Of a stretch of 64,000 bases of DNA, positions 1 through 64,000 are shown in pieces. Every line of letters starts with the position of its first letter. Position 1 is the first letter of the stretch. A model generated the notes under the pieces. It saw only the letters and a program-made list of their open reading frames with translations. It had not been told where the DNA came from and did no database searches. The stretch covers positions 62,001 through 126,000 of the forward strand of contig NZ_JAHLSY010000003.1 in NCBI RefSeq assembly GCF_019049855.1. The letters are read 5' to 3'. The stretch is from Hydrogenophilus thiooxidans. GTDB lineage: Bacteria; Pseudomonadota; Gammaproteobacteria; Burkholderiales; Rhodocyclaceae. A program made the translations under genes and the position numbers.

Positions 1-622
1 GCAACGTTCCTTCCGGATCCAGTGCCGCACCGACCACTTCCCCAACGGCCAAACCGCGAAAGTAGAGGGGCGTTCCCACCTCGAGCGGCGCGACGGTGCG
101 CGACGTCAAAACGAAACGTTTCCCGCCACCCTCTGCGGACACCAACGGCGGTTCGTTCAGCCCTTGATAGTGGGATTGCCGCGCACCGTTTTTCCCCGGA
201 TCGAACGTTATGTACGCTCCCGACAGCAAGGTCTCCAGCCCGGTAACCGCACGCGCCGTCACACGCGGTTTCACCACCCAGAAGCGGGCATCCGCTCGCA
301 GGTGTCTCGCCACGTCACGGTTGATCGATAGCGTCACGACCACTTGATCGAGCGCTGGATCGAGCGTCACTGCGGTCACCCGACCCACTTCCACCTCTTT
401 GTAGCGAACGCGCGTCTTACCCGCTTCGATCCCGGCAGCGGTTGGAAAACGAACGGAAACCGTCACTCCCGCGTCACGCCACGCCTGATACCCCACCCAA
501 AACGCGATCACCAACGCCGTGATCGGCAACAACCAAATCGCCCAGCGCGCGAACCCGGCACCACTCGGCGTCGCAGGCTGAGCTTCCGGCAATTGGGTCA
601 AAAGATTCTCATGTTCCGTCAA
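1..622 (-). CDS. pqiB: PqiB-like MCE-domain protein, partial at window edge
   Basis: This is the N-terminal part (about 207 residues) of an intermembrane-transport protein of the PqiB/MCE family. The family is known to form tunnel-like assemblies that carry lipids between inner and outer membrane. One membrane helix lies near residues 24-46 (motif WAIWLLPITALVIAFW). The first MCE domain follows, with the typical GIEAGKTRVRYKEVEVG stretch, and a second begins near residue 165 (PLYFRGLAVGEVVG). I chose TTG at 622 because a GGGAG Shine-Dalgarno lies 7 bases upstream; no in-frame ATG fits. The start overlaps the end of the upstream pqiA gene, so the two are probably coupled. The C-terminal part is outside the window, so the number of MCE domains cannot be counted. 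Confidence 0.85.
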   Translation of the reverse strand, partial: MTEHENLLTQLPEAQPATPSGAGFARWAIWLLPITALVIAFWVGYQAWRDAGVTVSVRFPTAAGIEAGKTRVRYKEVEVGRVTAVTLDPALDQVVVTLSINRDVARHLRADARFWVVKPRVTARAVTGLETLLSGAYITFDPGKNGARQSHYQGLNEPPLVSAEGGGKRFVLTSRTVAPLEVGTPLYFRGLAVGEVVGAALDPEGTL

Positions 623-1244
623 AATCGGACTCCCACCACAACCACCGGGGTCGAAAACGCTCGGTGGCAACCATCGTGAGCACCACCACCGCGGCAAAAG
701 CAAGCGTTCCGGCACCCGGTGTAATCGCCGCAATCTCGCCGAACTGCACCCATGCAGCCAAGAGCGCAACGACGAAGACATCGACCATCGACCATCGCCC
801 CAACCAGGCGATCCACCTCAACCACCGCACCGCGACCGGTTGCCAACGTCGGCGGCGCGTGCCACTCACCCAGAGCACGAACCCCAGGACCACCATCTTC
901 GCGAACGGGATCAAGACACTGGCCACCAGCACGATCGTGGCCAGCCCCCACGAACCGACCACATAAAGGTGGATCACGCCACCAATGAGCGTACTCGGTT
1001 CCGAACGTCCCAAATTGGCGACCGTCATCACCGGTAACAGGTTCGCCGGAAAGTAGAACGCAAACGCCGCAAGGAGCAGCGCCCAAACCACGCGTCGTTC
1101 TTGCGCGGTCTCTTCAACGCGCGGCAACGTGGCCCCACAGACCGCGCAGCGGCAGCGGTCACGGGTGACCCGGCGGTTGATCGCGCCGCAATGGTCACAG
1201 CGCGCCCACCCCAACATCGTAGCGGTCACGAAACGCGGTGGCAT
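609..1244 (-). CDS. pqiA: PqiA-like integral membrane protein (second of two)
   Basis: A 211-residue paraquat-inducible protein A domain protein. The N-terminus carries two CxxC pairs (C16/C19 and C33/C36), a zinc-ribbon-like or rubredoxin-like feature of the family. About four membrane helices follow (around residues 55-75, 98-122, 145-165 and 172-192). PqiA proteins sit in the inner membrane and are thought to serve the PqiB lipid-transport tunnel. E. coli PqiA has two such halves in one chain; here the halves are separate genes, this one and the gene starting at 1867. The ATG at 1244 overlaps the upstream gene by 19 bases, and its stop overlaps the start of pqiB. The split arrangement is common outside enterobacteria, so it is not evidence of damage. 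Confidence 0.85.
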   Translation of the reverse strand: MPPRFVTATMLGWARCDHCGAINRRVTRDRCRCAVCGATLPRVEETAQERRVVWALLLAAFAFYFPANLLPVMTVANLGRSEPSTLIGGVIHLYVVGSWGLATIVLVASVLIPFAKMVVLGFVLWVSGTRRRRWQPVAVRWLRWIAWLGRWSMVDVFVVALLAAWVQFGEIAAITPGAGTLAFAAVVVLTMVATERFRPRWLWWESDFDGT

Positions 1245-1867
1245 GCCAGCCACTCTGCACGGTAGCGATCCCAATCGAAAAGCGCGTGGATCACGGCCAA
1301 CGAAACGGTGAAACCAACGAACGCCCACAGGCTGAGCCCCGGAAGCAGACGCGCCATATCCCCAAGTTTCACCACCGCGACGACCACGCCCAATAGAAAG
1401 ACATCGAGCATCGCCCAGTGGCGGTGCCAGTGGGCATACCGCAACAACAGACGAATTCCGGGAACCGTTCGACGGCGCCACAAGGGAACCAAAAGCCATG
1501 TGTAGGTCAGCAACAACGCAAGCGGCGCAAAGACCGTCGTCACTGAAACGATCGCGGCCAAACCCGTTTCATGCCCCCGCGCAAGCGCCGCAGCCAACGT
1601 CCATAACGTCACCTCGGTAACCTGCCCGAAAAGCTCGAGCTGCGCAAGCGGCTGCACGCCGCTCGCAAACCACAGCACCCACGCAGTGACCACCCACGGC
1701 AGCAACGCGCGAAACGGCACGCCGCTGCGCCAAACAACTGCGCCACAACGCGGACAATAGGCACGCTTACCCCGCAGCGGCTTGGGCAACCGCGTCACCA
1801 GATCACATTCCGGACAGACCACCACGTCAGCGCGCGGCATCGCACCGGTTCGAACAGCCGTTTTCAT
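1226..1867 (-). CDS. pqiA: PqiA-like integral membrane protein (first of two)
   Basis: A 213-residue protein with the same plan as its downstream neighbour: two CxxC pairs (C18/C21 and C38/C41) followed by four predicted membrane helices. It is the first gene of the three-gene pqi-type cluster. By family knowledge the cluster acts in envelope lipid homeostasis; the name comes from paraquat induction in E. coli, which cannot be assumed here. The start is ATG 1867, since the reading frame upstream of it gives non-family sequence. Only 7 bases separate it from the stop of comF at 1875 on the same strand, so comF and the pqi genes may share a transcript. Gene symbol by family only. Confidence 0.83.
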   Translation of the reverse strand: MKTAVRTGAMPRADVVVCPECDLVTRLPKPLRGKRAYCPRCGAVVWRSGVPFRALLPWVVTAWVLWFASGVQPLAQLELFGQVTEVTLWTLAAALARGHETGLAAIVSVTTVFAPLALLLTYTWLLVPLWRRRTVPGIRLLLRYAHWHRHWAMLDVFLLGVVVAVVKLGDMARLLPGLSLWAFVGFTVSLAVIHALFDWDRYRAEWLACHRVS

Positions 1868-1874
1868 CGCGCCA

Positions 1875-2615
1875 TTATAGCGCGCCGTCCCCAGTGGAAA
1901 CGGGCGCTGCGGTCCGCGCAGCGACCAAGAAATGGACTGCGTTCGCTCCGGCTGCCCGCAATGCTTCGCTGGCGGCGGCAAGCGTCGCCCCGGTGGTCAT
2001 TACGTCGTCGACCACCATCACGTTTCGTCCCGTCACCAGGCGGCGATCGCGCACGACGAACGCCTGCGCGACGTTTTCCACACGGTGCGCGCGATCAAGG
2101 GTCGCCTGCATCGCCGTTTCTTTGCGCCGCCGCAACCCGTCCGCCTGCCAAGGAATGCCCCAGATACGCGCAACCGTCCGCGTGATCTCCGCCGCCTGAT
2201 TGAACCCGCGCGTTCGTTGCCGTTCTGGAGCAAGCGGAATCGGCAGCAGCAAATCGCCCCGTGGTTCGGCGGTAGTGGCAAGTGCCGTGCCCAACGCCGT
2301 CGCATACGGTAACGCCCGGTGGAATTTCAAACGGTGCACCCAGCGATCAACCGGGGCTCGGTACCAAAACGCCGCTTGCGTCGATTGAAAGCTGGGTGGT
2401 GATGCCGCGCAGCGCGTGCAGACCCCAGCGGTTTCGCCGCCCCCCGAAGCGAGCGCTTCTCCGCAACGCACGCAGGCTTGCCCGGCGTCCCACCACGGCA
2501 ACGCCTCGGCACACCGGTCACACCACGGCGCGTCGCCATAATGCGTACGTTCGCAGCCGATACAAACAGTTCCTGTCAATTTCGTCAAAATTCGCGTAAA
2601 ATCACTGCTGATCAT
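1875..2615 (-). CDS. comF: ComF/GntX-type phosphoribosyltransferase-like protein
   Basis: A 246-residue ComF-family protein. The N-terminal third holds four CxxC-type pairs (C18/C21, C32/C35, C48/C51, C66/C69), as expected for the family's zinc-binding region. The C-terminal half is a type I phosphoribosyltransferase fold with the PRPP-binding loop [11 protein letters not shown] at residues 201-211. Family members support DNA uptake during natural transformation (ComF) or growth on certain carbon sources (GntX); the enzymatic substrate is not established. ATG at 2615 is chosen because earlier in-frame starts fall inside the divergent bioB gene. It lies only 29 bases from bioB. In gammaproteobacteria this family often sits beside bioH, so the biotin neighbourhood is a recurring link, but the function here is an inference. 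Confidence 0.85.
2573..2602 (+). promoter_or_regulatory. possible sigma70 promoter for the biotin operon
   Basis: CTGTCA (4 of 6 matches to -35) and TAAAAT (5 of 6 to -10) are separated by 18 bases, upstream of bioB. They lie inside the 5' end of the divergent comF gene, because the intergenic space is only 29 bases. I see no convincing BirA operator palindrome around it. This is a pattern match only. Confidence 0.35.
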
Positions 2616-2644
2616 TTCACCGCTTCCTTGCTCTGGAGAATGCG

Positions 2645-3634
2645 ATGGCCTCCGTTCTGTCTGCCCCCGCCGCAACTACCCGCACCTCAGAACCCGCATT
2701 CGAAACGCGCAAAGCCCAACTGCGCGAATGGTTCTCACTGCCGTTTTTCGACCTGCTGCACCGTGCGCACGAAACCCATCGCCGCCATTTTCCGGGTCAC
2801 CGCGTGCAACGCTCGACGCTGCTGTCGATCAAAACCGGCGGCTGCTCCGAAGACTGTGGCTACTGTTCGCAGTCGGCACGCTACGAAAAAGCTACCGGTT
2901 TGTCTCGGCAACGGCTCCTCTCCGTCGACGAGGTGCGTGCCCGCGCCGAAGCGGCCAAAGCGGCTGGTGCGAGCCGTTTCTGCATGGGCGCGGCGTGGCG
3001 CGGCCCCAAAGGCCAAGACCTGGATCGGGTGGCGGAACTGATCGCCTCCGTGAAAGCGCTGGGGCTCGAAACCTGCGTCACGCTCGGGATGCTCACCGAC
3101 GACCAAGCGGCCCGTCTCAAAGCGGCTGGGCTCGATTACTACAACCACAACGTCGACACCTCTCCCGAATACTACGACCAAGTGATCACCACGCATACCC
3201 TGCAAGATCGGTTGCGCACGTTGGAGGCGGTACGCAAAGCAGGGATCAAGGTTTGCTGTGGTGGCATCATCGGCATGGGTGAGACCCGCGAAGACCGTAT
3301 CAGTATGCTCGCACTCTTGGCCGATCTCGACCCGCCGCCCGAATCGGTACCGATCAACCAACTCGTCCCGATTCCCGGCACCCCACTCGGCGATCAACCG
3401 CCGCTCGACCCATTTGAATTCGTCCGCACCATCGCCGTTGCCCGACTGGCGATGCCGACCAGTTACGTCCGCCTCTCCGCCGGTCGCAAAACGATGAGCG
3501 ACGAACTGCAGGCGCTCTGCTTCTACGCCGGCGCCAACTCGATCTTCTATGGCGACGCGCTCCTCACCACCGGCAACCCGGACGTCGCCCACGACAACGC
3601 ACTCTTCGAACGCTTGGGGCTGCAACCGGAATGA
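2645..3634 (+). CDS. bioB: Biotin synthase
   Basis: A 329-residue radical SAM enzyme that inserts sulfur into dethiobiotin, the last step of biotin synthesis. The CxxxCxxC cluster motif is at C67, C71 and C74 ([13 protein letters not shown]), which binds the [4Fe-4S] cluster and SAM. The downstream stretches [13 protein letters not shown] and [10 protein letters not shown] are hallmark BioB sequences. The C-terminal SAGRKTM region carries the arginine that binds the auxiliary [2Fe-2S] cluster in the family. Length is normal. GGAG lies 7-10 bases before ATG 2645. It is the first gene of bioBAFC-(ABC-F)-D, and its stop overlaps the bioA start by 4 bases. Confidence 0.97.
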
Positions 3635-5007
3635 GCAGCGCACACCAGCTTGTCGAACGCTCCCTAGCGGCAATCTGGCACCCGTGCACGCAGATGCAGC
3701 GTCATCTGCACCCGGACCCGGCACGCCGCATTCCCCTGTTACCGGTGGCGCGGGCCGAAGGGCCGTGGCTCTTCGACCCGGATGGGAACCGCTACTTCGA
3801 CGCATTCAGCTCTTGGTGGACCACCCTTTTTGGTCATTGCCACCCGCACATCGTCGCCGCGGTGCGCGAACAGATCGCGACGCTCGACCACGTACTCCTT
3901 GCCGGCTGCACCCACGCCCCAGCGGTAGAACTCGCCGAAAGGCTTGCGGCAAAAACCGACGGCACGCTGGGACACGCCTTCTTCGCGTCGGATGGCGCCA
4001 GCGCCGTCGAAATCGCGTTGAAGCTGGCAGCCCACTACTGGCGCAACCAGGGGTACCCCGAGAAACACCGCTTCGTCGCCTTTGCCGGTGGCTACCATGG
4101 CGAAACGGTTGGCGCGCTTGCCGTGACCGACATCCCACTCTTTCGCGAAGCGTACCAACCACTCATCCGCCCCGCGGCGATGATGCCGTCGCCCGATGCG
4201 CGGCGCGGTCCCCATGCCGCAGACGAAGCGCTGGCCGCGCTCGCAGAATACTTGGCGGTACACCACGCAGAAACCGCTGCGGTCATCGTCGAACCGCTCG
4301 TGCAGGGCGCTGGCGGCATGGCGATGCACCCGCCGTCGTTCCTGAATGCGCTGCGCGACCTGTGCACCCGCCACGACGTGCTTCTCATTTTCGACGAAAT
4401 CGCCGTCGGCTGCGGCCGCACCGGTCGTTTCTTCGCCCATGAGCACGCGGATGTCCGACCGGACCTCCTCACCCTCTCCAAAGGCATCACGGGCGGCACG
4501 CTTCCGCTTGCGGTGGTGCTTGCGCGCGACGAACTCTTTCGCGCGTTCCTTGCCGACGAAGTCACGCGCGCCTTTCTCCATTCCCACTCCTACACGGGCA
4601 ACCCGCTTGCCTGCCGCGCCGCATGCGCCACGCTCGACCTCTTGGACAATCCGGAGGTTTGGCCACAGATCGAAACGCTCGGCGCTGCGTTCGAAGCGGC
4701 GATGGCTCAAGTCGCCGCGCAGGTGGGTGGGGTTCACCTGCGCCGCACCGGCACGATCGTTGCGTTCGACCTCCCTGACGCCCCAGGCGATTTCGCCCCG
4801 CGGGTCGCGAAAGCAGCGCTTGCGGCAGGGCTCCTCTTGCGCCCCCTTGGCAACACCTGCTACGTGATGCCGCCGTTCGCCACCCCGCCGGAACTGGCCG
4901 AATGGTTCGGCACGCAGTTGTTGCGCACCCTCACGCAGGTGCTCGAGACCGCAGCCGCATCGGACTGCTTTCAACCGGCACACCCTCAGGAACCGCCGCT
5001 GCCATGA
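3631..5007 (+). CDS. bioA: Adenosylmethionine-8-amino-7-oxononanoate aminotransferase
   Basis: A 458-residue class III PLP aminotransferase that converts KAPA to DAPA using SAM as amino donor. The expected PLP lysine is K284 ([12 protein letters not shown]) and the cofactor aspartate is D255 ([12 protein letters not shown]). The N-terminal IWHPCTQM motif and the SWW segment (residues 60-63) are specific to BioA rather than to other class III aminotransferases. The start overlaps the bioB stop (ATGA) and the stop overlaps the bioF start in the same way, so the three genes are probably translationally coupled. Length fits the family, perhaps with a slightly long C-terminus. Confidence 0.96.
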
Positions 5008-6209
5008 CCGCGCACGATCCTTGGCAACTGCCTGCCGAATGGCTCGCGCAACGGCGAGCGCAGGGGCTCGAACGCCGCCACCGCCCCTTTGCCCCCAGTT
5101 CAACGAGTGGGATCGCCCATGCCCGCAATCGGCAATGGGTCAATTTCGCCAGCAACGACTACCTGGGGCTAGCCCACCATCCGGCGGTGATCGCAGCGTG
5201 GCAGGCAGGCGCCACGCGCTGGGGCGTGGGGTCCACCGCGTCGGCGCTCGTCTGCGGCTATACCGAAGCACACGAAACGCTCGAAAGCGCGCTCGCCGCG
5301 TGGCTTGGCTTCCCTGCGGCGCGGCTCTTCACCTCCGGCTACGCCGCGAACCTGGCTGCGGTGACGATGCTCGCAAGCGAATCCCCTTCGACGACCGCCA
5401 TTTTTGCCGACAAGCTCGTCCATGCGTCGCTCATCGACGCGCTGCTTCTTGCACGTGCCCACGGGGCGCACGTGCGCCGCTACCCGCACCGGGACACCGA
5501 AACGCTGGCGCGCTGGCTTGCCGAAAGCCCTGCCCCTCTCAAAATCATCGTCACCGACGGTGTCTTCAGCATGGATGGCGACATCGCGCCGCTTCCTGAG
5601 CTCGCCTCCCTTGCCGAACGCCACCGCGCGTGGTTGATCGTCGACGACGCCCACGGTATTGGTGTCCTGGGCAACGGTCGTGGCACCTTCGCCCACTTCG
5701 GCTGTACCCCAGCCGCGCACTGGCTCTGGATCGCTACCTTTGGCAAAGCGGTGGGCGTTGCCGGTGCGGCGATTCTGGGGAGTAAAGATGCGATTGCTTG
5801 GCTCGACCAAAGCGCGCGCACGCACATCTACACCACCGCGATGCCGCCTGCGCAGGCAGAAGCGCTCAACGCAGCGATCACCGTGATCCGCAACGAACCC
5901 GATCGCTTGGCCCACCTCCACCGATTGATCGCGCAATGGCGTCTCCTTACCGAACGCCTCCCCGCCGCAGCAGCGACACCACTCGAATCGGCAACCGCAA
6001 TTCAACCGCTCATCGTCGGCGAAAGTCAGCGTGCCGTGTATCTTGCGCAGGCGCTCGAAACCGCAGGATTCTTGGTTCCAGCAATCCGCCCCCCCACCGT
6101 TCCCCCCAACACAGCGCGCTTACGCATCTCGCTCTCGGCTGCCCATGAGCCGGAGCAGCTCGCAAACCTTGCCGAAGCGCTCCAGAAATTGTTGGCACTC
6201 CAACCGTGA
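5004..6209 (+). CDS. bioF: 8-amino-7-oxononanoate synthase
   Basis: A 401-residue alpha-oxoamine synthase that condenses pimeloyl-ACP with alanine to KAPA. The PLP lysine is K248 (ATFGKAVG). D214 and H217 (VDDAHGIG) are the usual cofactor contacts, and FASNDYLGLA near residue 48 is the family N-terminal motif. I chose ATG 5004 because it overlaps the bioA stop by 4 bases (ATGA); the longer frame upstream only translates bioA out of frame. The length of about 400 residues is normal, slightly longer than E. coli BioF (384). Confidence 0.96.
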   Translation: MTAHDPWQLPAEWLAQRRAQGLERRHRPFAPSSTSGIAHARNRQWVNFASNDYLGLAHHPAVIAAWQAGATRWGVGSTASALVCGYTEAHETLESALAAWLGFPAARLFTSGYAANLAAVTMLASESPSTTAIFADKLVHASLIDALLLARAHGAHVRRYPHRDTETLARWLAESPAPLKIIVTDGVFSMDGDIAPLPELASLAERHRAWLIVDDAHGIGVLGNGRGTFAHFGCTPAAHWLWIATFGKAVGVAGAAILGSKDAIAWLDQSARTHIYTTAMPPAQAEALNAAITVIRNEPDRLAHLHRLIAQWRLLTERLPAAAATPLESATAIQPLIVGESQRAVYLAQALETAGFLVPAIRPPTVPPNTARLRISLSAAHEPEQLANLAEALQKLLALQP

Positions 6210-6219
6210 ACGAAACCTG

Positions 6220-7053
6220 ATGGCAACACGCTGGCAACCCCGACCCAATGCCGAAACGACGGAACTACCCGCACTTCCCAAAGCGCGCGTTCGTGCTGCG
6301 TTTGGTCGGCACGCGCGCCACGCCGCACAGCACGACGTCGCCCAACGAAAGATCGCCGCAACACTCTTTGCCGCGCTCGACGCCGCGATAGCCGCAGCCG
6401 AGGCCCCGTTGCCGCAAACGCCATGGTTGCTGGATGCGGGCTGTGGGGTGGGCCGTGACCTGCCGCACCTCAAAGCGCGTTTTCCCCACCATCGTCTCCT
6501 CGCGTTGGATGCGGCTCCGGCGCTGCTCGCGACCCTACCGCCCGAATTGGCCACCCCCATCGTGGGCGACCTCGAACAGCTCCCGTTCCCTACCCAAACG
6601 CTCGCACTCTACTGGAGCAACTGCGCGTGGCAGTGGACGACACCGGTATTGGTCGTCCAGGAAATCGTGCGCACGCTGGCGCCAAACGGCTGGGCCGCGA
6701 TCAGCATCGTGCTGGCAGGAACCTTTCCGGAACTCGCCACCGCTTTTGCCGAACTGGGCGAACCGCCACCGCTCGCCCCGCTTCCCGACGAAGCCGCCTG
6801 GCGGCAGGCATTTGCCGGCCATCCGTGGCGCACCCTCCACGCTACGCACCACACGATCCCCCTCTTCTTCGCCACACCACAAGAACTCCTCGCCTCGATT
6901 CGTGGTGTTGGCGCAACCGCCACCCCGAAAACGACCAAGCGCTTCGACCGCACCCGGCCACGCCGCCTTGCGGCCGCGCTGGAACGGCTGCGCGGCCCCC
7001 ACGGCATCCCCCTCACCTACCAAATCCTGACCATTCTGGCGCAACGACCATGA
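6220..7053 (+). CDS. bioC: Malonyl-ACP O-methyltransferase
   Basis: A 277-residue class I SAM methyltransferase. It methylates malonyl-ACP so that fatty-acid synthase can build the pimeloyl chain. Motif I is LLDAGCGVGRDLPHL near residues 74-88, and a BioC-typical SNCAWQW segment follows the second strand. The N-terminus contains the family pattern with VRAAFGRHARHAAQHD. ATG 6220 lies 10 bases after the bioF stop. The stop overlaps the ABC-F start by 4 bases. The partner esterase BioH (or an equivalent) is not in this window, so pimeloyl-ester cleavage must be encoded elsewhere. Confidence 0.92.
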   Translation: MATRWQPRPNAETTELPALPKARVRAAFGRHARHAAQHDVAQRKIAATLFAALDAAIAAAEAPLPQTPWLLDAGCGVGRDLPHLKARFPHHRLLALDAAPALLATLPPELATPIVGDLEQLPFPTQTLALYWSNCAWQWTTPVLVVQEIVRTLAPNGWAAISIVLAGTFPELATAFAELGEPPPLAPLPDEAAWRQAFAGHPWRTLHATHHTIPLFFATPQELLASIRGVGATATPKTTKRFDRTRPRRLAAALERLRGPHGIPLTYQILTILAQRP

Positions 7054-8942
7054 TCCAATTGCGATCGCTCACCTTCAGCCGCGCAGACAAGCGCCTGGTG
7101 GAAAACGCCACATTGCAAATCCATGCCGGTTGGAAAGTCGGCGTCACGGGTGGCAACGGCTGCGGCAAATCGACTCTGTTCGCGCTGCTGCGCGGCGAAC
7201 ATCACCCCGACCATGGCGACCTGGAATGGCCAGTCACCTGGCGGATTGCGCACGTCGCCCAGGAAACCCCTGCCGTTGACACCCCGGCGATCGAGTACGT
7301 TCTGGATGGCAACACCGAATTGCGTCGCCTCGAACGTGCGCTCGCGGAAGCGGAACGCGCACACGACGGCATCCGCATCGCCGAGCTCCACGAAGCGCTC
7401 GCCGCGATCGACGGCTACGCCGCGCGCGCCCGCGCCGCGGAGATCCTCGACGGGCTCGGTTTTTCGCCCGCAGCGCAGCAGCGCCCCGTCGCCACCTTTT
7501 CCGGCGGATGGCGGATGCGCCTCAACCTGGCCCGAGCACTCGCCGCAGACGCGGAGTTGCTCCTTCTCGACGAACCGACGAACCACCTCGACCTCGACGC
7601 CGTGTTGTGGCTGGAAACGTGGCTGCAGCGATCCGCCGCCACGCTTCTCGTGATTTCGCACGACCGCGAACTCCTCGATGCCGTTGCGACCCACATCCTC
7701 AGCTTCGAAAACGGCACCCTTCGCCTCTACACCGGCAACTTCACCACGTTCGAACGCACGCGCGCCGAACAGTTGGCCCACCAGCAAGCCCTGTACGAAA
7801 AACAGCAGCGCGAAATCGCCCATTTGCGCGCATTCGTCGAACGCTTTCGCGCCAAAGCCACCAAAGCGCGGCAAGCGCAAAGCCGCTTGAAGGCGCTTGC
7901 CCGCATGGAACTGATCGAGGCGGCGCACGTCGACTCCCCGTTCACCTTCCGTTTTCTCCCACCAGAGGGAACCTCCGACCCACTGCTCACGCTGGAAGCG
8001 GCCGCGGTCGGCTACGACGGGAAACGGCTACTGACCGGTATCGACCTCACGATCCGCCCCGATACCCGGCTTGCGCTGCTGGGCCCCAACGGTGCCGGAA
8101 AATCGACACTCATCAAACTCCTTGCGGGCGAATTGCCGCTCCTTGCGGGCAAGCGGACCGAAGGGCGCAAGCTCAAGATCGGCTACTTTGCGCAGCACCA
8201 AATGGAACGGCTGCGACCGAACGAAACGCCACTGCAGCACCTGATCCGCCTTGAACCGACGACGCCGGAACAAGAGTTGCGTGATTTTCTCGGCCGCTTC
8301 GATTTTCGCGGTACTGCAGCCGACACCCCCTGCCGCGCCTTTTCGGGTGGTGAAAAGGCGCGGTTGGCGCTCGCGTTGCTGTTACGTACGCGCCCGAACC
8401 TCCTCCTGCTCGACGAGCCCACGAACCACCTCGACCTCGAAATGCGCGACGCATTGACGCGCGCGCTGCAAGAGGCAGAAGTCGCCGTCGTGCTGGTTTC
8501 GCACGACCGTTACCTGCTGCGCGCCACCGCCGACGCGTTCGTACTGGTCGCGGATGGTCGGGTAGTGCCTTTCGACGGCGACTTCGACGCCTACGCCAAC
8601 TGGCTGGCGCAACGCCGTCAAACCCACCGCGCCCCGACCGTCGCAGACCGTTCGGCCAAAGCACAACGCATCGCCGACCGCGCCGCGCAAAAAGCCGCAC
8701 AAGCGGAGCAGCGGCGCTTGGAAAAAGCCGCAGCGAAATGGGAAGCAGAAATCGAAACACTAACCGCTACGCTGCACGCAGTCGAAGCGCGGCTGGCCGA
8801 TCCGGCACTTTACTCGGACCGCGCCGCTGCCGACGCCGTCGCCCGTGAAGCCGACGCGCTGCGCGCCCAAATCGCTGAGGCCGAAACCCAATGGCTCGAA
8901 GCGCAAACGGCATTGGAAGCACTCACCCTGGCGTCTGAATGA
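7050..8942 (+). CDS. ABC-F family ATPase (YheS/Uup-like)
   Basis: A 630-residue soluble protein with two ABC ATPase domains and no membrane segment, i.e. an ABC-F protein. Walker A motifs are GGNGCGKST at residues 34-42 and GPNGAGKST at 345-353. Signature motifs FSGGWRMRL and FSGGEKARL and two LLLDEPTNHLDL Walker B boxes are present. The linker between the domains is charged and helical, and the C-terminal 100 residues are rich in Ala, Glu, Lys and Arg, consistent with a coiled coil. Family members act on the ribosome (translation factor or antibiotic resistance type); YheS is the nearest match by layout. It sits inside the biotin operon, coupled to bioC by an ATGA overlap and 13 bases before bioD, with no obvious link to biotin. 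Confidence 0.92.
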   Translation: MIQLRSLTFSRADKRLVENATLQIHAGWKVGVTGGNGCGKSTLFALLRGEHHPDHGDLEWPVTWRIAHVAQETPAVDTPAIEYVLDGNTELRRLERALAEAERAHDGIRIAELHEALAAIDGYAARARAAEILDGLGFSPAAQQRPVATFSGGWRMRLNLARALAADAELLLLDEPTNHLDLDAVLWLETWLQRSAATLLVISHDRELLDAVATHILSFENGTLRLYTGNFTTFERTRAEQLAHQQALYEKQQREIAHLRAFVERFRAKATKARQAQSRLKALARMELIEAAHVDSPFTFRFLPPEGTSDPLLTLEAAAVGYDGKRLLTGIDLTIRPDTRLALLGPNGAGKSTLIKLLAGELPLLAGKRTEGRKLKIGYFAQHQMERLRPNETPLQHLIRLEPTTPEQELRDFLGRFDFRGTAADTPCRAFSGGEKARLALALLLRTRPNLLLLDEPTNHLDLEMRDALTRALQEAEVAVVLVSHDRYLLRATADAFVLVADGRVVPFDGDFDAYANWLAQRRQTHRAPTVADRSAKAQRIADRAAQKAAQAEQRRLEKAAAKWEAEIETLTATLHAVEARLADPALYSDRAAADAVAREADALRAQIAEAETQWLEAQTALEALTLASE

Positions 8943-8947
8943 GGAGG
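8941..8947 (+). promoter_or_regulatory. strong ribosome binding site for bioD
   Basis: GAGGAGG, overlapping the stop codon of the ABC-F gene, sits 8 bases before ATG 8956. It settles the bioD start, because the same frame is open far upstream. Confidence 0.7.
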
Positions 8948-8955
8948 ACCTTGCC

Positions 8956-9603
8956 ATGACCGCAACCGCCTATTTCGTCACCGGCACCGACACCGAGATC
9001 GGCAAAACCACCGTAACCGCGATTTTGTTACGGCAAGCCGCCGCAGAAGGCAAACGCGCTGCGGGACTCAAACCGATCGCTGCCGGGGTCGAAGCATCCG
9101 GAGCGAATGCCGACGTCGCTGCGCTCATCGCCGCAAGCAACGTCCCGCTACCCCGCGACGTCGTCAACCCCTACTGCTTCGCCGAACCGATCTCGCCGCA
9201 CCTCGCGGCGCAACATGAAGGAGTCACGATCGACTTCGCAACCATTCGCCGCGCCGTAGACAACGCTCGAGCCCAGTGCGACCTCCTCTTCGTCGAAGGG
9301 GTGGGCGGTTTTCACGCGCCACTCTCAGAAACCACGACGGTTGCCGATCTGGCGGTTGCGCTCAACCTTCCCGTGCTTTTGGTGGTCGGGATGCGCCTGG
9401 GCTGCCTCAACCACGCGCTGCTCACCGTCGAGGCGATCACCGCGCGCGACCTTCTTTTTGCCGGTTGGATCGCCAACCAGATCGACCCCGAAATGGCTGC
9501 GTTCGCAGAAAACCTAGCGACACTGCAAGCGCGCCTCTCGGCACCGTGTTGGGGCGTCGTTCGCTATGGCGCCCACGCATTGAGCCACCCCGTTACACCT
9601 TAG
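8956..9603 (+). CDS. bioD: Dethiobiotin synthetase
   Basis: A 215-residue ATP-dependent enzyme that closes the ureido ring of DAPA to form dethiobiotin. The N-terminal P-loop GTDTEIGKTTVT (residues 8-19) is diagnostic. K33 in LKPIAAG and the VEGVGG motif are further family residues. The start at ATG 8956 is fixed by a GAGGAGG site. It is the last gene of the biotin operon. The start of the oppositely oriented gene's 3' end lies about 70 bases beyond it; no clear terminator hairpin is visible in that gap. Confidence 0.96.
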   Translation: MTATAYFVTGTDTEIGKTTVTAILLRQAAAEGKRAAGLKPIAAGVEASGANADVAALIAASNVPLPRDVVNPYCFAEPISPHLAAQHEGVTIDFATIRRAVDNARAQCDLLFVEGVGGFHAPLSETTTVADLAVALNLPVLLVVGMRLGCLNHALLTVEAITARDLLFAGWIANQIDPEMAAFAENLATLQARLSAPCWGVVRYGAHALSHPVTP

Positions 9604-9673
9604 CCGGGTAATGGTAAGGGGTGCGCATGCTCGCTCGGTTATGTTCCTCTATTCCAACACGTACGGGAAATGC

Positions 9674-10231
9674 TCACCACGTCCGCGGCGTAAAACCCGG
9701 CTGGTTGCACAACACCACGTCGTCGTCGGCCTGAACGAGCACGTAAAGCCCTTGTTTTTCGGCGTAGCGCACCACCTCATCCGGCGCGCCCATCGCCGCC
9801 ACCGCCCCGTGCAGGAGCTTGTCGGCGAATTCGGGAAACGCCGCTTTGAAGCGGGCAAGGCGCTCCAGGTGTTCGTCGACGTCGTCGGTGGTCAAGCGGC
9901 TTTTGCACTCCACGGCAATCGCGTGGTCGCCGTTGATCACCAAAAGGTCGATCTCCATCACGGTTTGGCCCGTGTCGTCACGCGCGCGCACGTTGGGCAT
10001 CACCCGATGCACGGGAATGCCCTGCTCTTGAAAGAGGCGCACCACCGCGGGCTCGACCATGTCCTGCACGAACTGGCCCAGGGGGTTCCCCAGACGCCCC
10101 AACTGGCGTTCGAGCGCGCGGATTCGGCAGTCGGTCTCTTGCATGCGGCGATCGGTCTCCTTGCTCTGTTCGGCAAGCCCCAGGATCATCGCTTTGAGGT
10201 CGTCCCAAGAGATTTCGGTGGCGGTCGTCAT
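9674..10231 (-). CDS. Unknown protein with coiled coil and PD-(D/E)XK nuclease-like core
   Basis: A 185-residue protein of no firmly named family. Residues 10-45 are heptad-rich (many E, Q, R and L) and probably form a coiled coil. The core resembles a restriction-endonuclease-like fold: a helix glutamate (E60), then D95 in VMEIDLLVI, a beta turn, and E108-x-K110 in IAVECKSRL, followed by a helix with DVDEHLERLARFK. These match the order expected for PD-(D/E)XK active-site residues. I see no signal peptide and no membrane segment. ATG 10231 is chosen because the family-like sequence begins there. An in-frame ATG at 10297 would add 22 residues and would overlap the stop of the remnant upstream. 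The job is unknown; nuclease activity is an inference from residue order only. Confidence 0.6.
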   Translation of the reverse strand: MTTATEISWDDLKAMILGLAEQSKETDRRMQETDCRIRALERQLGRLGNPLGQFVQDMVEPAVVRLFQEQGIPVHRVMPNVRARDDTGQTVMEIDLLVINGDHAIAVECKSRLTTDDVDEHLERLARFKAAFPEFADKLLHGAVAAMGAPDEVVRYAEKQGLYVLVQADDDVVLCNQPGFTPRTW

Positions 10232-10293
10232 GGTTGGGTCGGCGTCATTTCTGAACTCACAAACCATCAACCATTTTACCACTGCGCTTTGCG

Positions 10294-10425
10294 TCATCCG
10301 GGCGCTACGGAATCATCTACCGGTACCTTCTCGATGCCCCACACCTCACTGCCAAAGCCGCGCAGCCAACGGTCAAGCCGCTGGGAGTCAGGTAGCGTTG
10401 CGGTAATGAGCAAAAGGTCTGCATA
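10294..10425 (-). pseudogene. Remnant resembling the C-terminus of a WYL-domain regulator
   Basis: Minus-strand translation ending at the TGA 10296-10294 gives a 40-odd residue tail containing DLLLITATLPDSQRLDRWL and RGFGSEVWGIEKV. This resembles the C-terminal WCX extension of WYL-type (YafY-like) transcriptional regulators, where a conserved W-L-x-x-F/L-G-x-x-V stretch ends the protein. The frame has no start codon and runs straight back to the stop of the chromate transporter gene, so the rest of the gene is missing. The assignment rests on recall of a short motif and is tentative. The stop overlaps a possible alternative start (10297) of the PD-(D/E)XK-like gene. Confidence 0.45.
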
Positions 10426-10479
10426 GCTTATGCAACTAACCCCCGATCGTCCTACTGCTACGCTTGAGCACGATGACGC

Positions 10480-11031
10480 TCACCCATAACCCAACGCACC
10501 GACCAACCCGCCCATCAAAATCAACCAGATCGGGGCCAGTCGGGTGCGGAGCATGCACCAAACCGTCACGGCAATCAGAAGGATTGGACCCCATGGAACC
10601 GTTTCTGCGCCATCCAGGAAGGGTTTGAGTAACACCCAACTGGTAGCCAGAAGAAGCCCCACGGTCATCGGCGCCAAACCTGCGGTGAAGGCTTGTACCC
10701 CCACGGACGTTCGGTGGGTGCGCAGCCAACGGCTGACTCGCAAGGAAAGCAGTGTCGAGGGCAGCAAAATGCCGCACAATGCGGCGAGCGCACCCACGAG
10801 CCCAGCGATCTGATATCCGACCACGGCAACGAACGTGACGTTCGGGCCTGGCGCGGCTTGCGCCAACGCGATCGAGGTCACGAACCCGGTCTCGTCGAGC
10901 CAGCCGCGCTCGACGACGAAATAGCGGTGCATCTCAGGCGCCGCAGACATCGCGCCCCCGATCGAAAGCAGCGAAAGCAACAAAAAATGGCCGAGCAGGT
11001 CGAAGAGATCTGCCGCTGAGAGTCCATTCAC
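10480..11031 (-). CDS. chrA: Chromate transporter subunit (second half protein)
   Basis: A 183-residue membrane protein with one CHR (chromate ion transporter) domain. It shows the family's N-terminal LLSIGGAMSAAPEM segment and an APGPN motif (A-Q-A-A-P-G-P-N) near residue 55, then several hydrophobic helices. Short CHR proteins come as pairs whose two products are both needed. I chose GTG 11031 because it overlaps the upstream gene's stop in a GTGA arrangement; upstream sequence in this frame is not CHR-like. Chromate efflux is the experimentally known role of the family, but many members have untested substrates. Confidence 0.85.
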   Translation of the reverse strand: MNGLSAADLFDLLGHFLLLSLLSIGGAMSAAPEMHRYFVVERGWLDETGFVTSIALAQAAPGPNVTFVAVVGYQIAGLVGALAALCGILLPSTLLSLRVSRWLRTHRTSVGVQAFTAGLAPMTVGLLLATSWVLLKPFLDGAETVPWGPILLIAVTVWCMLRTRLAPIWLILMGGLVGALGYG

Positions 11032-11633
11032 TCTCGATTCTTCCCCGTTTCTTGGCGCGCGAGCTGGCAAAACGCAATCCCCCATCCGGTTCCGCCAACG
11101 AAGAGCACGACCCAAACCAGAGGCACGTGCCACACCGCCACCAGCGCCACCGTGACCCCGACCAAAAGCAACGTCACACCGCGACCCAATGGGTTTCGGC
11201 GTAATGCGGCAATGAGCTTGATCGCCATCGCGATCATCAAGCCTGCCGCGACCGCTCCCATACCGCGCAGTGCGCCCGCCACCATGGGCAAATCGGCAAA
11301 CTGCTGGTAGCTGGCGGCAAGGGTCAAAACGATGGCGATTGGCGCGGTCAACATCCCGGCAAGCGCCGCGAGCGCGCCTGGCCAACCGAAGAAACGATCA
11401 CCAAGCATCAACGCCAGATTGACGACGTTCGGCCCGGGCAGCACTTGGGCAACCGAATAGAGCTCGAGGAACGCCTCGCGGCGTAACCAGCGCTTGCGAT
11501 CCACCAACTCCCGCTGCGCAACGGCCAGAACACCACCGAAACCTTGGAGCGCCAGGACGGTGAACGTCACAAACAGCTCAACCAACGATTGCGGTCGGGA
11601 AGTGGGTTCGTGTTCGGGTGCCGAATCGTTCAT
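11028..11633 (-). CDS. chrA: Chromate transporter subunit (first half protein)
   Basis: A 201-residue CHR-domain membrane protein and partner of the gene that overlaps its stop. The N-terminus has the family pattern LALQGFGGVLAVAQREL, and the middle has VLPGPNVVNLALMLG. The remainder is about five hydrophobic helices. It lies 24 bases downstream of ggt on the same strand, so it could be on the long mla-his-ggt transcript. No clear Shine-Dalgarno precedes ATG 11633. A short AAACG/CGTTT inverted repeat lies just upstream; I make no functional claim for it. Confidence 0.86.
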   Translation of the reverse strand: MNDSAPEHEPTSRPQSLVELFVTFTVLALQGFGGVLAVAQRELVDRKRWLRREAFLELYSVAQVLPGPNVVNLALMLGDRFFGWPGALAALAGMLTAPIAIVLTLAASYQQFADLPMVAGALRGMGAVAAGLMIAMAIKLIAALRRNPLGRGVTLLLVGVTVALVAVWHVPLVWVVLFVGGTGWGIAFCQLARQETGKNRE

Positions 11634-11657
11634 GGAGAAACGCTACGCCGTTTCAAC

Positions 11658-13523
11658 CTAAAACCCCGCCGCTACCCCTTCGCGCCGCGAATCGGCCGCC
11701 CCCAGCCAGCGCCCTCCCCTAAGCCCATTCGCCAATGGGGCAGGCGTGCCGTCGCGCAGTGGCGCCGTGCGAACGATCGCGTGAATGCCGCTCGCCATCT
11801 CGCGCGCCCGCACCTGATGCCCTTTCGCGGTGAGCGCCGCGGCTACCTCAGGCGTATCGAGCACCGTGCCTGCTTCCACCCAGGTGGTGGCGCTGCGCTG
11901 CGCGTCGAAGTGCGGCTGTTCGATCGCGTCGGAAAGCGGCAGACGCCAGTCGATGAGGCCGATGAGCGTCTGCGTCACGTAGTGGATGATCGCGCTACCT
12001 CCCGGTGACCCCAGCACCGCGAGCAGATCGCCGGTGTTGGCATCGAATACCATCGTGGGAGCCATCGAACTGCGCGGGCGCTTGCCGCCCGCGACGCGGT
12101 TCGCCACCGGCCACCCGTTTTCGTCGACAGGACGAAACGCAAAATCGGTGAGTTGGTTGTTGAGCAAAAACCCTTCGACCATCAGCAGGCTGCCGAACGC
12201 GTGTTCGATCGAACTGGTGAGCGCCACCGCCCGTCCGGCGCCATCGATGATCGACAGGTGGGTGGTCGACGGAAACGGCACCGTTTCTCCTCTTCCCCAC
12301 ACCGTTTCGTCCGTCACTCCCGGCGGCTGTCCGGCGACAGGGGTACCGAGCGTGCGCTCGCGATCGATCAACTGCGCCCGTTCTGCCAAATAGCCCGAAT
12401 CGAGTAGCCCCCGGACGGGCACCGCGACGAAATCGGGATCGGCCACGTACCGTTCGCGGTCGGCGAACGCCAAGCGGTACGCTTCGCTGACCAAATGGAT
12501 CGCCTCGGGAGAATCGGGCGACAACGCAGCCAGATCGAACCGCTCCAGCAGTTTCAACGTTTGCAACACCGTAACGCCGCCGGAGCTGGGCGGCGGCATG
12601 CCGCAGATCCGAAAGCGCGCGCGGTAGGTGGCGCAAACCGCTTGGCGCACCACACTGCGATACGCTGCCAAGTCATTTTCGGTCATCAGTCCCGGGCGCG
12701 GGTCTTGGGCGATGCGGGTGACGATCGCGCGCGCAATCGCCCCGTGGTAGAACGCATCCGCGCCGTGCGTTGCGATCGCTTCGAGCGTTGCCGCGAGCTC
12801 CGGATTTTTCAGCCGGGCGCCCACCGGCTTCGGATCGCCTTCTGCGGTCAAAAAGAGACGAGAGACCGTTTCGCCGCGGGCGCGAATACGCTCGACGTTG
12901 CGGGCGATCAGCGCATGCAGGCGCGGCGAGATCGCAAATCCCTCCCGGGCGATGCGTATCGCAGGCGCAAAGAGTTCGGCCCAGGACAAATTCCCGTGCG
13001 CGCGGTGCGCCGCTTCGAGCATCCGCAGCAATCCGGGTACCCCAACCGACAAGCCGCTATCCACCGCAGCGAAAAAGGGAAGCGGCTTGCCGTCCGCATC
13101 CAGAAACCGATCGGCGCGGCTTGCGAGCGGTGCGGTCTCCCGCCCGTCGTAGGCGTGCACCTGCTCCGTGCTCGGATCGAAAAAGAGGAGAAATCCTCCG
13201 CCGCCGATTCCCGAGGATTGCGGTTCGACGACGTTCAAGACGAGCTGTGCCGCGATGGCTGCGTCTACCGCACTCCCCCCGCGACGCAGCATTTCAAGTG
13301 CGGCCTCGGTCGCCAACGGGTGCGCGGTCACCGCGATGGCACGATCGGCACTGGCAGACGGACGAAGCTGCCGCCCGGCTGCCCCTTCGGGCGCGATCGT
13401 TTCGGAACCTTTCGCACCGCCTGCGAACGCAACCCCGGCGGTGCAGAGCAACAGTGCAAAGGCGCACCACCACCGCGCAATGCGGCGCGGTGCCACAGTG
13501 CGCCCAGCACGCCGTTCGAACAC
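11658..13523 (-). CDS. ggt: Gamma-glutamyltransferase (glutathione hydrolase)
   Basis: A 621-residue N-terminal-nucleophile hydrolase that removes the gamma-glutamyl group from glutathione, normally in the periplasm. A signal peptide is visible (RRIARWW then a hydrophobic core to about residue 34). The autocatalytic cleavage site precedes T420 in PSTTHLSIIDGAG, which becomes the catalytic threonine of the small subunit. The large-subunit substrate arginine lies in YDGRETAP (residues 125-132), and an oxyanion glycine pair is in GSPGGSAI near the C-terminus. GTG 13523 starts one base after the hisD stop; GTG 13496 is an alternative that also keeps the signal peptide. Placement after hisG-hisD and before the chromate transporter suggests shared transcription rather than pathway. 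Confidence 0.92.
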   Translation of the reverse strand: MFERRAGRTVAPRRIARWWCAFALLLCTAGVAFAGGAKGSETIAPEGAAGRQLRPSASADRAIAVTAHPLATEAALEMLRRGGSAVDAAIAAQLVLNVVEPQSSGIGGGGFLLFFDPSTEQVHAYDGRETAPLASRADRFLDADGKPLPFFAAVDSGLSVGVPGLLRMLEAAHRAHGNLSWAELFAPAIRIAREGFAISPRLHALIARNVERIRARGETVSRLFLTAEGDPKPVGARLKNPELAATLEAIATHGADAFYHGAIARAIVTRIAQDPRPGLMTENDLAAYRSVVRQAVCATYRARFRICGMPPPSSGGVTVLQTLKLLERFDLAALSPDSPEAIHLVSEAYRLAFADRERYVADPDFVAVPVRGLLDSGYLAERAQLIDRERTLGTPVAGQPPGVTDETVWGRGETVPFPSTTHLSIIDGAGRAVALTSSIEHAFGSLLMVEGFLLNNQLTDFAFRPVDENGWPVANRVAGGKRPRSSMAPTMVFDANTGDLLAVLGSPGGSAIIHYVTQTLIGLIDWRLPLSDAIEQPHFDAQRSATTWVEAGTVLDTPEVAAALTAKGHQVRAREMASGIHAIVRTAPLRDGTPAPLANGLRGGRWLGAADSRREGVAAGF

Positions 13524-13524
13524 G

Positions 13525-14847
13525 TTAGCCCCGGAACCGCGCCGATGCGGCGTGCGCGGCAAGCCCTTCCCCGTCGGCGAGCAACCCGGCGATCGGCGCG
13601 AGCTTCGCGGCTCCTTCGCGCGAGACTGCAAGGAGACTGGTGCGTTTTTGAAAGTCCCAAACGCCCAAGGGTGAGGAAAAACGAGCGCTGCGCATCGTCG
13701 GCAGTACGTGGTTGGGCCCCGCGCAGTAATCCCCGAACGCTTCCACCGACCAATGGCCGAGGAAGATCGCGCCGGCGTGGCGGATCTCCGGTTCCCAGGC
13801 TTCGGGGTCTTCGACGGCGAGCTCAAGGTGTTCGGGCGCCACCCGGTTGGCGATCGCGATCGCCGCCGCACGGTTGGGCGCGTAGATCAATGCGCCGCGA
13901 TTCGCGAGCGACTGCGCGATGATCGCCCGGCGCGGTTGCTGGGGCAACAACCGCGCGATCGATTCCTGAACGCGCTCAAGGAACGCGCGATCGGTGCTCA
14001 CCAAAATGGCTTGCGCGAGTTCGTCGTGTTCGGCTTGGGCGAAGAGGTCCATCGCCACCCAGTCGGGGTTGCCGGAACCATCGTTCAGGATCAACACCTC
14101 CGACGGCCCGGCGATCATATCGATCCCCACCACCCCGAAAACGCGCCGTTTCGCTTCGGCAACGTAAGCGTTCCCGGGGCCGACGATCTTGTCGACCTGC
14201 GGGATCGTCTGCGTGCCATACGCCAGCGCCGCCACCGCCTGCGCACCACCGATCGTGAAGACCCGATCGACTCCCGCAAGATAGGCCGCCGCGAGCACGA
14301 GCGGGTTGCGTTCGCCGTGCGGCGTGGGGGTCACCATGATCAATTCGGAAACACCAGCCACTTTCGCCGGAATCGCGTTCATCAATACCGAACTCGGGTA
14401 CGCGGCGCGTCCACCCGGCACGTAGAGCCCGACGCGATCGAGCGGTGTCACCTTGAGCCCCAAGCGCGTTCCGTCGGCCTCTTCGACCATCCACCCTTCG
14501 GCTTTCTGCCGTTCGTGGTAGCGGCGTATCCGTTCCGCGGCCACTTCGAGCGCCGCCCGCTGCGCGTCGCTCAACGCGCGCCATGCCGCTTCCCATTCGG
14601 TACGTGGCAGCTCGAGTTCAACCATCGCGAGCGCGTCGAGCCCGTCGAAGCGGCGGGTGTATTCGAGCACGGCGGCATCCCCGGTGGCACGCACCGCGCG
14701 CAGGATCTCGTCGACCCGCTCGACGATCGCGCGATCGGTGTCGCTCTCCAGCGTGAGCAGCACGTCGAGCGTCGCAAGAAAATCGGCTTGGGTCGCGTCG
14801 AGCCGACGCACCTCGGGTACGACGAACTCATTGGGCGATTCGGTCAC
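13525..14847 (-). CDS. hisD: Histidinol dehydrogenase
   Basis: A 440-residue enzyme that oxidises histidinol to histidine in two NAD-dependent steps. The signature [15 protein letters not shown], the NAD-region [12 protein letters not shown], the base motif SEVLIL and the zinc-ligand segment LFAQAEHDE are all present, as is the C-terminal GPNHVLPT stretch. The start is GTG 14847 with AGGAG a few bases upstream; it overlaps the hisG stop by 20 bases. Only hisG and hisD of the histidine pathway are here, so the other his genes lie elsewhere. The length agrees with bacterial HisD. Confidence 0.96.
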
Positions 14848-15484
14848 GGCTCTTCTCCTCGAAAACGTCGATCAGCGGCTGCAGGAGCGCACGTTTCACT
14901 TTGAGTGCCGCCTGATTGACCACCAGGCGGCTCGAGATCGCCGCAATGGTCTCCACTTCGACGAGACCATTGGCGCGCAGCGTCGCGCCCGTGGACACGA
15001 GGTCGACGATCGCGTCCGCTAGCCCCACGAGTGGCGCCAGTTCCATCGAGCCATAGAGTTTGATCAGGTCGACATGCACCCCTTTCGCGGCAAAGTGGGC
15101 ACGGGCGCTCTTGAGATATTTCGTCGCCACCCGAATCCGGCTACCCAACCGCACAGCCTGCGCGTAATCGAACGTGCGCGGCACCGCCACACAGAGCCGG
15201 CATTGGGCAATACCCAAGTCGAGCAGTTGGTAGAGCCCCTCCCCGCCGTGTTCGAGCAGCACATCCTTGCCTGCGATGCCCAGATCGGCACCACCGTACT
15301 GGACGTACGTGGGTACGTCGGTAGCGCGCACGATCAAGAGCCGCACGTGCGGCAAATTCGTAGGGATGATGAGCTGGCGCGACGCTTCGGGATCACAGGC
15401 AGGGGTGATACCCGCTGCGGCCAACAGTGGCACCGTCTCTTCGAAAATTCGCCCTTTGGACAGGGCCAGCGTGATCGTTTCCAT
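14828..15484 (-). CDS. hisG: ATP phosphoribosyltransferase, short form
   Basis: A 218-residue catalytic subunit for the first step of histidine synthesis (ATP plus PRPP). The family pattern [11 protein letters not shown] is at the N-terminus, and the PRPP-binding loop region [19 protein letters not shown] lies near residues 155-173. The chain ends without the C-terminal ACT-like regulatory domain of long HisG (about 300 residues). Short HisG proteins are known to need HisZ, a HisRS-like partner, for activity and feedback control. No hisZ is in the window. ATG 15484 lies 10 bases after the murA stop, and the gene overlaps hisD. Confidence 0.95.
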
Positions 15485-15493
15485 GCCGGGATT

Positions 15494-16765
15494 TTAGCCG
15501 ATTTCGCGGCCATCCTCGGTCAGACGCGCCACCTCGGCACCCAACGCCTGCAATTTCGTTTCGAGCCGTTCATAACCGCGATCGAGGTGGTAGATGCGGT
15601 CAATCACCGTCTCTCCTTCCGCAACCAACCCGGCAACCACCAGTCCCGCAGAAGCGCGCAGGTCGGTGGCCATCACCTCGGCCCCTTCCAGGCGGTCGAC
15701 GCCAGTGACGACCGCGGTTGCCCCGTCGATATGGATGTTTGCGCCCAGGCGCTGCAACTCCACCGCGTGCATGAAGCGGTTTTCGAAAATCGTTTCGCGA
15801 ATCACTGCGCTACCCTGCGCCACCGTGTCGAGCGCCATGAATTGCGCTTGCATGTCGGTAGGGAAACCCGGGTACGGGGCGGTGCGGATATCGACCGCTT
15901 TGAGGCGCGTTGGCGCCGTGAGCGCAATCCAGTCGTCGCCACACCGGATCGCGCACCCTGCTTCGCGAAGCTTCGCGACCACGGCATCGAGCGCCGTAAC
16001 GGGTGCGTTGCGGAGCACGATCTCCCCCCCCGTGATCGCCGCGGCGCAAAGGTAGGTTCCCGCTTCGATGCGGTCGCTCATCACCCGGTAGGTCGCGCCG
16101 TGCAGCCGTTCGACCCCTTCCACCACCAGGGTGTCACTCCCGATTCCCGAGATTTTCGCGCCCATCGCCACCAAGAGGTTCGCCAAATCGGCCACTTCCG
16201 GTTCGCGCGCCGCGTTTTCGATCACCGTGACGCCGTCAGCGAGCACCGCAGCCATCAAGAGGTTTTCCGTACCGGTCACGGTGACCACGTCAGGGACGAT
16301 CCGCGCCCCAGTTAGGCGCGCCGCGCGGGCATGGATGTTGCCATGCACCACATGCACCTCCGCGCCCATCGCGGCTAGCCCCTTCAGGTGCTGATCGACC
16401 GGGCGCGCGCCGATCGCGCAGCCGCCGGGCAAACTCACTTCGGCCTCCCCCACGCGCGCCAGGAGCGGCCCAAGCACCAGGATCGACGCGCGCATCGTCT
16501 TCACCAGCTCGTAGGGTGCCACCGGTGCAGCGATGGTTGCTGCGCACAAGGTCACGGCATCCCCGTCGCGCGAGACGGTTACCCCAATGCGCGCCAAGAG
16601 CTTCAAGAGCGTTTCGACATCGTTGAGCGCCGGAACCCCAGTGATCGTCACCGGCTCTGCGGTGAGCAGCGCGGCGCAGAGCATCGGCAACACCGCATTC
16701 TTCGCGCCCGAACAGGCGATTTCGCCCTCCAGGCGTTTGCCACCGACAATACGGAGTTTGGCCAC
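15494..16765 (-). CDS. murA: UDP-N-acetylglucosamine 1-carboxyvinyltransferase
   Basis: A 423-residue cytoplasmic enzyme of the first committed step of peptidoglycan synthesis: transfer of enolpyruvate from PEP to UDP-GlcNAc. K22 and N23 ([10 protein letters not shown]) and the catalytic cysteine C116 in the loop [12 protein letters not shown] are present; a Cys there predicts fosfomycin sensitivity by family knowledge. I chose GTG 16765 because the protein then begins like other MurA proteins (LRIVGG), and a GGAG lies 7 bases upstream. A GTG at 16783 is a weaker alternative. It is placed directly after ibaG, an order seen in many proteobacteria. Confidence 0.95.
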
Positions 16766-16769
16766 AGTA

Positions 16770-17024
16770 CTACTCCGCAGCACCGTTTTGCGCCTGCCAC
16801 TCCGCTGGGGTCAGCGTGGTCAATTGCAGCGCGTGGATCTCGTTCCCCAGTTCGGGGCCGATCGCCTGATAGACCAACTGATGTTGCGCCACGCGCCGTT
16901 TCCCTTCGAATGCCGACGAAACCACGAGCGCGGTGAAATGGACGTTGTCGTCGCTCACCACTTTGACGATCGCATCGGGCATCGCTGCCTGGATGCGCGC
17001 TTGGATCACTGACGCATCGATCAT
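16770..17024 (-). CDS. ibaG: BolA-family protein (IbaG-like)
   Basis: An 84-residue BolA-fold protein. The conserved [21 protein letters not shown] segment and the H-Q-L-V-Y motif fit the family, where a His helps bind a [2Fe-2S] cluster together with a monothiol glutaredoxin. The position beside murA is the typical place of ibaG (formerly yrbA) rather than bolA itself. It follows the ABC permease gene after a 32-base gap on the same strand. Likely role: iron-sulfur handling or acid response, by analogy. Confidence 0.88.
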
Positions 17025-17056
17025 CCTGCTTTGCTCCTATCCCCTGTGGTTCCCAT

Positions 17057-17866
17057 TCACTGCCGCAGTTTGTAACCCGTGGCGATCCAACGGTAGGCCC
17101 ATGCAATCACCGCGAGGGTCACCACTAAGCCAACCGCAAGGCTCAGCCGCGGATCGGTGTCCGATTGCCCAAAAAAGCCGTAGCGAAACCCGTCGATCAG
17201 AAAGAAAAAGGGGTTGAGATGGCTCACTTGCTGCCAAAAGGGTGGCAGCGCCGCAACGGAATAGAAGACGCCGGAGAGCATCGTGAGCGGCATCACCAAA
17301 AAATTCTGAAACGCCGCAAGGTGGTCGAACTTTTCTGACCAGATTCCGGCGATGATGCCGAAAGACCCCATGAGGAGCGCGCTCACGCACGCGAACGTGA
17401 GCGCCCACAGCGGTTCGGCCAATGGCAAGGCGACGAACGGTGCGGTGATGAGCAACACCGCAGCGCCGACCACCACGCCCCGTACCGTCGCGGCCAGTGC
17501 GTACCCCCAGAAAAAAGTGGCATTCGAGAGCGGCGCAAGCAGAATGAAGACCAGGTTGCCGGTGATCCGGCTCTGGATCAGCGACGAACTGCTGTTCGCA
17601 AAAGCGTTTTGCATCACGCTCATGATCACAAGCCCCGGAATCAGAAAAGTGGTATAGGCCACCTCTCCGTACGTGGTGACGTGGCGATCGAGCACGTTAC
17701 TGAAAATCAGCAAAAAAAGCAGCGCATTGAGCACCGGCGCCGCAATCGTCTGTAACGCCACCTTCCAAAAACGGAGCACCTCTTTGGTGAACAACGTGAC
17801 GAACGCCACCCACTCGGCATGGGGGGGCGCTTCGATGCTCAGTTGCGGGCGCTCAAGCGGTGCCAC
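17057..17866 (-). CDS. ABC-2 type export permease (YadH-like)
   Basis: A 269-residue inner-membrane permease with about six helices, typical of ABC-2 exporters: helices near residues 40-58, 70-90, 120-145, 150-175, 185-205 and 235-258. The motif NPFFFLIDGFRYGFFG before the last helix is characteristic of the YadH/nodulation-factor-exporter type. GTG 17866 overlaps the end of the ATPase gene by 14 bases, so the two form one transporter. The substrate is unknown. Its constant place between the mla genes and ibaG-murA hints at envelope work, but that is an inference. Confidence 0.85.
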   Translation of the reverse strand: MAPLERPQLSIEAPPHAEWVAFVTLFTKEVLRFWKVALQTIAAPVLNALLFLLIFSNVLDRHVTTYGEVAYTTFLIPGLVIMSVMQNAFANSSSSLIQSRITGNLVFILLAPLSNATFFWGYALAATVRGVVVGAAVLLITAPFVALPLAEPLWALTFACVSALLMGSFGIIAGIWSEKFDHLAAFQNFLVMPLTMLSGVFYSVAALPPFWQQVSHLNPFFFLIDGFRYGFFGQSDTDPRLSLAVGLVVTLAVIAWAYRWIATGYKLRQ

Positions 17867-18581
17867 GCATCACCTCCAAAAAAACGCGTTCCAAATCTTT
17901 CCCTCCGGCGCGCGCAAGCAGTTCTCGGGTGCGGTCAAGCGCAACGATCCGTCCCCCTTTCATCATCGCGATGCGATCGCACAACGTTTCCGCCTCCTCC
18001 AAATAGTGGGTCGTCAAAATGATCGTGTGCCCCGCCTTGTTGAGTTTCATCACGAATTGCCAAAGACTTTGCCGCAGTTCGACATCGACCCCGGCAGTCG
18101 GCTCGTCGAGGACGATCACGGGCGGCCGATGCACGAGCGCTTGCGCCACCATCACCCGCCGCTTCATCCCACCCGAAAGGGTTCGCAGATTCGCATCCGC
18201 TTTCGCAGCTAGCCCCAACCCCACGAGCAGTTCGTCGATCCACGCCTCGTTGTGCCGAATGCCGTAATATCCGGATTGAAAGCGCAAACACTCACGGACC
18301 GTGAAAAAGGGGTCAAAGACCAACTCTTGGGGGACGACCCCGATCGCGCGGCGTGCGCGGCGGTAATCGGTTGCAACGTCGAACCCCATCACCCGCAGCG
18401 TCCCTTCTGTCGGTTTGACAAGCCCAGCAAGCATCGAGATGAGCGTCGTCTTTCCCGCACCGTTGGGACCAAGTAGCCCAAAGAATTCCCCTTGCGCGAC
18501 GGTGAGATCGATTCCAGCCACCGCGGTGAAGTCACCAAAGCGCTTCACCGCGCCCCGAATCTCAATCGCAGACGGTTTCAT
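17853..18581 (-). CDS. ABC export ATPase (YadG-like)
   Basis: A 242-residue ATP-binding subunit. Walker A is GPNGAGKTT near residue 38, the signature LSGGMKRRV near 139, and Walker B is VIVLDEPTAGVD. It pairs with the overlapping ABC-2 permease. The pattern FDVATDYRRARRAIGVVPQE is common in YadG/NatA-type proteins. Its ATG at 18581 overlaps the mlaB stop (18578), so it is the next coupled gene of the mla operon. No fusion or loss of catalytic motifs is seen. Confidence 0.9.
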   Translation of the reverse strand: MKPSAIEIRGAVKRFGDFTAVAGIDLTVAQGEFFGLLGPNGAGKTTLISMLAGLVKPTEGTLRVMGFDVATDYRRARRAIGVVPQELVFDPFFTVRECLRFQSGYYGIRHNEAWIDELLVGLGLAAKADANLRTLSGGMKRRVMVAQALVHRPPVIVLDEPTAGVDVELRQSLWQFVMKLNKAGHTIILTTHYLEEAETLCDRIAMMKGGRIVALDRTRELLARAGGKDLERVFLEVMRGTA

Positions 18582-18841
18582 GAGACGAGCGACGTCACGC
18601 CGTAGATGTTAGCCAACGCAAGCGCACTTTCGGGTAGGTTTCGTACCGTGATCGTCGCCCCCTCCCGGCTTGCCCGGCGGCGCCACGCGAGCAACAACGC
18701 GATGAGCGCCGAATCACACACCGTAACCGCACCGGCGTCCACGGTGATCGACGCGGCGCCTGCCGGGTAACGATCCACCCACTCATGCGCGGTATAGACG
18801 GTGATTACCCCCGAAAGCGCAAGCACACCACCGTCAGCCAT
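18578..18841 (-). CDS. mlaB: MlaB, STAS-domain subunit of the Mla transporter
   Basis: An 87-residue STAS-domain protein. MlaB binds the MlaF ATPase from the cytoplasmic side and is needed for assembly and activity of the MlaFEDB complex. The conserved STAS segment VTVCDSALIALLLAWRRRA holds the residues around the usual phosphorylatable position (D-S-A). ATG 18841 is chosen as it overlaps the mlaC stop at 18834 and gives the expected length; a longer frame to 18889 lacks family sequence. Confidence 0.8.
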   Translation of the reverse strand: MADGGVLALSGVITVYTAHEWVDRYPAGAASITVDAGAVTVCDSALIALLLAWRRRASREGATITVRNLPESALALANIYGVTSLVS

Positions 18842-19508
18842 TGGCGCCCTTTCCTGGCCCGGGCACTGGGTCGCTCTCACCTTTGGCATTCTTCTCAGCC
18901 AACAAGCGGATCAACCCGTCGATGCCGTTGCGGTTGATCTCGGCCGAAAAACTCCCGCGGTAGTTGGTCACCAGGCTCACCCCAGCAATCACCACGTCGA
19001 AGATCCGCCACCCGTTGCCGCTATTTTGAAGCACATATTGCACGTCGATCGGTTCACTCCCAGCGCGAACGATTCGCGCCGCGACGCGAACGATCGCATC
19101 GTCTGCCCCACCTCTTTGCGGAACGAATTCGAGGGTTTCGTCTTTGTACGCCTTCGCCGCATTCGAATAGGTGCGCAACAGCAGTTTTTTGAACTCGTCG
19201 GTGAGCTGCGCGCGCTGTTGCGGCGTAGCCTGCCGCCAAGCCGGACCGACTGCCAAGGCCGTCATGCGCGGCATGTCGAAATAGGGCAGCACATTGGTTT
19301 CGACAAAGGCAGCGAGCGCCTCGCGACTCGGCTCATCAACCACCGGATGCGCTTTGAGGTAGGCAAAGACCGCATCCGAGAGACGCTGCACGAGCGCTAC
19401 CGGGTCTTCATCCAACTTGAGTTCGGCTGCGCTCAGGTGCCGCCCGCGAGCAGCCACCCAAATGATCCCGCCCAAGATTGCGCTGAGAAAAACACGCCGG
19501 CTTGCCAT
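18834..19508 (-). CDS. mlaC: MlaC, periplasmic phospholipid shuttle
   Basis: A 224-residue soluble periplasmic carrier that passes phospholipids between MlaA at the outer membrane and MlaD at the inner membrane. The N-terminus (MASRRVFLSAILGGIIWVAA) is a signal with a twin-arginine-like start. The body has the MlaC pattern: YFDMPRMTALAVG, a WRQATPQQRAQL segment, and VDVVIAGVSLVTNYR-like residues near the end. I chose ATG 19508; ATG 19526 is possible and would overlap the mlaA stop. Confidence 0.9.
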   Translation of the reverse strand: MASRRVFLSAILGGIIWVAARGRHLSAAELKLDEDPVALVQRLSDAVFAYLKAHPVVDEPSREALAAFVETNVLPYFDMPRMTALAVGPAWRQATPQQRAQLTDEFKKLLLRTYSNAAKAYKDETLEFVPQRGGADDAIVRVAARIVRAGSEPIDVQYVLQNSGNGWRIFDVVIAGVSLVTNYRGSFSAEINRNGIDGLIRLLAEKNAKGESDPVPGPGKGANG

Positions 19509-19518
19509 GTTCTCGATC

Positions 19519-20301
19519 CTATTCATAACGTTCATACACGACGGGAGGATTACCGTCGTAAATCAGATACTGGCGCCGTTGCAGATAAGAATCACGGACA
19601 TACGCATATCTGTCGATCGCCGCATCCGCCTGGGCATCGAGCGGCAACAGCCGTGCCCGGGTTTCGACGATCTCGAGGCTCTTCGCCGCAAAGCGCGCCG
19701 TGTCATCCTCGAGATGGGTCGTGGGATCGCCCAGCCGATCGACCGGCCATGCGGCGGCGTCGCGTAAGGTTCTTGGTCCCAGAATAGGAAGTACCAGGTA
19801 CGGGCCGCTCCCCACGCCCCAGCGCGCCAACGTCTGACCAAAATCTTCGTTGTGTTTGGGAAGCCCAGCTTCGGACGCGATATCGAAAAGGCCGAACACC
19901 CCAAAGGTCGTGTTGAACGCAAAGCGCATCCAATCGTTCGCCGCTGCCCCGGGTTTGCCTTGCAACAAATTGTTGAACCCGATCCAGAGATCCCCCAGGT
20001 TTCCGAAGAAGTTGCTCACCCCTTTTTTCACCGGTTCCGGCGCCACGGTGTCATACGCCTGCGCCACGGGCTTCACCACCGCACGATCGAGCGCTTCGTT
20101 CACCGCGAACATCGTGCGGTTGAACCCTTCCCATGGGTCGACTGGCGTTGCGCGCACCGCAGCGTTCGTCGACGACGCATCCGCGCTAACCCCTCCCCGC
20201 TGAACGGCGGTTGCACAGCCGCTCGACGCAACCGCGAGCGCTCCGATCGCCAATGCGCGGCCCAACCACGTACTGAACCCCTTTTGCGTCACGTGCTGCA
20301 T
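19519..20301 (-). CDS. mlaA: MlaA (VacJ) outer-membrane lipoprotein
   Basis: A 260-residue lipoprotein that sits in the outer membrane, usually bound to a porin, and removes misplaced phospholipids from the outer leaflet. A lipobox ending in A-S-S-G-C29 follows a hydrophobic signal. The family motifs DPWEGFNRTMFAVNE, NFFGNLGDLW, NTTFGVFGLFD and GPYLVLPILGP are all present. In E. coli mlaA lies away from mlaFEDCB; here it is inside the operon between mlaD and mlaC, as is usual in betaproteobacteria. Confidence 0.95.
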   Translation of the reverse strand: MQHVTQKGFSTWLGRALAIGALAVASSGCATAVQRGGVSADASSTNAAVRATPVDPWEGFNRTMFAVNEALDRAVVKPVAQAYDTVAPEPVKKGVSNFFGNLGDLWIGFNNLLQGKPGAAANDWMRFAFNTTFGVFGLFDIASEAGLPKHNEDFGQTLARWGVGSGPYLVLPILGPRTLRDAAAWPVDRLGDPTTHLEDDTARFAAKSLEIVETRARLLPLDAQADAAIDRYAYVRDSYLQRRQYLIYDGNPPVVYERYE

Positions 20302-20306
20302 GGGCG

Positions 20307-20765
20307 TTACTCCGCTGCTTTATTGACCAAAAACTGGCCGATCAATTTTTCCAAGACCACCGCCGATTGCGTCAACACGATGCGGTCGCCATCCTGAAGG
20401 TTTTCCAAATCGGCACCCGCTTCGATCCCCACGTACTGTTCCCCCAGCAACCCCGCGGTCAAAATGCTGGCGCTCGAATCCTTCGGGAAAGGGATTCTCT
20501 TACTGAGTTCCATCGTCACCTCAGCACGGTAGTTTTTCGGATCGAGTCGAATCGCGGTCACCCGTCCGACCAGCACTCCGGCACTCTTTACCGGCGCTTT
20601 CACCTTCAATCCGCCGATATTGTCGAAATAGGCGACAACGCGGATCGTCTCACCGTCGATCCGCGATGTAGCGGCACTGGAGACCTCGAAGGCCAGGAAA
20701 AAGAGCGCCGCCATCCCCAGCAAAACGAACAGCCCGACCCAAACGTCCCAACTTTTGCGTTCCAT
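20307..20765 (-). CDS. mlaD: MlaD, inner-membrane MCE protein
   Basis: A 152-residue single-pass protein with one MCE domain, which forms a hexameric ring on top of the MlaFE transporter. The membrane helix is at about residues 7-30 (WVGLFVLLGMAALFFLAF). The MCE pattern FDNIGGLKVKAPVKSAGV follows, then YRAEVTMEL and a GLLGEQYVGI pore-loop-like segment. ATG 20765 comes right after the mlaE stop at 20767, an almost overlapping start. Length is in the family range, slightly short at the C-terminus compared with E. coli (183). Confidence 0.93.
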   Translation of the reverse strand: MERKSWDVWVGLFVLLGMAALFFLAFEVSSAATSRIDGETIRVVAYFDNIGGLKVKAPVKSAGVLVGRVTAIRLDPKNYRAEVTMELSKRIPFPKDSSASILTAGLLGEQYVGIEAGADLENLQDGDRIVLTQSAVVLEKLIGQFLVNKAAE

Positions 20766-20766
20766 C

Positions 20767-21549
20767 TCAGCGTCCAATGAACAGGAATGCGGTCAGCACG
20801 AAATCGGCCGCGAGCACCGCCAACGCCCCAAAAACCACGGTTTTGGTGATCGCGCGCGAAACCCCTTCCGCAGTCGGCGTGCAACTCCACCCTTGAAACA
20901 CGGCGATCCAGGTGACAATGACCCCGAAGATGAGACTTTTCACAACGCCGTTGCGCACGTCTTCCTCGAAATCGACCGCGTTCTGCATCTGCGACCAGAA
21001 GGTACCGTGATCCACCCCGATCACCACCACACCGATGAACCAACCGCCCAAAATCCCCACCGCGGAAAAGATCGCCGCCAGCAACGGCATCGCAATCACC
21101 CCCGCCCAGAACTTCGGGGCGATGACGCGCGCGATTGGGTTTACCGCCATCACGTCCATCGCATCGAGCTGCTCGGTTGCCTTCATCAATCCGATTTCAG
21201 CGGTCATCGCGCTTCCGGCGCGACTGGCGAACAACAACGCGGCAACCACCGGCCCGAGCTCACGCAGTAACGAAAGCGCCACCACCCCGCCGAGCGCCGT
21301 TTCCGAGCCAAAACGTTGGAGCGTATCATACCCTTGGAGCCCCAGCACCAAACCGACGAACGCCCCCGAAACCACGATGATCAGGATCGACAACACCCCA
21401 GCGAAATAGAGGTCACGGATGAGCAACGGCAAGCGGCGAAAGGTCATGCCAGAGTGGTGGAGCAACGCGATCACGAACCGCGCAGCCAATCCCAGTTGGA
21501 CCACCGCGTCGATCGTTGCCCGCCCTAGGCGCGCGACTGCTTCGATCAT
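20767..21549 (-). CDS. mlaE: MlaE, permease of the Mla phospholipid transporter
   Basis: A 260-residue integral membrane permease that forms a dimer in the MlaFEDB complex. It shows the MlaE pattern: G-L-V-L-G-L-Q-G-Y near residue 68, LLRELGPVVAALLFASRAGSAM with the conserved E and RAG, TEQLDAMDVMAVNP, and later QGWSCTPTAEGVSRAIT. Five or so helices are visible. It overlaps the mlaF stop by 4 bases (ATGA), so ATPase and permease are coupled. Confidence 0.95.
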   Translation of the reverse strand: MIEAVARLGRATIDAVVQLGLAARFVIALLHHSGMTFRRLPLLIRDLYFAGVLSILIIVVSGAFVGLVLGLQGYDTLQRFGSETALGGVVALSLLRELGPVVAALLFASRAGSAMTAEIGLMKATEQLDAMDVMAVNPIARVIAPKFWAGVIAMPLLAAIFSAVGILGGWFIGVVVIGVDHGTFWSQMQNAVDFEEDVRNGVVKSLIFGVIVTWIAVFQGWSCTPTAEGVSRAITKTVVFGALAVLAADFVLTAFLFIGR

Positions 21550-22361
21550 TGCCCCTCCATCAGCGCTTCGGCTAAGGGCGGCGCCGGATAGTGGAACGGC
21601 GCCGGCCCGTCGATTTCGCCGCGGACGAACTGGCGCACATAGGGGTCGCTCGCGTTGCGGATTTCGTCCGGTGTGCCGTGCGCGACGATGCGCCCACGCG
21701 AAACGAAATAGACATAATCAACGAGCGCGAGCGATTCGACCACATCGTGGGTGACCACCACCGACGCCGCCCCGAGCGCATCGTTCAAACGGCGAATCAG
21801 CGTTCCGATCGTCGCAAGGGAAATGGGGTCGAGCCCCGCAAACGGTTCGTCATAAAGGATCAACTCCGGATCCAGCGCAATGGCGCGGGCCAGCGCCACC
21901 CGCCGCGCCATACCGCCCGAAAGCTCACTCGTGCGTAAGCGCGCCGCACCCCGCAACCCAACCGCTTCCAGTTTGAGTAATACCAGATCGCGGATCAACG
22001 GCTCCGGCAGTCGGGTATGCTCCCGCAACGGGAACGCGACGTTTTCGAATACGTCGAGATCGGTGAAAAGCGCCCCGAATTGAAAGAGCATCCCGATACG
22101 GCGCCGCAGCGCGTAGCGTTGCGCTTCCGAGGCTTGCTCGAGGCGGACACCCAAAACCTCAACGGCGCCAGACCATGGGCGTAATTGCCCGGTCATGAGG
22201 CGCAACAGCGTCGTCTTGCCCGAACCCGATCCCCCCATGATCGCGACCACCTGGCCGCGATGAACGGTGAAATCGATGCCGTGCAGGATCTGCCGCGTCC
22301 CATACCCGGCGTCAACCCCGGACAACGAAGCGACCAATCGTTCTGTCACGCATTGTGCCAT
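21546..22361 (-). CDS. mlaF: MlaF, ATPase of the Mla phospholipid transporter
   Basis: A 271-residue ABC ATPase that drives the Mla system. Walker A is GGSGSGKTT near residue 40, the signature LSGGMARRV, and Walker B ELILYDEPFAGLDP, where the phrase DPEL-ILYDEPF is typical of MlaF. It is the first gene of the long minus-strand mla run. ATG 22361 lies 17 bases after a TATAAT box on the minus strand, giving a very short leader. FlgO-like genes are transcribed away from it on the other side. Confidence 0.95.
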   Translation of the reverse strand: MAQCVTERLVASLSGVDAGYGTRQILHGIDFTVHRGQVVAIMGGSGSGKTTLLRLMTGQLRPWSGAVEVLGVRLEQASEAQRYALRRRIGMLFQFGALFTDLDVFENVAFPLREHTRLPEPLIRDLVLLKLEAVGLRGAARLRTSELSGGMARRVALARAIALDPELILYDEPFAGLDPISLATIGTLIRRLNDALGAASVVVTHDVVESLALVDYVYFVSRGRIVAHGTPDEIRNASDPYVRQFVRGEIDGPAPFHYPAPPLAEALMEGQ

Positions 22362-22378
22362 TTTTGAGCGAAGCTCTC

Positions 22379-22384
22379 ATTATA
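22379..22384 (-). promoter_or_regulatory. possible -10 box for the mla operon
   Basis: A perfect TATAAT reads on the minus strand, 17 bases before the mlaF ATG. No good -35 hexamer lies 16-18 bases upstream, so the call rests on the -10 alone. A short GAGC/GCTC repeat lies between it and the start codon. Confidence 0.4.
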
Positions 22385-22492
22385 CCTGATCGGCAACGTG
22401 CGAAATTGCGCGCATTTTTCCCCGTAAAATCCCCTCAAGTTTTTTGCTTGGTTGCCGATAATGCACACAAACTACCATCAGGAGTCATCACC

Positions 22493-23176
22493 ATGACACC
22501 GCGTTCACTGTTAGGGGTCCTCTTTGCGGCACTCACGGCTGCCGGTTGTTCGTCGGTCACCGTAAACGCACATCATGAGACCTCCAACCCAATCGCAAAT
22601 GGCGAGCGACAAGGAGCCACCACACCCGAGTACGCCGCTGCAACGCCGTCGATCGAAATGCGCCCGGCGTTTCGTCCGCCACGTCAAGTGACCACTCCAT
22701 CTCATTCGGTCGCCGAAGCGCTCAACTTGATGGCGGAACAGCTCGACGCCAATACCAAACATAAGAGCGCCTATCCCGCAGTGCTTGCTGCGACCTTCGT
22801 CAACCTCGACCGGATCGACGACACGGCACCACTTGGGCGGCTACTCACCGAAGGGTTGGTCGCGCGCTTGCAGGTTCGTGGCTGGAACCTCTATGACGTG
22901 CGCCTCAGTAAAGCGGTTGCGGTCACGCCAGAGGGCGAGTTCGTCCTCTCCCGCGATCCCAAGCGGCTCGAATACCAGTATGCGGCTGCGGCTGCGCTCA
23001 CGGGCACCTACAGCGTGACCAGTAACGAAGTCATTCTCCACGCACGGATCACCGATGTCGCAACTGGCGTCGTGGTAGCCAGTTCCGAGGTGCGGCTTCC
23101 CATCGACGACACGGTAGCCCACCTCCTCACCGATCACGACAACCTGCGCCCGATGCGGATCATTCGGGGCAACTGA
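22493..23176 (+). CDS. FlgO-like lipoprotein
   Basis: A 227-residue lipoprotein: a short hydrophobic signal ends in T-A-A-G-C19. From about residue 75 it matches the FlgO domain pattern, with LMAEQLDANT, a TFVNLDRIDDTAPLGRLLTE stretch, EFVLSRDPKRL and an ALTGTYSV segment followed by a beta-rich tail. FlgO was described in Vibrio as an outer-membrane protein that stabilises flagella, but the domain is also found in proteins with no flagellar link. No flagellar gene is nearby. ATG 22493 is chosen for its AGGAG site and lipobox. Residues 20-70 are low in recognisable sequence. Confidence 0.8.
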   Translation: MTPRSLLGVLFAALTAAGCSSVTVNAHHETSNPIANGERQGATTPEYAAATPSIEMRPAFRPPRQVTTPSHSVAEALNLMAEQLDANTKHKSAYPAVLAATFVNLDRIDDTAPLGRLLTEGLVARLQVRGWNLYDVRLSKAVAVTPEGEFVLSRDPKRLEYQYAAAAALTGTYSVTSNEVILHARITDVATGVVVASSEVRLPIDDTVAHLLTDHDNLRPMRIIRGN

Positions 23177-23769
23177 TGCGGCAACCCCCAAAGCGCAGAC
23201 CCGTGCCGATGCGGTGTAAGTGGCCCCAACGCTTCGCGCTGGTCGCGCTTACGAGCACACTTCTGGGGTGCGCACAAACGGCCGTTTCGCTCACGGAATC
23301 GCTCAGCGATTGCGCCACATTGTTGCGCGAGCGGCTCGGAAAAGACGCGGCGCAATTGTGCAGATGCCAAGGCTTGACGTGTACAACCCCTGTGGTCATC
23401 ACCGACTTCGTCGCGGTCGACGATTACCGGCCGCAGCGAATCGGCAAACGTCTTGGGGAAGAGTTTCGCTTGGCGTGGCAACAACAGTGCCAGCGCCCGG
23501 TCCGTACCGTTGAACTCGCTGCCGACTTTCGCCTCGACGAAAGCGGGCTCCGTGCGCTCACTCGCGACGTTGCGCAATTGATGACCACGACCACCACGGA
23601 TCCGCTCGCTTTCGTTGGCACCTACCGTTTGGAAGGAAGCGATCGCATCCGCTACTTCATCCGCCAGGTCCATCTGCCCACGCAAACCTCCACGACCATG
23701 GCCGGAGGCTACTTGCCGCGACGCTGCATCGATCCTATGATGCCGCTGCCCACCCGCCTCACCGACTGA
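23176..23769 (+). CDS. Second FlgO-like lipoprotein
   Basis: A 197-residue lipoprotein, partner of the preceding gene, whose stop it overlaps by one base. The lipobox is L-L-G-C32 when counted from ATG 23176; ATG 23209 is an equally sensible start that shortens the signal. The mature part has four further cysteines early (C46, C62, C64, C69, approximate), then a diverged FlgO-like domain: VVITDFVAVDDYRPQRIGK, LGEEFRLAWQ and FVGTYRLEGSDRI. It may have arisen by duplication of the same domain as its neighbour. The function is unknown; surface or periplasmic location is inferred from the lipobox. Confidence 0.65.
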   Translation: MRQPPKRRPVPMRCKWPQRFALVALTSTLLGCAQTAVSLTESLSDCATLLRERLGKDAAQLCRCQGLTCTTPVVITDFVAVDDYRPQRIGKRLGEEFRLAWQQQCQRPVRTVELAADFRLDESGLRALTRDVAQLMTTTTTDPLAFVGTYRLEGSDRIRYFIRQVHLPTQTSTTMAGGYLPRRCIDPMMPLPTRLTD

Positions 23770-23813
23770 GCGGCAAGCTCACAGAGCCCTTCCGTGTGCT
23801 CCTTACCCCCCGC

Positions 23814-25796
23814 TCAATCTGGCCCAGCCAAAAAGCGCTCGCGCGCCGCCTCGAGCGCCGCGATATCCCCGCGCACGATCAGCGCGTCCCCCCGCTGCAG
23901 GCGGAAACTCGCGTCCGGCGCCGCCCCGCGAATCCCCCGACGCCGCACCGCAACCACTTCGACGCGTAACGTATCGAGCGCGAGCGCCCCCAGCGTATGC
24001 CCCACCCACGGAGAATCGTCGCTCACTACGAAGGTATCCAGCCGGACACCGTCTGCATCGGGTTCTTCGTCTGCGGCGTCGCTCACTCCGGAAAAGAAAC
24101 CGCGGAACAGCCCATACCGCTCCTCGCGCAAGGCACGCAGTCGGCGTACCAGTTTCGGCAACGGCACGCCGATCAGCGCCAGCGTCTGCACCGCCATCAT
24201 GATGGCCACCTCGATCGCTTCCGGAATCACCTCGGAGGCGCCAGCGGCGAACATCCGCTCGATGTCGCCCTCATCACGCACCCGGACCACCACGGGCGCC
24301 TCTGGCCGCAACGCTTGAACCGCCGATAGGATGCGCAGCGCTGCGTCGCGATCGGCGAAGGTGACCACCACCGCTTGCGCCCGCATCAACCCAGCCGCTT
24401 TGAGCACCTCAGTGCGCGCCGCATCCCCATAGACGACGTTTTCCCCTGCCGCCTGCGCGCGCCGCACCCGTTCCGGATCCAGATCGAGCGCGACGACGCT
24501 GATCCCCTCCTGGTCGAGGAGCTTTGCCATGTGTTGCCCGGTTCGACCATAGCCCAGCAGCAGTACCGGCGCCTTGATCTTCACCGTCCGCGCCGCAATC
24601 TGCGTGAGCTCCAACGAGCGCCGCGTCCATTCGCTCGCCACCACGCGCAAAACGAGCTTGTCGGAAAACTGCACGATCACCGGCGCGATCAACATCGACA
24701 ACACCAGCGACGCCGCGATTACCTGTGGCCACGGTTCGGGCATCAACCCGTGCCGCTCGCCCAAGGCAAGGACCACGAAACCGAACTCCCCCGCCGTACA
24801 CAACCACAAAGCGGAGCGCAGTGCGGTGCTTGCGTCACTGCCCAACACCCGTGATCCTGCCCAAACGATCACCCCTTTGAGGATCAGCACCACCACGATC
24901 GTCACCGCAACCCAAGGCAGAAAGCGAAGCACCACGCCGATGTCGAGAAACATCCCGACGGTGATGAAAAAGAGCCCCAGGAGCACGTCGCGAAACGGCT
25001 TGATATCCTCTTCTACCTGGTAGCGGTATTCGGTTTCGGCAATCAACATCCCGGCCAGGAAAGCCCCGAGCGCGAGCGACAACCCCAGGAGCTCGGAAAG
25101 CATCGCCATGCCGATCGTGACCAAAAGGACGTTCAACGTGAAGAATTCACTCGAGCGTTGCCGCGCCACCCAACCGAACCAGCGGCGCATCACGGGTTGG
25201 CCGAAGCGCAACACGAGCGCCAGCGCCACCGCCGCTTTCACCAGCGCCAGCCCCATCGGCAAGAGCCACTCTCCCCCCGCTTCGCCCCTGCCGAGCGCAG
25301 GCAGCAAAATGAGGATCGGCACCACGGCGAGATCTTGAAAGAGCAACACGCCGATCACTTCTCGCCCGTGGGGTTTTTCCAACTCCATCCGCTCGGTGAG
25401 CAATTTCGACAAAATCGCCGTCGAGGACATCGCCAACGCAGCGGCGAGTACGAAAGCACCGATCCACGGCAACCCCAGGGCCCCACCGACTCCCATCAAC
25501 ACCACGATCGTCACCAAGACCTGGATCGCCCCAAGGCCGAAGACGACGCGGCGCATCGCCTTGAGGTGACCCAGCGAAAATTCCAAACCGATCGAAAACA
25601 TCAAAAAGACGATGCCGAATTCGGCGACGAACTGCGCCGTGGCAGGATCGCGAACCAGATTGAGGGTACTGGGGCCGACGAGCACCCCGACCATCAAATA
25701 GCCGATGATCGGCGGCAAGCCCAATTGCCGCGTGAGGGCCACCGCGACCACCGACCCCGCCAGAAGCCCAACCAGCAAAAAAAGGCTTTCGTGCAT
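23814..25796 (-). CDS. Kef-type potassium/proton antiporter with TrkA domains
   Basis: A 660-residue inner-membrane protein of the CPA2 family. The first 390 residues hold about 12 helices, including GLPPIIGYLMVGVLVGP and a conserved FLAGMLIAETEYRYQVEEDIKPF segment. A Rossmann TrkA_N domain follows with LLGYGRTGQHMAKLL near residue 405, and a TrkA_C domain near residues 570-655 ends the chain (WVGHTLGAL, RRGIRGAAP, RGDALIV). The layout with TrkA_C matches the YbaL/KefB-like group more than glutathione-gated KefC. It likely moves K+ or another cation in exchange for protons. ATG 25796 is divergent from kdsD. Confidence 0.9.
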   Translation of the reverse strand: MHESLFLLVGLLAGSVVAVALTRQLGLPPIIGYLMVGVLVGPSTLNLVRDPATAQFVAEFGIVFLMFSIGLEFSLGHLKAMRRVVFGLGAIQVLVTIVVLMGVGGALGLPWIGAFVLAAALAMSSTAILSKLLTERMELEKPHGREVIGVLLFQDLAVVPILILLPALGRGEAGGEWLLPMGLALVKAAVALALVLRFGQPVMRRWFGWVARQRSSEFFTLNVLLVTIGMAMLSELLGLSLALGAFLAGMLIAETEYRYQVEEDIKPFRDVLLGLFFITVGMFLDIGVVLRFLPWVAVTIVVVLILKGVIVWAGSRVLGSDASTALRSALWLCTAGEFGFVVLALGERHGLMPEPWPQVIAASLVLSMLIAPVIVQFSDKLVLRVVASEWTRRSLELTQIAARTVKIKAPVLLLGYGRTGQHMAKLLDQEGISVVALDLDPERVRRAQAAGENVVYGDAARTEVLKAAGLMRAQAVVVTFADRDAALRILSAVQALRPEAPVVVRVRDEGDIERMFAAGASEVIPEAIEVAIMMAVQTLALIGVPLPKLVRRLRALREERYGLFRGFFSGVSDAADEEPDADGVRLDTFVVSDDSPWVGHTLGALALDTLRVEVVAVRRRGIRGAAPDASFRLQRGDALIVRGDIAALEAARERFLAGPD

Positions 25797-25819
25797 TCCG
25801 TTCCCCGACAGATGGGTTT

Positions 25820-25842
25820 GCTATACTACGCGCCAGTATAGC
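25820..25842. promoter_or_regulatory. perfect 8-bp inverted repeat between kef and kdsD
   Basis: GCTATACT and AGTATAGC flank a 7-base centre in the 58-base divergent gap. Each arm contains TATACT on one strand, so the repeat could serve as two divergent -10 boxes or as an operator. The kdsD ATG follows 13 bases later, after a GGAAAGGA ribosome site. No strong -35 box is seen on either strand. Confidence 0.45.
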
Positions 25843-25854
25843 GGAAAGGACATC

Positions 25855-26853
25855 ATGGTCGGTTCGTTAGCGCCCATCGACCCAGAGCGTCTGATCGCTC
25901 GGGGCGAAACCACATTGGCGATCGAAATCGCTGGGCTTGAGGCGGTCAAAGCACGCCTGCGGCATGACCAGAGTTTCGTCCGCGCCGTCACGGTGATCCT
26001 CGAGGCCAAAGGGCGGGTGATCGTGACCGGCGTGGGGAAATCGGGCCACATCGGGCGCAAGATCGCCGCCACCCTGGCTTCGACCGGCACCCCCGCCTAT
26101 TTCGTCCATGCGGCGGAAGCCGCGCATGGCGACCTCGGAATGATCACACCCGAGGACGTGGTGATCGCGATCTCCTATTCGGGCCAATCGGACGAACTTC
26201 TGACCATCCTGCCAGCGATCAAACGCTTCGGCGCCCACCTCATCGCGATCACCGGCCGAGCCCATTCGCCGCTCGCACAAGCCGCCGAGGTCCATCTCGA
26301 CGTCTCTGTACCGCAAGAGGCGTGCCCGCACAACATCGCGCCAACTGCGAGCACCACGGCGACGCTCGCGCTCGGGGATGCGTTGGCGATGGCGCTTTTG
26401 GAAGCGCGCGGTTTTGGTCCCGACGATTTTGCCCGCACCCACCCCGCCGGTGCGCTGGGGCGGCGGCTGTTGCTGCGGTTGAGCGACGTGATGCGGCCCC
26501 GCGCCCGCTGTCCGGTCGCAACGGCCCAGACCCCGTTCACCGAAGCGCTCTTGACGATGACCCAAGGGGGCATGGGGATGGTGATCGAAGTGGACGAGCG
26601 TGACCACCCGATCGGCATCTTTACCGACGGCGATCTGCGTAGGCTCCTAGAGCGCGGCACCGATTGGCGCCATGCCCGTTTCGGCGATGTGGCCCACCCT
26701 GCCCCCAAAACGCTCCCGGCAACTGCGCTTGCCGCCGAAGCGGCCCGCTTCATGGAGACGCACCGCATCAACCACATCCTGGCCGTACACGCAGACGGAA
26801 CCCTTGCGGGTGCGGTCCATATGCACGATTTGATGCACGCCAAGGTGATTTAG
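25855..26853 (+). CDS. kdsD: D-arabinose 5-phosphate isomerase
   Basis: A 332-residue enzyme that converts ribulose 5-phosphate to arabinose 5-phosphate, the precursor of Kdo in lipopolysaccharide. Residues 40-185 are a SIS sugar isomerase domain (VTGVGKSGHIGRK at 57-69, ISYSGQSDEL), with the catalytic-region histidines in H-A-A-E-A-A-H-G-D-L. Two CBS domains follow, residues 210-330. It belongs to the KpsF/GutQ/KdsD group; KdsD is chosen because kdsC follows directly. ATG 25855 has GGAAAGGA upstream. It is the first gene of kdsD-kdsC-lptC-lptA. Confidence 0.94.
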   Translation: MVGSLAPIDPERLIARGETTLAIEIAGLEAVKARLRHDQSFVRAVTVILEAKGRVIVTGVGKSGHIGRKIAATLASTGTPAYFVHAAEAAHGDLGMITPEDVVIAISYSGQSDELLTILPAIKRFGAHLIAITGRAHSPLAQAAEVHLDVSVPQEACPHNIAPTASTTATLALGDALAMALLEARGFGPDDFARTHPAGALGRRLLLRLSDVMRPRARCPVATAQTPFTEALLTMTQGGMGMVIEVDERDHPIGIFTDGDLRRLLERGTDWRHARFGDVAHPAPKTLPATALAAEAARFMETHRINHILAVHADGTLAGAVHMHDLMHAKVI

Positions 26854-27387
26854 ATGGATGCTCGAGCCAAAGCGCGCGCCGTGCGTCTCATGGGGTTTGA
26901 CATCGACGGGGTGATGACCGACGGCCGCCTCTATTACGGCCCCGACGGCGAAACCCTAAAAGTTTTTCACAGTCGCGATGGACACGGCCTGAAACTGCTG
27001 ATGCGCGCCGGAATCGTCGTCGTGGTGATCTCGGGGCGGCGCTCTGCAGCGCTCGAAGCGCGCTGTGCCGAACTCGGTGTGCACGAATGCCACTTGGGTG
27101 TCGAAGACAAACTCGCGACGCTGCAAACCATCCTTGCCCGGCGCAACTTGACGCGCCAACAGGCCGGATATATGGGCGACGACATCGTCGACCTCGAAAT
27201 TCTCTGCCAGTGCGGGTTTTCGGCGGCGCCTGCCGACGCCCATCCGGAGGTCTGCGCCCGCGTCGACTACCGTGCGGCGCTGCCTGGCGGTCACGGCGCC
27301 GTCCGTGAAGTGTGTGATTGGCTGCTCAAAACGCAAAACCGTTACCATCAGCTGGTTCAAGAAGCCTTGGGGTCCGCTGCGCCATGA
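26854..27387 (+). CDS. kdsC: Kdo-8-phosphate phosphatase
   Basis: A 177-residue HAD-family phosphatase that removes phosphate from Kdo 8-phosphate. The nucleophile motif is D16-I-D18-GVMTDG, and motif II lies in VVVISGRRSAAL; GYMGDDIVDLE carries the motif IV aspartates. It has no cap domain, as expected for the tetrameric KdsC. The start codon directly follows the kdsD stop (TAG then ATG), and the stop overlaps lptC (ATGA). Confidence 0.95.
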   Translation: MDARAKARAVRLMGFDIDGVMTDGRLYYGPDGETLKVFHSRDGHGLKLLMRAGIVVVVISGRRSAALEARCAELGVHECHLGVEDKLATLQTILARRNLTRQQAGYMGDDIVDLEILCQCGFSAAPADAHPEVCARVDYRAALPGGHGAVREVCDWLLKTQNRYHQLVQEALGSAAP

Positions 27388-28019
27388 CGTTGACGGCAAC
27401 GACCGCTCGTACCACGCTCCTCTTGACTGCGTTGGCGGTGATCGCCTCAGGGCTTTGGTGGCTTGCTGAGCGCGAAATGGCCGCACTCACCCCCCCTTCG
27501 CCACCAGCGCCACAGATCGACGGCACCGCCTATCAGACCTTCACCCGCATCTATGACCGATCGGGCCGGTTGCAGCAGACGCTCACCGCGGCGCGGCTTG
27601 ACCACGAACGCCTCAGTGCACAAGTGCTGCTCACCCAGGTCACGTTCGAATCGTTCCGCCCCCCATACCATACCGTGGCATTCGCCCAACAGGCGCGGTG
27701 GCTCGAAAACGAAGGGCGGCTCGACCTTTGGAATACGGTGCGCATCCGCCGCGATGCGCTCGATGCCCCGCCGCTTGCGCTCGCAACGGAAGCGCTGACG
27801 CTCTGGCCCCATGAAGGGCGGGGCAGTAGCGCGACGCAAACCTGGTTACTCCAAGGGGCGCGTTGGGCTGTCGGTGATACCCTGACTGCCGAACGCGACT
27901 TCACCCATATCGTCTTGGCCGGAAACGCGCACGTTCACTGGCCGGCGCCGCCTTCGCCTCGGCAACGCGTACCGCAACCCAACGCACCCTCCGCACGACC
28001 CGGTAAAGGATCAGGATGA
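27384..28019 (+). CDS. lptC: LptC, LPS export protein
   Basis: A 211-residue inner-membrane-anchored protein that takes LPS from LptB2FG and hands it to LptA. One membrane helix spans about residues 10-28 (TLLLTALAVIASGLWWLA), followed by the periplasmic beta-jellyroll domain; the pattern ARLDHERLSAQVLLTQVTF is typical. The C-terminal 25 residues are Pro-rich and not conserved. ATG 27384 overlaps the kdsC stop, and the TGA overlaps the lptA start. Confidence 0.88.
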   Translation: MTLTATTARTTLLLTALAVIASGLWWLAEREMAALTPPSPPAPQIDGTAYQTFTRIYDRSGRLQQTLTAARLDHERLSAQVLLTQVTFESFRPPYHTVAFAQQARWLENEGRLDLWNTVRIRRDALDAPPLALATEALTLWPHEGRGSSATQTWLLQGARWAVGDTLTAERDFTHIVLAGNAHVHWPAPPSPRQRVPQPNAPSARPGKGSG

Positions 28020-28573
28020 GCACGCTTGTCTGCAGCCATTTACGCCCGCTCGCGTTGACCGCACTCACAGCGCTGATCGTGGCATTGCCCGGACCGCTCT
28101 ACGCGAAAAAGAGCGATCGCGACCAACCGGTTGCAATCGACGCCGACCGGATCACCGTCGACGAACGCGAACGCACCCACCGCTTCGAAGGCAACGTCCT
28201 GCTGCGCCAAGGTACGCTGGAAATTCGTGCCGACGAGGTAATCGTGACACAGGACGACCGGGGGTTTCGCACGGGAACCGCGATCGGCAAAGGGCGCTTG
28301 GCCACCTTTCGCCAACAGAAAGAGGGTTCGGACGAATGGATCACGGGGCAAGCGGAACGGCTCGACTATGACGCGCGGGCCGAACGCTTGACGCTGACCG
28401 GCCGCGCCCGCGTCACCTCGGGTGCCGACATCGTCGAAGGCGCGGTGATCGTCTATGAAGTGGTCAACGAAACCTATCGCGTGACCAAAAGCGGCGCGAC
28501 CTCCTCTGCCCCGAACGGGCGGGTGCGCGCGATCATTCAACCCAAAAACCCACCCAAGGAGCAAAAACCATGA
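28016..28573 (+). CDS. lptA: LptA, periplasmic LPS-bridge protein
   Basis: A 185-residue periplasmic protein whose jellyroll subunits form the bridge for LPS from LptC to LptD. A signal peptide ends at about A30 (PLYA). The OstA/LptA domain follows: [36 protein letters not shown] and later [16 protein letters not shown]. lptB, which often follows lptA, is missing here; an enoyl-CoA hydratase gene takes that position, overlapping by ATGA. LptF and LptG are encoded at 54-56 kb in this window. Confidence 0.92.
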
Positions 28574-29358
28574 ATGAAACCAGCCATTCATCCGTCGTAT
28601 TGACCGAAGTCCATGGCAAAGTCGGGCTGATCCGCATCAATCGCCCGGAACGGATGAACGCGCTCAACGACGCGGTGGTTGATGCGATCGGCGCTGCGCT
28701 CGACACTTTTGAGGCCGACGACGCCATCGGCGCGATCGTCATCACCGGCAACGAAAAGGCCTTCGCGGCAGGCGCGGACATCGGCGCGATGGCCGAGTTC
28801 GACTATCAGCACGCCTACCGAACCGACTACATCACCCGCAACTGGGAGCGCGTGAAGACCTGTCGCAAACCGATCATCGCTGCGGTTGCCGGCTATGCGC
28901 TGGGGGGCGGGTGCGAGTTGGCGATGATGTGCGATTTCATCATTGCCGCCGACAACGCGAAGTTCGGACAACCGGAGATCAAGCTCGGAATCCTACCCGG
29001 TGCCGGCGGAACGCAGCGGTTACCCCGTGCGGTCGGAAAGGCAAAAGCGATGGACATGTGCCTTACTGCGCGCTTCATGGACGCGGAAGAGGCCGAACGT
29101 GCGGGGCTGGTGTCGCGGATCGTCCCCGTCGACCGATTGCTCGACGAGGCACTCTCTGCCGCGCAGACCATCGCCTCGTACTCACTGCCCGTGGTGATGA
29201 TGGTCAAAGAGTGCGTCAACCGTGCGTTCGAAAGCTCGCTTGCCGAAGGGCTCCTCTTCGAGCGCCGCGTCTTCCATGCCGCGTTTGCGCTCGAAGACCA
29301 GAAAGAGGGCATGAAAGCGTTTCTGGAAAAACGCCCGCCCCAGTTCAAAAACCGCTGA
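28570..29358 (+). CDS. Enoyl-CoA hydratase
   Basis: A 262-residue crotonase-fold enzyme that hydrates 2-enoyl-CoA in fatty-acid beta-oxidation. Both catalytic glutamates of true hydratases are present: E116 in [12 protein letters not shown] and E136 in FGQPEIKLG, followed by GAGGTQRL. The oxyanion-hole segments AFAAGADI and LGGGCE are also intact. The start overlaps the lptA stop by 4 bases, so it is translationally linked to an LPS gene. It lies 100 bases before the phasin gene. It could supply hydroxyacyl-CoA for polyhydroxyalkanoate, but that is inference, and the usual phaJ (R-specific) belongs to another family. Confidence 0.92.
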
Positions 29359-29360
29359 GT

Positions 29361-29373
29361 TGTGCACTGCACA
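29361..29373. promoter_or_regulatory. PhaR-like palindrome upstream of the phasin promoter
   Basis: TGTGCA-C-TGCACA is a perfect 6-base inverted repeat around one centre base, ending 8 bases before the -35 box. It shares the TGCACTGCA core with the second palindrome at 29417. PhaR repressors of PHA-producing bacteria bind TGC-rich palindromes near phasin genes. Assignment to PhaR is by analogy. Confidence 0.6.
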
Positions 29374-29381
29374 AAAAAATG

Positions 29382-29410
29382 TTGACTTTCTCCCGATGGG
29401 TCGATATAGT
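29382..29410 (+). promoter_or_regulatory. sigma70 promoter of the phasin gene
   Basis: TTGACT (29382-29387) and TATAGT (29405-29410) are separated by exactly 17 bases. Both hexamers are 5-of-6 matches to consensus, one of the clearest promoters in the window. Two related palindromes bracket it. Confidence 0.75.
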
Positions 29411-29416
29411 ATGAAT

Positions 29417-29431
29417 TGTTGCACTGCAACA
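29417..29431. promoter_or_regulatory. PhaR-like palindrome at the transcription start
   Basis: TGTTGCA-C-TGCAACA is a perfect 7-base inverted repeat. It lies 7 bases after the -10 box, so a bound repressor would cover the start point. Its centre is 57 bases from the centre of the upstream copy, near five and a half helical turns. Confidence 0.62.
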
Positions 29432-29458
29432 TTTTTGAACTCATCGGGAGGTATCGCC

Positions 29459-30046
29459 ATGAACACGCAATTCATTGAACAACTCGCCAACAACCAGCGC
29501 AAAATTTCGGAAGCCTGGCTCGCCATCGCCAACCAAAACTTCGCGCTCGGCGAAAAGCTCACCAACATCACGCTCGAAATGCTGCGCGGCAACATGGAGC
29601 GTTTCGCGCAACAAAGTCAGGCGCTCGTGACGCAAAAAGATCCGCAAGCTGCGTGGCAAGAGGTGCAGAAATTCGTCACCAGCAACGTCGAAGAGCTGGT
29701 GAACCAGCAGCGTCAAGTCGCGGAGCTTTTGAAACAGCACCGCAACGAACTCAGCAAGGTCGCCGAAGAGCAGATCAACGCAATCAACAAAGAGATCGCG
29801 GAGCTCCTCGACAACCTGAGCAAATCGGCTCCTGCGGGTTCGGAAGTCGCGATCAACGCCGCGAAGTCGGCTTTGGCCGCTACGAGCGCTGCCTACGAAA
29901 ACATTCAGAAAGCGTTCCAGCAGGTGAATGAAATCGTCGAAGCGAACCTCTCCGCCGCGGCGAACGCCGCGACCAAAGCGGTGAGCACCGCTGCGCAAAC
30001 CGCGCAAAAAGCGCAACCGGCTGCGGGCGCGAAGAAGTCGGCGTAA
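29459..30046 (+). CDS. Phasin family protein
   Basis: A 195-residue helical protein that coats polyhydroxyalkanoate granules (phasin_2-type). It is rich in Ala, Glu, Gln and Asn, with long amphipathic helices: EQLANNQRKISEAWLAIANQ, NITLEMLRGNMERFAQQSQ and a NNVEELVNQQRQV-like heptad region. The C-terminus ends in an Ala-Lys-rich tail (AAGAKKSA), common in phasins. ATG 29459 is fixed by a GGGAGG site. It has its own promoter with two palindromes and is followed by a terminator, so it is probably a single-gene unit with strong regulated expression. No phaC, phaA, phaB or phaR gene lies in the window. Confidence 0.88.
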   Translation: MNTQFIEQLANNQRKISEAWLAIANQNFALGEKLTNITLEMLRGNMERFAQQSQALVTQKDPQAAWQEVQKFVTSNVEELVNQQRQVAELLKQHRNELSKVAEEQINAINKEIAELLDNLSKSAPAGSEVAINAAKSALAATSAAYENIQKAFQQVNEIVEANLSAAANAATKAVSTAAQTAQKAQPAAGAKKSA

Positions 30047-30122
30047 TGCGCGGCTGACACCACACCGGTTGTGGGGGTGCGTGCAGATCACCTGAGCGTT
30101 GCCCTCAGTTCCAGGATCCTCA

Positions 30123-30150
30123 ACGCCCTGCTTCGTGCAGGGCGTTTTGT
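30123..30150 (+). terminator. intrinsic terminator after the phasin gene
   Basis: ACGCCCTGC and GCAGGGCGT form a 9-base stem with a 5-base loop, followed by TTTTGTTT. It ends the phasin transcript 77 bases after the stop codon. Confidence 0.8.
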
Positions 30151-30206
30151 TTGGCAAAAGCGCCGCTCCTTTGTTAAGATTTCGCTTTTGTTGCGACGAA
30201 CCGGCC

Positions 30207-30410
30207 ATGCGTCTGAGATTGCTGTTGCTTGTTCCGTGCGCGCTTGCACTCACTGCCTGTGGCGTCAAAGGGCCATTGACCCTACCACCAAAACAAACGT
30301 CCGCACAAGCGGCCTTTGCAGAGGAAGCGCCGCTGGCATTCTCACCTACTTCGGCAGCCACGGCCCTATTTGCCCCATTGGAAGCAAACCACGATCATGA
30401 CGCCTTCTGA
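30207..30410 (+). CDS. lptM: LptM (YifL-type) small lipoprotein
   Basis: A 67-residue lipoprotein with lipobox L-T-A-C18 followed by GVKGPL, the hallmark of the LptM/YifL family. The E. coli protein binds the LptD-LptE translocon and helps disulfide maturation of LptD. The rest of this chain is a short, Pro/Ala-rich tail. Its usual neighbour lysA follows and overlaps it by 14 bases, the same pairing seen in many proteobacteria. Previously called a 'lipoprotein of unknown function'. Confidence 0.85.
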   Translation: MRLRLLLLVPCALALTACGVKGPLTLPPKQTSAQAAFAEEAPLAFSPTSAATALFAPLEANHDHDAF

Positions 30411-31677
30411 CCTTTTTCCCATGCCGACCCTCTCTCGCCGCAATGGGACGCTCACGTTGGAAGCGACCCCGTTGACTGTGATCGCGGAACGGTACGGCAC
30501 TCCGTGCTACGTCTATTCCGAAGCAGCGATCCGCGCGGCGTGGGCAGCCTATCGCGAAGGTCTGCCCCCAGAAGCCGGTACGATCCATTATGCGGTCAAG
30601 GCAAACAGCAACCTGTCGATCCTGCGCCTTTTCGCCGAGCTCGGCGCGGGCTTCGACATCGTCTCGGGTGGCGAACTCGAACGGGTGGTCGCAGCAGGCG
30701 GAAAACCGGAAACGGTGGTCTTCTCCGGTGTCGGCAAAGCCGTCTGGGAGATCGAACGCGCACTCGAACTCGGCATTGGCGCGTTTCACGTCGAGTCGCT
30801 CCCCGAACTCGAACGCATCGCGACGATCGCGCAAGCGCACGGTGTCTCGGCACCGATCAGTTTCCGCGTCAACCCGGACGTCGACCCGAAAACCCATCCC
30901 TATATCGCCACGGGTCTGGCGCGTAGCAAATTCGGTGTCACTCTTGACGAAGCGCGCATCGGCTACCGACAAGCGATGGACCATCCCGCGTTGTCCGTGG
31001 TCGGGGTCGCCTGCCACATCGGCTCGCAACTGATTGACGACGCGCCACTCCTTGAGGCCGCGGAACGAATCCGTCGTTTTGTCGAAGAGCTCGCTGATGA
31101 GGGCATTCGGCTCACCACGATCGATCTCGGCGGTGGCATCGGGATTCGCTATCGCGACGAATCGCCGCTGGACGTCGCCCAAACGCTGCGTCGCCTGCGT
31201 GCGGTTTTCGCTGGTCGTCCCGAACGGCTCGCTGTCGAGCCCGGTCGCTCCCTCGTCGGTGCGGCGGGGCTGTTGCTCACCCGTGTCGAATACGTCAAAA
31301 TCCGCGATGACCATACCTTCTTCGTCGTCGACGCCGCGATGAACGACCTGATGCGACCGGCACTCTACGAAGCGTGGCATGAGATCGTCCCGGTCGTCGA
31401 CCGCCCCGAGTGTCCGCCGCGCACGGGCGACGTCGTCGGGCCGGTGTGCGAAACGGGGGATTTTCTCGGTCTCGACCGCACGCTCGCTGTCGCAGCGGGC
31501 GACCTGCTTGCCGTTCTCTGCGCGGGTGCCTACGGAATGGCGATGAGCTCCAATTACAATACCCGTCCCCGCGCCGCCGAGGTTTTGGTGCGCGACAGCA
31601 GCCACCAGCTCATCCGGCCCCGCGAGAAACGGGAGCAGCTGTGGGCAGACGAGTTCGCGCTGCTGCCCAACGCGTAA
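30397..31677 (+). CDS. lysA: Diaminopimelate decarboxylase
   Basis: A 426-residue PLP enzyme (alanine racemase fold) that makes lysine from meso-diaminopimelate. The PLP lysine is K68 in YAVKANSN. Other family motifs are SGGELER, CHIGSQL, EPGRSLVG and CETGDFLG with the catalytic cysteine, and YGMAMSSNYN near the C-terminus. I chose ATG 30397, which overlaps lptM; ATG 30421 is an alternative that removes 8 residues. The size is normal. Confidence 0.96.
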   Translation: MTPSDLFPMPTLSRRNGTLTLEATPLTVIAERYGTPCYVYSEAAIRAAWAAYREGLPPEAGTIHYAVKANSNLSILRLFAELGAGFDIVSGGELERVVAAGGKPETVVFSGVGKAVWEIERALELGIGAFHVESLPELERIATIAQAHGVSAPISFRVNPDVDPKTHPYIATGLARSKFGVTLDEARIGYRQAMDHPALSVVGVACHIGSQLIDDAPLLEAAERIRRFVEELADEGIRLTTIDLGGGIGIRYRDESPLDVAQTLRRLRAVFAGRPERLAVEPGRSLVGAAGLLLTRVEYVKIRDDHTFFVVDAAMNDLMRPALYEAWHEIVPVVDRPECPPRTGDVVGPVCETGDFLGLDRTLAVAAGDLLAVLCAGAYGMAMSSNYNTRPRAAEVLVRDSSHQLIRPREKREQLWADEFALLPNA

Positions 31678-31694
31678 GGCGCGGCGTCCCGACG

Positions 31695-33131
31695 ATGGCG
31701 AAAAAGGGGCCCCAGGCGCGCGCTCCACTTGCCTGCGCGCTTGCTTTTTTGCTGCTTCTCCTGCCCGAACTGCTACTTGCTGCGGGATTGCCCAGCGCGG
31801 TCGCCAAAACCCTTACCCAAGCGGGTATCCCCACCGAATCGCTCTCCGTCTGGATCGCGCCGCTTGACGGCCGCGACGGGCCAAAACTCTACTACCACGC
31901 GGACACCCCGCGCAACCCCGCTTCGGTGATGAAGCTCATTACTACCTTTGCCGCGTTCGAAACCTTTGGCGCGAGCGCACGATGGCAGGTCGTGTTGCAA
32001 ACCCGTGCCGAATGGCAGGGAGAGACGCTCTATGGGACGCTTGAGCTCGTCCACGATGGCGATCCGGCGCTCACTGCCGAGCGGTTGTGGACGCTCCTTC
32101 GCACCGCGCGCGCGATGGGCATTCGCCGCATCGCGGGCTTTACCGTCACTGCGCCCGCGCTTCGCTTGCCGCCGTGGGATCCCAACGCCTTCGACGGACG
32201 GGGCGAAGCCCCCTATACCCAAGGGCCGGCTGCGGCGCTCGCGCACTTCAACGCGATCGTCGTAACCCTCACCCCGCACCCCGAGGGGAAACGGGTGATC
32301 GCCACCACCCACCCACCCCTTCCCGTGCCGCTCGATACCCAAGCCCTCACTGCAGTGCCAGGAAGCTGTCCGCAAGAAGCCCGCCATTTGGTCGCGGCAA
32401 CGTTCCTCTCCAACCGCTTGGTGCTTTCTGGGCGCTACCCGGTTGCGTGCGGCTCTCAGACGTTGGCGCTCGCGCCGCCAGACCCGAACCGCTACCTCGA
32501 ATGGCTCCTGACCGCGATCTGGGGGGAGCTCGGCGGCACGATCGACCCCAAATTGGCGCGCTCAGGAAGCGCACGTACCCCGTTTCGCATCGCGGTGAGC
32601 GAATCGCCGACCCTCACCGAAATCGCGTATCAGATGAACAAATGGTCGAACAACGTGATCGCGCGCCAACTCCTTGCCCTCATCGGGTACGAGACTGCGC
32701 CCGATGCTCCGGACCATGTCGCCGCCGGACGCGACGCGGTGTTGGCACTCCTGAAGGCGCGCGCAATCGACGACGGCCAGACGGTGATCGACAACGGCGC
32801 GGGGCTTTCGCGCACCGCGCGCATCACGGCTCGGACACTTGCGCAACTCCTCACCTATGTGGCGCACCAGAACTACGCCGCCGAATTTTTTGCCGGCCTG
32901 CCACGCCTAGGGGAAGACGGCACGGCACGACGGCGCTACCGCGACCATCCGCTTGCCGGTGACGCGCACGTCAAGACCGGGACGCTACGCGACGTACGGG
33001 CGCTTGCCGGGTATGCACGGGACCGCAACGGCAGGCCGTACGTGGTCGCGATCCTGCTGCAACACCCCAACGCGTCCGCTGCCGCTTCGGTTTTGCCCTT
33101 GCTCCTCGAGTGGTTGGCACAACACGGCTGA
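31695..33131 (+). CDS. dacB: D-Ala-D-Ala carboxypeptidase/endopeptidase (PBP4 type)
   Basis: A 478-residue periplasmic penicillin-binding protein of peptidase family S13. The signal peptide ends near residue 30. The active site SxxK is S77-V-M-K80 (NPASVMK), the SxN motif is S-N-N in MNKWSNNVIARQ, and the KTG box is HVKTGTLRD near the C-terminus. It trims or cleaves cross-linked peptidoglycan. It follows lysA by 17 bases on the same strand and probably shares its transcript. A bidirectional terminator follows before pnp. Confidence 0.93.
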   Translation: MAKKGPQARAPLACALAFLLLLLPELLLAAGLPSAVAKTLTQAGIPTESLSVWIAPLDGRDGPKLYYHADTPRNPASVMKLITTFAAFETFGASARWQVVLQTRAEWQGETLYGTLELVHDGDPALTAERLWTLLRTARAMGIRRIAGFTVTAPALRLPPWDPNAFDGRGEAPYTQGPAAALAHFNAIVVTLTPHPEGKRVIATTHPPLPVPLDTQALTAVPGSCPQEARHLVAATFLSNRLVLSGRYPVACGSQTLALAPPDPNRYLEWLLTAIWGELGGTIDPKLARSGSARTPFRIAVSESPTLTEIAYQMNKWSNNVIARQLLALIGYETAPDAPDHVAAGRDAVLALLKARAIDDGQTVIDNGAGLSRTARITARTLAQLLTYVAHQNYAAEFFAGLPRLGEDGTARRRYRDHPLAGDAHVKTGTLRDVRALAGYARDRNGRPYVVAILLQHPNASAAASVLPLLLEWLAQHG

Positions 33132-33151
33132 CCACCGCACCGCGCAACGAA

Positions 33152-33185
33152 AAAACGCCAAACCCAGCGCTGGGTTTAGCGTTTT
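33152..33185. terminator. bidirectional terminator between dacB and pnp
   Basis: AAAACGC-(C)-AAACCCAGC pairs with GCTGGGTTT-(A)-GCGTTTT, with one mismatch. It is followed by T-runs on both strands (four T on plus, six T on minus), as expected between convergent genes. Confidence 0.8.
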
Positions 33186-33261
33186 GCGAAGCACTTATCG
33201 GTGAGAAAAGACCCGCAGCGCGTTCGGATCGCGGGGCGCTGTGGCCGCGGGCGTGACGGCG

Positions 33262-35403
33262 CTATTGCGCGCCTTCTTCGGTTGTGGCGCCTTCCGTGGA
33301 TGCCGCGCCGCGTTCCTCCTGCGCGACCCCTTTGAGCGAAAGTTTGATCCGGCCGCGATCGTCGGTCTCGAGCACTTTGACGCGGATTTTTTGCCCCTCT
33401 TTGACGTAATCGGAGACATTATTGACGCGCTCGTTCGCGATCTGTGAGATGTGCAACAGCCCATCGCGGCCGGGGAGGATATTTACGATCGCGCCGAAGT
33501 CGAGAATCTTGAGGACTGTCCCTTCGTACTCTTTTCCGACCTCGACTTCGGCGGTGATCGCCGCAATGCGCTCTTTCGCTGCGTCGATTCCAGCGGCACT
33601 CGAAGAGGAGATGGTCACGGTACCGTCTTCGGCGATCTCGATCACCGTACCGGTCTCTTCCTGCAGCGCCCGGATCACCGCCCCGCCTTTGCCGATCACG
33701 TCGCGGATCTTGTCGGGATGGATCTTGATCTGTGCCATGCGGGGCGCGTAGGCAGAGAGCTCACCGCGCGCTTCGCCCATCGCCTCCCGCATCAACCTGA
33801 GGATGTGCAGACGCGCCTCTTTGGCTTGCGCGAGCGCCACCTGCATGATCTCTTTGGTGATCCCTTGGATCTTGATGTCCATCTGCAGTGCGGTGACGCC
33901 ATCCTCGGTTCCCGCAACTTTGAAATCCATATCCCCCAGATGGTCTTCATCGCCGAGGATATCGGTAAGCACCGCGAAACGGTTCCCCTCTTTGATGAGC
34001 CCCATCGCCACTCCTGCGACATGCTTCTTGAGGGGGACCCCTGCGTCCATCAGCGCGAGCGACGACGAACAGACGGTGGCCATCGAACTCGACCCGTTCG
34101 ATTCGAGGATTTCGGAAACGACGCGAATCGTGTACGGAAACTCATCCTGGCTGGGGATGAGCGCTTTCAGCGCCCGTTTCGCGAGGTTGCCGTGGCCGAT
34201 TTCACGCCGCTTGGGAACCCCGAAACGCCCGGTTTCGCCGGTCGAAAACGGCGGGAAATTGTAGTGGAGCATGAACGGCTCACGGTATTCGCCCGCCAGC
34301 GCGTCGATGATCTGCTCGTCGCGCCCGGTTCCAAGCGTTGCCACCGCCAGAGCCTGGGTTTCGCCGCGGGTAAACAAGCACGAACCGTGGGTGCGCGGCA
34401 ACACGCCGACACGGATGTCGATGGGGCGCACGGTGCGGGTATCGCGCCCGTCGATGCGCGGTTCGCCCGCGAGGATGCGGCCGCGGACGATTGCCGACTC
34501 CAGGTCGAAAAGGATCGCGTTGATTTCGTTGAGGGACGGCATCGGCTCGAACGATTCGAGCACCGCTTGCGTCACCTCAGCGCGAATCGCCTTGAGCGCG
34601 TCGTTGCGCGCTTGCTTGGCGGGAATCGCAAACGCTGCCGAGAGCCGCTCATGCGCCAGTTCCTGGATGCGCGCTTTGAGCGCTTCGTTGGGCAGCGGCG
34701 GCTGCCAATCCCAAGCAGGCTTGCCCGCTTCGGCAACCAGTTCGCGGATCGCTTCGATCGCAACCTGCATCTGTTCGTGGCCAAAGACCACCGCGCCGAG
34801 CATCACCTCTTCGGGGAGCTCCTTTGCTTCCGACTCAACCATCAGCACCGCGTTTTCGGTGCCCGCGACGACGAGGTCGAGGGCGCTTGCTTTGAGCGCG
34901 CTTTGCGTTGGGTTGAGTACGTATTGGCCATTGATGTAGCCGATGCGGCATGCCCCCATGGGGCCTTGGAACGGAATCCCGGAAAGCGAAAGCGCGGCGC
35001 TGGCGGCGATCATCGCCGGAATGTCGCCGTCGATCTCGGGATTGAGCGACAGCACCTGGACGATCACCTGGACTTCGTTGGTGAAACCGTCCGGAAAGAG
35101 CGGACGAATGGGGCGGTCGATGAGGCGCGACGTCAAGGTCTCTTTTTCACTCGGTCGCCCTTCCCGCTTGAAGAAGCCGCCAGGGATACGCCCTGAAGCG
35201 TAAAACTTTTCCATATAATCGACGGTGAGCGGGAAGAAATCCTGCCCCTCTTTCGCCTCTTTCGCGGCGACGACGGTGGCGAGCACCACCGTTTCGTCCA
35301 TGTCGACCAGCACGGCACCGCTTGCTTGGCGTGCCATTTCCCCCGTCTCGATGCGAACGGTGTGCTGGCCATAGGTAAAGGTTTTGCTGACTGCTTGTGG
35401 CAT
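33262..35403 (-). CDS. pnp: Polyribonucleotide nucleotidyltransferase
   Basis: A 713-residue 3'-5' phosphorolytic exoribonuclease, the core of RNA degradation. Two RNase PH domains come first (residues 1-220 and 320-540, with [21 protein letters not shown] and a [11 protein letters not shown] region), then a KH domain ([20 protein letters not shown]) and an S1 domain ([19 protein letters not shown]). All catalytic-domain hallmarks are present. The chain ends in an acidic short tail. It is the last gene of the rimP-to-pnp run and lies behind a strong hairpin after rpsO. Confidence 0.97.
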
Positions 35404-35426
35404 AGCGTTTTGTCTCTCCCGAAACC

Positions 35427-35457
35427 GAAGAGCCCTCGTCGGGGACGAGGGCTCTTC
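35427..35457 (-). promoter_or_regulatory. strong hairpin between rpsO and pnp
   Basis: A perfect 14-base stem with a 3-base loop lies in the 71-base rpsO-pnp gap. On the transcribed strand it is followed by GGTTTCGGGAGAG, with no T-run, so it is not a usual terminator. In E. coli the same place has an RNase III-cleaved stem-loop through which PNPase autoregulates; the position suggests the same role. Confidence 0.7.
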
Positions 35458-35474
35458 TTCGTATCAATAAGCGG

Positions 35475-35741
35475 TTACTTGCGCAGCCCCAGACGTTGAA
35501 TCAGGGCAAGGTAACGGTCTGGGTCGGTCCGCTTCAGGTAATCCAAGAGCCGCCGACGCTGAGAGACCATTTTCAGCAGCCCACGACGCGAATGGTGATC
35601 TTTTTTATGGGTGGCGAAATGGTCCTGCAATCCGTTGATGCGGGCAGTAAGGAGCGCCACCTGGACTTCCACCGAACCGGTGTCGTTTTGGCCGCGACCG
35701 AATTCGGCAACGATTTTTGCTTTGGTTTCTTTATCCAGCAT
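35475..35741 (-). CDS. rpsO: 30S ribosomal protein S15
   Basis: An 88-residue primary 16S rRNA-binding protein of the 30S subunit. The pattern [21 protein letters not shown], then [25 protein letters not shown], is the textbook S15 signature. It starts inside the end of truB (11-base overlap) and precedes pnp, the standard truB-rpsO-pnp order. Confidence 0.98.
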
Positions 35742-36798
35742 AACGGTACTCTTTCACATCCTCAAAGGTTCGGTTCCAGACAACGTCATTCCCGATGGCT
35801 TCAGGCAGCGTTGGCGAAGAATGCAATAGTTTAGCAACAACTCGCTTGGGCGACAAGACCCCAGCCTGCGGCTGCCATTCGCCGACCCCCAAAAAACGGT
35901 AACCGCTCCCGTCGCGCAGATAGACGCGAACCGATAGTGCCCGTTCCGTTGCGCGCAGTTGCACCCCGCTGTTTGATTGCGCTGCCAAGCGATGTGCATT
36001 CGTGCGCTCGCGAAGCGTCACCGGCTGCCCGTGCCGAAAACGCTCGGCCTGGGCCGAGTCCAGAGCGATTGCAGGCAGGTGGCGAACGAGGGTGTCGACC
36101 GGCAGCAGCCGCGCGCGCGCGTATTCCGAAGGAAGTGCGCACCACGCCGCCAGCGACAAAGCCGAGTCACACGAAAAAGGTCCCACCGCGTCGCGGTGCA
36201 GTCGATCGACGTGCGCCGGAGCGCCAAGGGCCGCGCCGATCGCTTCCGCGAGCACGCGGATATAGGTTCCTTTGCTGACGGTGGCAGAGAGCACCGCGCG
36301 TTGCGCCGCTTCGTCAAACGCAATACATTCAAGGCGGTGGATGGTCACCTGCCGCGGCTCCCGCGCCACCGTCACCCCTTCGCGCGCCAACCGATAGAGC
36401 GGTTTGCCGTCCCGTTTCAACGCCGACACCATCGGGGGAATCTGTTCGATCTCGCCGAGGAAACGGGGCAATACCGCGTGAAGCGCCGCTTCGGTCACCG
36501 AAGTCTCCGCAGTGCGCACGACCGCGCCCGTTGCGTCGCCGGAGTCGGTCGCCACACCAAAAACCACGCGAAAGGTATAGGTCTTGTCGGCCTCCAACCA
36601 CGCTTGGGCAAATTTGGTCGCTTCGCCGAACGCGATCAGCAAAAGCCCCGTCGCCATCGGGTCGAGCGTTCCACCGTGCCCCGCCTTCTGAGCGGCCAGA
36701 TGGCGCCGCAGTTGCTGCAACGCGTGATTGCTCGAAACGCCTTCTGGCTTATCTAGGAGCGCAACCCCGTCAATCGCGTCGCTCTGTCGCGCCATCAT
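35731..36798 (-). CDS. truB: tRNA pseudouridine-55 synthase
   Basis: A 355-residue enzyme that makes pseudouridine 55 in the T-loop of tRNAs. The catalytic aspartate is D46 in [23 protein letters not shown] and the KGTYIRVL motif are also present. A PUA-like C-terminus follows. Two adjacent ATG codons (36798 and 36795) are possible; the first is listed because an AGGGAAG site is well placed. It overlaps rbfA by 29 bases and rpsO by 11. It is somewhat longer than E. coli TruB (314). Confidence 0.95.
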
Positions 36799-37192
36799 CG
36801 CGCTTCCCTGCGTCAGCCGTTGGCGCTGCGTCGCTGGCGCGCCGTTCGGCCGCAACACGGTCGATGAGTTGCGTGAGCGCAACGCCGCGCTCAATCGACG
36901 TGTCGTAAAGAAAATGGAGTTGGGGCACCTTGTAGGTGGTGAGGCGCTTCGCCAAATGCTGGCGGAGAAACCCTTTGGCGCGTTCAAGCCCGACAATCGC
37001 CTCGCGGACCCGTTCCGCTCCTTCCCAGCTGGAGAGGTACACCTTCGCGTGCGCGAGATCGTTCGAGACCTCGACTGCGGTAATCGTGACCACGCCAACG
37101 CGCGGGTCTTTAACCTCGCGCCGGATGAGTTCGGCCAGGTGCTGTTGAATCGCATCCGCAACGCGTCGGGCGCGGGGAAAGTCCTTGGGCAT
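36770..37192 (-). CDS. rbfA: Ribosome-binding factor A
   Basis: A 140-residue KH-like protein that binds the 5' region of 16S rRNA during 30S maturation. The pattern RARRVADAIQQHLAELIRREV, then VTITAVEVSNDLAHAKVYLS and KRLTTYKVPQLHFLYD is diagnostic. ATG 37192 has AAGGAG 5-10 bases upstream. The last 25 residues are a charged, non-conserved tail rich in Ala, Asp, Glu and Arg. It follows infB by 10 bases. Confidence 0.95.
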   Translation of the reverse strand: MPKDFPRARRVADAIQQHLAELIRREVKDPRVGVVTITAVEVSNDLAHAKVYLSSWEGAERVREAIVGLERAKGFLRQHLAKRLTTYKVPQLHFLYDTSIERGVALTQLIDRVAAERRASDAAPTADAGKRDDGATERRD

Positions 37193-37202
37193 CGATCGCT
37201 CC

Positions 37203-40064
37203 TTACAGCGTGCGCGCAACCTCTTTCACTTCGAAGACCTCGATCTGGTCCCCCTCTTGGATCTCCTGGAAGTTCTTGATCGAAAGCCCACACTCATAGC
37301 CTGCTTTGACTTCGCGCACGTCTTCCTTGAACCGTTTGAGCGAATCGAGTTCGCCTTCGTAGATCACCACGTTGTCGCGCAACACCCGAACGCGGGCGCT
37401 GCGGCGCACCACCCCTTCGAGGACGTAGCACCCAGCGACGGTCCCCACTTTCGGCACGCGGAAGGTCTGGCGCACTTCGACAAGCCCCAGGGTCTCTTCC
37501 TTGCGCTCGGGCGAAAGAAGCCCAGCCATCGCCGCCTTGACCTCGTCGACCGCATCGTAGATGATGTTGTAGTAGCGGATGTCGACGTCGTAGGTCTCGG
37601 CCAGTTTGCGGGCGTTTGCGTCAGCCCGCACGTTGAAGCCGATGATCACAGCACCGGAAGCCTGCGCCAAGTTCACGTCGCTTTCGGTGATCCCGCCCAC
37701 GCCGGAGTGGACCACCTGCACCTGCACTTCGTCGGTGGAGAGCTTGGTGAGCGCTTGGGCAAGCGCCTCGGCAGAACCTTGAACGTCGGCTTTGACGATG
37801 ATCGGCAATTTCTTGACATCGCCCTGCCCCATCTGGTCGAAGAGATTTTCCAGTTTGAGGGCTTGACTCTTCGCCAGCTTCTGCTCACGGTACTTCCCTT
37901 GACGGTAGAGGGCGATCTCCCGCGCTTTGCGTTCGTCCGGTAGGACGTAGAACGCCTCACCCGCTTGCGGCACCTCTTCAAGCCCCAGGATCTCCGCGGG
38001 CATCGACGGCCCTGCTTCGTCGATTTGCCGTCCGGTTTCGTCGAGCATCGCGCGCACCCGACCCCAGGTGGCGCCCGCCAAGACGACGTCCCCTCTGCGC
38101 AGCGTCCCGCTTTGCACCAGCACGGTGGCAACCGGCCCGCGGCCGCGGTCGAGCCGCGCTTCGATCACCAGTCCTTTCGCGGGGCCCGTTTTCGGCGCTT
38201 TGAGTTCGAGGACCTCGGCCACCAACAGGATCGACTCCAGGAGTTCGTCGATGCCTTGCCCGGTCTTCGCCGAAACATTGACGAAAATGGTGTCCCCACC
38301 GTACTCTTCCGGAATCACCCCTTCGGCGACCAGCTCCTGACGGACCCGGTCGGGGTTCGCTTCCGGTTTGTCGATCTTGTTCACGGCGACGACGATCGGT
38401 ACATTGGCCGCTTTGGCGTGGTGGATCGCCTCCCGGGTCTGGGGCATGACGCCGTCATCCGCCGCAACGACCAGGACGACGACGTCGGTTGCCTGCGCTC
38501 CACGGGCGCGCATCGCGGTAAACGCCTCGTGGCCCGGGGTATCGAGAAAGGTAACCACCCCTTTTGGCGTTTCGACGTGGTACGCGCCGATGTGCTGAGT
38601 GATGCCCCCCGCTTCACCCGCCGCGACCTTGGTGCGGCGAATGAAGTCCAGAAGCGACGTCTTACCGTGGTCGACGTGCCCCATCACCGTGACGACCGGA
38701 GGCCGCGGTTCGGGCGTCCGGTCGAGTTCGGCGCCAAAGGTCTCGAGGAACGCATCAGGGTCGTCGAGTTTCGCGGCAACCGCTTTGTGCCCCATCTCTT
38801 CGACGGCGAGCATCGCGGTCTCTTGGTCGAGCACCTGGTTGATCGTCGCCATCACCCCCAATTTCATCAACGTCTTGATGAGGTCGACCGCTTTGACCGC
38901 CATCGCGTGCGCCAACTCGGCAACCGTGATCGTTTCGGGCACATGGATTTCCCGCACGACCGGTTCGGTCGGTGCTTGAAAACCGTGTTCTTCGTCGCGC
39001 TGCTGACGTTTGTTGCCCTTCTTCTTGCTTCCTTTCCCTTTCCAGCCGCTCTCGCCATCGTCAAGCGCGCGCACCTTGAGGCCACCCTTGCGGTTGGCCC
39101 GCTCTTCGCGCTCTTTCTCTTTGGTTTTCTTGCCCTTCTCTTTTGCCTTCTTGGCCGTTTCCGTCGCGGTAACTGGCGTCACCTCTTGCAAAGCGTCATT
39201 GTCTGCACTAGGCTTGTCCTCCTCTGCGGCACCCTTTTCGGCAGCTTCGGCTTGTTTGGCTGCCTGCCGCGCCGCTTCGCGCGCCCGACGTTCGCGCAGT
39301 TCCGCTTCCTGAATCGCGCGCAGTTTCGCTTGCCGCTCGGCTTCTAGTCGGCGCCGTTCGAGCTCTTCTGGCGACAAGACCGGGTGCAAGGTTCGATCCT
39401 TCGCAACCGGTTCACCCGGCTTTGCCTCTGCCCCTTTCTGCGCTTTCGCTTTGCGCTTGACGCTGCTGGTAGCAGGCTGAGCGACCGGCTGCGCCTTGCC
39501 AACCGCTTCCGGGGGTTCGAGGGCAGGTTCTGGTCGCGCTGCCTCGTTGGGTTCGGTCGATGCCGCGTTGGCGGATACATCGTTCCCACCCTCCTGTGGC
39601 GGTCTCGCCTTCTCAGCGGCCGATACGGTCGCGTGCGCCGTTTCCGTTTGGGCTGTCTCCGAAGCGCGCACGGGTGACTCGGAGGCGCTTGGCGCCGCTA
39701 AGGGGGTTTCGCCAGCGCGCAGCGCTGCTTCCACCTTCGCTTTTTCTTCCTGAGTCTTCGCAAGGAGCGCTTCTTTCTTCACCAAGACCCGTTTTTTGCG
39801 CACTTCGACCTGAACCGTGCGGGCGCGGCCAGACGCGTCAGTGGCACGGATCGCGGTGGTCTCCTTACGCTTGAGGGTGATGCGCTTCTCATCCCCAGCG
39901 CCATGTTGGCGTTTGAGGTAATCGAGCAGTTTGGCTTTGTCGTCTGCGGTAAGCGGACTTTCGGGCCCTTCGGCGGAGACTCCGGCTTCGCGAAGCTGGG
40001 TAATGAGTTTGGCGACGGGAACGCCCAGCTCTTGCGCAAATGCTTTGACGTTTTCGGTATCCAT
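37203..40064 (-). CDS. infB: Translation initiation factor IF-2
   Basis: A 953-residue GTPase that brings fMet-tRNA to the 30S subunit. An IF2_N domain lies at residues 1-50 ([19 protein letters not shown]). A long Ala/Glu/Lys/Arg-rich linker spans about residues 90-370, followed by a second IF2_N-like segment near 375-420. The G domain begins with GHVDHGKTS at residues 462-470, with [20 protein letters not shown] and [10 protein letters not shown]. Beta-barrel and C-terminal domains follow. ATG 40064 has GGGAGGAG upstream. It lies between nusA and rbfA. Confidence 0.97.
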
Positions 40065-40077
40065 GGCGGCTCCTCCC

Positions 40078-41550
40078 TTATTCGAACCAGTGGGCGCGCG
40101 CCTGGCTGATCAGCGATGCAGCCCGCTCAGCGTCGATCCCTGTGATCTCGACCAATTCGTCGGTTGCCAGCTCGCCCAGATCGTCGCGCGTGACGATGCC
40201 GGATTTGGCCAGTTTGACCGCGATTTGACGATCCATCCCTTCCAATGCCAACAACTCGGGCTCCAGTTTCTCGATCGCCTCCTCTTCGGCGATCGCGTCG
40301 GTAAGCAACGCGTTGCGCGCGCGCTCACGCAACGCTTGGACGATCTCCTCATCGAGCCCTTCGATCTCCAAGAGCTCCGCAATCGGAACGTACGCAACCT
40401 CTTCGAGCGTGGTAAACCCTTCGTCGATCAAGAGATCGGCCAGATCGTCGTCGACGTCGAGTTTTTCCATGAAGAACTGGCGCAACGCCTGCCGCTCCGC
40501 CTCTTTGCGTTCGCGCGACTCCGATTCGCTCATCAGGTTGATCGTCCAGCCGGTGAGCTCCGAGGCGAGCTTGACATTCTGCCCGCCACGACCGATCGCG
40601 ATCGCCAAATTGGCATCATCGACCACGACGTCCATCGCGTGCTTCTCTTCGTCGACGACGATCGAAACCACTTCTGCGGGCTGCAGCGCAGCGATCACGA
40701 ATTGCGCCGGGTCCGGCGACCAGACGATGATGTCGATGTGCTCCATCGCGATCTCTTGCCGCACCGCCATCACGCGCGTCCCTTTCATTCCGACGCACGC
40801 CCCCACGGGATCGAGCCGCGGGTCATGCGAATGGACCGCGATCTTCGAGCGTAGGCCCGGGTCGCGTGCACACCCTTTGATCTCGATAATCCCTTCTTCG
40901 ATCTCCGGCACCTCCAATTCGAAGAGCGCGACGACAAATTCGGGCGAACTGCGCGACAAGATGATCTGCGGGCCCCGCCCCTGACGGTCGATCCGTTTGA
41001 CCACCGCCCGCACGCGGTCGCCGACGCGCAACGCTTCGCGCGGGATCATCTCTTCCCGCGGCAGCAGCGCCTCCAACCGACCGATCTCGACAAAGGCGTT
41101 TCCCCGCTCCATGCGCTTGATCACGCCAGTGACCAGGCGATCGTCGCGCTCAAGGAACTCTTTGAGCATCTGCTCGCGTTCCGCGTCGCGAATCTTCTGC
41201 AAAATGATCTGTTTCGCGGTCTGCGCGCCGATGCGCCCAAGTTCGACCACCGGGATCTCTTCTTCGTAGTAGTCGCCGGGTTTGATGTCTGGTTTGAGCT
41301 CGCGAGCGTCGATCAGACCCATTTCCCGCTCGTCGTTCTTGACTTCGGCATCGGGCAGCACCAGCCAACGGCGCCACGCGCGATAGGTGCCGTGCTCGCG
41401 ATCGATCTCGACCCGCACGTCGGCGTCTTCATGCAGATGCTTTTTCGTGGCCGAGGCGAGCGCCGCTTCGAGCGCGGAAAAAACCACTTCCTTCGTGACA
41501 TTTTTTTCGTGCGCCAACGCATCGGCCAAGAGCAACATTTCCCGACTCAT
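40078..41550 (-). CDS. nusA: Transcription termination/antitermination factor NusA
   Basis: A 490-residue protein that binds RNA polymerase and RNA and modulates pausing, termination and antitermination. The N-terminal domain ([21 protein letters not shown]) leads to an S1 domain, then two KH domains ([27 protein letters not shown] and [20 protein letters not shown]). Two acidic C-terminal helix-hairpin repeats follow (residues 365-425 and 440-490). ATG 41550 is chosen because the protein begins as NusA proteins do; the upstream extension is not conserved. It is separated from rimP by 25 bases. Confidence 0.97.
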
Positions 41551-41575
41551 CGCAACGTCCTTTCCCTCATTCTTT

Positions 41576-42010
41576 TCACTCGAAGCGCGGGACCAAGCGC
41601 GCTTTGTCCAGCATATCCCACGCGACCACGACCGCAACGCCGTCGTCCAGCATCAAGGTCACCGCTTGGTCGGTAACCTGGGCGATCTGCCCGACGAAAT
41701 GACGCCGCCCGTCGATCGCCTCCCGGGTGCGCAACTGCGCCCGTTCTCCCAGGAATCGGGCAAAATGGGCCGGCTTTTTCAACACCCGGTCGAGCCCGGG
41801 GGAAGAGACCTCCAGTCGGTCGTAGTCGACCCCTTCGACCTCGAAGAGGTGTTGCAGCTGGTTGCTCACCCGCTCACAATCGTCGAGCGTGATCCCCGTG
41901 GGGGCGTCGATGAAGACGCGGATGAGCCGCCCCCGCGGGCTCAATTCCAAATCCAGCAGCTCGTAGCCAAGCCCTTCGGCTACGCGTTCGATCATCTGTT
42001 CCAGGTTCAT
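41576..42010 (-). CDS. rimP: Ribosome maturation factor RimP
   Basis: A 144-residue factor for early 30S assembly. The pattern [35 protein letters not shown] and [15 protein letters not shown] is diagnostic. ATG 42010 is chosen because only this start gives the family N-terminus ([13 protein letters not shown]). No clear Shine-Dalgarno precedes it. A terminator-like hairpin with a T-run ends 16 bases before the ATG on the transcribed strand, which is odd for the first gene of the nus operon. Confidence 0.92.
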
Positions 42011-42025
42011 AAGAGTCACAAACAA

Positions 42026-42049
42026 AAAATGGGCGTTATCGCCCATTTT
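42026..42049 (-). terminator. terminator-like hairpin just before rimP
   Basis: AAAATGGGCG-(4 bases)-CGCCCATTTT forms a 10-base stem. On the minus strand a run of T follows (TTTTTTGTTTG), so it has the form of an intrinsic terminator. It may end purL (stop at 42132) or act as an attenuator in the nus-operon leader. Confidence 0.65.
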
Positions 42050-42131
42050 CCGAAAAAGAGACGGAAACGGCGAAGCGGCACTTGGCCCCTTCGACAATCG
42101 TTATTATGATAACTCGAATCGCGACAAAAGG

Positions 42132-45100
42132 CTAGCCTATCCAGCGACGCGCATTGGCAAAGAGCCGATACCAGGGGCTTTTCTCGCCAAGCCCCTCGGG
42201 TGCCCAGCTCCACTGCACCGTTCGGAATGCCCGCTCGGGGTGCGGCATCAGAATCGTGAACCGTCCGTCCGCTGTCGTGAAGCCGTTGAGCCCCCCCGGC
42301 GAGCCGTTGGGGTTGAACGGGTAGCGCTCGGTGGCGCGGCCATAATGGTCGATGTAGCGAATCGTTGCCAACGCCTGATGTTGCCGATCGGGATCCTCCC
42401 AATGCGCCCGACCCTCCCCGTGGGAGACGACGATCGGTAGCCGCGCCCCGGCCATATCGGTAAAGAGGATCGAGGGGCTGGGTAGTACCTCGACCATCGC
42501 GAAACGCGCTTCGAACCGTTCGGAACGGTTCGCGACGAACTTCGGCCAGTGTTCCGCTCCCGGGATGATCGGCGCAAGGTGCGCCATCATCTGACAGCCG
42601 TTGCAGATCCCGAGCGCAAAGGTATCCGGGCGGGCAAAAAATTCGGCGAACTGCGTTTTCAGCGCCTCATTGAAGAGGATTGCCGTAGCCCAGCCACGTC
42701 CGGCGCCCAGCACGTCACCGTACGAAAACCCGCCGCACGCGGCAAGCCCTACGAACTCGCGCAGATGGCGCCGCCCCGCGATGAGGTCACTCATCGTCAC
42801 GTCGACCGCTTCAAACCCTGCCGCGTCGAATGCGGCGGCCATCTCGCGATGGCTATTTACCCCCTGTTCGCGCAGGATCGCGACCCGCGGACGCACGCCA
42901 GTGGCGATGAGCGCAGCGGCGGGATCTTCGTCGGGGTCGAAGGTGAGGACGCAATGAAGCCCCGGATCTTGGGCATCGCCCAACGCCTCGAATTCGGATT
43001 CGGCACAGACTTCGTCGTCACGGAGCCGCGCGATGCGTCGGCTCACTTCGCTCCAACGCTGCCACAGCACGGTTCGCTTCTCGTGAAAAAGCAGCGCCCC
43101 TTCCAGCCAGATGCGCAATTCGTCGTAAGTATTGAGGGTGCCGACGAAATGGAACGTCAGCCGATGCTGCTGCAAAATCGCGAGCACCGCGTCGCGATCG
43201 CTGCGGCGAATCTGCACAAGCGCCCCAGGCGCTTCGCTAAAGAGCGCGGCAAGCGCCGCGTCGTTGCGCCGCCCAGCCACCGTGTCGTTGCGCTTGGTGT
43301 AGTCGATGTCGTGCGTGGCGCGGTCATACGCCAAGGTATCGAGCTGCAGCGTCACCCCGACACCCGAAGCGAACATCATCTCGGCCGCGGTCGCGAGCAG
43401 CCCGCCATCGGAGCGGTCGTGGTAAGCCAGGATCAGGTCGTTTGCTTTGAGCGCTTGCAACGCCTCCCAGAACGCCACGAGGGTTTCCGGCGCGCAGTCA
43501 GGGGGGGTTTCCCCTTGCGAATCGAACACCTGCGCGAGAATCGAGCCACCCAAGCGGTTGCGCGCGCCGTCCAAGTCGATCAGCAATAGCTCGGTTTCGG
43601 GGGTGTCGCGATCGAGCACGGGAGTAAGCGTCCGCCGAACGTCGGTGACCGCAGCAAATGCGGTGCAGATCAGGGAAACGGGTGCGATCACCGCTTTCGC
43701 TTCCCCCGTTTCAGGGTCGTGCCAGACCGTTTTCATCGACAGCGAATCTTTGCCCACGGGGATCGCAAGACCGGACGCGACGCAGAAGTCGCGCGCCGCC
43801 TCTACGGCGCGGTAAAGGTTCGCGTCTTCGCCACGATGCCCTGCTGCGGCCATCCAGTTTGCGGAGAGTTTCACCGTGGTAAGCGGTCCGCGCACGTCGG
43901 CAGCCGCCAGATTGGTGACCGCCTCGGCAATCGCCAGGCGAACCGACGCCGCAGGGTCGTTGATCGCAACGGGCGTTCGTTCGCCCATCGCGATCGCTTC
44001 ACCGCCGAACCCGACGAAATCGGCAGCGGTCACCGCGACGTCGGCAACCGGTACCTGCCAGCGCCCCACCAGTTGGTCGCGCGCGGTCAATCCCCCGACG
44101 GTGCGGTCACCGATCGTGATCAGGAACTTCTTGCTCGCCACTGCGGGGTGAGCGAGGACTCGCATCACCGCGTCGCGCAGATCGATGGTGGTGAGGTCAA
44201 AGGGGGGCAAAAAAATGGTGCGACTTGCCACCACCCGTTTCATGCGCGGGGACTTACCCAGCAGGATCTCCATTGGGAGCGCAACTGGATCGTTAGCGAA
44301 GAGGCGGTCATGCACGCGGAGCATCCCATCCTCGGTCGCTTCGCCGACGACCGCGAACGGGCACCGTTCCCGCGCACAAATCGCCGCGAACCGCTCCAGT
44401 TGCGTCGGATCGATCGCCAGCACGTACCGCTCTTGCGCCTCGTTACACCAGATTTCACGCGGGCTCATCCCGGGCTCTTCGATGGGCACCTCGCGCAACT
44501 CGATCGTAGCACCCAGTCCCGCCCCATCGACCAGTTCGGGAAGGGCGTTCGAAAGGCCCCCGGCACCCACGTCGTGGATCGAGAGAATCGGGTTCTCTGC
44601 CCCCAAGGCCCAACAACGGTCGATCACCTCCTGACAACGGCGCTGCATTTCCGGGTTGTCACGCTGCACCGACGCGAAATCGAGTTCCGCGTCGTTCGCG
44701 CCCGTAGCCATCGACGAAGCCGCACCGCCCCCGAGACCGATGAGCATCCCCGGCCCACCCAACTGCACCAGGAGCGTTCCGGGCGCAAAACCGACTTTGT
44801 GGCTCTGTTCCGCAGCGATCGCGCCCAAACCGCCTGCGATCATGATCGGTTTGTGGTAGCCGCGCACCTCGCCTTGGACTTCGCGCTCGAACGTACGGAA
44901 ATAACCACACAGATTGGGACGCCCGAATTCGTTATTGAACGCCGCGGCACCCAGCGGCCCTTCGATCATGATCTCGAGCGGCGACGCGATCCGATCGGGC
45001 TTGCCGTAGGGTTTTTCCCACGGTTGGACGAAATCGGGCAAGTGCAGGTTCGAGACGGTAAACCCAACCAACCCCATTTTCGGGGAAGCGCCACGGCCGG

Positions 45101-46082
45101 TCGCCCCTTCGTCGCGGATCTCACCGCCTGCCCCCGTCGCGGCGCCCGGATAGGGAGAGATCGCGGTGGGGTGGTTGTGGGTTTCGACCTTGCCCAGATA
45201 ATGGGTGACCATTTCGTGCGCGCACCAGACCCCTTCCGAATCCGGAAACCACCGCGCCACGGTTCGTCCGGTGAAAATCGCCGCGTTGTCGGCGTATGCG
45301 ACCACCGTCCCCTCCGGATGGGCTGCGTGGGTATCTCGGATCATCGCAAAGAGCGACTGCGCCATCGGCCGGCCGTCGATCACCCACTCGGCGTTGAAAA
45401 TCTTGTGACGGCAATGCTCCGAATTGGCTTGCGCGAACATCGTCAGTTCGACGTCGGTAGGATCGCGCCCCAGTTCGGTGAAAGCAGCGAAGAGGTAATC
45501 GATCTCGTCTTCGGAAAGCGCGAGCCCCCATTCGCGATTCGCCCGTTCGATCGCGGCACGCCCTTCGGTCATCACCGGCGCGGTAGCGAGTGGTTTCGGG
45601 GAATAATGGGCAAAGAGCGCCTCCCCTGCCTCCGAGTCCTTTAGAATCGATTGCGTCATCCGATCGTGGAGCAATGCGGCAACGCCAGCTTGTTGCTCGG
45701 GGGTCAAGCTCTCCCATTCGGCGACGCGAATCGCCGTACCGTGTTCGATGCGCTTCACCGCGGTCAACCCACACTGATGCAGAATTTCGGTGGCCTTCGA
45801 CGACCACGGTGAAATCGTCCCCAGCCGCGGCGCCACCAGAAACCCTGCGCTCCAACCGGGCACTTTTTGCCGTTCTGCCTGCAAAATTTGGGTCAAACGC
45901 GCTTCCAGCAACGCTGCATCCCCGTGGTCCGGCGCCAATTCCAGCCAATACCACGCATACGCGGTCACCGTCACACGGGTGCCCACCGCACGCGACACGC
46001 GCGCACTCGCGCTCGCTTCACGCGCCGCAGACCAAATAGGGGAACCCAGGAAATGCCAAATCGTCAGTGCAGAAGCGGGCAT
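42132..46082 (-). CDS. purL: Phosphoribosylformylglycinamidine synthase (single-chain PurL)
   Basis: A 1316-residue enzyme of purine synthesis that converts FGAR to FGAM using glutamine and ATP. This is the large proteobacterial form: an N-terminal PurS-like domain, two AIRS-like halves with ATP motifs ([22 protein letters not shown] and KDSLSMKT), and a C-terminal class I glutaminase ([42 protein letters not shown] with the catalytic Cys, HGEGRAHW). ATG 46082 is chosen because upstream residues are unlike PurL. It is divergent from the CBS-domain gene. Confidence 0.97.
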
Positions 46083-46122
46083 CGCAAAACGCCTTTCACA
46101 GAATCCGTTGCCATCAACCGCA

Positions 46123-46148
46123 ATTGTACGCGGTTCTTTCGTTACAAT
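46123..46148. promoter_or_regulatory. inverted TACAAT boxes between purL and the CBS-domain gene
   Basis: ATTGTA (46123-46128) and TACAAT (46143-46148) form an inverted repeat with a 14-base spacer, in a 98-base divergent gap. Each arm could be a -10 box for one direction. The -35 partners are weak on both strands. Confidence 0.35.
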
Positions 46149-46180
46149 GAGAATAGGCCCAACCACACAAGGAGACAACC

Positions 46181-46759
46181 ATGACTGGAAAAGCGCTGCA
46201 ACCGATCCCGTTCCCCCAAAAGCCCTTCCTGTTGCAACCGCCGCGCGCCGATCGGCCGGCTACGCTCAACGCCCCGGCGATCGAGGTGCTGACCGATTTT
46301 TCCCGGACACCGCCGGTGGTCACCACCCCGGAAGAGTCGGTGGTAGACGCCGAGCAGCGGATGATCCGCCGTGGCGTGCGTTCCGTACTGGTCCTCAACG
46401 CAGAGGGACGAATCGTCGGCATTCTCACCGCTGCCGATATCTTGGGCGAAAAGCCACTGCGTTTCGCGCAAGACAACAATCTGGCCCCCACGGAGGTTCG
46501 TGTCGGGGATATCATGACCCCGATCGAGAAGATGGATGCGCTGACCTTCGAGCAGGTCAGTCGCGCAACGGTTGCCGATATCGTCGCGACGCTTCAGGCC
46601 TTGGGGCGCCAACATACGCTGGTCGTCGAAAAGCGTGACAGTGAATGGGTGGTGCGCGGCATCTTCTCCTCGACCCAAATCGCGCGCCAGCTCGGTACCG
46701 AAGTGCCAATCCTCGTGAAAGCCCGCACCTTCGCCGAAATCGAAGCGGAATTGAAGTGA
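46181..46759 (+). CDS. CBS-domain protein of unknown role
   Basis: A 192-residue protein made of two CBS motifs (residues 35-95 and 105-170). Short hallmark pieces are [23 protein letters not shown] and [11 protein letters not shown] pairs usually bind adenosine-type nucleotides and regulate a partner, but none is fused here. The start is ATG 46181, with AAGGAGA upstream. The stop overlaps the PAP2 gene start (GTGA), so it may be part of the membrane-glycolipid operon that follows. The function is unknown. Confidence 0.75.
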
Positions 46760-47538
46760 TCCGCTCGCTCCTCGTCTCGGCACTGCTCTTTTTGGGGGTC
46801 GGTTACGGGCTAGGTACGCTTCCGGCAAACGAGACGCTCTTTCGCGTCATCAACCAAGGCGCCGCGGGTTTGCCCGCCTCTTTTTGGGCAACGCTCACCA
46901 ACCTGGGCGCGACGAGCGTCGCGGTGGCGCTGCTGGTTGCCGTCACCCCCTGGTCGATGCGACCGTTGTGGCTCGCGGCACTTGCGGCCCTTCCTACGAC
47001 GCTGCTCGTCCATGGCCTCAAAAAGGCGGTCGCAGCCCCTCGCCCCGCCGCGGTTCTCGAGCCGCAGCAGATCGTCTGGTTCGACCTGCTCCCCAAAAGC
47101 GGCGCGTTTCCGTCCGGTCATACCGCAACCGCTGTCATTCTGGGCGGGGCGCTCCTTTGCGGATTTGCTGTGCGTCGTAAGCGGGTGGCGGCTCAACAAC
47201 GCACTCTGCCCGAGGCAAGGATCTGGCTCATTGGCGCGGGGTTTGTCTTGCTGGTTTTCGCGATCGCGTTGTCGCGGGTCGCCGTTGGTGCCCACTGGCC
47301 CAGTGACGTGATCGGCGGGCTCGGCGCGGGGCTCTTTGGCTTGACCGTTGCCGCTTTTCTGATTCGCCGTTTTCCCGAACCATCCCCACAAACGACCCGA
47401 TTTTTGCTCGTCGGAGGGCTTGCGACGGCTGCCTACGCCCCTTTCGACCACGCAATTTATCCCAGCGGCGCCGCGCTCGTCTGGGTGGTTGCGCTCGCGG
47501 CGTGGGTCGGCGCCATACGGCGTTTTGGGGGGCAGTAG
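46756..47538 (+). CDS. PAP2-superfamily membrane phosphatase
   Basis: A 260-residue integral membrane protein with about six helices. All three phosphatase motifs are intact: KX6RP at K89-R96-P97, PSGH at 119-122, and SRX5H at S173-R174-H180. Family members dephosphorylate polyprenyl or lipid A phosphates on the periplasmic side. GTG 46756 overlaps the CBS-gene stop in GTGA. The flippase-like gene begins on the last base of its stop codon. The substrate cannot be read from sequence. Confidence 0.85.
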   Translation: MIRSLLVSALLFLGVGYGLGTLPANETLFRVINQGAAGLPASFWATLTNLGATSVAVALLVAVTPWSMRPLWLAALAALPTTLLVHGLKKAVAAPRPAAVLEPQQIVWFDLLPKSGAFPSGHTATAVILGGALLCGFAVRRKRVAAQQRTLPEARIWLIGAGFVLLVFAIALSRVAVGAHWPSDVIGGLGAGLFGLTVAAFLIRRFPEPSPQTTRFLLVGGLATAAYAPFDHAIYPSGAALVWVVALAAWVGAIRRFGGQ

Positions 47539-48401
47539 TGGGCCGAGCAGTTCGCATGATGGTCGCGATCGCCGTCACCGTCGGGTTGGCGGCGTGGTTC
47601 TTCCACCAGTACCACGACGCGGTCACCACCGCGCCTTGGCAGCAGTGGAACCTGCGCGATTTCGCTGGTCCTGCACTTCTCATCGTCGCAAGCCACCTGC
47701 TGCGTGCGGCGCGCCTCCATGCGGAACTGCGCGCGCTCTCTTTTGCTGCCTGTTGGCGACTGCTTGCGTACCATACCTTCTGGGTCAATATCCTGCCGAT
47801 GCGCAGCGGCGAGATGGCGCTGCCGTTGCTCCTGGCGCGACACCACCAGGTTCCACTCGTTCGCGCGACCGCAACCCTTTTGTGGCTGCGCGTGCAGGAT
47901 CTGATGGTGCTCATCCTCCTGGCAGCGATTCTCTGGCCTGAACTCCCCTTGTTCGTCCGTTTGGGTATCGTCGCACTCCTCGTTGTAGCCCTCCTGCTTC
48001 TGCCCTTTTGGCTGGCGCTCGTGGAACGGTTGCGTTGGCCGTGGCTTGAACGCTTCATCGCCGCGCTGCACATCGCGATTACCCATTCCCACTCTGTCTG
48101 GCATTGGACGATTGCCAATTGGTGTGTCAAAATCGCGGCGGTCGGGTGGCTTCTCGCTGCACTGCTGCCACTCGACGGTTTCGCAGCGTTGGGTGGCGCA
48201 TTGGCCGGAGAACTCGCGGCGATTCAACCCGTTCAAGGCATTGCCGGATTTGGTCCTTATGAGGCGGCAGTGGCTGCGCTGTGCCAAACGTTTTATGCGA
48301 TCCCCCTCGCTTCTGGCGTCGTGGCGGGGTTTGCCGCACACCTGCTGCTGTTGGCCGTGAGTACACTCATGGCGTTTTTGGCTTGGATCGGAAACCAATG
48401 A
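47538..48401 (+). CDS. Flippase-like membrane protein (UPF0104/AglD-type)
   Basis: A 287-residue protein with about seven hydrophobic helices and the family motif PVQGIAGFGPYEAAVAAL near residue 235. It belongs to the lysylphosphatidylglycerol-synthase transmembrane-region/UPF0104 group, whose members are implicated in lipid or polyprenyl-glycan handling. GTG 47538 is chosen because a GGGGGG run lies just upstream and the start overlaps the preceding stop by one base; ATG 47556 is the alternative. It precedes a GT2 gene with an ATGA overlap. Confidence 0.75.
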   Translation: MGRAVRMMVAIAVTVGLAAWFFHQYHDAVTTAPWQQWNLRDFAGPALLIVASHLLRAARLHAELRALSFAACWRLLAYHTFWVNILPMRSGEMALPLLLARHHQVPLVRATATLLWLRVQDLMVLILLAAILWPELPLFVRLGIVALLVVALLLLPFWLALVERLRWPWLERFIAALHIAITHSHSVWHWTIANWCVKIAAVGWLLAALLPLDGFAALGGALAGELAAIQPVQGIAGFGPYEAAVAALCQTFYAIPLASGVVAGFAAHLLLLAVSTLMAFLAWIGNQ

Positions 48402-49444
48402 ATTTGCCCGAACACCGTCTGTCGATCGTGGTCCCGTTCTACAACGAAGAAGAGAACATCGCGCCGTTGGTGGCGCAAGTGCATCAAGCGTTAGCCAACT
48501 ACCCCCATCCGTGGGAGCTGATCCTGGTCGACGACGGCTCAACCGACCATACGTTGGAACGCATCATTGAAGCGCAGCAACACTACGGCGGTCACGTCCG
48601 ACTGGTTGCGTTGCAACGCAATTTCAAACAGACCGCTGCAATGCAAGCCGGCATCGATGCCGCACGCGGCGACGTGATCGTCACGATGGATGGCGATCTG
48701 CAAAACGACCCGGCGGATATCCCCAGACTTGTGGGCCGCCTGCTCAGCGAAGAGCTCGATCTCGTCTCCGGTTGGCGCAAAGAGCGGAAAGACGACTTTC
48801 TGCTGCGCACGTTCCCCTCGCGCCTCGCCAATGCGCTGATCGGACGGATCACCGGCGTCAAACTCCACGATTACGGGTGCAGCTTGAAGGCCTACCGCGC
48901 CAGCGTTCTGAAAAATGTCACACTCTATGGCGAAATGCACCGCTTCATCCCGGCGTGGATGGCCACGGTCACGCACCCGCGTCGCATCGCAGAAGAAGTG
49001 GTGACACACCACCCCAGGCGTTTCGGTCAATCGAAATACGGACTGTCGCGCACGTTTCGCGTGATTCTCGATCTGTTGTTCGTCTATTTCTTCATGCGCT
49101 TTCGCACTCGCCCCGGCCACTTCTTCGGCGGCATCGGCATTGCGGTCGCTGCGCTGGGCGGTCTGATCTTGACTTATCTCTTGGGTGTCAAACTTTTTCT
49201 GGGGGAATCGATCGGCGGGCGACCGCTTCTTCTTGCCGGTTTTTTCTTGGTTTTGAGCGGCGTGCAGTTCCTCACCACCGGGGTGCTTGCCGAAATGCTC
49301 ACCCGGGTCTATCACGAATCGGGAGAGCGAACGCAGTACCAGGTGCGTACGATCACCCCCACGGATGCCGAAGCGGGGTGGCATAAGCCCGCGCAGTCTG
49401 AACCGAAAACGAACGATCCCGCACACGGAGTCGCATCCGTATGA
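48398..49444 (+). CDS. GT2 glycosyltransferase (ArnC/DPM1-like)
   Basis: A 348-residue family 2 transferase with a C-terminal pair of membrane helices (about residues 235-310). Catalytic-region motifs include VDDGSTDHT near residue 42, MDGDLQNDPADIP near 95, and YGCSLKAYR. It likely loads a sugar onto a polyprenyl phosphate on the cytoplasmic face. The start overlaps the flippase-like gene stop, and its stop overlaps the ArnT-like gene. Alternative: a GtrB-type glucosyltransferase, which has the same layout. Confidence 0.85.
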   Translation: MNLPEHRLSIVVPFYNEEENIAPLVAQVHQALANYPHPWELILVDDGSTDHTLERIIEAQQHYGGHVRLVALQRNFKQTAAMQAGIDAARGDVIVTMDGDLQNDPADIPRLVGRLLSEELDLVSGWRKERKDDFLLRTFPSRLANALIGRITGVKLHDYGCSLKAYRASVLKNVTLYGEMHRFIPAWMATVTHPRRIAEEVVTHHPRRFGQSKYGLSRTFRVILDLLFVYFFMRFRTRPGHFFGGIGIAVAALGGLILTYLLGVKLFLGESIGGRPLLLAGFFLVLSGVQFLTTGVLAEMLTRVYHESGERTQYQVRTITPTDAEAGWHKPAQSEPKTNDPAHGVASV

Positions 49445-51024
49445 ACGGACGGATTGGGTTTTGCCCCGAACCGGTGGCAACGTCGCTGCGCGTCCGTAGC
49501 GTCTGGGCGCTCTTGCTGCTCTCCCTGGTCGTTGGTTTCGTCTTTTTTGCCCATTTGGGAGGGTACCCGCTCTTCGATGTCGATGAAGGGGCATTTGCTG
49601 AAGCGACGCGAGAAATGGTCGCGAATGGTGACTACGGCTTCCCCGTGCTCGACGGCGCTCCGCGGTTCGACAAACCCATCCTCATTTACTGGCTGCAAGC
49701 GGTAGCGATGACGCTTTTTGGCGTCGAGACGTGGAGCGCTCGCTTCCCTTCTGCCGTCGCTGCAGTCCTTTGGGTCTTCGCTACCTGGCATTTCGCCCGC
49801 CATCGCTTCGGTGACCGCCCGGCGTTCCTAGCCGCCGCGATTTTGGCCACCGCAATCGGCCCGTGGGCGATCGGTCGCGCGGCAACTGCCGATGCGTGGT
49901 TGAATCTTTGGCTGGCGCTTGCTGCGTTCGACGCTTGGCGCCACATCGAGTCGCACCGCCGCACACCACTTGTTCGGGCCTATTTGTGGATGGCGCTTGG
50001 CTTTCTCACCAAGGGCCCCGTCGCGGTGCTCGTTCCTGGAGCGGCGGTACTCCTGTATTGTGCCGCTCAAGGCAATTGGCGCCGTTTTTGGGCGATGCTG
50101 CGCAACCCGATCGGTTGGCTGGTGTTCCTTGGGGTCGCCCTTCCCTGGTACGGTTACGCGTTGTGGCGTGAAGGGTGGGCGTTCGTCGAAGGATTTTTCC
50201 TCAAGCACAACGTGCAGCGTTTTGCCGACACCTTGGAACGACATGGCGGCGATTGGTGGTATTTCCTCGCGGTCACACCGCTTCTCCTCGCACCGTGGAC
50301 CTTCCTGCTCCTTCCCGCCCTCACCCGGATATGGGCCGACCGCACCGTGGCGCTACGCCGTTTTCTCTGGTTCTGGGCGGTTTTCGTCGTGATCTTCTTT
50401 TCGTTGGCCCAGACGAAACTGCCCCACTACGCTCTCTACGGCATCACTCCGCTCGCCCTTTTGCTCGCCAATCACCAGGACCATGCCCGTGGGAAATGGT
50501 TGGCGACCGTCCCCGTGCTTTCGGCGCTCATCGTCGTGATCACCGCAACCCTTCCTGCGCTGCTGGTCGAAGTGGCGCAACGCTCGGATCGACTCTCCCC
50601 CTTCCACCAAGCGCTCGCCGCGGGCGCTTTCGAAGCGTGGCCCGTTGAAGCGTACCTCGCTGCGGGTGCGGCACTGCTGCTCATCGTTGCGTTTTGGCGC
50701 TGCCAATCACTGCTCAGCTCCGAGATCAGCGCACTCCTGAGTGCCGCGGTGGCGTCTCTCTGGCTTGCGTTCCGTCTGTTACCGTGGGCCGGGGAGGTGC
50801 TTCAAGGCCCCATTTACCGCGCGGCGGTTGCCGCGCAGGGGCAACCGGTGGTCAATATCGGGCTACGCGCGCCGAGTTTCAGTTTTTACCGTCAAGCGAT
50901 CACGCCGAAACGGCCGCCCGCCCCCGGCGAGTGGTTCGTGACTCGGATCGACCGACTGCCGGAATTCCCCTATACGCTTCGTTTCGAGGCGCGTGGTGTC
51001 GTGCTGGGAGAACGCACGCAATGA
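49441..51024 (+). CDS. ArnT-like (PMT/GT39) membrane glycosyltransferase
   Basis: A 527-residue protein with about 12 hydrophobic helices and the GT-C motif YPLFDVDEGAFAEATREMVA near residues 42-61, holding the acidic residues of the first periplasmic loop. FLTKGPVA is another ArnT/PMT-type segment. These enzymes move a sugar from a polyprenyl phosphate to a lipid or protein outside the inner membrane. It pairs well with the coupled GT2 gene. The acceptor (lipid A or another) is unknown. Confidence 0.85.
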   Translation: MNGRIGFCPEPVATSLRVRSVWALLLLSLVVGFVFFAHLGGYPLFDVDEGAFAEATREMVANGDYGFPVLDGAPRFDKPILIYWLQAVAMTLFGVETWSARFPSAVAAVLWVFATWHFARHRFGDRPAFLAAAILATAIGPWAIGRAATADAWLNLWLALAAFDAWRHIESHRRTPLVRAYLWMALGFLTKGPVAVLVPGAAVLLYCAAQGNWRRFWAMLRNPIGWLVFLGVALPWYGYALWREGWAFVEGFFLKHNVQRFADTLERHGGDWWYFLAVTPLLLAPWTFLLLPALTRIWADRTVALRRFLWFWAVFVVIFFSLAQTKLPHYALYGITPLALLLANHQDHARGKWLATVPVLSALIVVITATLPALLVEVAQRSDRLSPFHQALAAGAFEAWPVEAYLAAGAALLLIVAFWRCQSLLSSEISALLSAAVASLWLAFRLLPWAGEVLQGPIYRAAVAAQGQPVVNIGLRAPSFSFYRQAITPKRPPAPGEWFVTRIDRLPEFPYTLRFEARGVVLGERTQ

Positions 51025-51719
51025 AGCTGCGCCCGTTGCGCGTTACCCTGACGTTCGTTGCAATCGCTGCGCTCGCCACATTTACCCTACTATGGATCGC
51101 GCCGCCCCCACCTGCCGATTGGGAAGCCGCGCCACCGTGGCATGCCCGACAAAACGGTGCGTACTGGCAAGTCATGGGATGGACGCTGGGCGCCACCACG
51201 CCCGAACAGGTCGCGAAACGGCTCGGCAGCGACGTGCAGTGGGCGATTCTGCGTCGACCCGAGCAACCCGTCGTACTCGAAGGCTGGGTACCTGAGTTCG
51301 CCGTTCAGGGGCTAACGGGAAAATTGCTGCTCCAATTCGAACTGCCGGAACCGCTGCAAGCGCTCGCCGAAGCCGAAGGACGGGGCGCCGAAATCACGGC
51401 AAGCGGCAACCTGCGACGCGAATTCGACCCCTTGCACCAGAGCGACCCCCGCTGGCGACAGGCAACACAGTTGCAACTGCTCACCTTCCTACCGAGTGTG
51501 CGCATCGATGCCGCAACCCTCGAAGCGCGCTTCGCTGCGCTGGGAACAGCGCCACACCGCTGGCAAGACGAAACGCAGGCGTCGCACTGGCTCTATGCGC
51601 TTTCCTGCGCCGCACCTTGTACGCCCTTGGGCGTCCATATTGCATTACCGGCTGAAAACGGTCGCCCGGTGATCGAGTACGCGCTCCTCGAACGGTTCGC
51701 TGCGCTCCTCCCTTCTTGA
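51021..51719 (+). CDS. Unknown single-pass protein at the end of the glycolipid operon
   Basis: A 232-residue protein I do not recognise. One membrane helix lies at residues 7-27 (RVTLTFVAIAALATFTLLW), and the rest is probably periplasmic and hydrophilic, with recurrent short stretches such as QLQLLTFLP and FAALGTAPHRW. Two cysteines near the C-terminus (LSCAAPCTP) could form a disulfide. The start overlaps the ArnT-like stop (ATGA). Its position suggests a helper of the membrane-glycosylation genes, as an inference from coupling only. Confidence 0.6.
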   Translation: MKLRPLRVTLTFVAIAALATFTLLWIAPPPPADWEAAPPWHARQNGAYWQVMGWTLGATTPEQVAKRLGSDVQWAILRRPEQPVVLEGWVPEFAVQGLTGKLLLQFELPEPLQALAEAEGRGAEITASGNLRREFDPLHQSDPRWRQATQLQLLTFLPSVRIDAATLEARFAALGTAPHRWQDETQASHWLYALSCAAPCTPLGVHIALPAENGRPVIEYALLERFAALLPS

Positions 51720-51743
51720 TTTTCCCGCCTTTTTCGTTATAAT
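51716..51743 (+). promoter_or_regulatory. sigma70 promoter of rpsP
   Basis: TTGATT (51716-51721) and a perfect TATAAT (51738-51743) are 16 bases apart, just upstream of rpsP. The -35 overlaps the stop of the preceding gene. Confidence 0.7.
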
Positions 51744-51781
51744 GCGCTGCTTTCCCAACTAACGATTAGGAATCGACTCTC

Positions 51782-52030
51782 ATGGTGGTGATTCGTCTTG
51801 CCCGTGGCGGCGCGAAAAAGCGCCCGTTCTATAGCGTCGTCGTTACCGACTCGCGCAATCGGCGTGACGGTCGTTTCATCGAGCGTGTCGGCTTCTACAA
51901 CCCCGTGGCCTCTGGCAACGAAAAGCCGCTGTCGCTCAATCTGGAACGCGTCGATTATTGGGTAAGCAAAGGGGCGCAGCTTTCTGACGCCGTTGCGCGC
52001 TTGGTGAAGCAAGTCCGCCGCGCTGGCTAA
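51782..52030 (+). CDS. rpsP: 30S ribosomal protein S16
   Basis: An 82-residue ribosomal protein with the S16 pattern [21 protein letters not shown] and [11 protein letters not shown]. It is the first gene of rpsP-rimM-trmD and has a clear promoter of its own. ATG 51782 gives the usual N-terminus, and length matches E. coli (82). Confidence 0.98.
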
Positions 52031-52050
52031 CTCGTTTTCGTATCGCTGCA

Positions 52051-52566
52051 ATGAGCGAGGTCATCGTACTCGGACGACTTACCTCGCCCTTTGCGATCAA
52101 AGGCTGGTTCAAACTCCACCCTTTCGGCGACGACCCCGAATCGTGGCAGGCAATGCCACAGTGGTGGGTGTCGCCGGAGAGCGGCGCGCCACTCGATGCG
52201 TGGCAGCAACTGACCTTAGAAGCGCTAACCCCACATGGAAAGGGGTGGATCGTCAAATTTCAGGAAATTTCCGACCGCACTGCTGCGGAAGCGTACCGTG
52301 GCTGGTACGTCGGGGCGCCGCGTTCCGCACTGCCCGAACCCGAAGCCGACGAATTTTACTGGGGCGATCTCGTCGGCTGTAGGGTCGAAACTCCAAAGGG
52401 CGAGGTGTTGGGCGTGGTGATAGAGCTCATTTCGGCCGGTGCGCACGATGTCTTGGTCGTGCGCAATGACAAGAAAACGCACCTCATCCCGTTCGTCCGC
52501 GCCTATGTCCCCACGGTGGATCTCAACGAGCGGCGAATCGTAGCCGATTGGTCCCCCGAATGGTGA
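52051..52566 (+). CDS. rimM: Ribosome maturation factor RimM
   Basis: A 171-residue protein for the 3' domain of 16S rRNA, with a PRC-barrel C-terminus. Pattern: VLGRLTSPFAIKGWFKLHPF at the N-terminus, EFYWGDLVGCRVETPKGE in the middle, and IPFVRAYVPTVDL near the end. It follows rpsP by 20 bases and leads into trmD. Confidence 0.95.
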   Translation: MSEVIVLGRLTSPFAIKGWFKLHPFGDDPESWQAMPQWWVSPESGAPLDAWQQLTLEALTPHGKGWIVKFQEISDRTAAEAYRGWYVGAPRSALPEPEADEFYWGDLVGCRVETPKGEVLGVVIELISAGAHDVLVVRNDKKTHLIPFVRAYVPTVDLNERRIVADWSPEW

Positions 52567-52578
52567 TCTGACCCGTTC

Positions 52579-53292
52579 GTGCGTTGCGACATCGTCACCC
52601 TTTTCCCCGAAATGTTTGCCGCGCTCACCGAGTACGGTGTGACGGGACGCGCCGCGAAAAGGGGGCGTTATACGCTCGTCTTCCACAATCCTCGCGACTA
52701 CACCCCGCTCCCCCATCGTCAGGTAGACGATCGCCCCTACGGCGGGGGACCCGGCATGGTCATGCGGCCCGAACCCCTCACCGCGGCGATCCGCGCAGCG
52801 AAAACCGCCCAACATGCTGAGCTGGGTTTCACCGGCCCGGTGATCTATCTTTCACCCCAAGGCAAACGCTTCACCCAAGCCGATGCCCACCGGCTTGCGC
52901 AGTACCCGGCGTTCACGCTGTTGTGTGGACGTTACGAAGGGATCGATCAGCGCGTGATCGACCTCGAGGTCGACGAAGAGCTGTCGCTGGGTGATTTCGT
53001 CTTGAGCGGTGGCGAACTCGCGGCGATGGTGGTACTCGACGCCACGATTCGGTTGCTTCCCGGTGTTTTGGGTGATGCCGAATCGGCCCGTCGCGACTCG
53101 TTCCAGGCGGGATTACTCGACCATCCCCACTATACGCGCCCGGAAACCTTCGAAGGGTTACGTGTGCCCTCGGTACTGCTTTCAGGCAATCACACTGCGA
53201 TACAAAAATGGCGGCAGGCGCAAGCGATGGAACGCACTGCGCGCTGCCGCCCCGATCTTTTGGACGATCGCAAAGACGCATTCAACCCTTGA
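52579..53292 (+). CDS. trmD: tRNA (guanine-37-N1)-methyltransferase
   Basis: A 237-residue SPOUT-class enzyme that methylates G37 to prevent frameshifting. The SAM-binding trefoil-knot region is [19 protein letters not shown] and [11 protein letters not shown]. The start is GTG 52579; the first residues [13 protein letters not shown] are the family start. Its last 11 bases overlap the 3' end of the oppositely oriented Hsp20 gene. Confidence 0.97.
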
Positions 53293-53734
53293 TTTCGATC
53301 CGTTTCGGCTTCACCGCTTCACTCTTGCCGATCCGTACTTCGAGCACCCCGTCTTTGAACTGCGCGGAGATCTGATCCGGATCGGCATCTTCGGGCAACG
53401 TGAAGCTGCGAACGAACCGACCATAGACCCGCTCGACGCGGTGATATTTCTTGTCTTTCTCTTCTTTCTCTTGTTTGCGTTCGCCACTGATCGAAAGCAC
53501 CCCGTTTTCCAACGTCACATGGACGTCGTCCTTCGCAAGGCCGGGCAAATCGGCTTTGATCAGATAGCCGTTTTCGTTCTCCTCGATATCGACGAGCGGC
53601 GCCCAGTCAGCCATCCGCATCGCTTCCTGCCCTTCGCTGCTCGGCACGAGCGAACGGCTCATCAACGCCGCCAGTCGATTTTGCAGTTCTTCCAGTTCCC
53701 GAAACGGATTCCATGGCATGATGCGCGTGGTCAT
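53282..53734 (-). CDS. Small heat-shock protein Hsp20
   Basis: A 150-residue alpha-crystallin-type chaperone that holds unfolded proteins. The pattern [39 protein letters not shown] and [16 protein letters not shown] is canonical, followed by a C-terminal IxI-like end (KRIEIKG). GGAGG precedes ATG 53734, and a sigma32-type promoter lies upstream. It is inverted inside the trmD-rplS operon and converges onto trmD with an 11-base overlap. Confidence 0.95.
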
Positions 53735-53775
53735 GGTGACACCTCCTTTCGTTGCTTCCTCAGTCTTAGTTTTTT

Positions 53776-53803
53776 ATTTAGGGTCACACTTGCGCTTTTC
53801 AAG
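53776..53803 (-). promoter_or_regulatory. sigma32 (heat-shock) promoter of the Hsp20 gene
   Basis: On the minus strand CTTGAAA (perfect -35) and CCCTAAAT (-10; consensus CCCCATNT) are separated by 13 bases, within the usual spacing of RpoH promoters. It lies about 40 bases before the Hsp20 ATG. Confidence 0.75.
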
Positions 53804-53846
53804 AGGTTTGGCAACGAATGCCCCCGCTTTTCTTTTTGTTTCACTT

Positions 53847-53855
53847 TGGTACAAT
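53847..53855 (+). promoter_or_regulatory. extended -10 box upstream of rplS
   Basis: TGG followed by TACAAT is an extended -10, 65 bases before the rplS ATG. It would give rplS its own promoter, needed because the Hsp20 gene separates rplS from trmD. The -35 is weak. Confidence 0.5.
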
Positions 53856-53920
53856 TCCGGCTTTTCACTGCACCACCAACCCTCGGGTTGCTCTGGGCAC
53901 GAAGTCGAAAGGAGCCAATC

Positions 53921-54310
53921 ATGAACCTGTTGGAACAACTCGAACGCGAAGAGATCGAACGCCTCACTCAGGGTAAGACCATCCCCAACTTTCGCGCGGG
54001 GGATACGGTGAGTGTCGCAACGCGCGTCGTCGAAGGGAACCGTACACGGATTCAGAACTTCGAAGGCGTCGTGATCGCCAAACGCAATCGCGGGCTCAAC
54101 TCGTCGTTCATCGTCCGCAAAATCTCTTCCGGCGTCGGGGTCGAGCGCACCTTCCAACTCTATTCCCCGCTCATCGAGTCGATCACAGTAGTGCGCCGCG
54201 GTGACGTGCGCCGCGCCAAGCTCTACTACCTGCGCAACCGCTCCGGGAAGTCGGCGCGTATCAAAGAGTTGGTTGGCGCCAAAGCGCAGAAAGCCTCGCG
54301 CGCCATCTAA
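53921..54310 (+). CDS. rplS: 50S ribosomal protein L19
   Basis: A 129-residue ribosomal protein with the L19 pattern [22 protein letters not shown] and [25 protein letters not shown]. The C-terminal tail is about 14 residues longer than in E. coli. ATG 53921 has AAAGGAG upstream; the long open frame before it is antisense to the Hsp20 gene. It normally follows trmD directly, but here the Hsp20 gene lies between. A strong terminator follows. Confidence 0.97.
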
Positions 54311-54330
54311 CCCGTTTTTCTCGATCCCGC

Positions 54331-54361
54331 AAAAAGCCCGCGAATGGTTCGCGGGCTTTTT
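54331..54361. terminator. bidirectional terminator between rplS and lptG
   Basis: A 14-base stem with a 3-base loop (AAAAAGCCCGCGAA / TTCGCGGGCTTTTT), with A- and T-runs at its two ends. It serves two convergent genes. Confidence 0.88.
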
Positions 54362-54371
54362 TACGATTCCT

Positions 54372-55463
54372 TCAACGTTGTTCGATCCGCCACCACAAGG
54401 CGATTGCCAAGAACGCAAAGAAGAGGACCGGCAGCAGCGCGGAAACGAACGGCGAAACCCCCCAAACGGCAACGATTCGGCCGCTCAGTTGCGTGAGCAG
54501 GAAAAACGCCACGCCCAACATCGTCCCGGCAAAGACCCGCCACCCCAACTGCACCGTTCTGCTGTGCCCCATCACGAAAGGAACGGCAAGGGTGGCCATC
54601 ACCACCAACAAGAGCGGCAACAAAACTTTACGCCAAAACGCTGCCTCGAACGGTTTGCTCTCTCCCCCGTTCTTTCGCAAAAATTGAATGTAGCGGTAAA
54701 GGACGTCGAGCCTCATCCGCTGCGGTTCGACCCAGAGCACTGCCAGGGTTTCCGGCGTGAGCTCACTACGCCAGAAGTGGTCCCGGAGCGTTTCCTGACG
54801 GACTGCGTCATCCTGAAAGGTACGCCGCTCGACCTCGGGAAAGTACCATCCCTCTTGCGCTGCATCGTAAATCCCTTCAGGCGCATGATCGATCGCCTGC
54901 AACCGCGGTTTATCGCCCGGTTCGAGCCGATACCACCAGACATCGCCAATCGTTTGCGCGTCGCGCACGGCACCGATGTGCACGAAACGGTCCCCATCGC
55001 GGACCCACAAACCGCGTCGCGGCGAACGCTGCGCCGCATCGACACCGATCCCCTCATCCCATTGCCGCGCCAGCCGTTCGGTCACCGGTACAACCCATTC
55101 GGCCAGCGCCATCGTCGCCGCGGCGACCGCCAGCGCGGCAATCGCAACCAGCCGCCACAATCGATAGGGGGACAACCCCACGGTGCGCAACACCGCCAAC
55201 TCCGAATGACGCGCCAGTTGCGCCAATGCGACCAACGTTCCTACCAACAACGCAACCGGTGCCATTTCGACCCATCGCCCGGGTTGCAACAACAGCGCGT
55301 ACCCCAATACCCGAAAAACCGTCCATCCGGGTTGTCCCAAGCGATCCAGCGCGTCCAAAAAATCGAAAAAGAGCAACAAGCCGCCAAAAACCGCGCCGAC
55401 CAAAAGGGTTCCGCGCAGAATGTTCCCGACCAGCCAACGCGATACCAGGTGGTTGCACATCAT
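54372..55463 (-). CDS. lptG: LptG, LPS-transport permease
   Basis: A 363-residue YjgP/YjgQ-family permease of the LptB2FG extractor. Three helices precede a large periplasmic domain and three follow it (near residues 270-345). The early segment ARHSELAVLRTVGLS is a family hallmark for the coupling helix. ATG 55463 overlaps the lptF stop; a second ATG lies at 55460. Upstream in-frame ATG 55484 would overlap lptF more and lacks family residues. Confidence 0.9.
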   Translation of the reverse strand: MMCNHLVSRWLVGNILRGTLLVGAVFGGLLLFFDFLDALDRLGQPGWTVFRVLGYALLLQPGRWVEMAPVALLVGTLVALAQLARHSELAVLRTVGLSPYRLWRLVAIAALAVAAATMALAEWVVPVTERLARQWDEGIGVDAAQRSPRRGLWVRDGDRFVHIGAVRDAQTIGDVWWYRLEPGDKPRLQAIDHAPEGIYDAAQEGWYFPEVERRTFQDDAVRQETLRDHFWRSELTPETLAVLWVEPQRMRLDVLYRYIQFLRKNGGESKPFEAAFWRKVLLPLLLVVMATLAVPFVMGHSRTVQLGWRVFAGTMLGVAFFLLTQLSGRIVAVWGVSPFVSALLPVLFFAFLAIALWWRIEQR

Positions 55464-56524
55464 CGCGTCCGCCTCATGCGCCACAGATAAGCAAGCACCA
55501 GCAGCGCAAAAAAGAGCAGGTGCGGCGCCCAGAAACCCACGGCAAAGGGCGTTCGTCCTCGAACGACATACGCCTGAGCAAGCGACAACAGATTCACATA
55601 GGCGAAGAACACGAGGAGCGCAACGAAGAGCGTCACACCGCGCACCGTGCGCGGTTCAGCTTCGGCAAGCGGTAACGCGAACACCACGAGCAGCAAAGCG
55701 GCAAACGGTAAGCCGAAGCGCTGCACCAACTCACCTGCCGCCGCCCGGTGCCCCTCGTGCGCCATCTGCCACAGGGACGCGGTCGCGACGGCACGGACAC
55801 GCTGCACCTCGGAAACCGGTTTGGGCGGCGTCACCCAAAGCGCCTGTTCGCGAAATTCGATCACACGAAAGGCCAAAGGAGACGACCCCTCCTCATACCG
55901 CGCCCCTGAGACCAAAACCACCCATTTGCCATCGTCGCGATTTTCGACGCGCGCACCATCGGCAACGACGATCGTTTGTCGCCCCGCTTGCCAATGGCGC
56001 ATGAAAAAAAGACCCACGGCGTTCTCGCTCCGAGGGGCGACGAAAAGGACCCGCTGCCCATCCTTCGACTCGCGAAATATCCCAGGGGCAACGGTCTGCG
56101 TCTCGTCTCGTGCTTGTGCCACAGCTTTCAAACGATCCTTCTGCTGCTCGGCGAAGGGCACCAACCAGGTCGTCAAGAGCGCCAGTCCAAGCGCCAAAAC
56201 CACGCCCAACCCCAACACCGGCGCCGCCAAACGCCAACGCGACACTCCCAGCGCGCGCCAAACCGCCCATTCGCTCTCACGCACCCACCGCTGCATCACA
56301 AGCAGCGTTGCGGCAAAGGCGCTCAGCGTCACGATGAGCGGCAGCTTCTCACTGATGGCCCACGGCAGATACGGCAAATAGAGGTCAGACGGGAGATCGC
56401 CCGCGGCAACCGTCCCCAACAGACGCACCATCGATACCGCGGTCAGGATCAATGTGAGCGCCACCGCAATGAGTAGCGCCGTGCGGCCGATCTCGGCTAG
56501 AATGGAACGATCGAAAACCTTCAT
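55460..56524 (-). CDS. lptF: LptF, LPS-transport permease
   Basis: A 354-residue permease, partner of LptG. It has the family pattern RSILAEIGRTALLIAVAL at the N-terminus and RESEWAVWRALGVSRWRLA for the coupling helix, then a periplasmic jellyroll domain and three C-terminal helices. ATG 56524 is divergent from pepA with only 24 bases between the two starts, so their promoters must overlap coding sequence. lptB itself is not in the window. Confidence 0.9.
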   Translation of the reverse strand: MKVFDRSILAEIGRTALLIAVALTLILTAVSMVRLLGTVAAGDLPSDLYLPYLPWAISEKLPLIVTLSAFAATLLVMQRWVRESEWAVWRALGVSRWRLAAPVLGLGVVLALGLALLTTWLVPFAEQQKDRLKAVAQARDETQTVAPGIFRESKDGQRVLFVAPRSENAVGLFFMRHWQAGRQTIVVADGARVENRDDGKWVVLVSGARYEEGSSPLAFRVIEFREQALWVTPPKPVSEVQRVRAVATASLWQMAHEGHRAAAGELVQRFGLPFAALLLVVFALPLAEAEPRTVRGVTLFVALLVFFAYVNLLSLAQAYVVRGRTPFAVGFWAPHLLFFALLVLAYLWRMRRTR

Positions 56525-56548
56525 CGAAACAAAGGGAGCAGTAAACCC

Positions 56549-58099
56549 ATGAAATTTACCATATCGGATCTCCCCTTCGAAAAGATTGCGGCAACGACCC
56601 TCGTCGTACCGCTCTTTACCGACGAAACCGATCCCAATCGGGAACGGCTCGACAAAGTGACGAAAGGCAAATTCGGTCGCTTGTGGGCGCAAGAGGTCGA
56701 CCGCGACGTCGTTGGGCAAATCTTCCGCTACACCGATCTTCCTGGCCTTGCGGCTTCACGCCTTCTGGTAGTTTCCCTCGGGGAACGGGGCAAATTCACC
56801 GCGCAAAAATGGGCCAAAGCAGCACAAGCCGTCGCGACCGCGCTCGCCAACGGCCCGATCGGCTCGGCTGCGCATCTTTTAGCAAGCGTCGACCTGCCGC
56901 AGATGCCGCTCGCGCAACGGCTGCGCCTCCTCACCTACTGGTTCCGTCAGGCACAGTACCGCTACGATGCCACGCTGGGCGAAAACAGTGCGAAGGCAAA
57001 ATCGCCCAAAGGCGCGGATCGCGTCGAACACCTGATCCCGGAAGCGGCAACGGACGCTCTTTACCGCGCGGTTGCCGAAGGGGACGCGATTGCCGAAGGG
57101 GCGCTCCTCACCCGCCAACTCGGTGACCTACCCGCAAACGTCTGCACCCCCGAATACCTCGCGGAAACCGCCGAAAACCTGGCCAAAGCGCACGATCTGA
57201 AATGCCACGTGCTCGACAAAAAAGAGGCGGAAAAACTGGGCATGGGCGCCTTTTTGGCGGTTGCGGCCGGAGCCAAGCGTCCGCCGAAGCTCATCGTGCT
57301 CGAATACCGGGGTAGCGGCGTGAAGAAAGCGGAACGCAAACCGATCGCGCTCGTGGGCAAAGGGATCACCTTCGACACCGGCGGGATCTGCCTCAAACCC
57401 GCGGCGCAAATGGATGAGATGAAATACGACATGTGTGGTGCAGCAACGGTATTGGGGACGATGAAAGCGATCGCGCTCATGGCGCTGCCGCTCGATGTCG
57501 TTGCCGTGATTCCAGCCACCGAAAACATGCCAGGCGGTTCGGCAACGCGTCCGGGCGACGTCGTCACCACCCTTTCGGGGAAAACGGTGGAAATTCTCAA
57601 TACCGACGCCGAAGGGCGGCTGATCCTCTGCGACGCGCTCACCTATGTGCAACAGCGCTATCAGCCCAGCAAAGTGGTCGATATCGCAACACTCACTGGC
57701 GCGATCCTCATCGCACTGGGTAAAGTCGCAACAGGCCTCATGGGCAACGACGACACGCTCCTTGCCGAACTCAAAGCCGCTGGCGACGAAGCGTTCGATC
57801 GCGCCTGGCCGCTTCCGCTCTGGGACGATTACCAGGAGCTCCTGAAGAGCCGTTTTGCCGACATCCCCAACATCTCGAGCGGGCGCGACGCGGGTTCGAT
57901 CACCGCAGCGGCATTCCTCTCCCGCTTCATCGAACCGGGCACCCCGTGGGCCCACCTCGACATCGCCGGAACCGCATGGCTTAGCGGCGAACAGAAAGGA
58001 GCAACGGGCCGCCCGGTGCCGCTGCTGACCCACTGGTTGCTGAAAGAAGCCGAACGCGCCCATGCGGCGCACGCCGAAACGGACCAACCGGCCGATTGA
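56549..58099 (+). CDS. pepA: Leucyl aminopeptidase (M17)
   Basis: A 516-residue two-metal cytosolic aminopeptidase. The metal-site motifs are LVGKGITFDTGGICLKP and NTDAEGRLILCDAL, with D-M-C-G-A-A in between (KYDMCGAAT). In E. coli PepA also binds DNA in cer/xer recombination. The N-terminal domain is complete, so this is full length. GGGAG lies just upstream of ATG 56549. It leads pepA-holC-unknown-valS, the common order in proteobacteria. Confidence 0.96.
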   Translation: MKFTISDLPFEKIAATTLVVPLFTDETDPNRERLDKVTKGKFGRLWAQEVDRDVVGQIFRYTDLPGLAASRLLVVSLGERGKFTAQKWAKAAQAVATALANGPIGSAAHLLASVDLPQMPLAQRLRLLTYWFRQAQYRYDATLGENSAKAKSPKGADRVEHLIPEAATDALYRAVAEGDAIAEGALLTRQLGDLPANVCTPEYLAETAENLAKAHDLKCHVLDKKEAEKLGMGAFLAVAAGAKRPPKLIVLEYRGSGVKKAERKPIALVGKGITFDTGGICLKPAAQMDEMKYDMCGAATVLGTMKAIALMALPLDVVAVIPATENMPGGSATRPGDVVTTLSGKTVEILNTDAEGRLILCDALTYVQQRYQPSKVVDIATLTGAILIALGKVATGLMGNDDTLLAELKAAGDEAFDRAWPLPLWDDYQELLKSRFADIPNISSGRDAGSITAAAFLSRFIEPGTPWAHLDIAGTAWLSGEQKGATGRPVPLLTHWLLKEAERAHAAHAETDQPAD

Positions 58100-58108
58100 C
58101 CCGCGACG

Positions 58109-58534
58109 ATGGTGTGCCGCGTCCGCTTCTTTCCCGATCAAAGCCATCCGCTGGATACCGCGGTGCGCCTCATTGAGCGCGCCTATCGCAGTGGCCGCCA
58201 GGTTGCGGTTCGTCTCGAAGACGAACCACAACTGGCGGCGCTCAGCAAAACTTTGTGGGAATCCCGTCCGGGGTTTTTTCTGCCCAACGTCCGGGTGAGT
58301 GACCCCATTGCCGCAGAAACCCCGATCGTTTTGCTGCTTGCCGAAGAGACCGTTCCCACGCCACGCCCCGTTTGGGTGAACTTGGCGCGCGCCGCGTTTG
58401 CGTCGCTCCCGGACTGCGAATGGCTTTTCGAAATCGTCGGAACCAGTGAAGCGGACAAAGCGCCCGCGCGTAAACGCTACCGATACTACCGCGCTTTGGG
58501 TTGCGCGGTCGATGTTGCCCGAGGAACGCCATGA
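58109..58534 (+). CDS. holC: DNA polymerase III chi subunit
   Basis: A 141-residue clamp-loader accessory protein that links the replisome to SSB. The fold pattern is CRVRFFPDQSHPLDTAVRLIERAY, then RQVAVRLEDEPQLAALSKTLW, where the last Leu-Trp is the usual pocket. It sits between pepA and valS, as in E. coli. The Ala/Arg-rich C-terminus ends with RYYRALGCAVDV. The stop overlaps the next start (ATGATG). Confidence 0.88.
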   Translation: MVCRVRFFPDQSHPLDTAVRLIERAYRSGRQVAVRLEDEPQLAALSKTLWESRPGFFLPNVRVSDPIAAETPIVLLLAEETVPTPRPVWVNLARAAFASLPDCEWLFEIVGTSEADKAPARKRYRYYRALGCAVDVARGTP

Positions 58535-58959
58535 TGGTTCGCCCCCCTTTTGCCGATGACGACCGCCCCGCATGGGAGACTCCCTTGCGTTCCACCGCCA
58601 ACACCGCTGCGCTCACCTTGCCGGAAATCCCGCCGGTACCGCTCGACGCGTTGCCGGTGTTGACCGAAAAAGCGGAGCTTGCGGCTTCCCAAACCGTGCA
58701 AGCGCCTTGCGTTTCACCACCTCCGCCAGAAACAGCCACCGCCACAACCGCAGCCAAACCCTTGTCACCCGGAGTCTCTGACCCAGTTCCCAACGCTCCG
58801 GCCGTGGTAACAGAAGCGGAGGACGAAGCGTTTGCGCGTTGGGTTGCCGAACGCACCGCCGCGCTCGTGCAGGAAGAGCTCACGGCGCTCACCGAACGGG
58901 TCGTTGCGCGGCTCGAATGGGAACTCAAGCAAAAACGGCGCGAGCGCAACCGGCTATAA
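58531..58959 (+). CDS. Small acidic protein between holC and valS (DUF2486-like)
   Basis: A 142-residue protein with no catalytic motif that I can see. Residues 30-48 contain [11 protein letters not shown], resembling the IPVLTDV start motif that I recall from DUF2486 proteins found between holC and valS in Burkholderiales. A Pro/Ala/Thr-rich, probably disordered stretch follows (residues 55-95), and the C-terminus is a helix of about 40 residues ([18 protein letters not shown], then [14 protein letters not shown]). The family link is from memory and gene position. ATG 58531 overlaps the holC stop. Confidence 0.6.
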
Positions 58960-58990
58960 TTCCCCTTTTACCGATGCAACCCGGACGACG

Positions 58991-61846
58991 ATGGAACTCG
59001 AGAAAAGCTTCAACCCTGCTGCGATCGAACAACCGCTCTACCGCCATTGGGAAAGCGCGGGTTATTTCAAAACGGGTTTCGACCCCGGCAAAAAACGGGC
59101 CTACTGCATCCTGATGCCGCCCCCCAACGTCACCGGAACGCTCCACATGGGGCACGGCTTCAACCAGACGATCATGGACACCCTCATCCGCTGGCGCCGA
59201 ATGAGCGGCGACAACGTGCTTTGGCAACCCGGAACCGACCACGCCGGTATCGCCACGCAGATCGTCGTCGAACGGCTGCTCGAAAAAGAGGGACGGACCC
59301 GTCAAGAGCTCGGCCGCGAAAAGTTCCTGGAGCGCGTCTGGCAGTGGAAAGAGTACTCGGGCAGCACCATCACCCAACAGATGCGCCGGCTCGGCTCCTC
59401 CGCCGACTGGAGCCGCGAACGCTTCACGATGGATGAGGGGCTTTCGCGCGTCGTGATCCAGACCTTCGTTCGCCTCTACCGCGAAGGGCTGATCTACCGC
59501 GGCAAGCGGCTCGTCAACTGGGACCCCAAACTCAAAACCGCCGTCTCCGACCTCGAAGTGAGTGCGGAAGAAGAGGAGAGCTTCCTGTGGTCGATCCGCT
59601 ATCCGCTTGCCGACGGCCCCGTGGATGGCGTCGAGGGCGTGATCGTCGCCACCACCCGCCCCGAAACCCTCTTTGGTGACACCGCGGTGATGGTCCACCC
59701 CGACGACGAACGCTACCGCCACCTCATCGGTAAAACGGTTCTGTTGCCGCTCGCGAACCGCCGCATCCCGATCATCGCCGACGAAGCGGTCGACCCCACC
59801 TTTGGCACCGGCTGTGTCAAAGTCACACCGGCGCACGACTTCAACGACTTCGCGGTGGGGCAACGCCACAACCTCCCGATGATCAACATCATGCGGCTCG
59901 ACGCCCACCTCAACGACAACGTCCCCGAGCCATTCCGTGGGCTCGACCGCTTCGTGGCGCGCGAACGCGTGGTCGAAGCGCTCAAGGCAGAGGGGCTACT
60001 CGTCGACGTCAAACCCCACCGCGCGATGATCCCGCGCGGCGACCGCACCGGTGTCGTTCTTGAACCGATGCTTACCGACCAGTGGTTCGTTGCCACCACC
60101 AAGCCTGCGCCCGACGGCAAATCGCTCGCGCAGAAGGCGCTCGAGGCCGTTGATACCGGCGAAATCCGTTTCATCCCGGAAAACTGGACCAACACCTACC
60201 GTCAATGGCTCACCAACATCCAAGATTGGTGCATCTCCCGCCAACTCTGGTGGGGGCACCAGATCCCCGCTTGGTACGCCGCCGAAGACGAGGGCAAAGA
60301 GAACCCGCGCTTCTGGGTTGCCCATGACGAAACGGAAGCGGCGCAGCTTGCCGCTGCCGATGGTTACAGCGGCCCGCTCGTGCGCGACCCCGACGTGCTC
60401 GACACCTGGTACTCGTCCGCGCTCTGGCCCTTTTCGACCCTCGATTGGACACCGGAATACCCGGCGAAATCGAACCCGGCGCTCGACCTCTACCTCCCCT
60501 CGTCGGTGTTGGTGACTGGCTTTGACATCATCTTTTTCTGGGTGGCGCGCATGGTGATGATGACCACCCACATCACCGGGAAAATCCCGTTCCGCGACGT
60601 TTACGTGCACGGGCTCATCCGAGACGCCGAAGGGCAGAAGATGTCGAAGTCGAAGGGGAACGTGCTCGACCCGATCGACCTCATTGATGGCATCTCGCTC
60701 GATGCGCTCATCGAAAAACGCACCTTCGGTTTGATGAACCCGAAGCAAGCCGAAACCATCGCCGCGCGCACCCGCAAAGAGTTCCCAAACGGGATCCCCG
60801 CGTTTGGTGCGGACGCGCTGCGCTTTACCTTCGCCAGTCTCGCCTCACCCGGGCGTGACATCAAGTTCGACTTGAACCGGTGCGAAGGGTACCGCAACTT
60901 CTGCAACAAATTGTGGAACGCCGCGCGCTTCGTGTTGATGAACACCGAAGGACACGATTGCGGCTTGGCAGACCACCAGCCGAATGCCTGCCAAGGCGAA
61001 TACCTCGACTTTTCGTTTGTCGACCGTTGGATCGTCTCGCGACTGCAACGCGCCGAACACGAAGCCGACCAGCATCTCAACGCCTACCGTTTCGACCTTT
61101 TGGCACGCACCCTCTACGAATTCATCTGGGACGAGTATTGCGACTGGTACCTGGAGCTCGCGAAAGTCCAGCTCAAGAACGGCACCGCGGCCCAACAACG
61201 CGCCACACGGCGAACCCTTCTGCGGGTATTGGAAGCGACATTGCGCCTTGCCCATCCGGTGATCCCCTTCATCACTGAAACCCTGTGGCAAGCCGTCGCC
61301 CCGGTTGCCGCGCGCAAAACCACCGACTCGATCATGCTCGCGCCCTACCCTGTCGCGCAACCCGAACGTATCGACGAAGCGGCGGAAGCCGCGATGGCCG
61401 ACCTCAAAGCGATCATCAACGAAGTGCGCAGTATTCGCACTCAGATGGGGCTCAAACCCGGCGAACGTGTTCCGTTGCTCGTCACCGGCTTCGACGCCGC
61501 GCAAGCCGAGCGGTTTGCCCCTTACATCGAAGCACTGGCCAGGGTCTCGGCGGTTCGAGTCGTTCCCGAACTGCCTGAGCAACTCCTTGCCCCAGTCGCC
61601 GTTGCCGCAGGCGGGCAATGGATGCTCGAAGTCACCGTCGATCTCGAAGCCGAAAAGGCTCGGCTGACGAAAGAGCGGCAGCGGCTCACCAACGAAATCG
61701 CGCGCGCCCAAGGGAAACTGGCAAACGAAGCGTTCGTTACGCGCGCTCCTGCAGCGGTCGTTGCCCAAGAACGCGAACGTCTGGCGAAATTCACCGAAGA
61801 GTTGGCCCAGATCGACGCACAGCTGGCCAGACTCGAACGGCGCTGA
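58991..61846 (+). CDS. valS: Valyl-tRNA synthetase
   Basis: A 951-residue class I synthetase. The HIGH motif is H-M-G-H at residues 52-55 ([14 protein letters not shown]), and KMSKS lies at 550-554 ([10 protein letters not shown]). An editing domain (CP1) spans about residues 200-350, and a C-terminal coiled-coil arm ([20 protein letters not shown]) ends the chain, as in bacterial ValRS. ATG 58991 is chosen because the upstream frame overlaps the preceding gene. A hairpin with a T-run follows 34 bases after the stop. Confidence 0.97.
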
Positions 61847-61879
61847 GTGCGCTAGCAAAAACAGGAACTTCTGTCAAGG

Positions 61880-61907
61880 CGGGGAAATCCCGCTTTCCCC
61901 GTTTTGA
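61880..61907 (+). terminator. intrinsic terminator after valS
   Basis: CGGGGAAA and TTTCCCCG form an 8-base stem with a 6-base loop, followed by TTTTGA. It separates valS from the ABC importer genes. Confidence 0.72.
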
Positions 61908-61956
61908 CCGATTCACTACAATCGTGCGGTTCGTTCGATTGCGTGGAGGTACCGCG

Positions 61957-62721
61957 ATGAAGCGCCTGCTGATCACTGTGTTTGCCGCATTGTCTGTACT
62001 GACTGCCCCAGCATGGGCACGGGACTGGCAGACCATCCAGGCTTCTGGGAAACTGCACGCGATCACCGAGGGCGCTTTCTATCCCTTCAACTACTTCGAA
62101 GGACAAACGCTCACAGGGTTTGAAGTGGAACTCGCTGAAGCGATCGCCAAAGAACTCGGGCTTGCCATCGAATGGCGTACGGTGCCCTTCGACGCGCAGA
62201 TCGCTGCAATCCAGCAGGGACGGTACGACTTCGCAATCGCTTCGCACGGGTACACCGAACAACGCGCCAAAGCGGTCGATTTCACCAACCCGCACTATTG
62301 CACTGGTGGGATGATCGCGGCCCGCAAAGACGGCCCGTTGACCGTCAAAGCGCTGGCTGGAAAAACGGTGGCGGTTCAAATTGGCACCAGCTACCTCGAA
62401 AACGCACGCAAAATTCCCGGACTCAAAGCGCTGAAAACCTACAAATCGGACCCGGAAGCGTTCGCAGCGCTCAAAGCCGGCAAAGTCGACGCCTGGATCT
62501 CCGACCGTTTTCTGGTCAAAGCCACGCTCGAGAAAAACGGTGATCCCAACCTGGCAGCTGGCGAACAAGTTTTCTATGAGCGCGTCTCGATGATTCTGCA
62601 AAAGAACAACCCCGAACTCAAGGAAAAACTCAACGAAGGGCTTGCCGCGATCATGCGCAACGGTGTCTACCAACGCCTGTCGCAAAAATACTTCGGCGAA
62701 GACGTCTCCTGCCCCGAGTGA
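61957..62721 (+). CDS. Amino-acid-type ABC transporter substrate-binding protein
   Basis: A 254-residue periplasmic binding protein of the SBP_bac_3 family. The signal peptide ends near A21 (PAWA). The mature part begins with GKLHAITEGAFYPFNYFEGQ, and a GFEVELAEAIAKELGL stretch is typical of polar amino-acid binders. GGAGG lies before ATG 61957. It is the first gene of a three-gene importer with the permease and ATPase that follow. The ligand is unknown. Confidence 0.92.
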   Translation: MKRLLITVFAALSVLTAPAWARDWQTIQASGKLHAITEGAFYPFNYFEGQTLTGFEVELAEAIAKELGLAIEWRTVPFDAQIAAIQQGRYDFAIASHGYTEQRAKAVDFTNPHYCTGGMIAARKDGPLTVKALAGKTVAVQIGTSYLENARKIPGLKALKTYKSDPEAFAALKAGKVDAWISDRFLVKATLEKNGDPNLAAGEQVFYERVSMILQKNNPELKEKLNEGLAAIMRNGVYQRLSQKYFGEDVSCPE

Positions 62722-62753
62722 TCGGTTGATCCTGCGCGGAGCTCGACCTCATC

Positions 62754-63512
62754 ATGGACTGGATTCGCCACCATCCTGGCGCAGCGATCTTTACCGCGCT
62801 GATCGGTCTGTTGATTTTCCTTTGGGGGATGGCGATCCCCCTCTCCTACGCCCCAGAACCGATCGGCCCCGCGGCGGAGCTCTTTGCCGAAGGAACGCGG
62901 GTGACCGTCGGGCTCACGGTCGTCTCCGGTCTTGCCGGGCTGGTCCTTGGTGTCCTCGTTGGATTGGGTAACCTGTCCCCGATCAAACCGATCCGTTGGT
63001 TCTGCGCGTTTTACGTGTGGGTCCTGCGTGGCACCCCGCTCCTTCTACAAATCTTGTTCGTCTGGTTGGTCCTTCCCACCCTCTTGCCCGCGCAATGGTC
63101 GCTCTCTGACTTCACCCTGGCCGCAATCGCCCTTTCGCTCAACATCGGCGCCTACAATTCGGAATGCGTCCGGGCCGGCATCCTTGCCGTTCCCCATGGG
63201 CAGATCGAAGCCGCAAAAGCGCTCGGGTTCTCCCCCTTCCAAACCTTCTGGGACATCGTCCTGCCCCAAAGCATGCGGATCGCGCTCCCGGCTTTGGCCA
63301 ACAACCTGGCGTCGCTCGTCAAAGATTCGTCGCTTGCCTACGCGATCAGCGTGGTCGAACTCACGATGGTCGGCTACCGCATCCAAGCCGAAAGTTACCA
63401 ACCGATCCCTGTGTTTCTGACCGTCGGAGCGATCTATCTCATTCTCACTACGGCGTTTACCACCATGACCAACGCGATCGAGCAGATGCTCGACGTCGGC
63501 CGGAAGCGCTGA
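62754..63512 (+). CDS. Amino-acid ABC transporter permease
   Basis: A 252-residue HisM/GlnP-type permease with about five helices. The EAA-loop motif near residue 148 is QIEAAKALGFSPFQTFWDIVLPQ in short, contacting the ATPase. RGTPLLLQ is a further family signature. It follows the binding-protein gene by 32 bases and precedes the ATPase by 3 bases. Confidence 0.93.
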   Translation: MDWIRHHPGAAIFTALIGLLIFLWGMAIPLSYAPEPIGPAAELFAEGTRVTVGLTVVSGLAGLVLGVLVGLGNLSPIKPIRWFCAFYVWVLRGTPLLLQILFVWLVLPTLLPAQWSLSDFTLAAIALSLNIGAYNSECVRAGILAVPHGQIEAAKALGFSPFQTFWDIVLPQSMRIALPALANNLASLVKDSSLAYAISVVELTMVGYRIQAESYQPIPVFLTVGAIYLILTTAFTTMTNAIEQMLDVGRKR

Positions 63513-63515
63513 ATC

Positions 63516-64000
63516 ATGAACGAACACCCGATCATCGAAGCCATCGACGTCCATAAACGGTACGGCGCTTTTCACGCGCTCAAAGGGGTGACCGCCCGGT
63601 TCTATCCCGGCGAAGTCACCGCCATTTTGGGCCCTTCCGGTTCGGGCAAGTCGACATTCCTGCGCATGCTCAATCGACTGGAAAAGCACGACGCAGGTCA
63701 AATCTTCATCGACGGCATCGAACTCAACGACGATCCGAAGCACCTGGCTGCCATCCGACGGGAAGTCGGGATGGTGTTTCAGAATTTCAACCTATTTACC
63801 CACCTCACCGTTCTGCGCAACGTCGCTCTGGCACCGATGCGCATTCGTAAAGTCGCCCGCAAAGCAGCGGAAACGAGAGCAATGGCGCTTCTTGAACGGG
63901 TGGGCTTGGCCGACCACGCGCACAAATACCCGATTCAACTCTCAGGGGGGCAACAACAGCGCGTGGCGATTGCCCGCGCACTGGCGATGGACCCCAAAGT
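63516..64000 (+). CDS. Amino-acid ABC transporter ATPase, partial at window edge
   Basis: The first 161 residues of a GlnQ/HisP-type ATPase. Walker A is GPSGSGKST at residues 39-47, the Q-loop region is VFQNFNLFTHLTVLRN, and the signature LSGGQQQRVAIARAL lies near residue 143. The window ends just after ALAMDPK, before Walker B is complete. It forms one importer with the two genes upstream. Confidence 0.95.
   Translation, partial: MNEHPIIEAIDVHKRYGAFHALKGVTARFYPGEVTAILGPSGSGKSTFLRMLNRLEKHDAGQIFIDGIELNDDPKHLAAIRREVGMVFQNFNLFTHLTVLRNVALAPMRIRKVARKAAETRAMALLERVGLADHAHKYPIQLSGGQQQRVAIARALAMDPK

Follow-up and report, generated by a model that had tools for sequence, protein, structure and literature searches.

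Paired palindromes bracketing the phasin promoter of Hydrogenophilus thiooxidans: candidate PhaR operators conserved across the order

In Hydrogenophilus thiooxidans, a phasin gene is preceded by a promoter that lies between two related palindromes, raising the question of which regulator recognizes them and how it might act on the promoter. We examined this locus in a stretch of 64,000 nucleotides, here called the window, that spans C13:62001-126000 of a 2.31-Mb genome in 71 contigs. Direct reading confirmed to the base the original prediction of two such palindromes with centers 57 bp apart. The upstream palindrome, TTGTGCA-C-TGCACAA (TTGTGCACTGCACAA), is centered at 29367 and the downstream palindrome, TGTTGCA-C-TGCAACA (TGTTGCACTGCAACA), at 29424. 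Both have perfect 7+1+7 odd symmetry and share the core TGCACTGCA. They bracket the promoter TTGACT-17-TATAGT ahead of the phasin start codon, an ATG, with 7 bases between the upstream palindrome and the -35 hexamer and 6 bases between the -10 hexamer and the downstream palindrome. Given this 6-base gap, the downstream palindrome covers the predicted transcription start site.

Table 1. Coordinates of the features at the phasin locus (window positions).
Feature	Position	Strand	Remarks
Enoyl-CoA hydratase gene, precedes phasin gene	28570..29358	+	stop codon one base from upstream operator
Upstream candidate PhaR operator, BS1-like	29360..29374	.	1 mismatch to YTKNTGCRNYGCANMAR in 17-mer 29359-29375
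-35 hexamer TTGACT	29382..29387	+	direct reading
-10 hexamer TATAGT, 17-bp spacer	29405..29410	+	direct reading
Downstream candidate PhaR operator, BS2-like, over predicted transcription start	29417..29431	.	1 mismatch to YTKNTGCRNYGCANMAR in 17-mer 29416-29432
Phasin gene, 195 aa, predicted target	29459..30046	+	PF09361 E 1.6e-11; TIGR01841 35.4 bits, cut-off 30.2

Such palindromes could have arisen by chance, or could act at the RNA level, for instance by terminating transcription of the preceding hydratase gene. A single palindrome with 7-base arms is ordinary in this DNA, since the window contains 11 odd palindromes with arms of at least 7 bases where 7.4 are expected. However, two palindromes no more than 100 bp apart with an identical 9-bp core occur only once in the window and in none of 200 dinucleotide shuffles. 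The downstream motif TGTTGCANTGCAACA has its only exact match in the 64 kb at the downstream palindrome; when as many as three mismatches are allowed, 6 matches are found against 2.2 expected. A terminator is further disfavored by the one-base center, which permits no ordinary hairpin loop unless base pairs open.

The published motif for PhaR of Ralstonia eutropha, YTKNTGCRNYGCANMAR, is a degenerate palindrome with a one-base center (PMC12849132, PMC3570403). The two palindromes are the only sites in the window within one mismatch of this motif, well inside the published limit of three, and 16 further sites in the window have two mismatches. Across the genome, the motif at three mismatches showed a mild excess of 79 matches against 46 for a reversed control. 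Genome-wide enrichment was uninformative both for the short core (23 matches versus 18 reversed) and for TTGCANTGCAA at one mismatch (54 versus 78 reversed). Perfect TTGCANTGCAA sites number five in the genome. Of the other four, three are within reading frames and one is intergenic, and the genes concerned, judged by eye, are unrelated to polymer metabolism.

The window contains no phaR gene, and the original prediction had a regulator acting from elsewhere. The gene does lie outside the window, but it is not far away: it is located at C13:134517-135092 on the same contig, 8.5 kb beyond the right end of the window and about 43 kb from the phasin gene, where it closes a phaC-phaB-phaB-phaR cluster. 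The encoded protein scores 155.4 bits against the PhaR equivalog TIGR01848 (cut-off 109.45) and carries both Pfam domains, PF07879 (DNA-binding) and PF05233 (accumulation regulator). The sole perfect TTGTTGCRNYGCAACAA site in the genome is in this cluster, flanked by the two phaB genes and some 0.9 kb ahead of phaR. Read by eye, this site is within a perfect inverted repeat of 14+3+14 bp (L023:10007-10037; C13:136007-136037) that is also present in G015, a genome of the same genus (L131). In the direction of the genes the repeat is followed by TACAAT and directly then by a terminator-like hairpin with eight T, before phaB2. This odd order of parts might link PhaR to transcription reading through into phaB2-phaR. 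As to autoregulation of phaR in relatives, a site occurs in the 400 bp before the gene in 4 of 30 loci examined from the 59 family genomes that carry phaR, in contrast to the phasin upstream regions described below.

Against the PhaR reading, no site with up to two mismatches occurs just upstream of the three phaC genes of this genome or in the 700 bp upstream of a second phasin gene (L024:923-1483 on C24), suggesting that the second phasin is possibly outside PhaR control. Elsewhere in the genome, a one-mismatch site (L061:1501-1517; C45:120511-120527) immediately precedes the ribosome-binding region of a PRK08190-type gene, which encodes a fused enoyl-CoA hydratase/phosphate acetyltransferase. 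A diverged site occurs at the same place in G015 (L140), suggesting that this is a real PhaR target. A symmetric TTGGTGCAGTGCACCAA within a longer palindrome (L063:1501-1517; C1:153082-153098) is located some 190 bp upstream of a gene for a formate/nitrite transporter (PF01226) and is kept in G015 (L137).

The original prediction would be refuted by the absence of the palindromes upstream of orthologous phasins, leading us to examine relatives, with one phasin (the best match) read per genome throughout. A phasin was found in 58 of 61 genomes of the host family. The upstream scan comprised 58 rows, namely the best match from 57 of these 58 genomes plus Hydrogenophilus sp. SKW272; row L038 (G016), whose contig starts 14 bases before the match, was left out, and rows L070 and L087 have only 161 bp upstream. 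There is about one row per genus, the host genome and G015 are near duplicates, and many of the compared genomes are drafts. A site with up to two mismatches is present upstream of 57 of the 58 phasins (58 of 59 with L038 counted) against a mean of 4.8 in shuffles that keep dinucleotides but not phylogeny. A strict pair, with members 55-61 bp apart, occurs at 45 of 58 (shuffle mean 0.005); this spacing was chosen after a scan at 50-65 bp, which gave the same 45. Allowing one member up to three mismatches raises the count to 53 of 58 (shuffle mean 0.21). The best-fit -35/-10 hexamers (scoring at least 8.5 of 12) lie between the members of every one of the 45 strict pairs. The original prediction was not refuted by this comparison. 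Retention of the pair at 45 of 58 phasins, sampled at about one per genus, is at odds with both chance palindromes and an RNA element, and we regard either as having a negligible probability.

Within the genus, the phasin of G015 is 99% identical to that of the host and the phasin of Hydrogenophilus sp. SKW272 is 61% identical. Upstream of the latter (L027:1940-2003) only the start-site operator, TTGCTGCGGTGCAGCAA, is present after TTGACA/TATAGT, and the scan found no upstream operator. Among the relaxed pairs of the family, 39 of 53 upstream sites have G at position -5, versus 11 of 53 downstream sites. This difference was not upheld in the order sample and thus we do not claim it as general. 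PhaR itself was found in 59 of the 61 family genomes. G012 has the pair and no PhaR match in a draft that is 96% complete, G052 has neither PhaR nor phasin, and G014 and G023 have PhaR and no phasin match.

A similar pattern was observed across the order, where we sampled 120 genomes and found a phasin in 78, of which 74 are outside the host family. Upstream regions were read for 72 of these 74, from 33 families; G098 and G105 were omitted because their matches were too weak. A site with up to two mismatches occurs upstream of 65 of the 72 phasins (shuffle mean 6.1). By a looser rule, with 50-65 bp between members and one member allowed up to three mismatches, a pair occurs at 49 of 72 (shuffle mean 0.18), a count that includes pairs in L240 and L246 that look like chance matches. 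These pairs come from 26 of the 33 families, or 24 without the two doubtful pairs, leaving 7 families with no pair under this rule. A convincing promoter lies between the members in 46 of the 49. The 7 of 72 phasins that have no site are all from genomes that have PhaR. Taking two draws with identical settings as the same genomes, phasin and PhaR occur together in 77 of the 120 genomes, phasin alone in 1, PhaR alone in 7, and neither in 35; the sole phasin-bearing genome without PhaR is G105, with its weak phasin match. An order-wide search with the pattern itself returned a match in 299 of 399 genomes. We do not use this as a count because the reversed control differs in composition and many of the listed matches are in repeats and apparent coding sequence. 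Among the matches listed, bracketing pairs were seen at phasins in G064, G109, G152, G153, and G157. In some genomes of the order, for example G077, G090, G092, G111, G142, G146, G158, and G179, the phasin gene is divergent from an adjacent phaR, and one operator pair could serve both genes.

The sequence and layout of the palindromes, their conservation, and the presence of PhaR are matters of observation. The match to a published motif in a published layout, the phaR gene in the genome, the conservation at nearly all family phasins, and the co-occurrence with PhaR together make PhaR binding and promoter closure the best-supported reading, in agreement with the repressor originally proposed. 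On this sequence evidence, we consider it very likely that the palindromes are PhaR operators and that PhaR closes the phasin promoter until polymer forms. We also considered that they might instead serve a different regulator, one that controls storage or carbon metabolism and shares the TGCA core. Further PHA regulators exist, and the symmetric site before the formate/nitrite transporter gene is outside polymer metabolism. However, the motif, layout, and co-occurrence all indicate PhaR, and another regulator appears very improbable.

For binding, occlusion, and polymer sensing in the host we draw on published work with R. eutropha and Herbaspirillum seropedicae. By analogy, free PhaR would bind both operators, one just upstream of the -35 hexamer and one on the transcription start, and would thus bar RNA polymerase from the phasin promoter. 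Formation of polyhydroxybutyrate would draw PhaR onto the granule, opening the promoter so that phasin is made. Phasin would then coat the granule and displace PhaR, and the promoter would close again.

How two operators might close one promoter is a separate question. In R. eutropha, a third site is predicted in the phaP1 reading frame and the authors call an arrangement with LacI-like auxiliary operators conceivable (PMC12849132, PMC3570403). In H. seropedicae, concentrations of the PhaR counterpart PhbF were calculated for a tetramer (PMC3206438, PMC4873508). One tetramer could then bridge both operators, perhaps with an intragenic one, and trap the promoter in a small loop. The narrow spacing in the family, 55-61 bp, is compatible with this. 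The geometry of the family pairs divides into three segments: the distance from the upstream center to the -35 hexamer is 15-16 in 45 of 53 pairs, the promoter spacer is 16 in 46 of 53, and the distance from the -10 hexamer to the downstream center is 16 in 37 of 53. Also in favor of a loop, there is weak compensation between segment lengths in the order sample, where 4.8% of permutations are as tight. By contrast, the segments vary about independently in the family, where 23% of permutations are as tight and compensation is not significant. In addition, the spacings of the 46 promoter-bearing pairs in the order sample range over 52-62 bp, roughly one helical turn, and the most frequent spacing in the family, 59, does not correspond to an integral number of turns.

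Intragenic operators also received little support. The phasin reading frame of the host contains no third operator within two mismatches, although one stretch, at 29580, is three mismatches from the palindrome. Over the first 300 bases of the phasin genes, sites with no more than two mismatches are at background level in both the family (1 of 58; shuffle mean 3.7) and the order (7 of 71; shuffle mean 5.8). With little helical phasing in the spacing and intragenic sites at background, steric occlusion is favored over a LacI-like loop, which we regard as unlikely. Thus, the two operators are probably each placed to hinder RNA polymerase sterically. A more speculative idea, to which we give a similarly low probability, is that the two flanking operators work as one unit, forming a clamp of nearly fixed length around a sigma-70 promoter. 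One PhaR tetramer would close this clamp, and the inducer would be an insoluble polymer. Such a clamp would be ancestral to the order and intragenic operators would be a local addition.

The paired-operator arrangement has already been described in one model species and is here extended to many relatives. The comparison carries this promoter layout, known from footprints in one species, over to the host genus and to 26 of the 33 other families examined in the order. The comparison also provides a test of a recent suggestion, giving little support to the intragenic third operator and the LacI-like loop and supporting the promoter bracket. Where only one operator is present, as in Hydrogenophilus sp. 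SKW272, the genome provides a natural contrast for the contribution of the upstream operator. Among the best-ranked matches of a literature search that covered few subscription journals, we found none that addresses how far the pair is conserved in the order and none on phasin regulation in Hydrogenophilus, and we claim no priority.

The closest known system is phaP1 of R. eutropha H16, where DNase I footprinting defined BS1 directly upstream of the -35 hexamer and BS2 around the start site (PMC12849132, PMC3570403). The phaP1 oligonucleotide with which PhaR binding was assayed includes TTGGTGCGCCGCAACAA, and we aligned this manually with the same motif. The host locus has in common with phaP1 the one-base-centered palindromes that follow the same consensus, each one mismatch off here, the position of one site just upstream of -35 and of the other around the start (predicted here), a sigma-70-like promoter, a phasin as the target, and PhaR in the genome. 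The host differs in that both palindromes are perfect over 7+7 and the reading frame has no third site within two mismatches, whereas one is predicted in R. eutropha. The PhbF motif of H. seropedicae, TGNTGCN3GCAA (PMC3206438, PMC4873508), fits the host downstream site, TGTTGCACTGCAA. PhbF represses phaP1 and phbF in reporter assays and its footprint is on the promoter of phbF itself; the available portions of these two papers do not state a two-site layout for phaP1. At phaP1 of Bradyrhizobium diazoefficiens, where the PhaR consensus is TGCRNYGCASMA (PMC6201568), there are two sites at the phasin promoter, as there are in H. thiooxidans.
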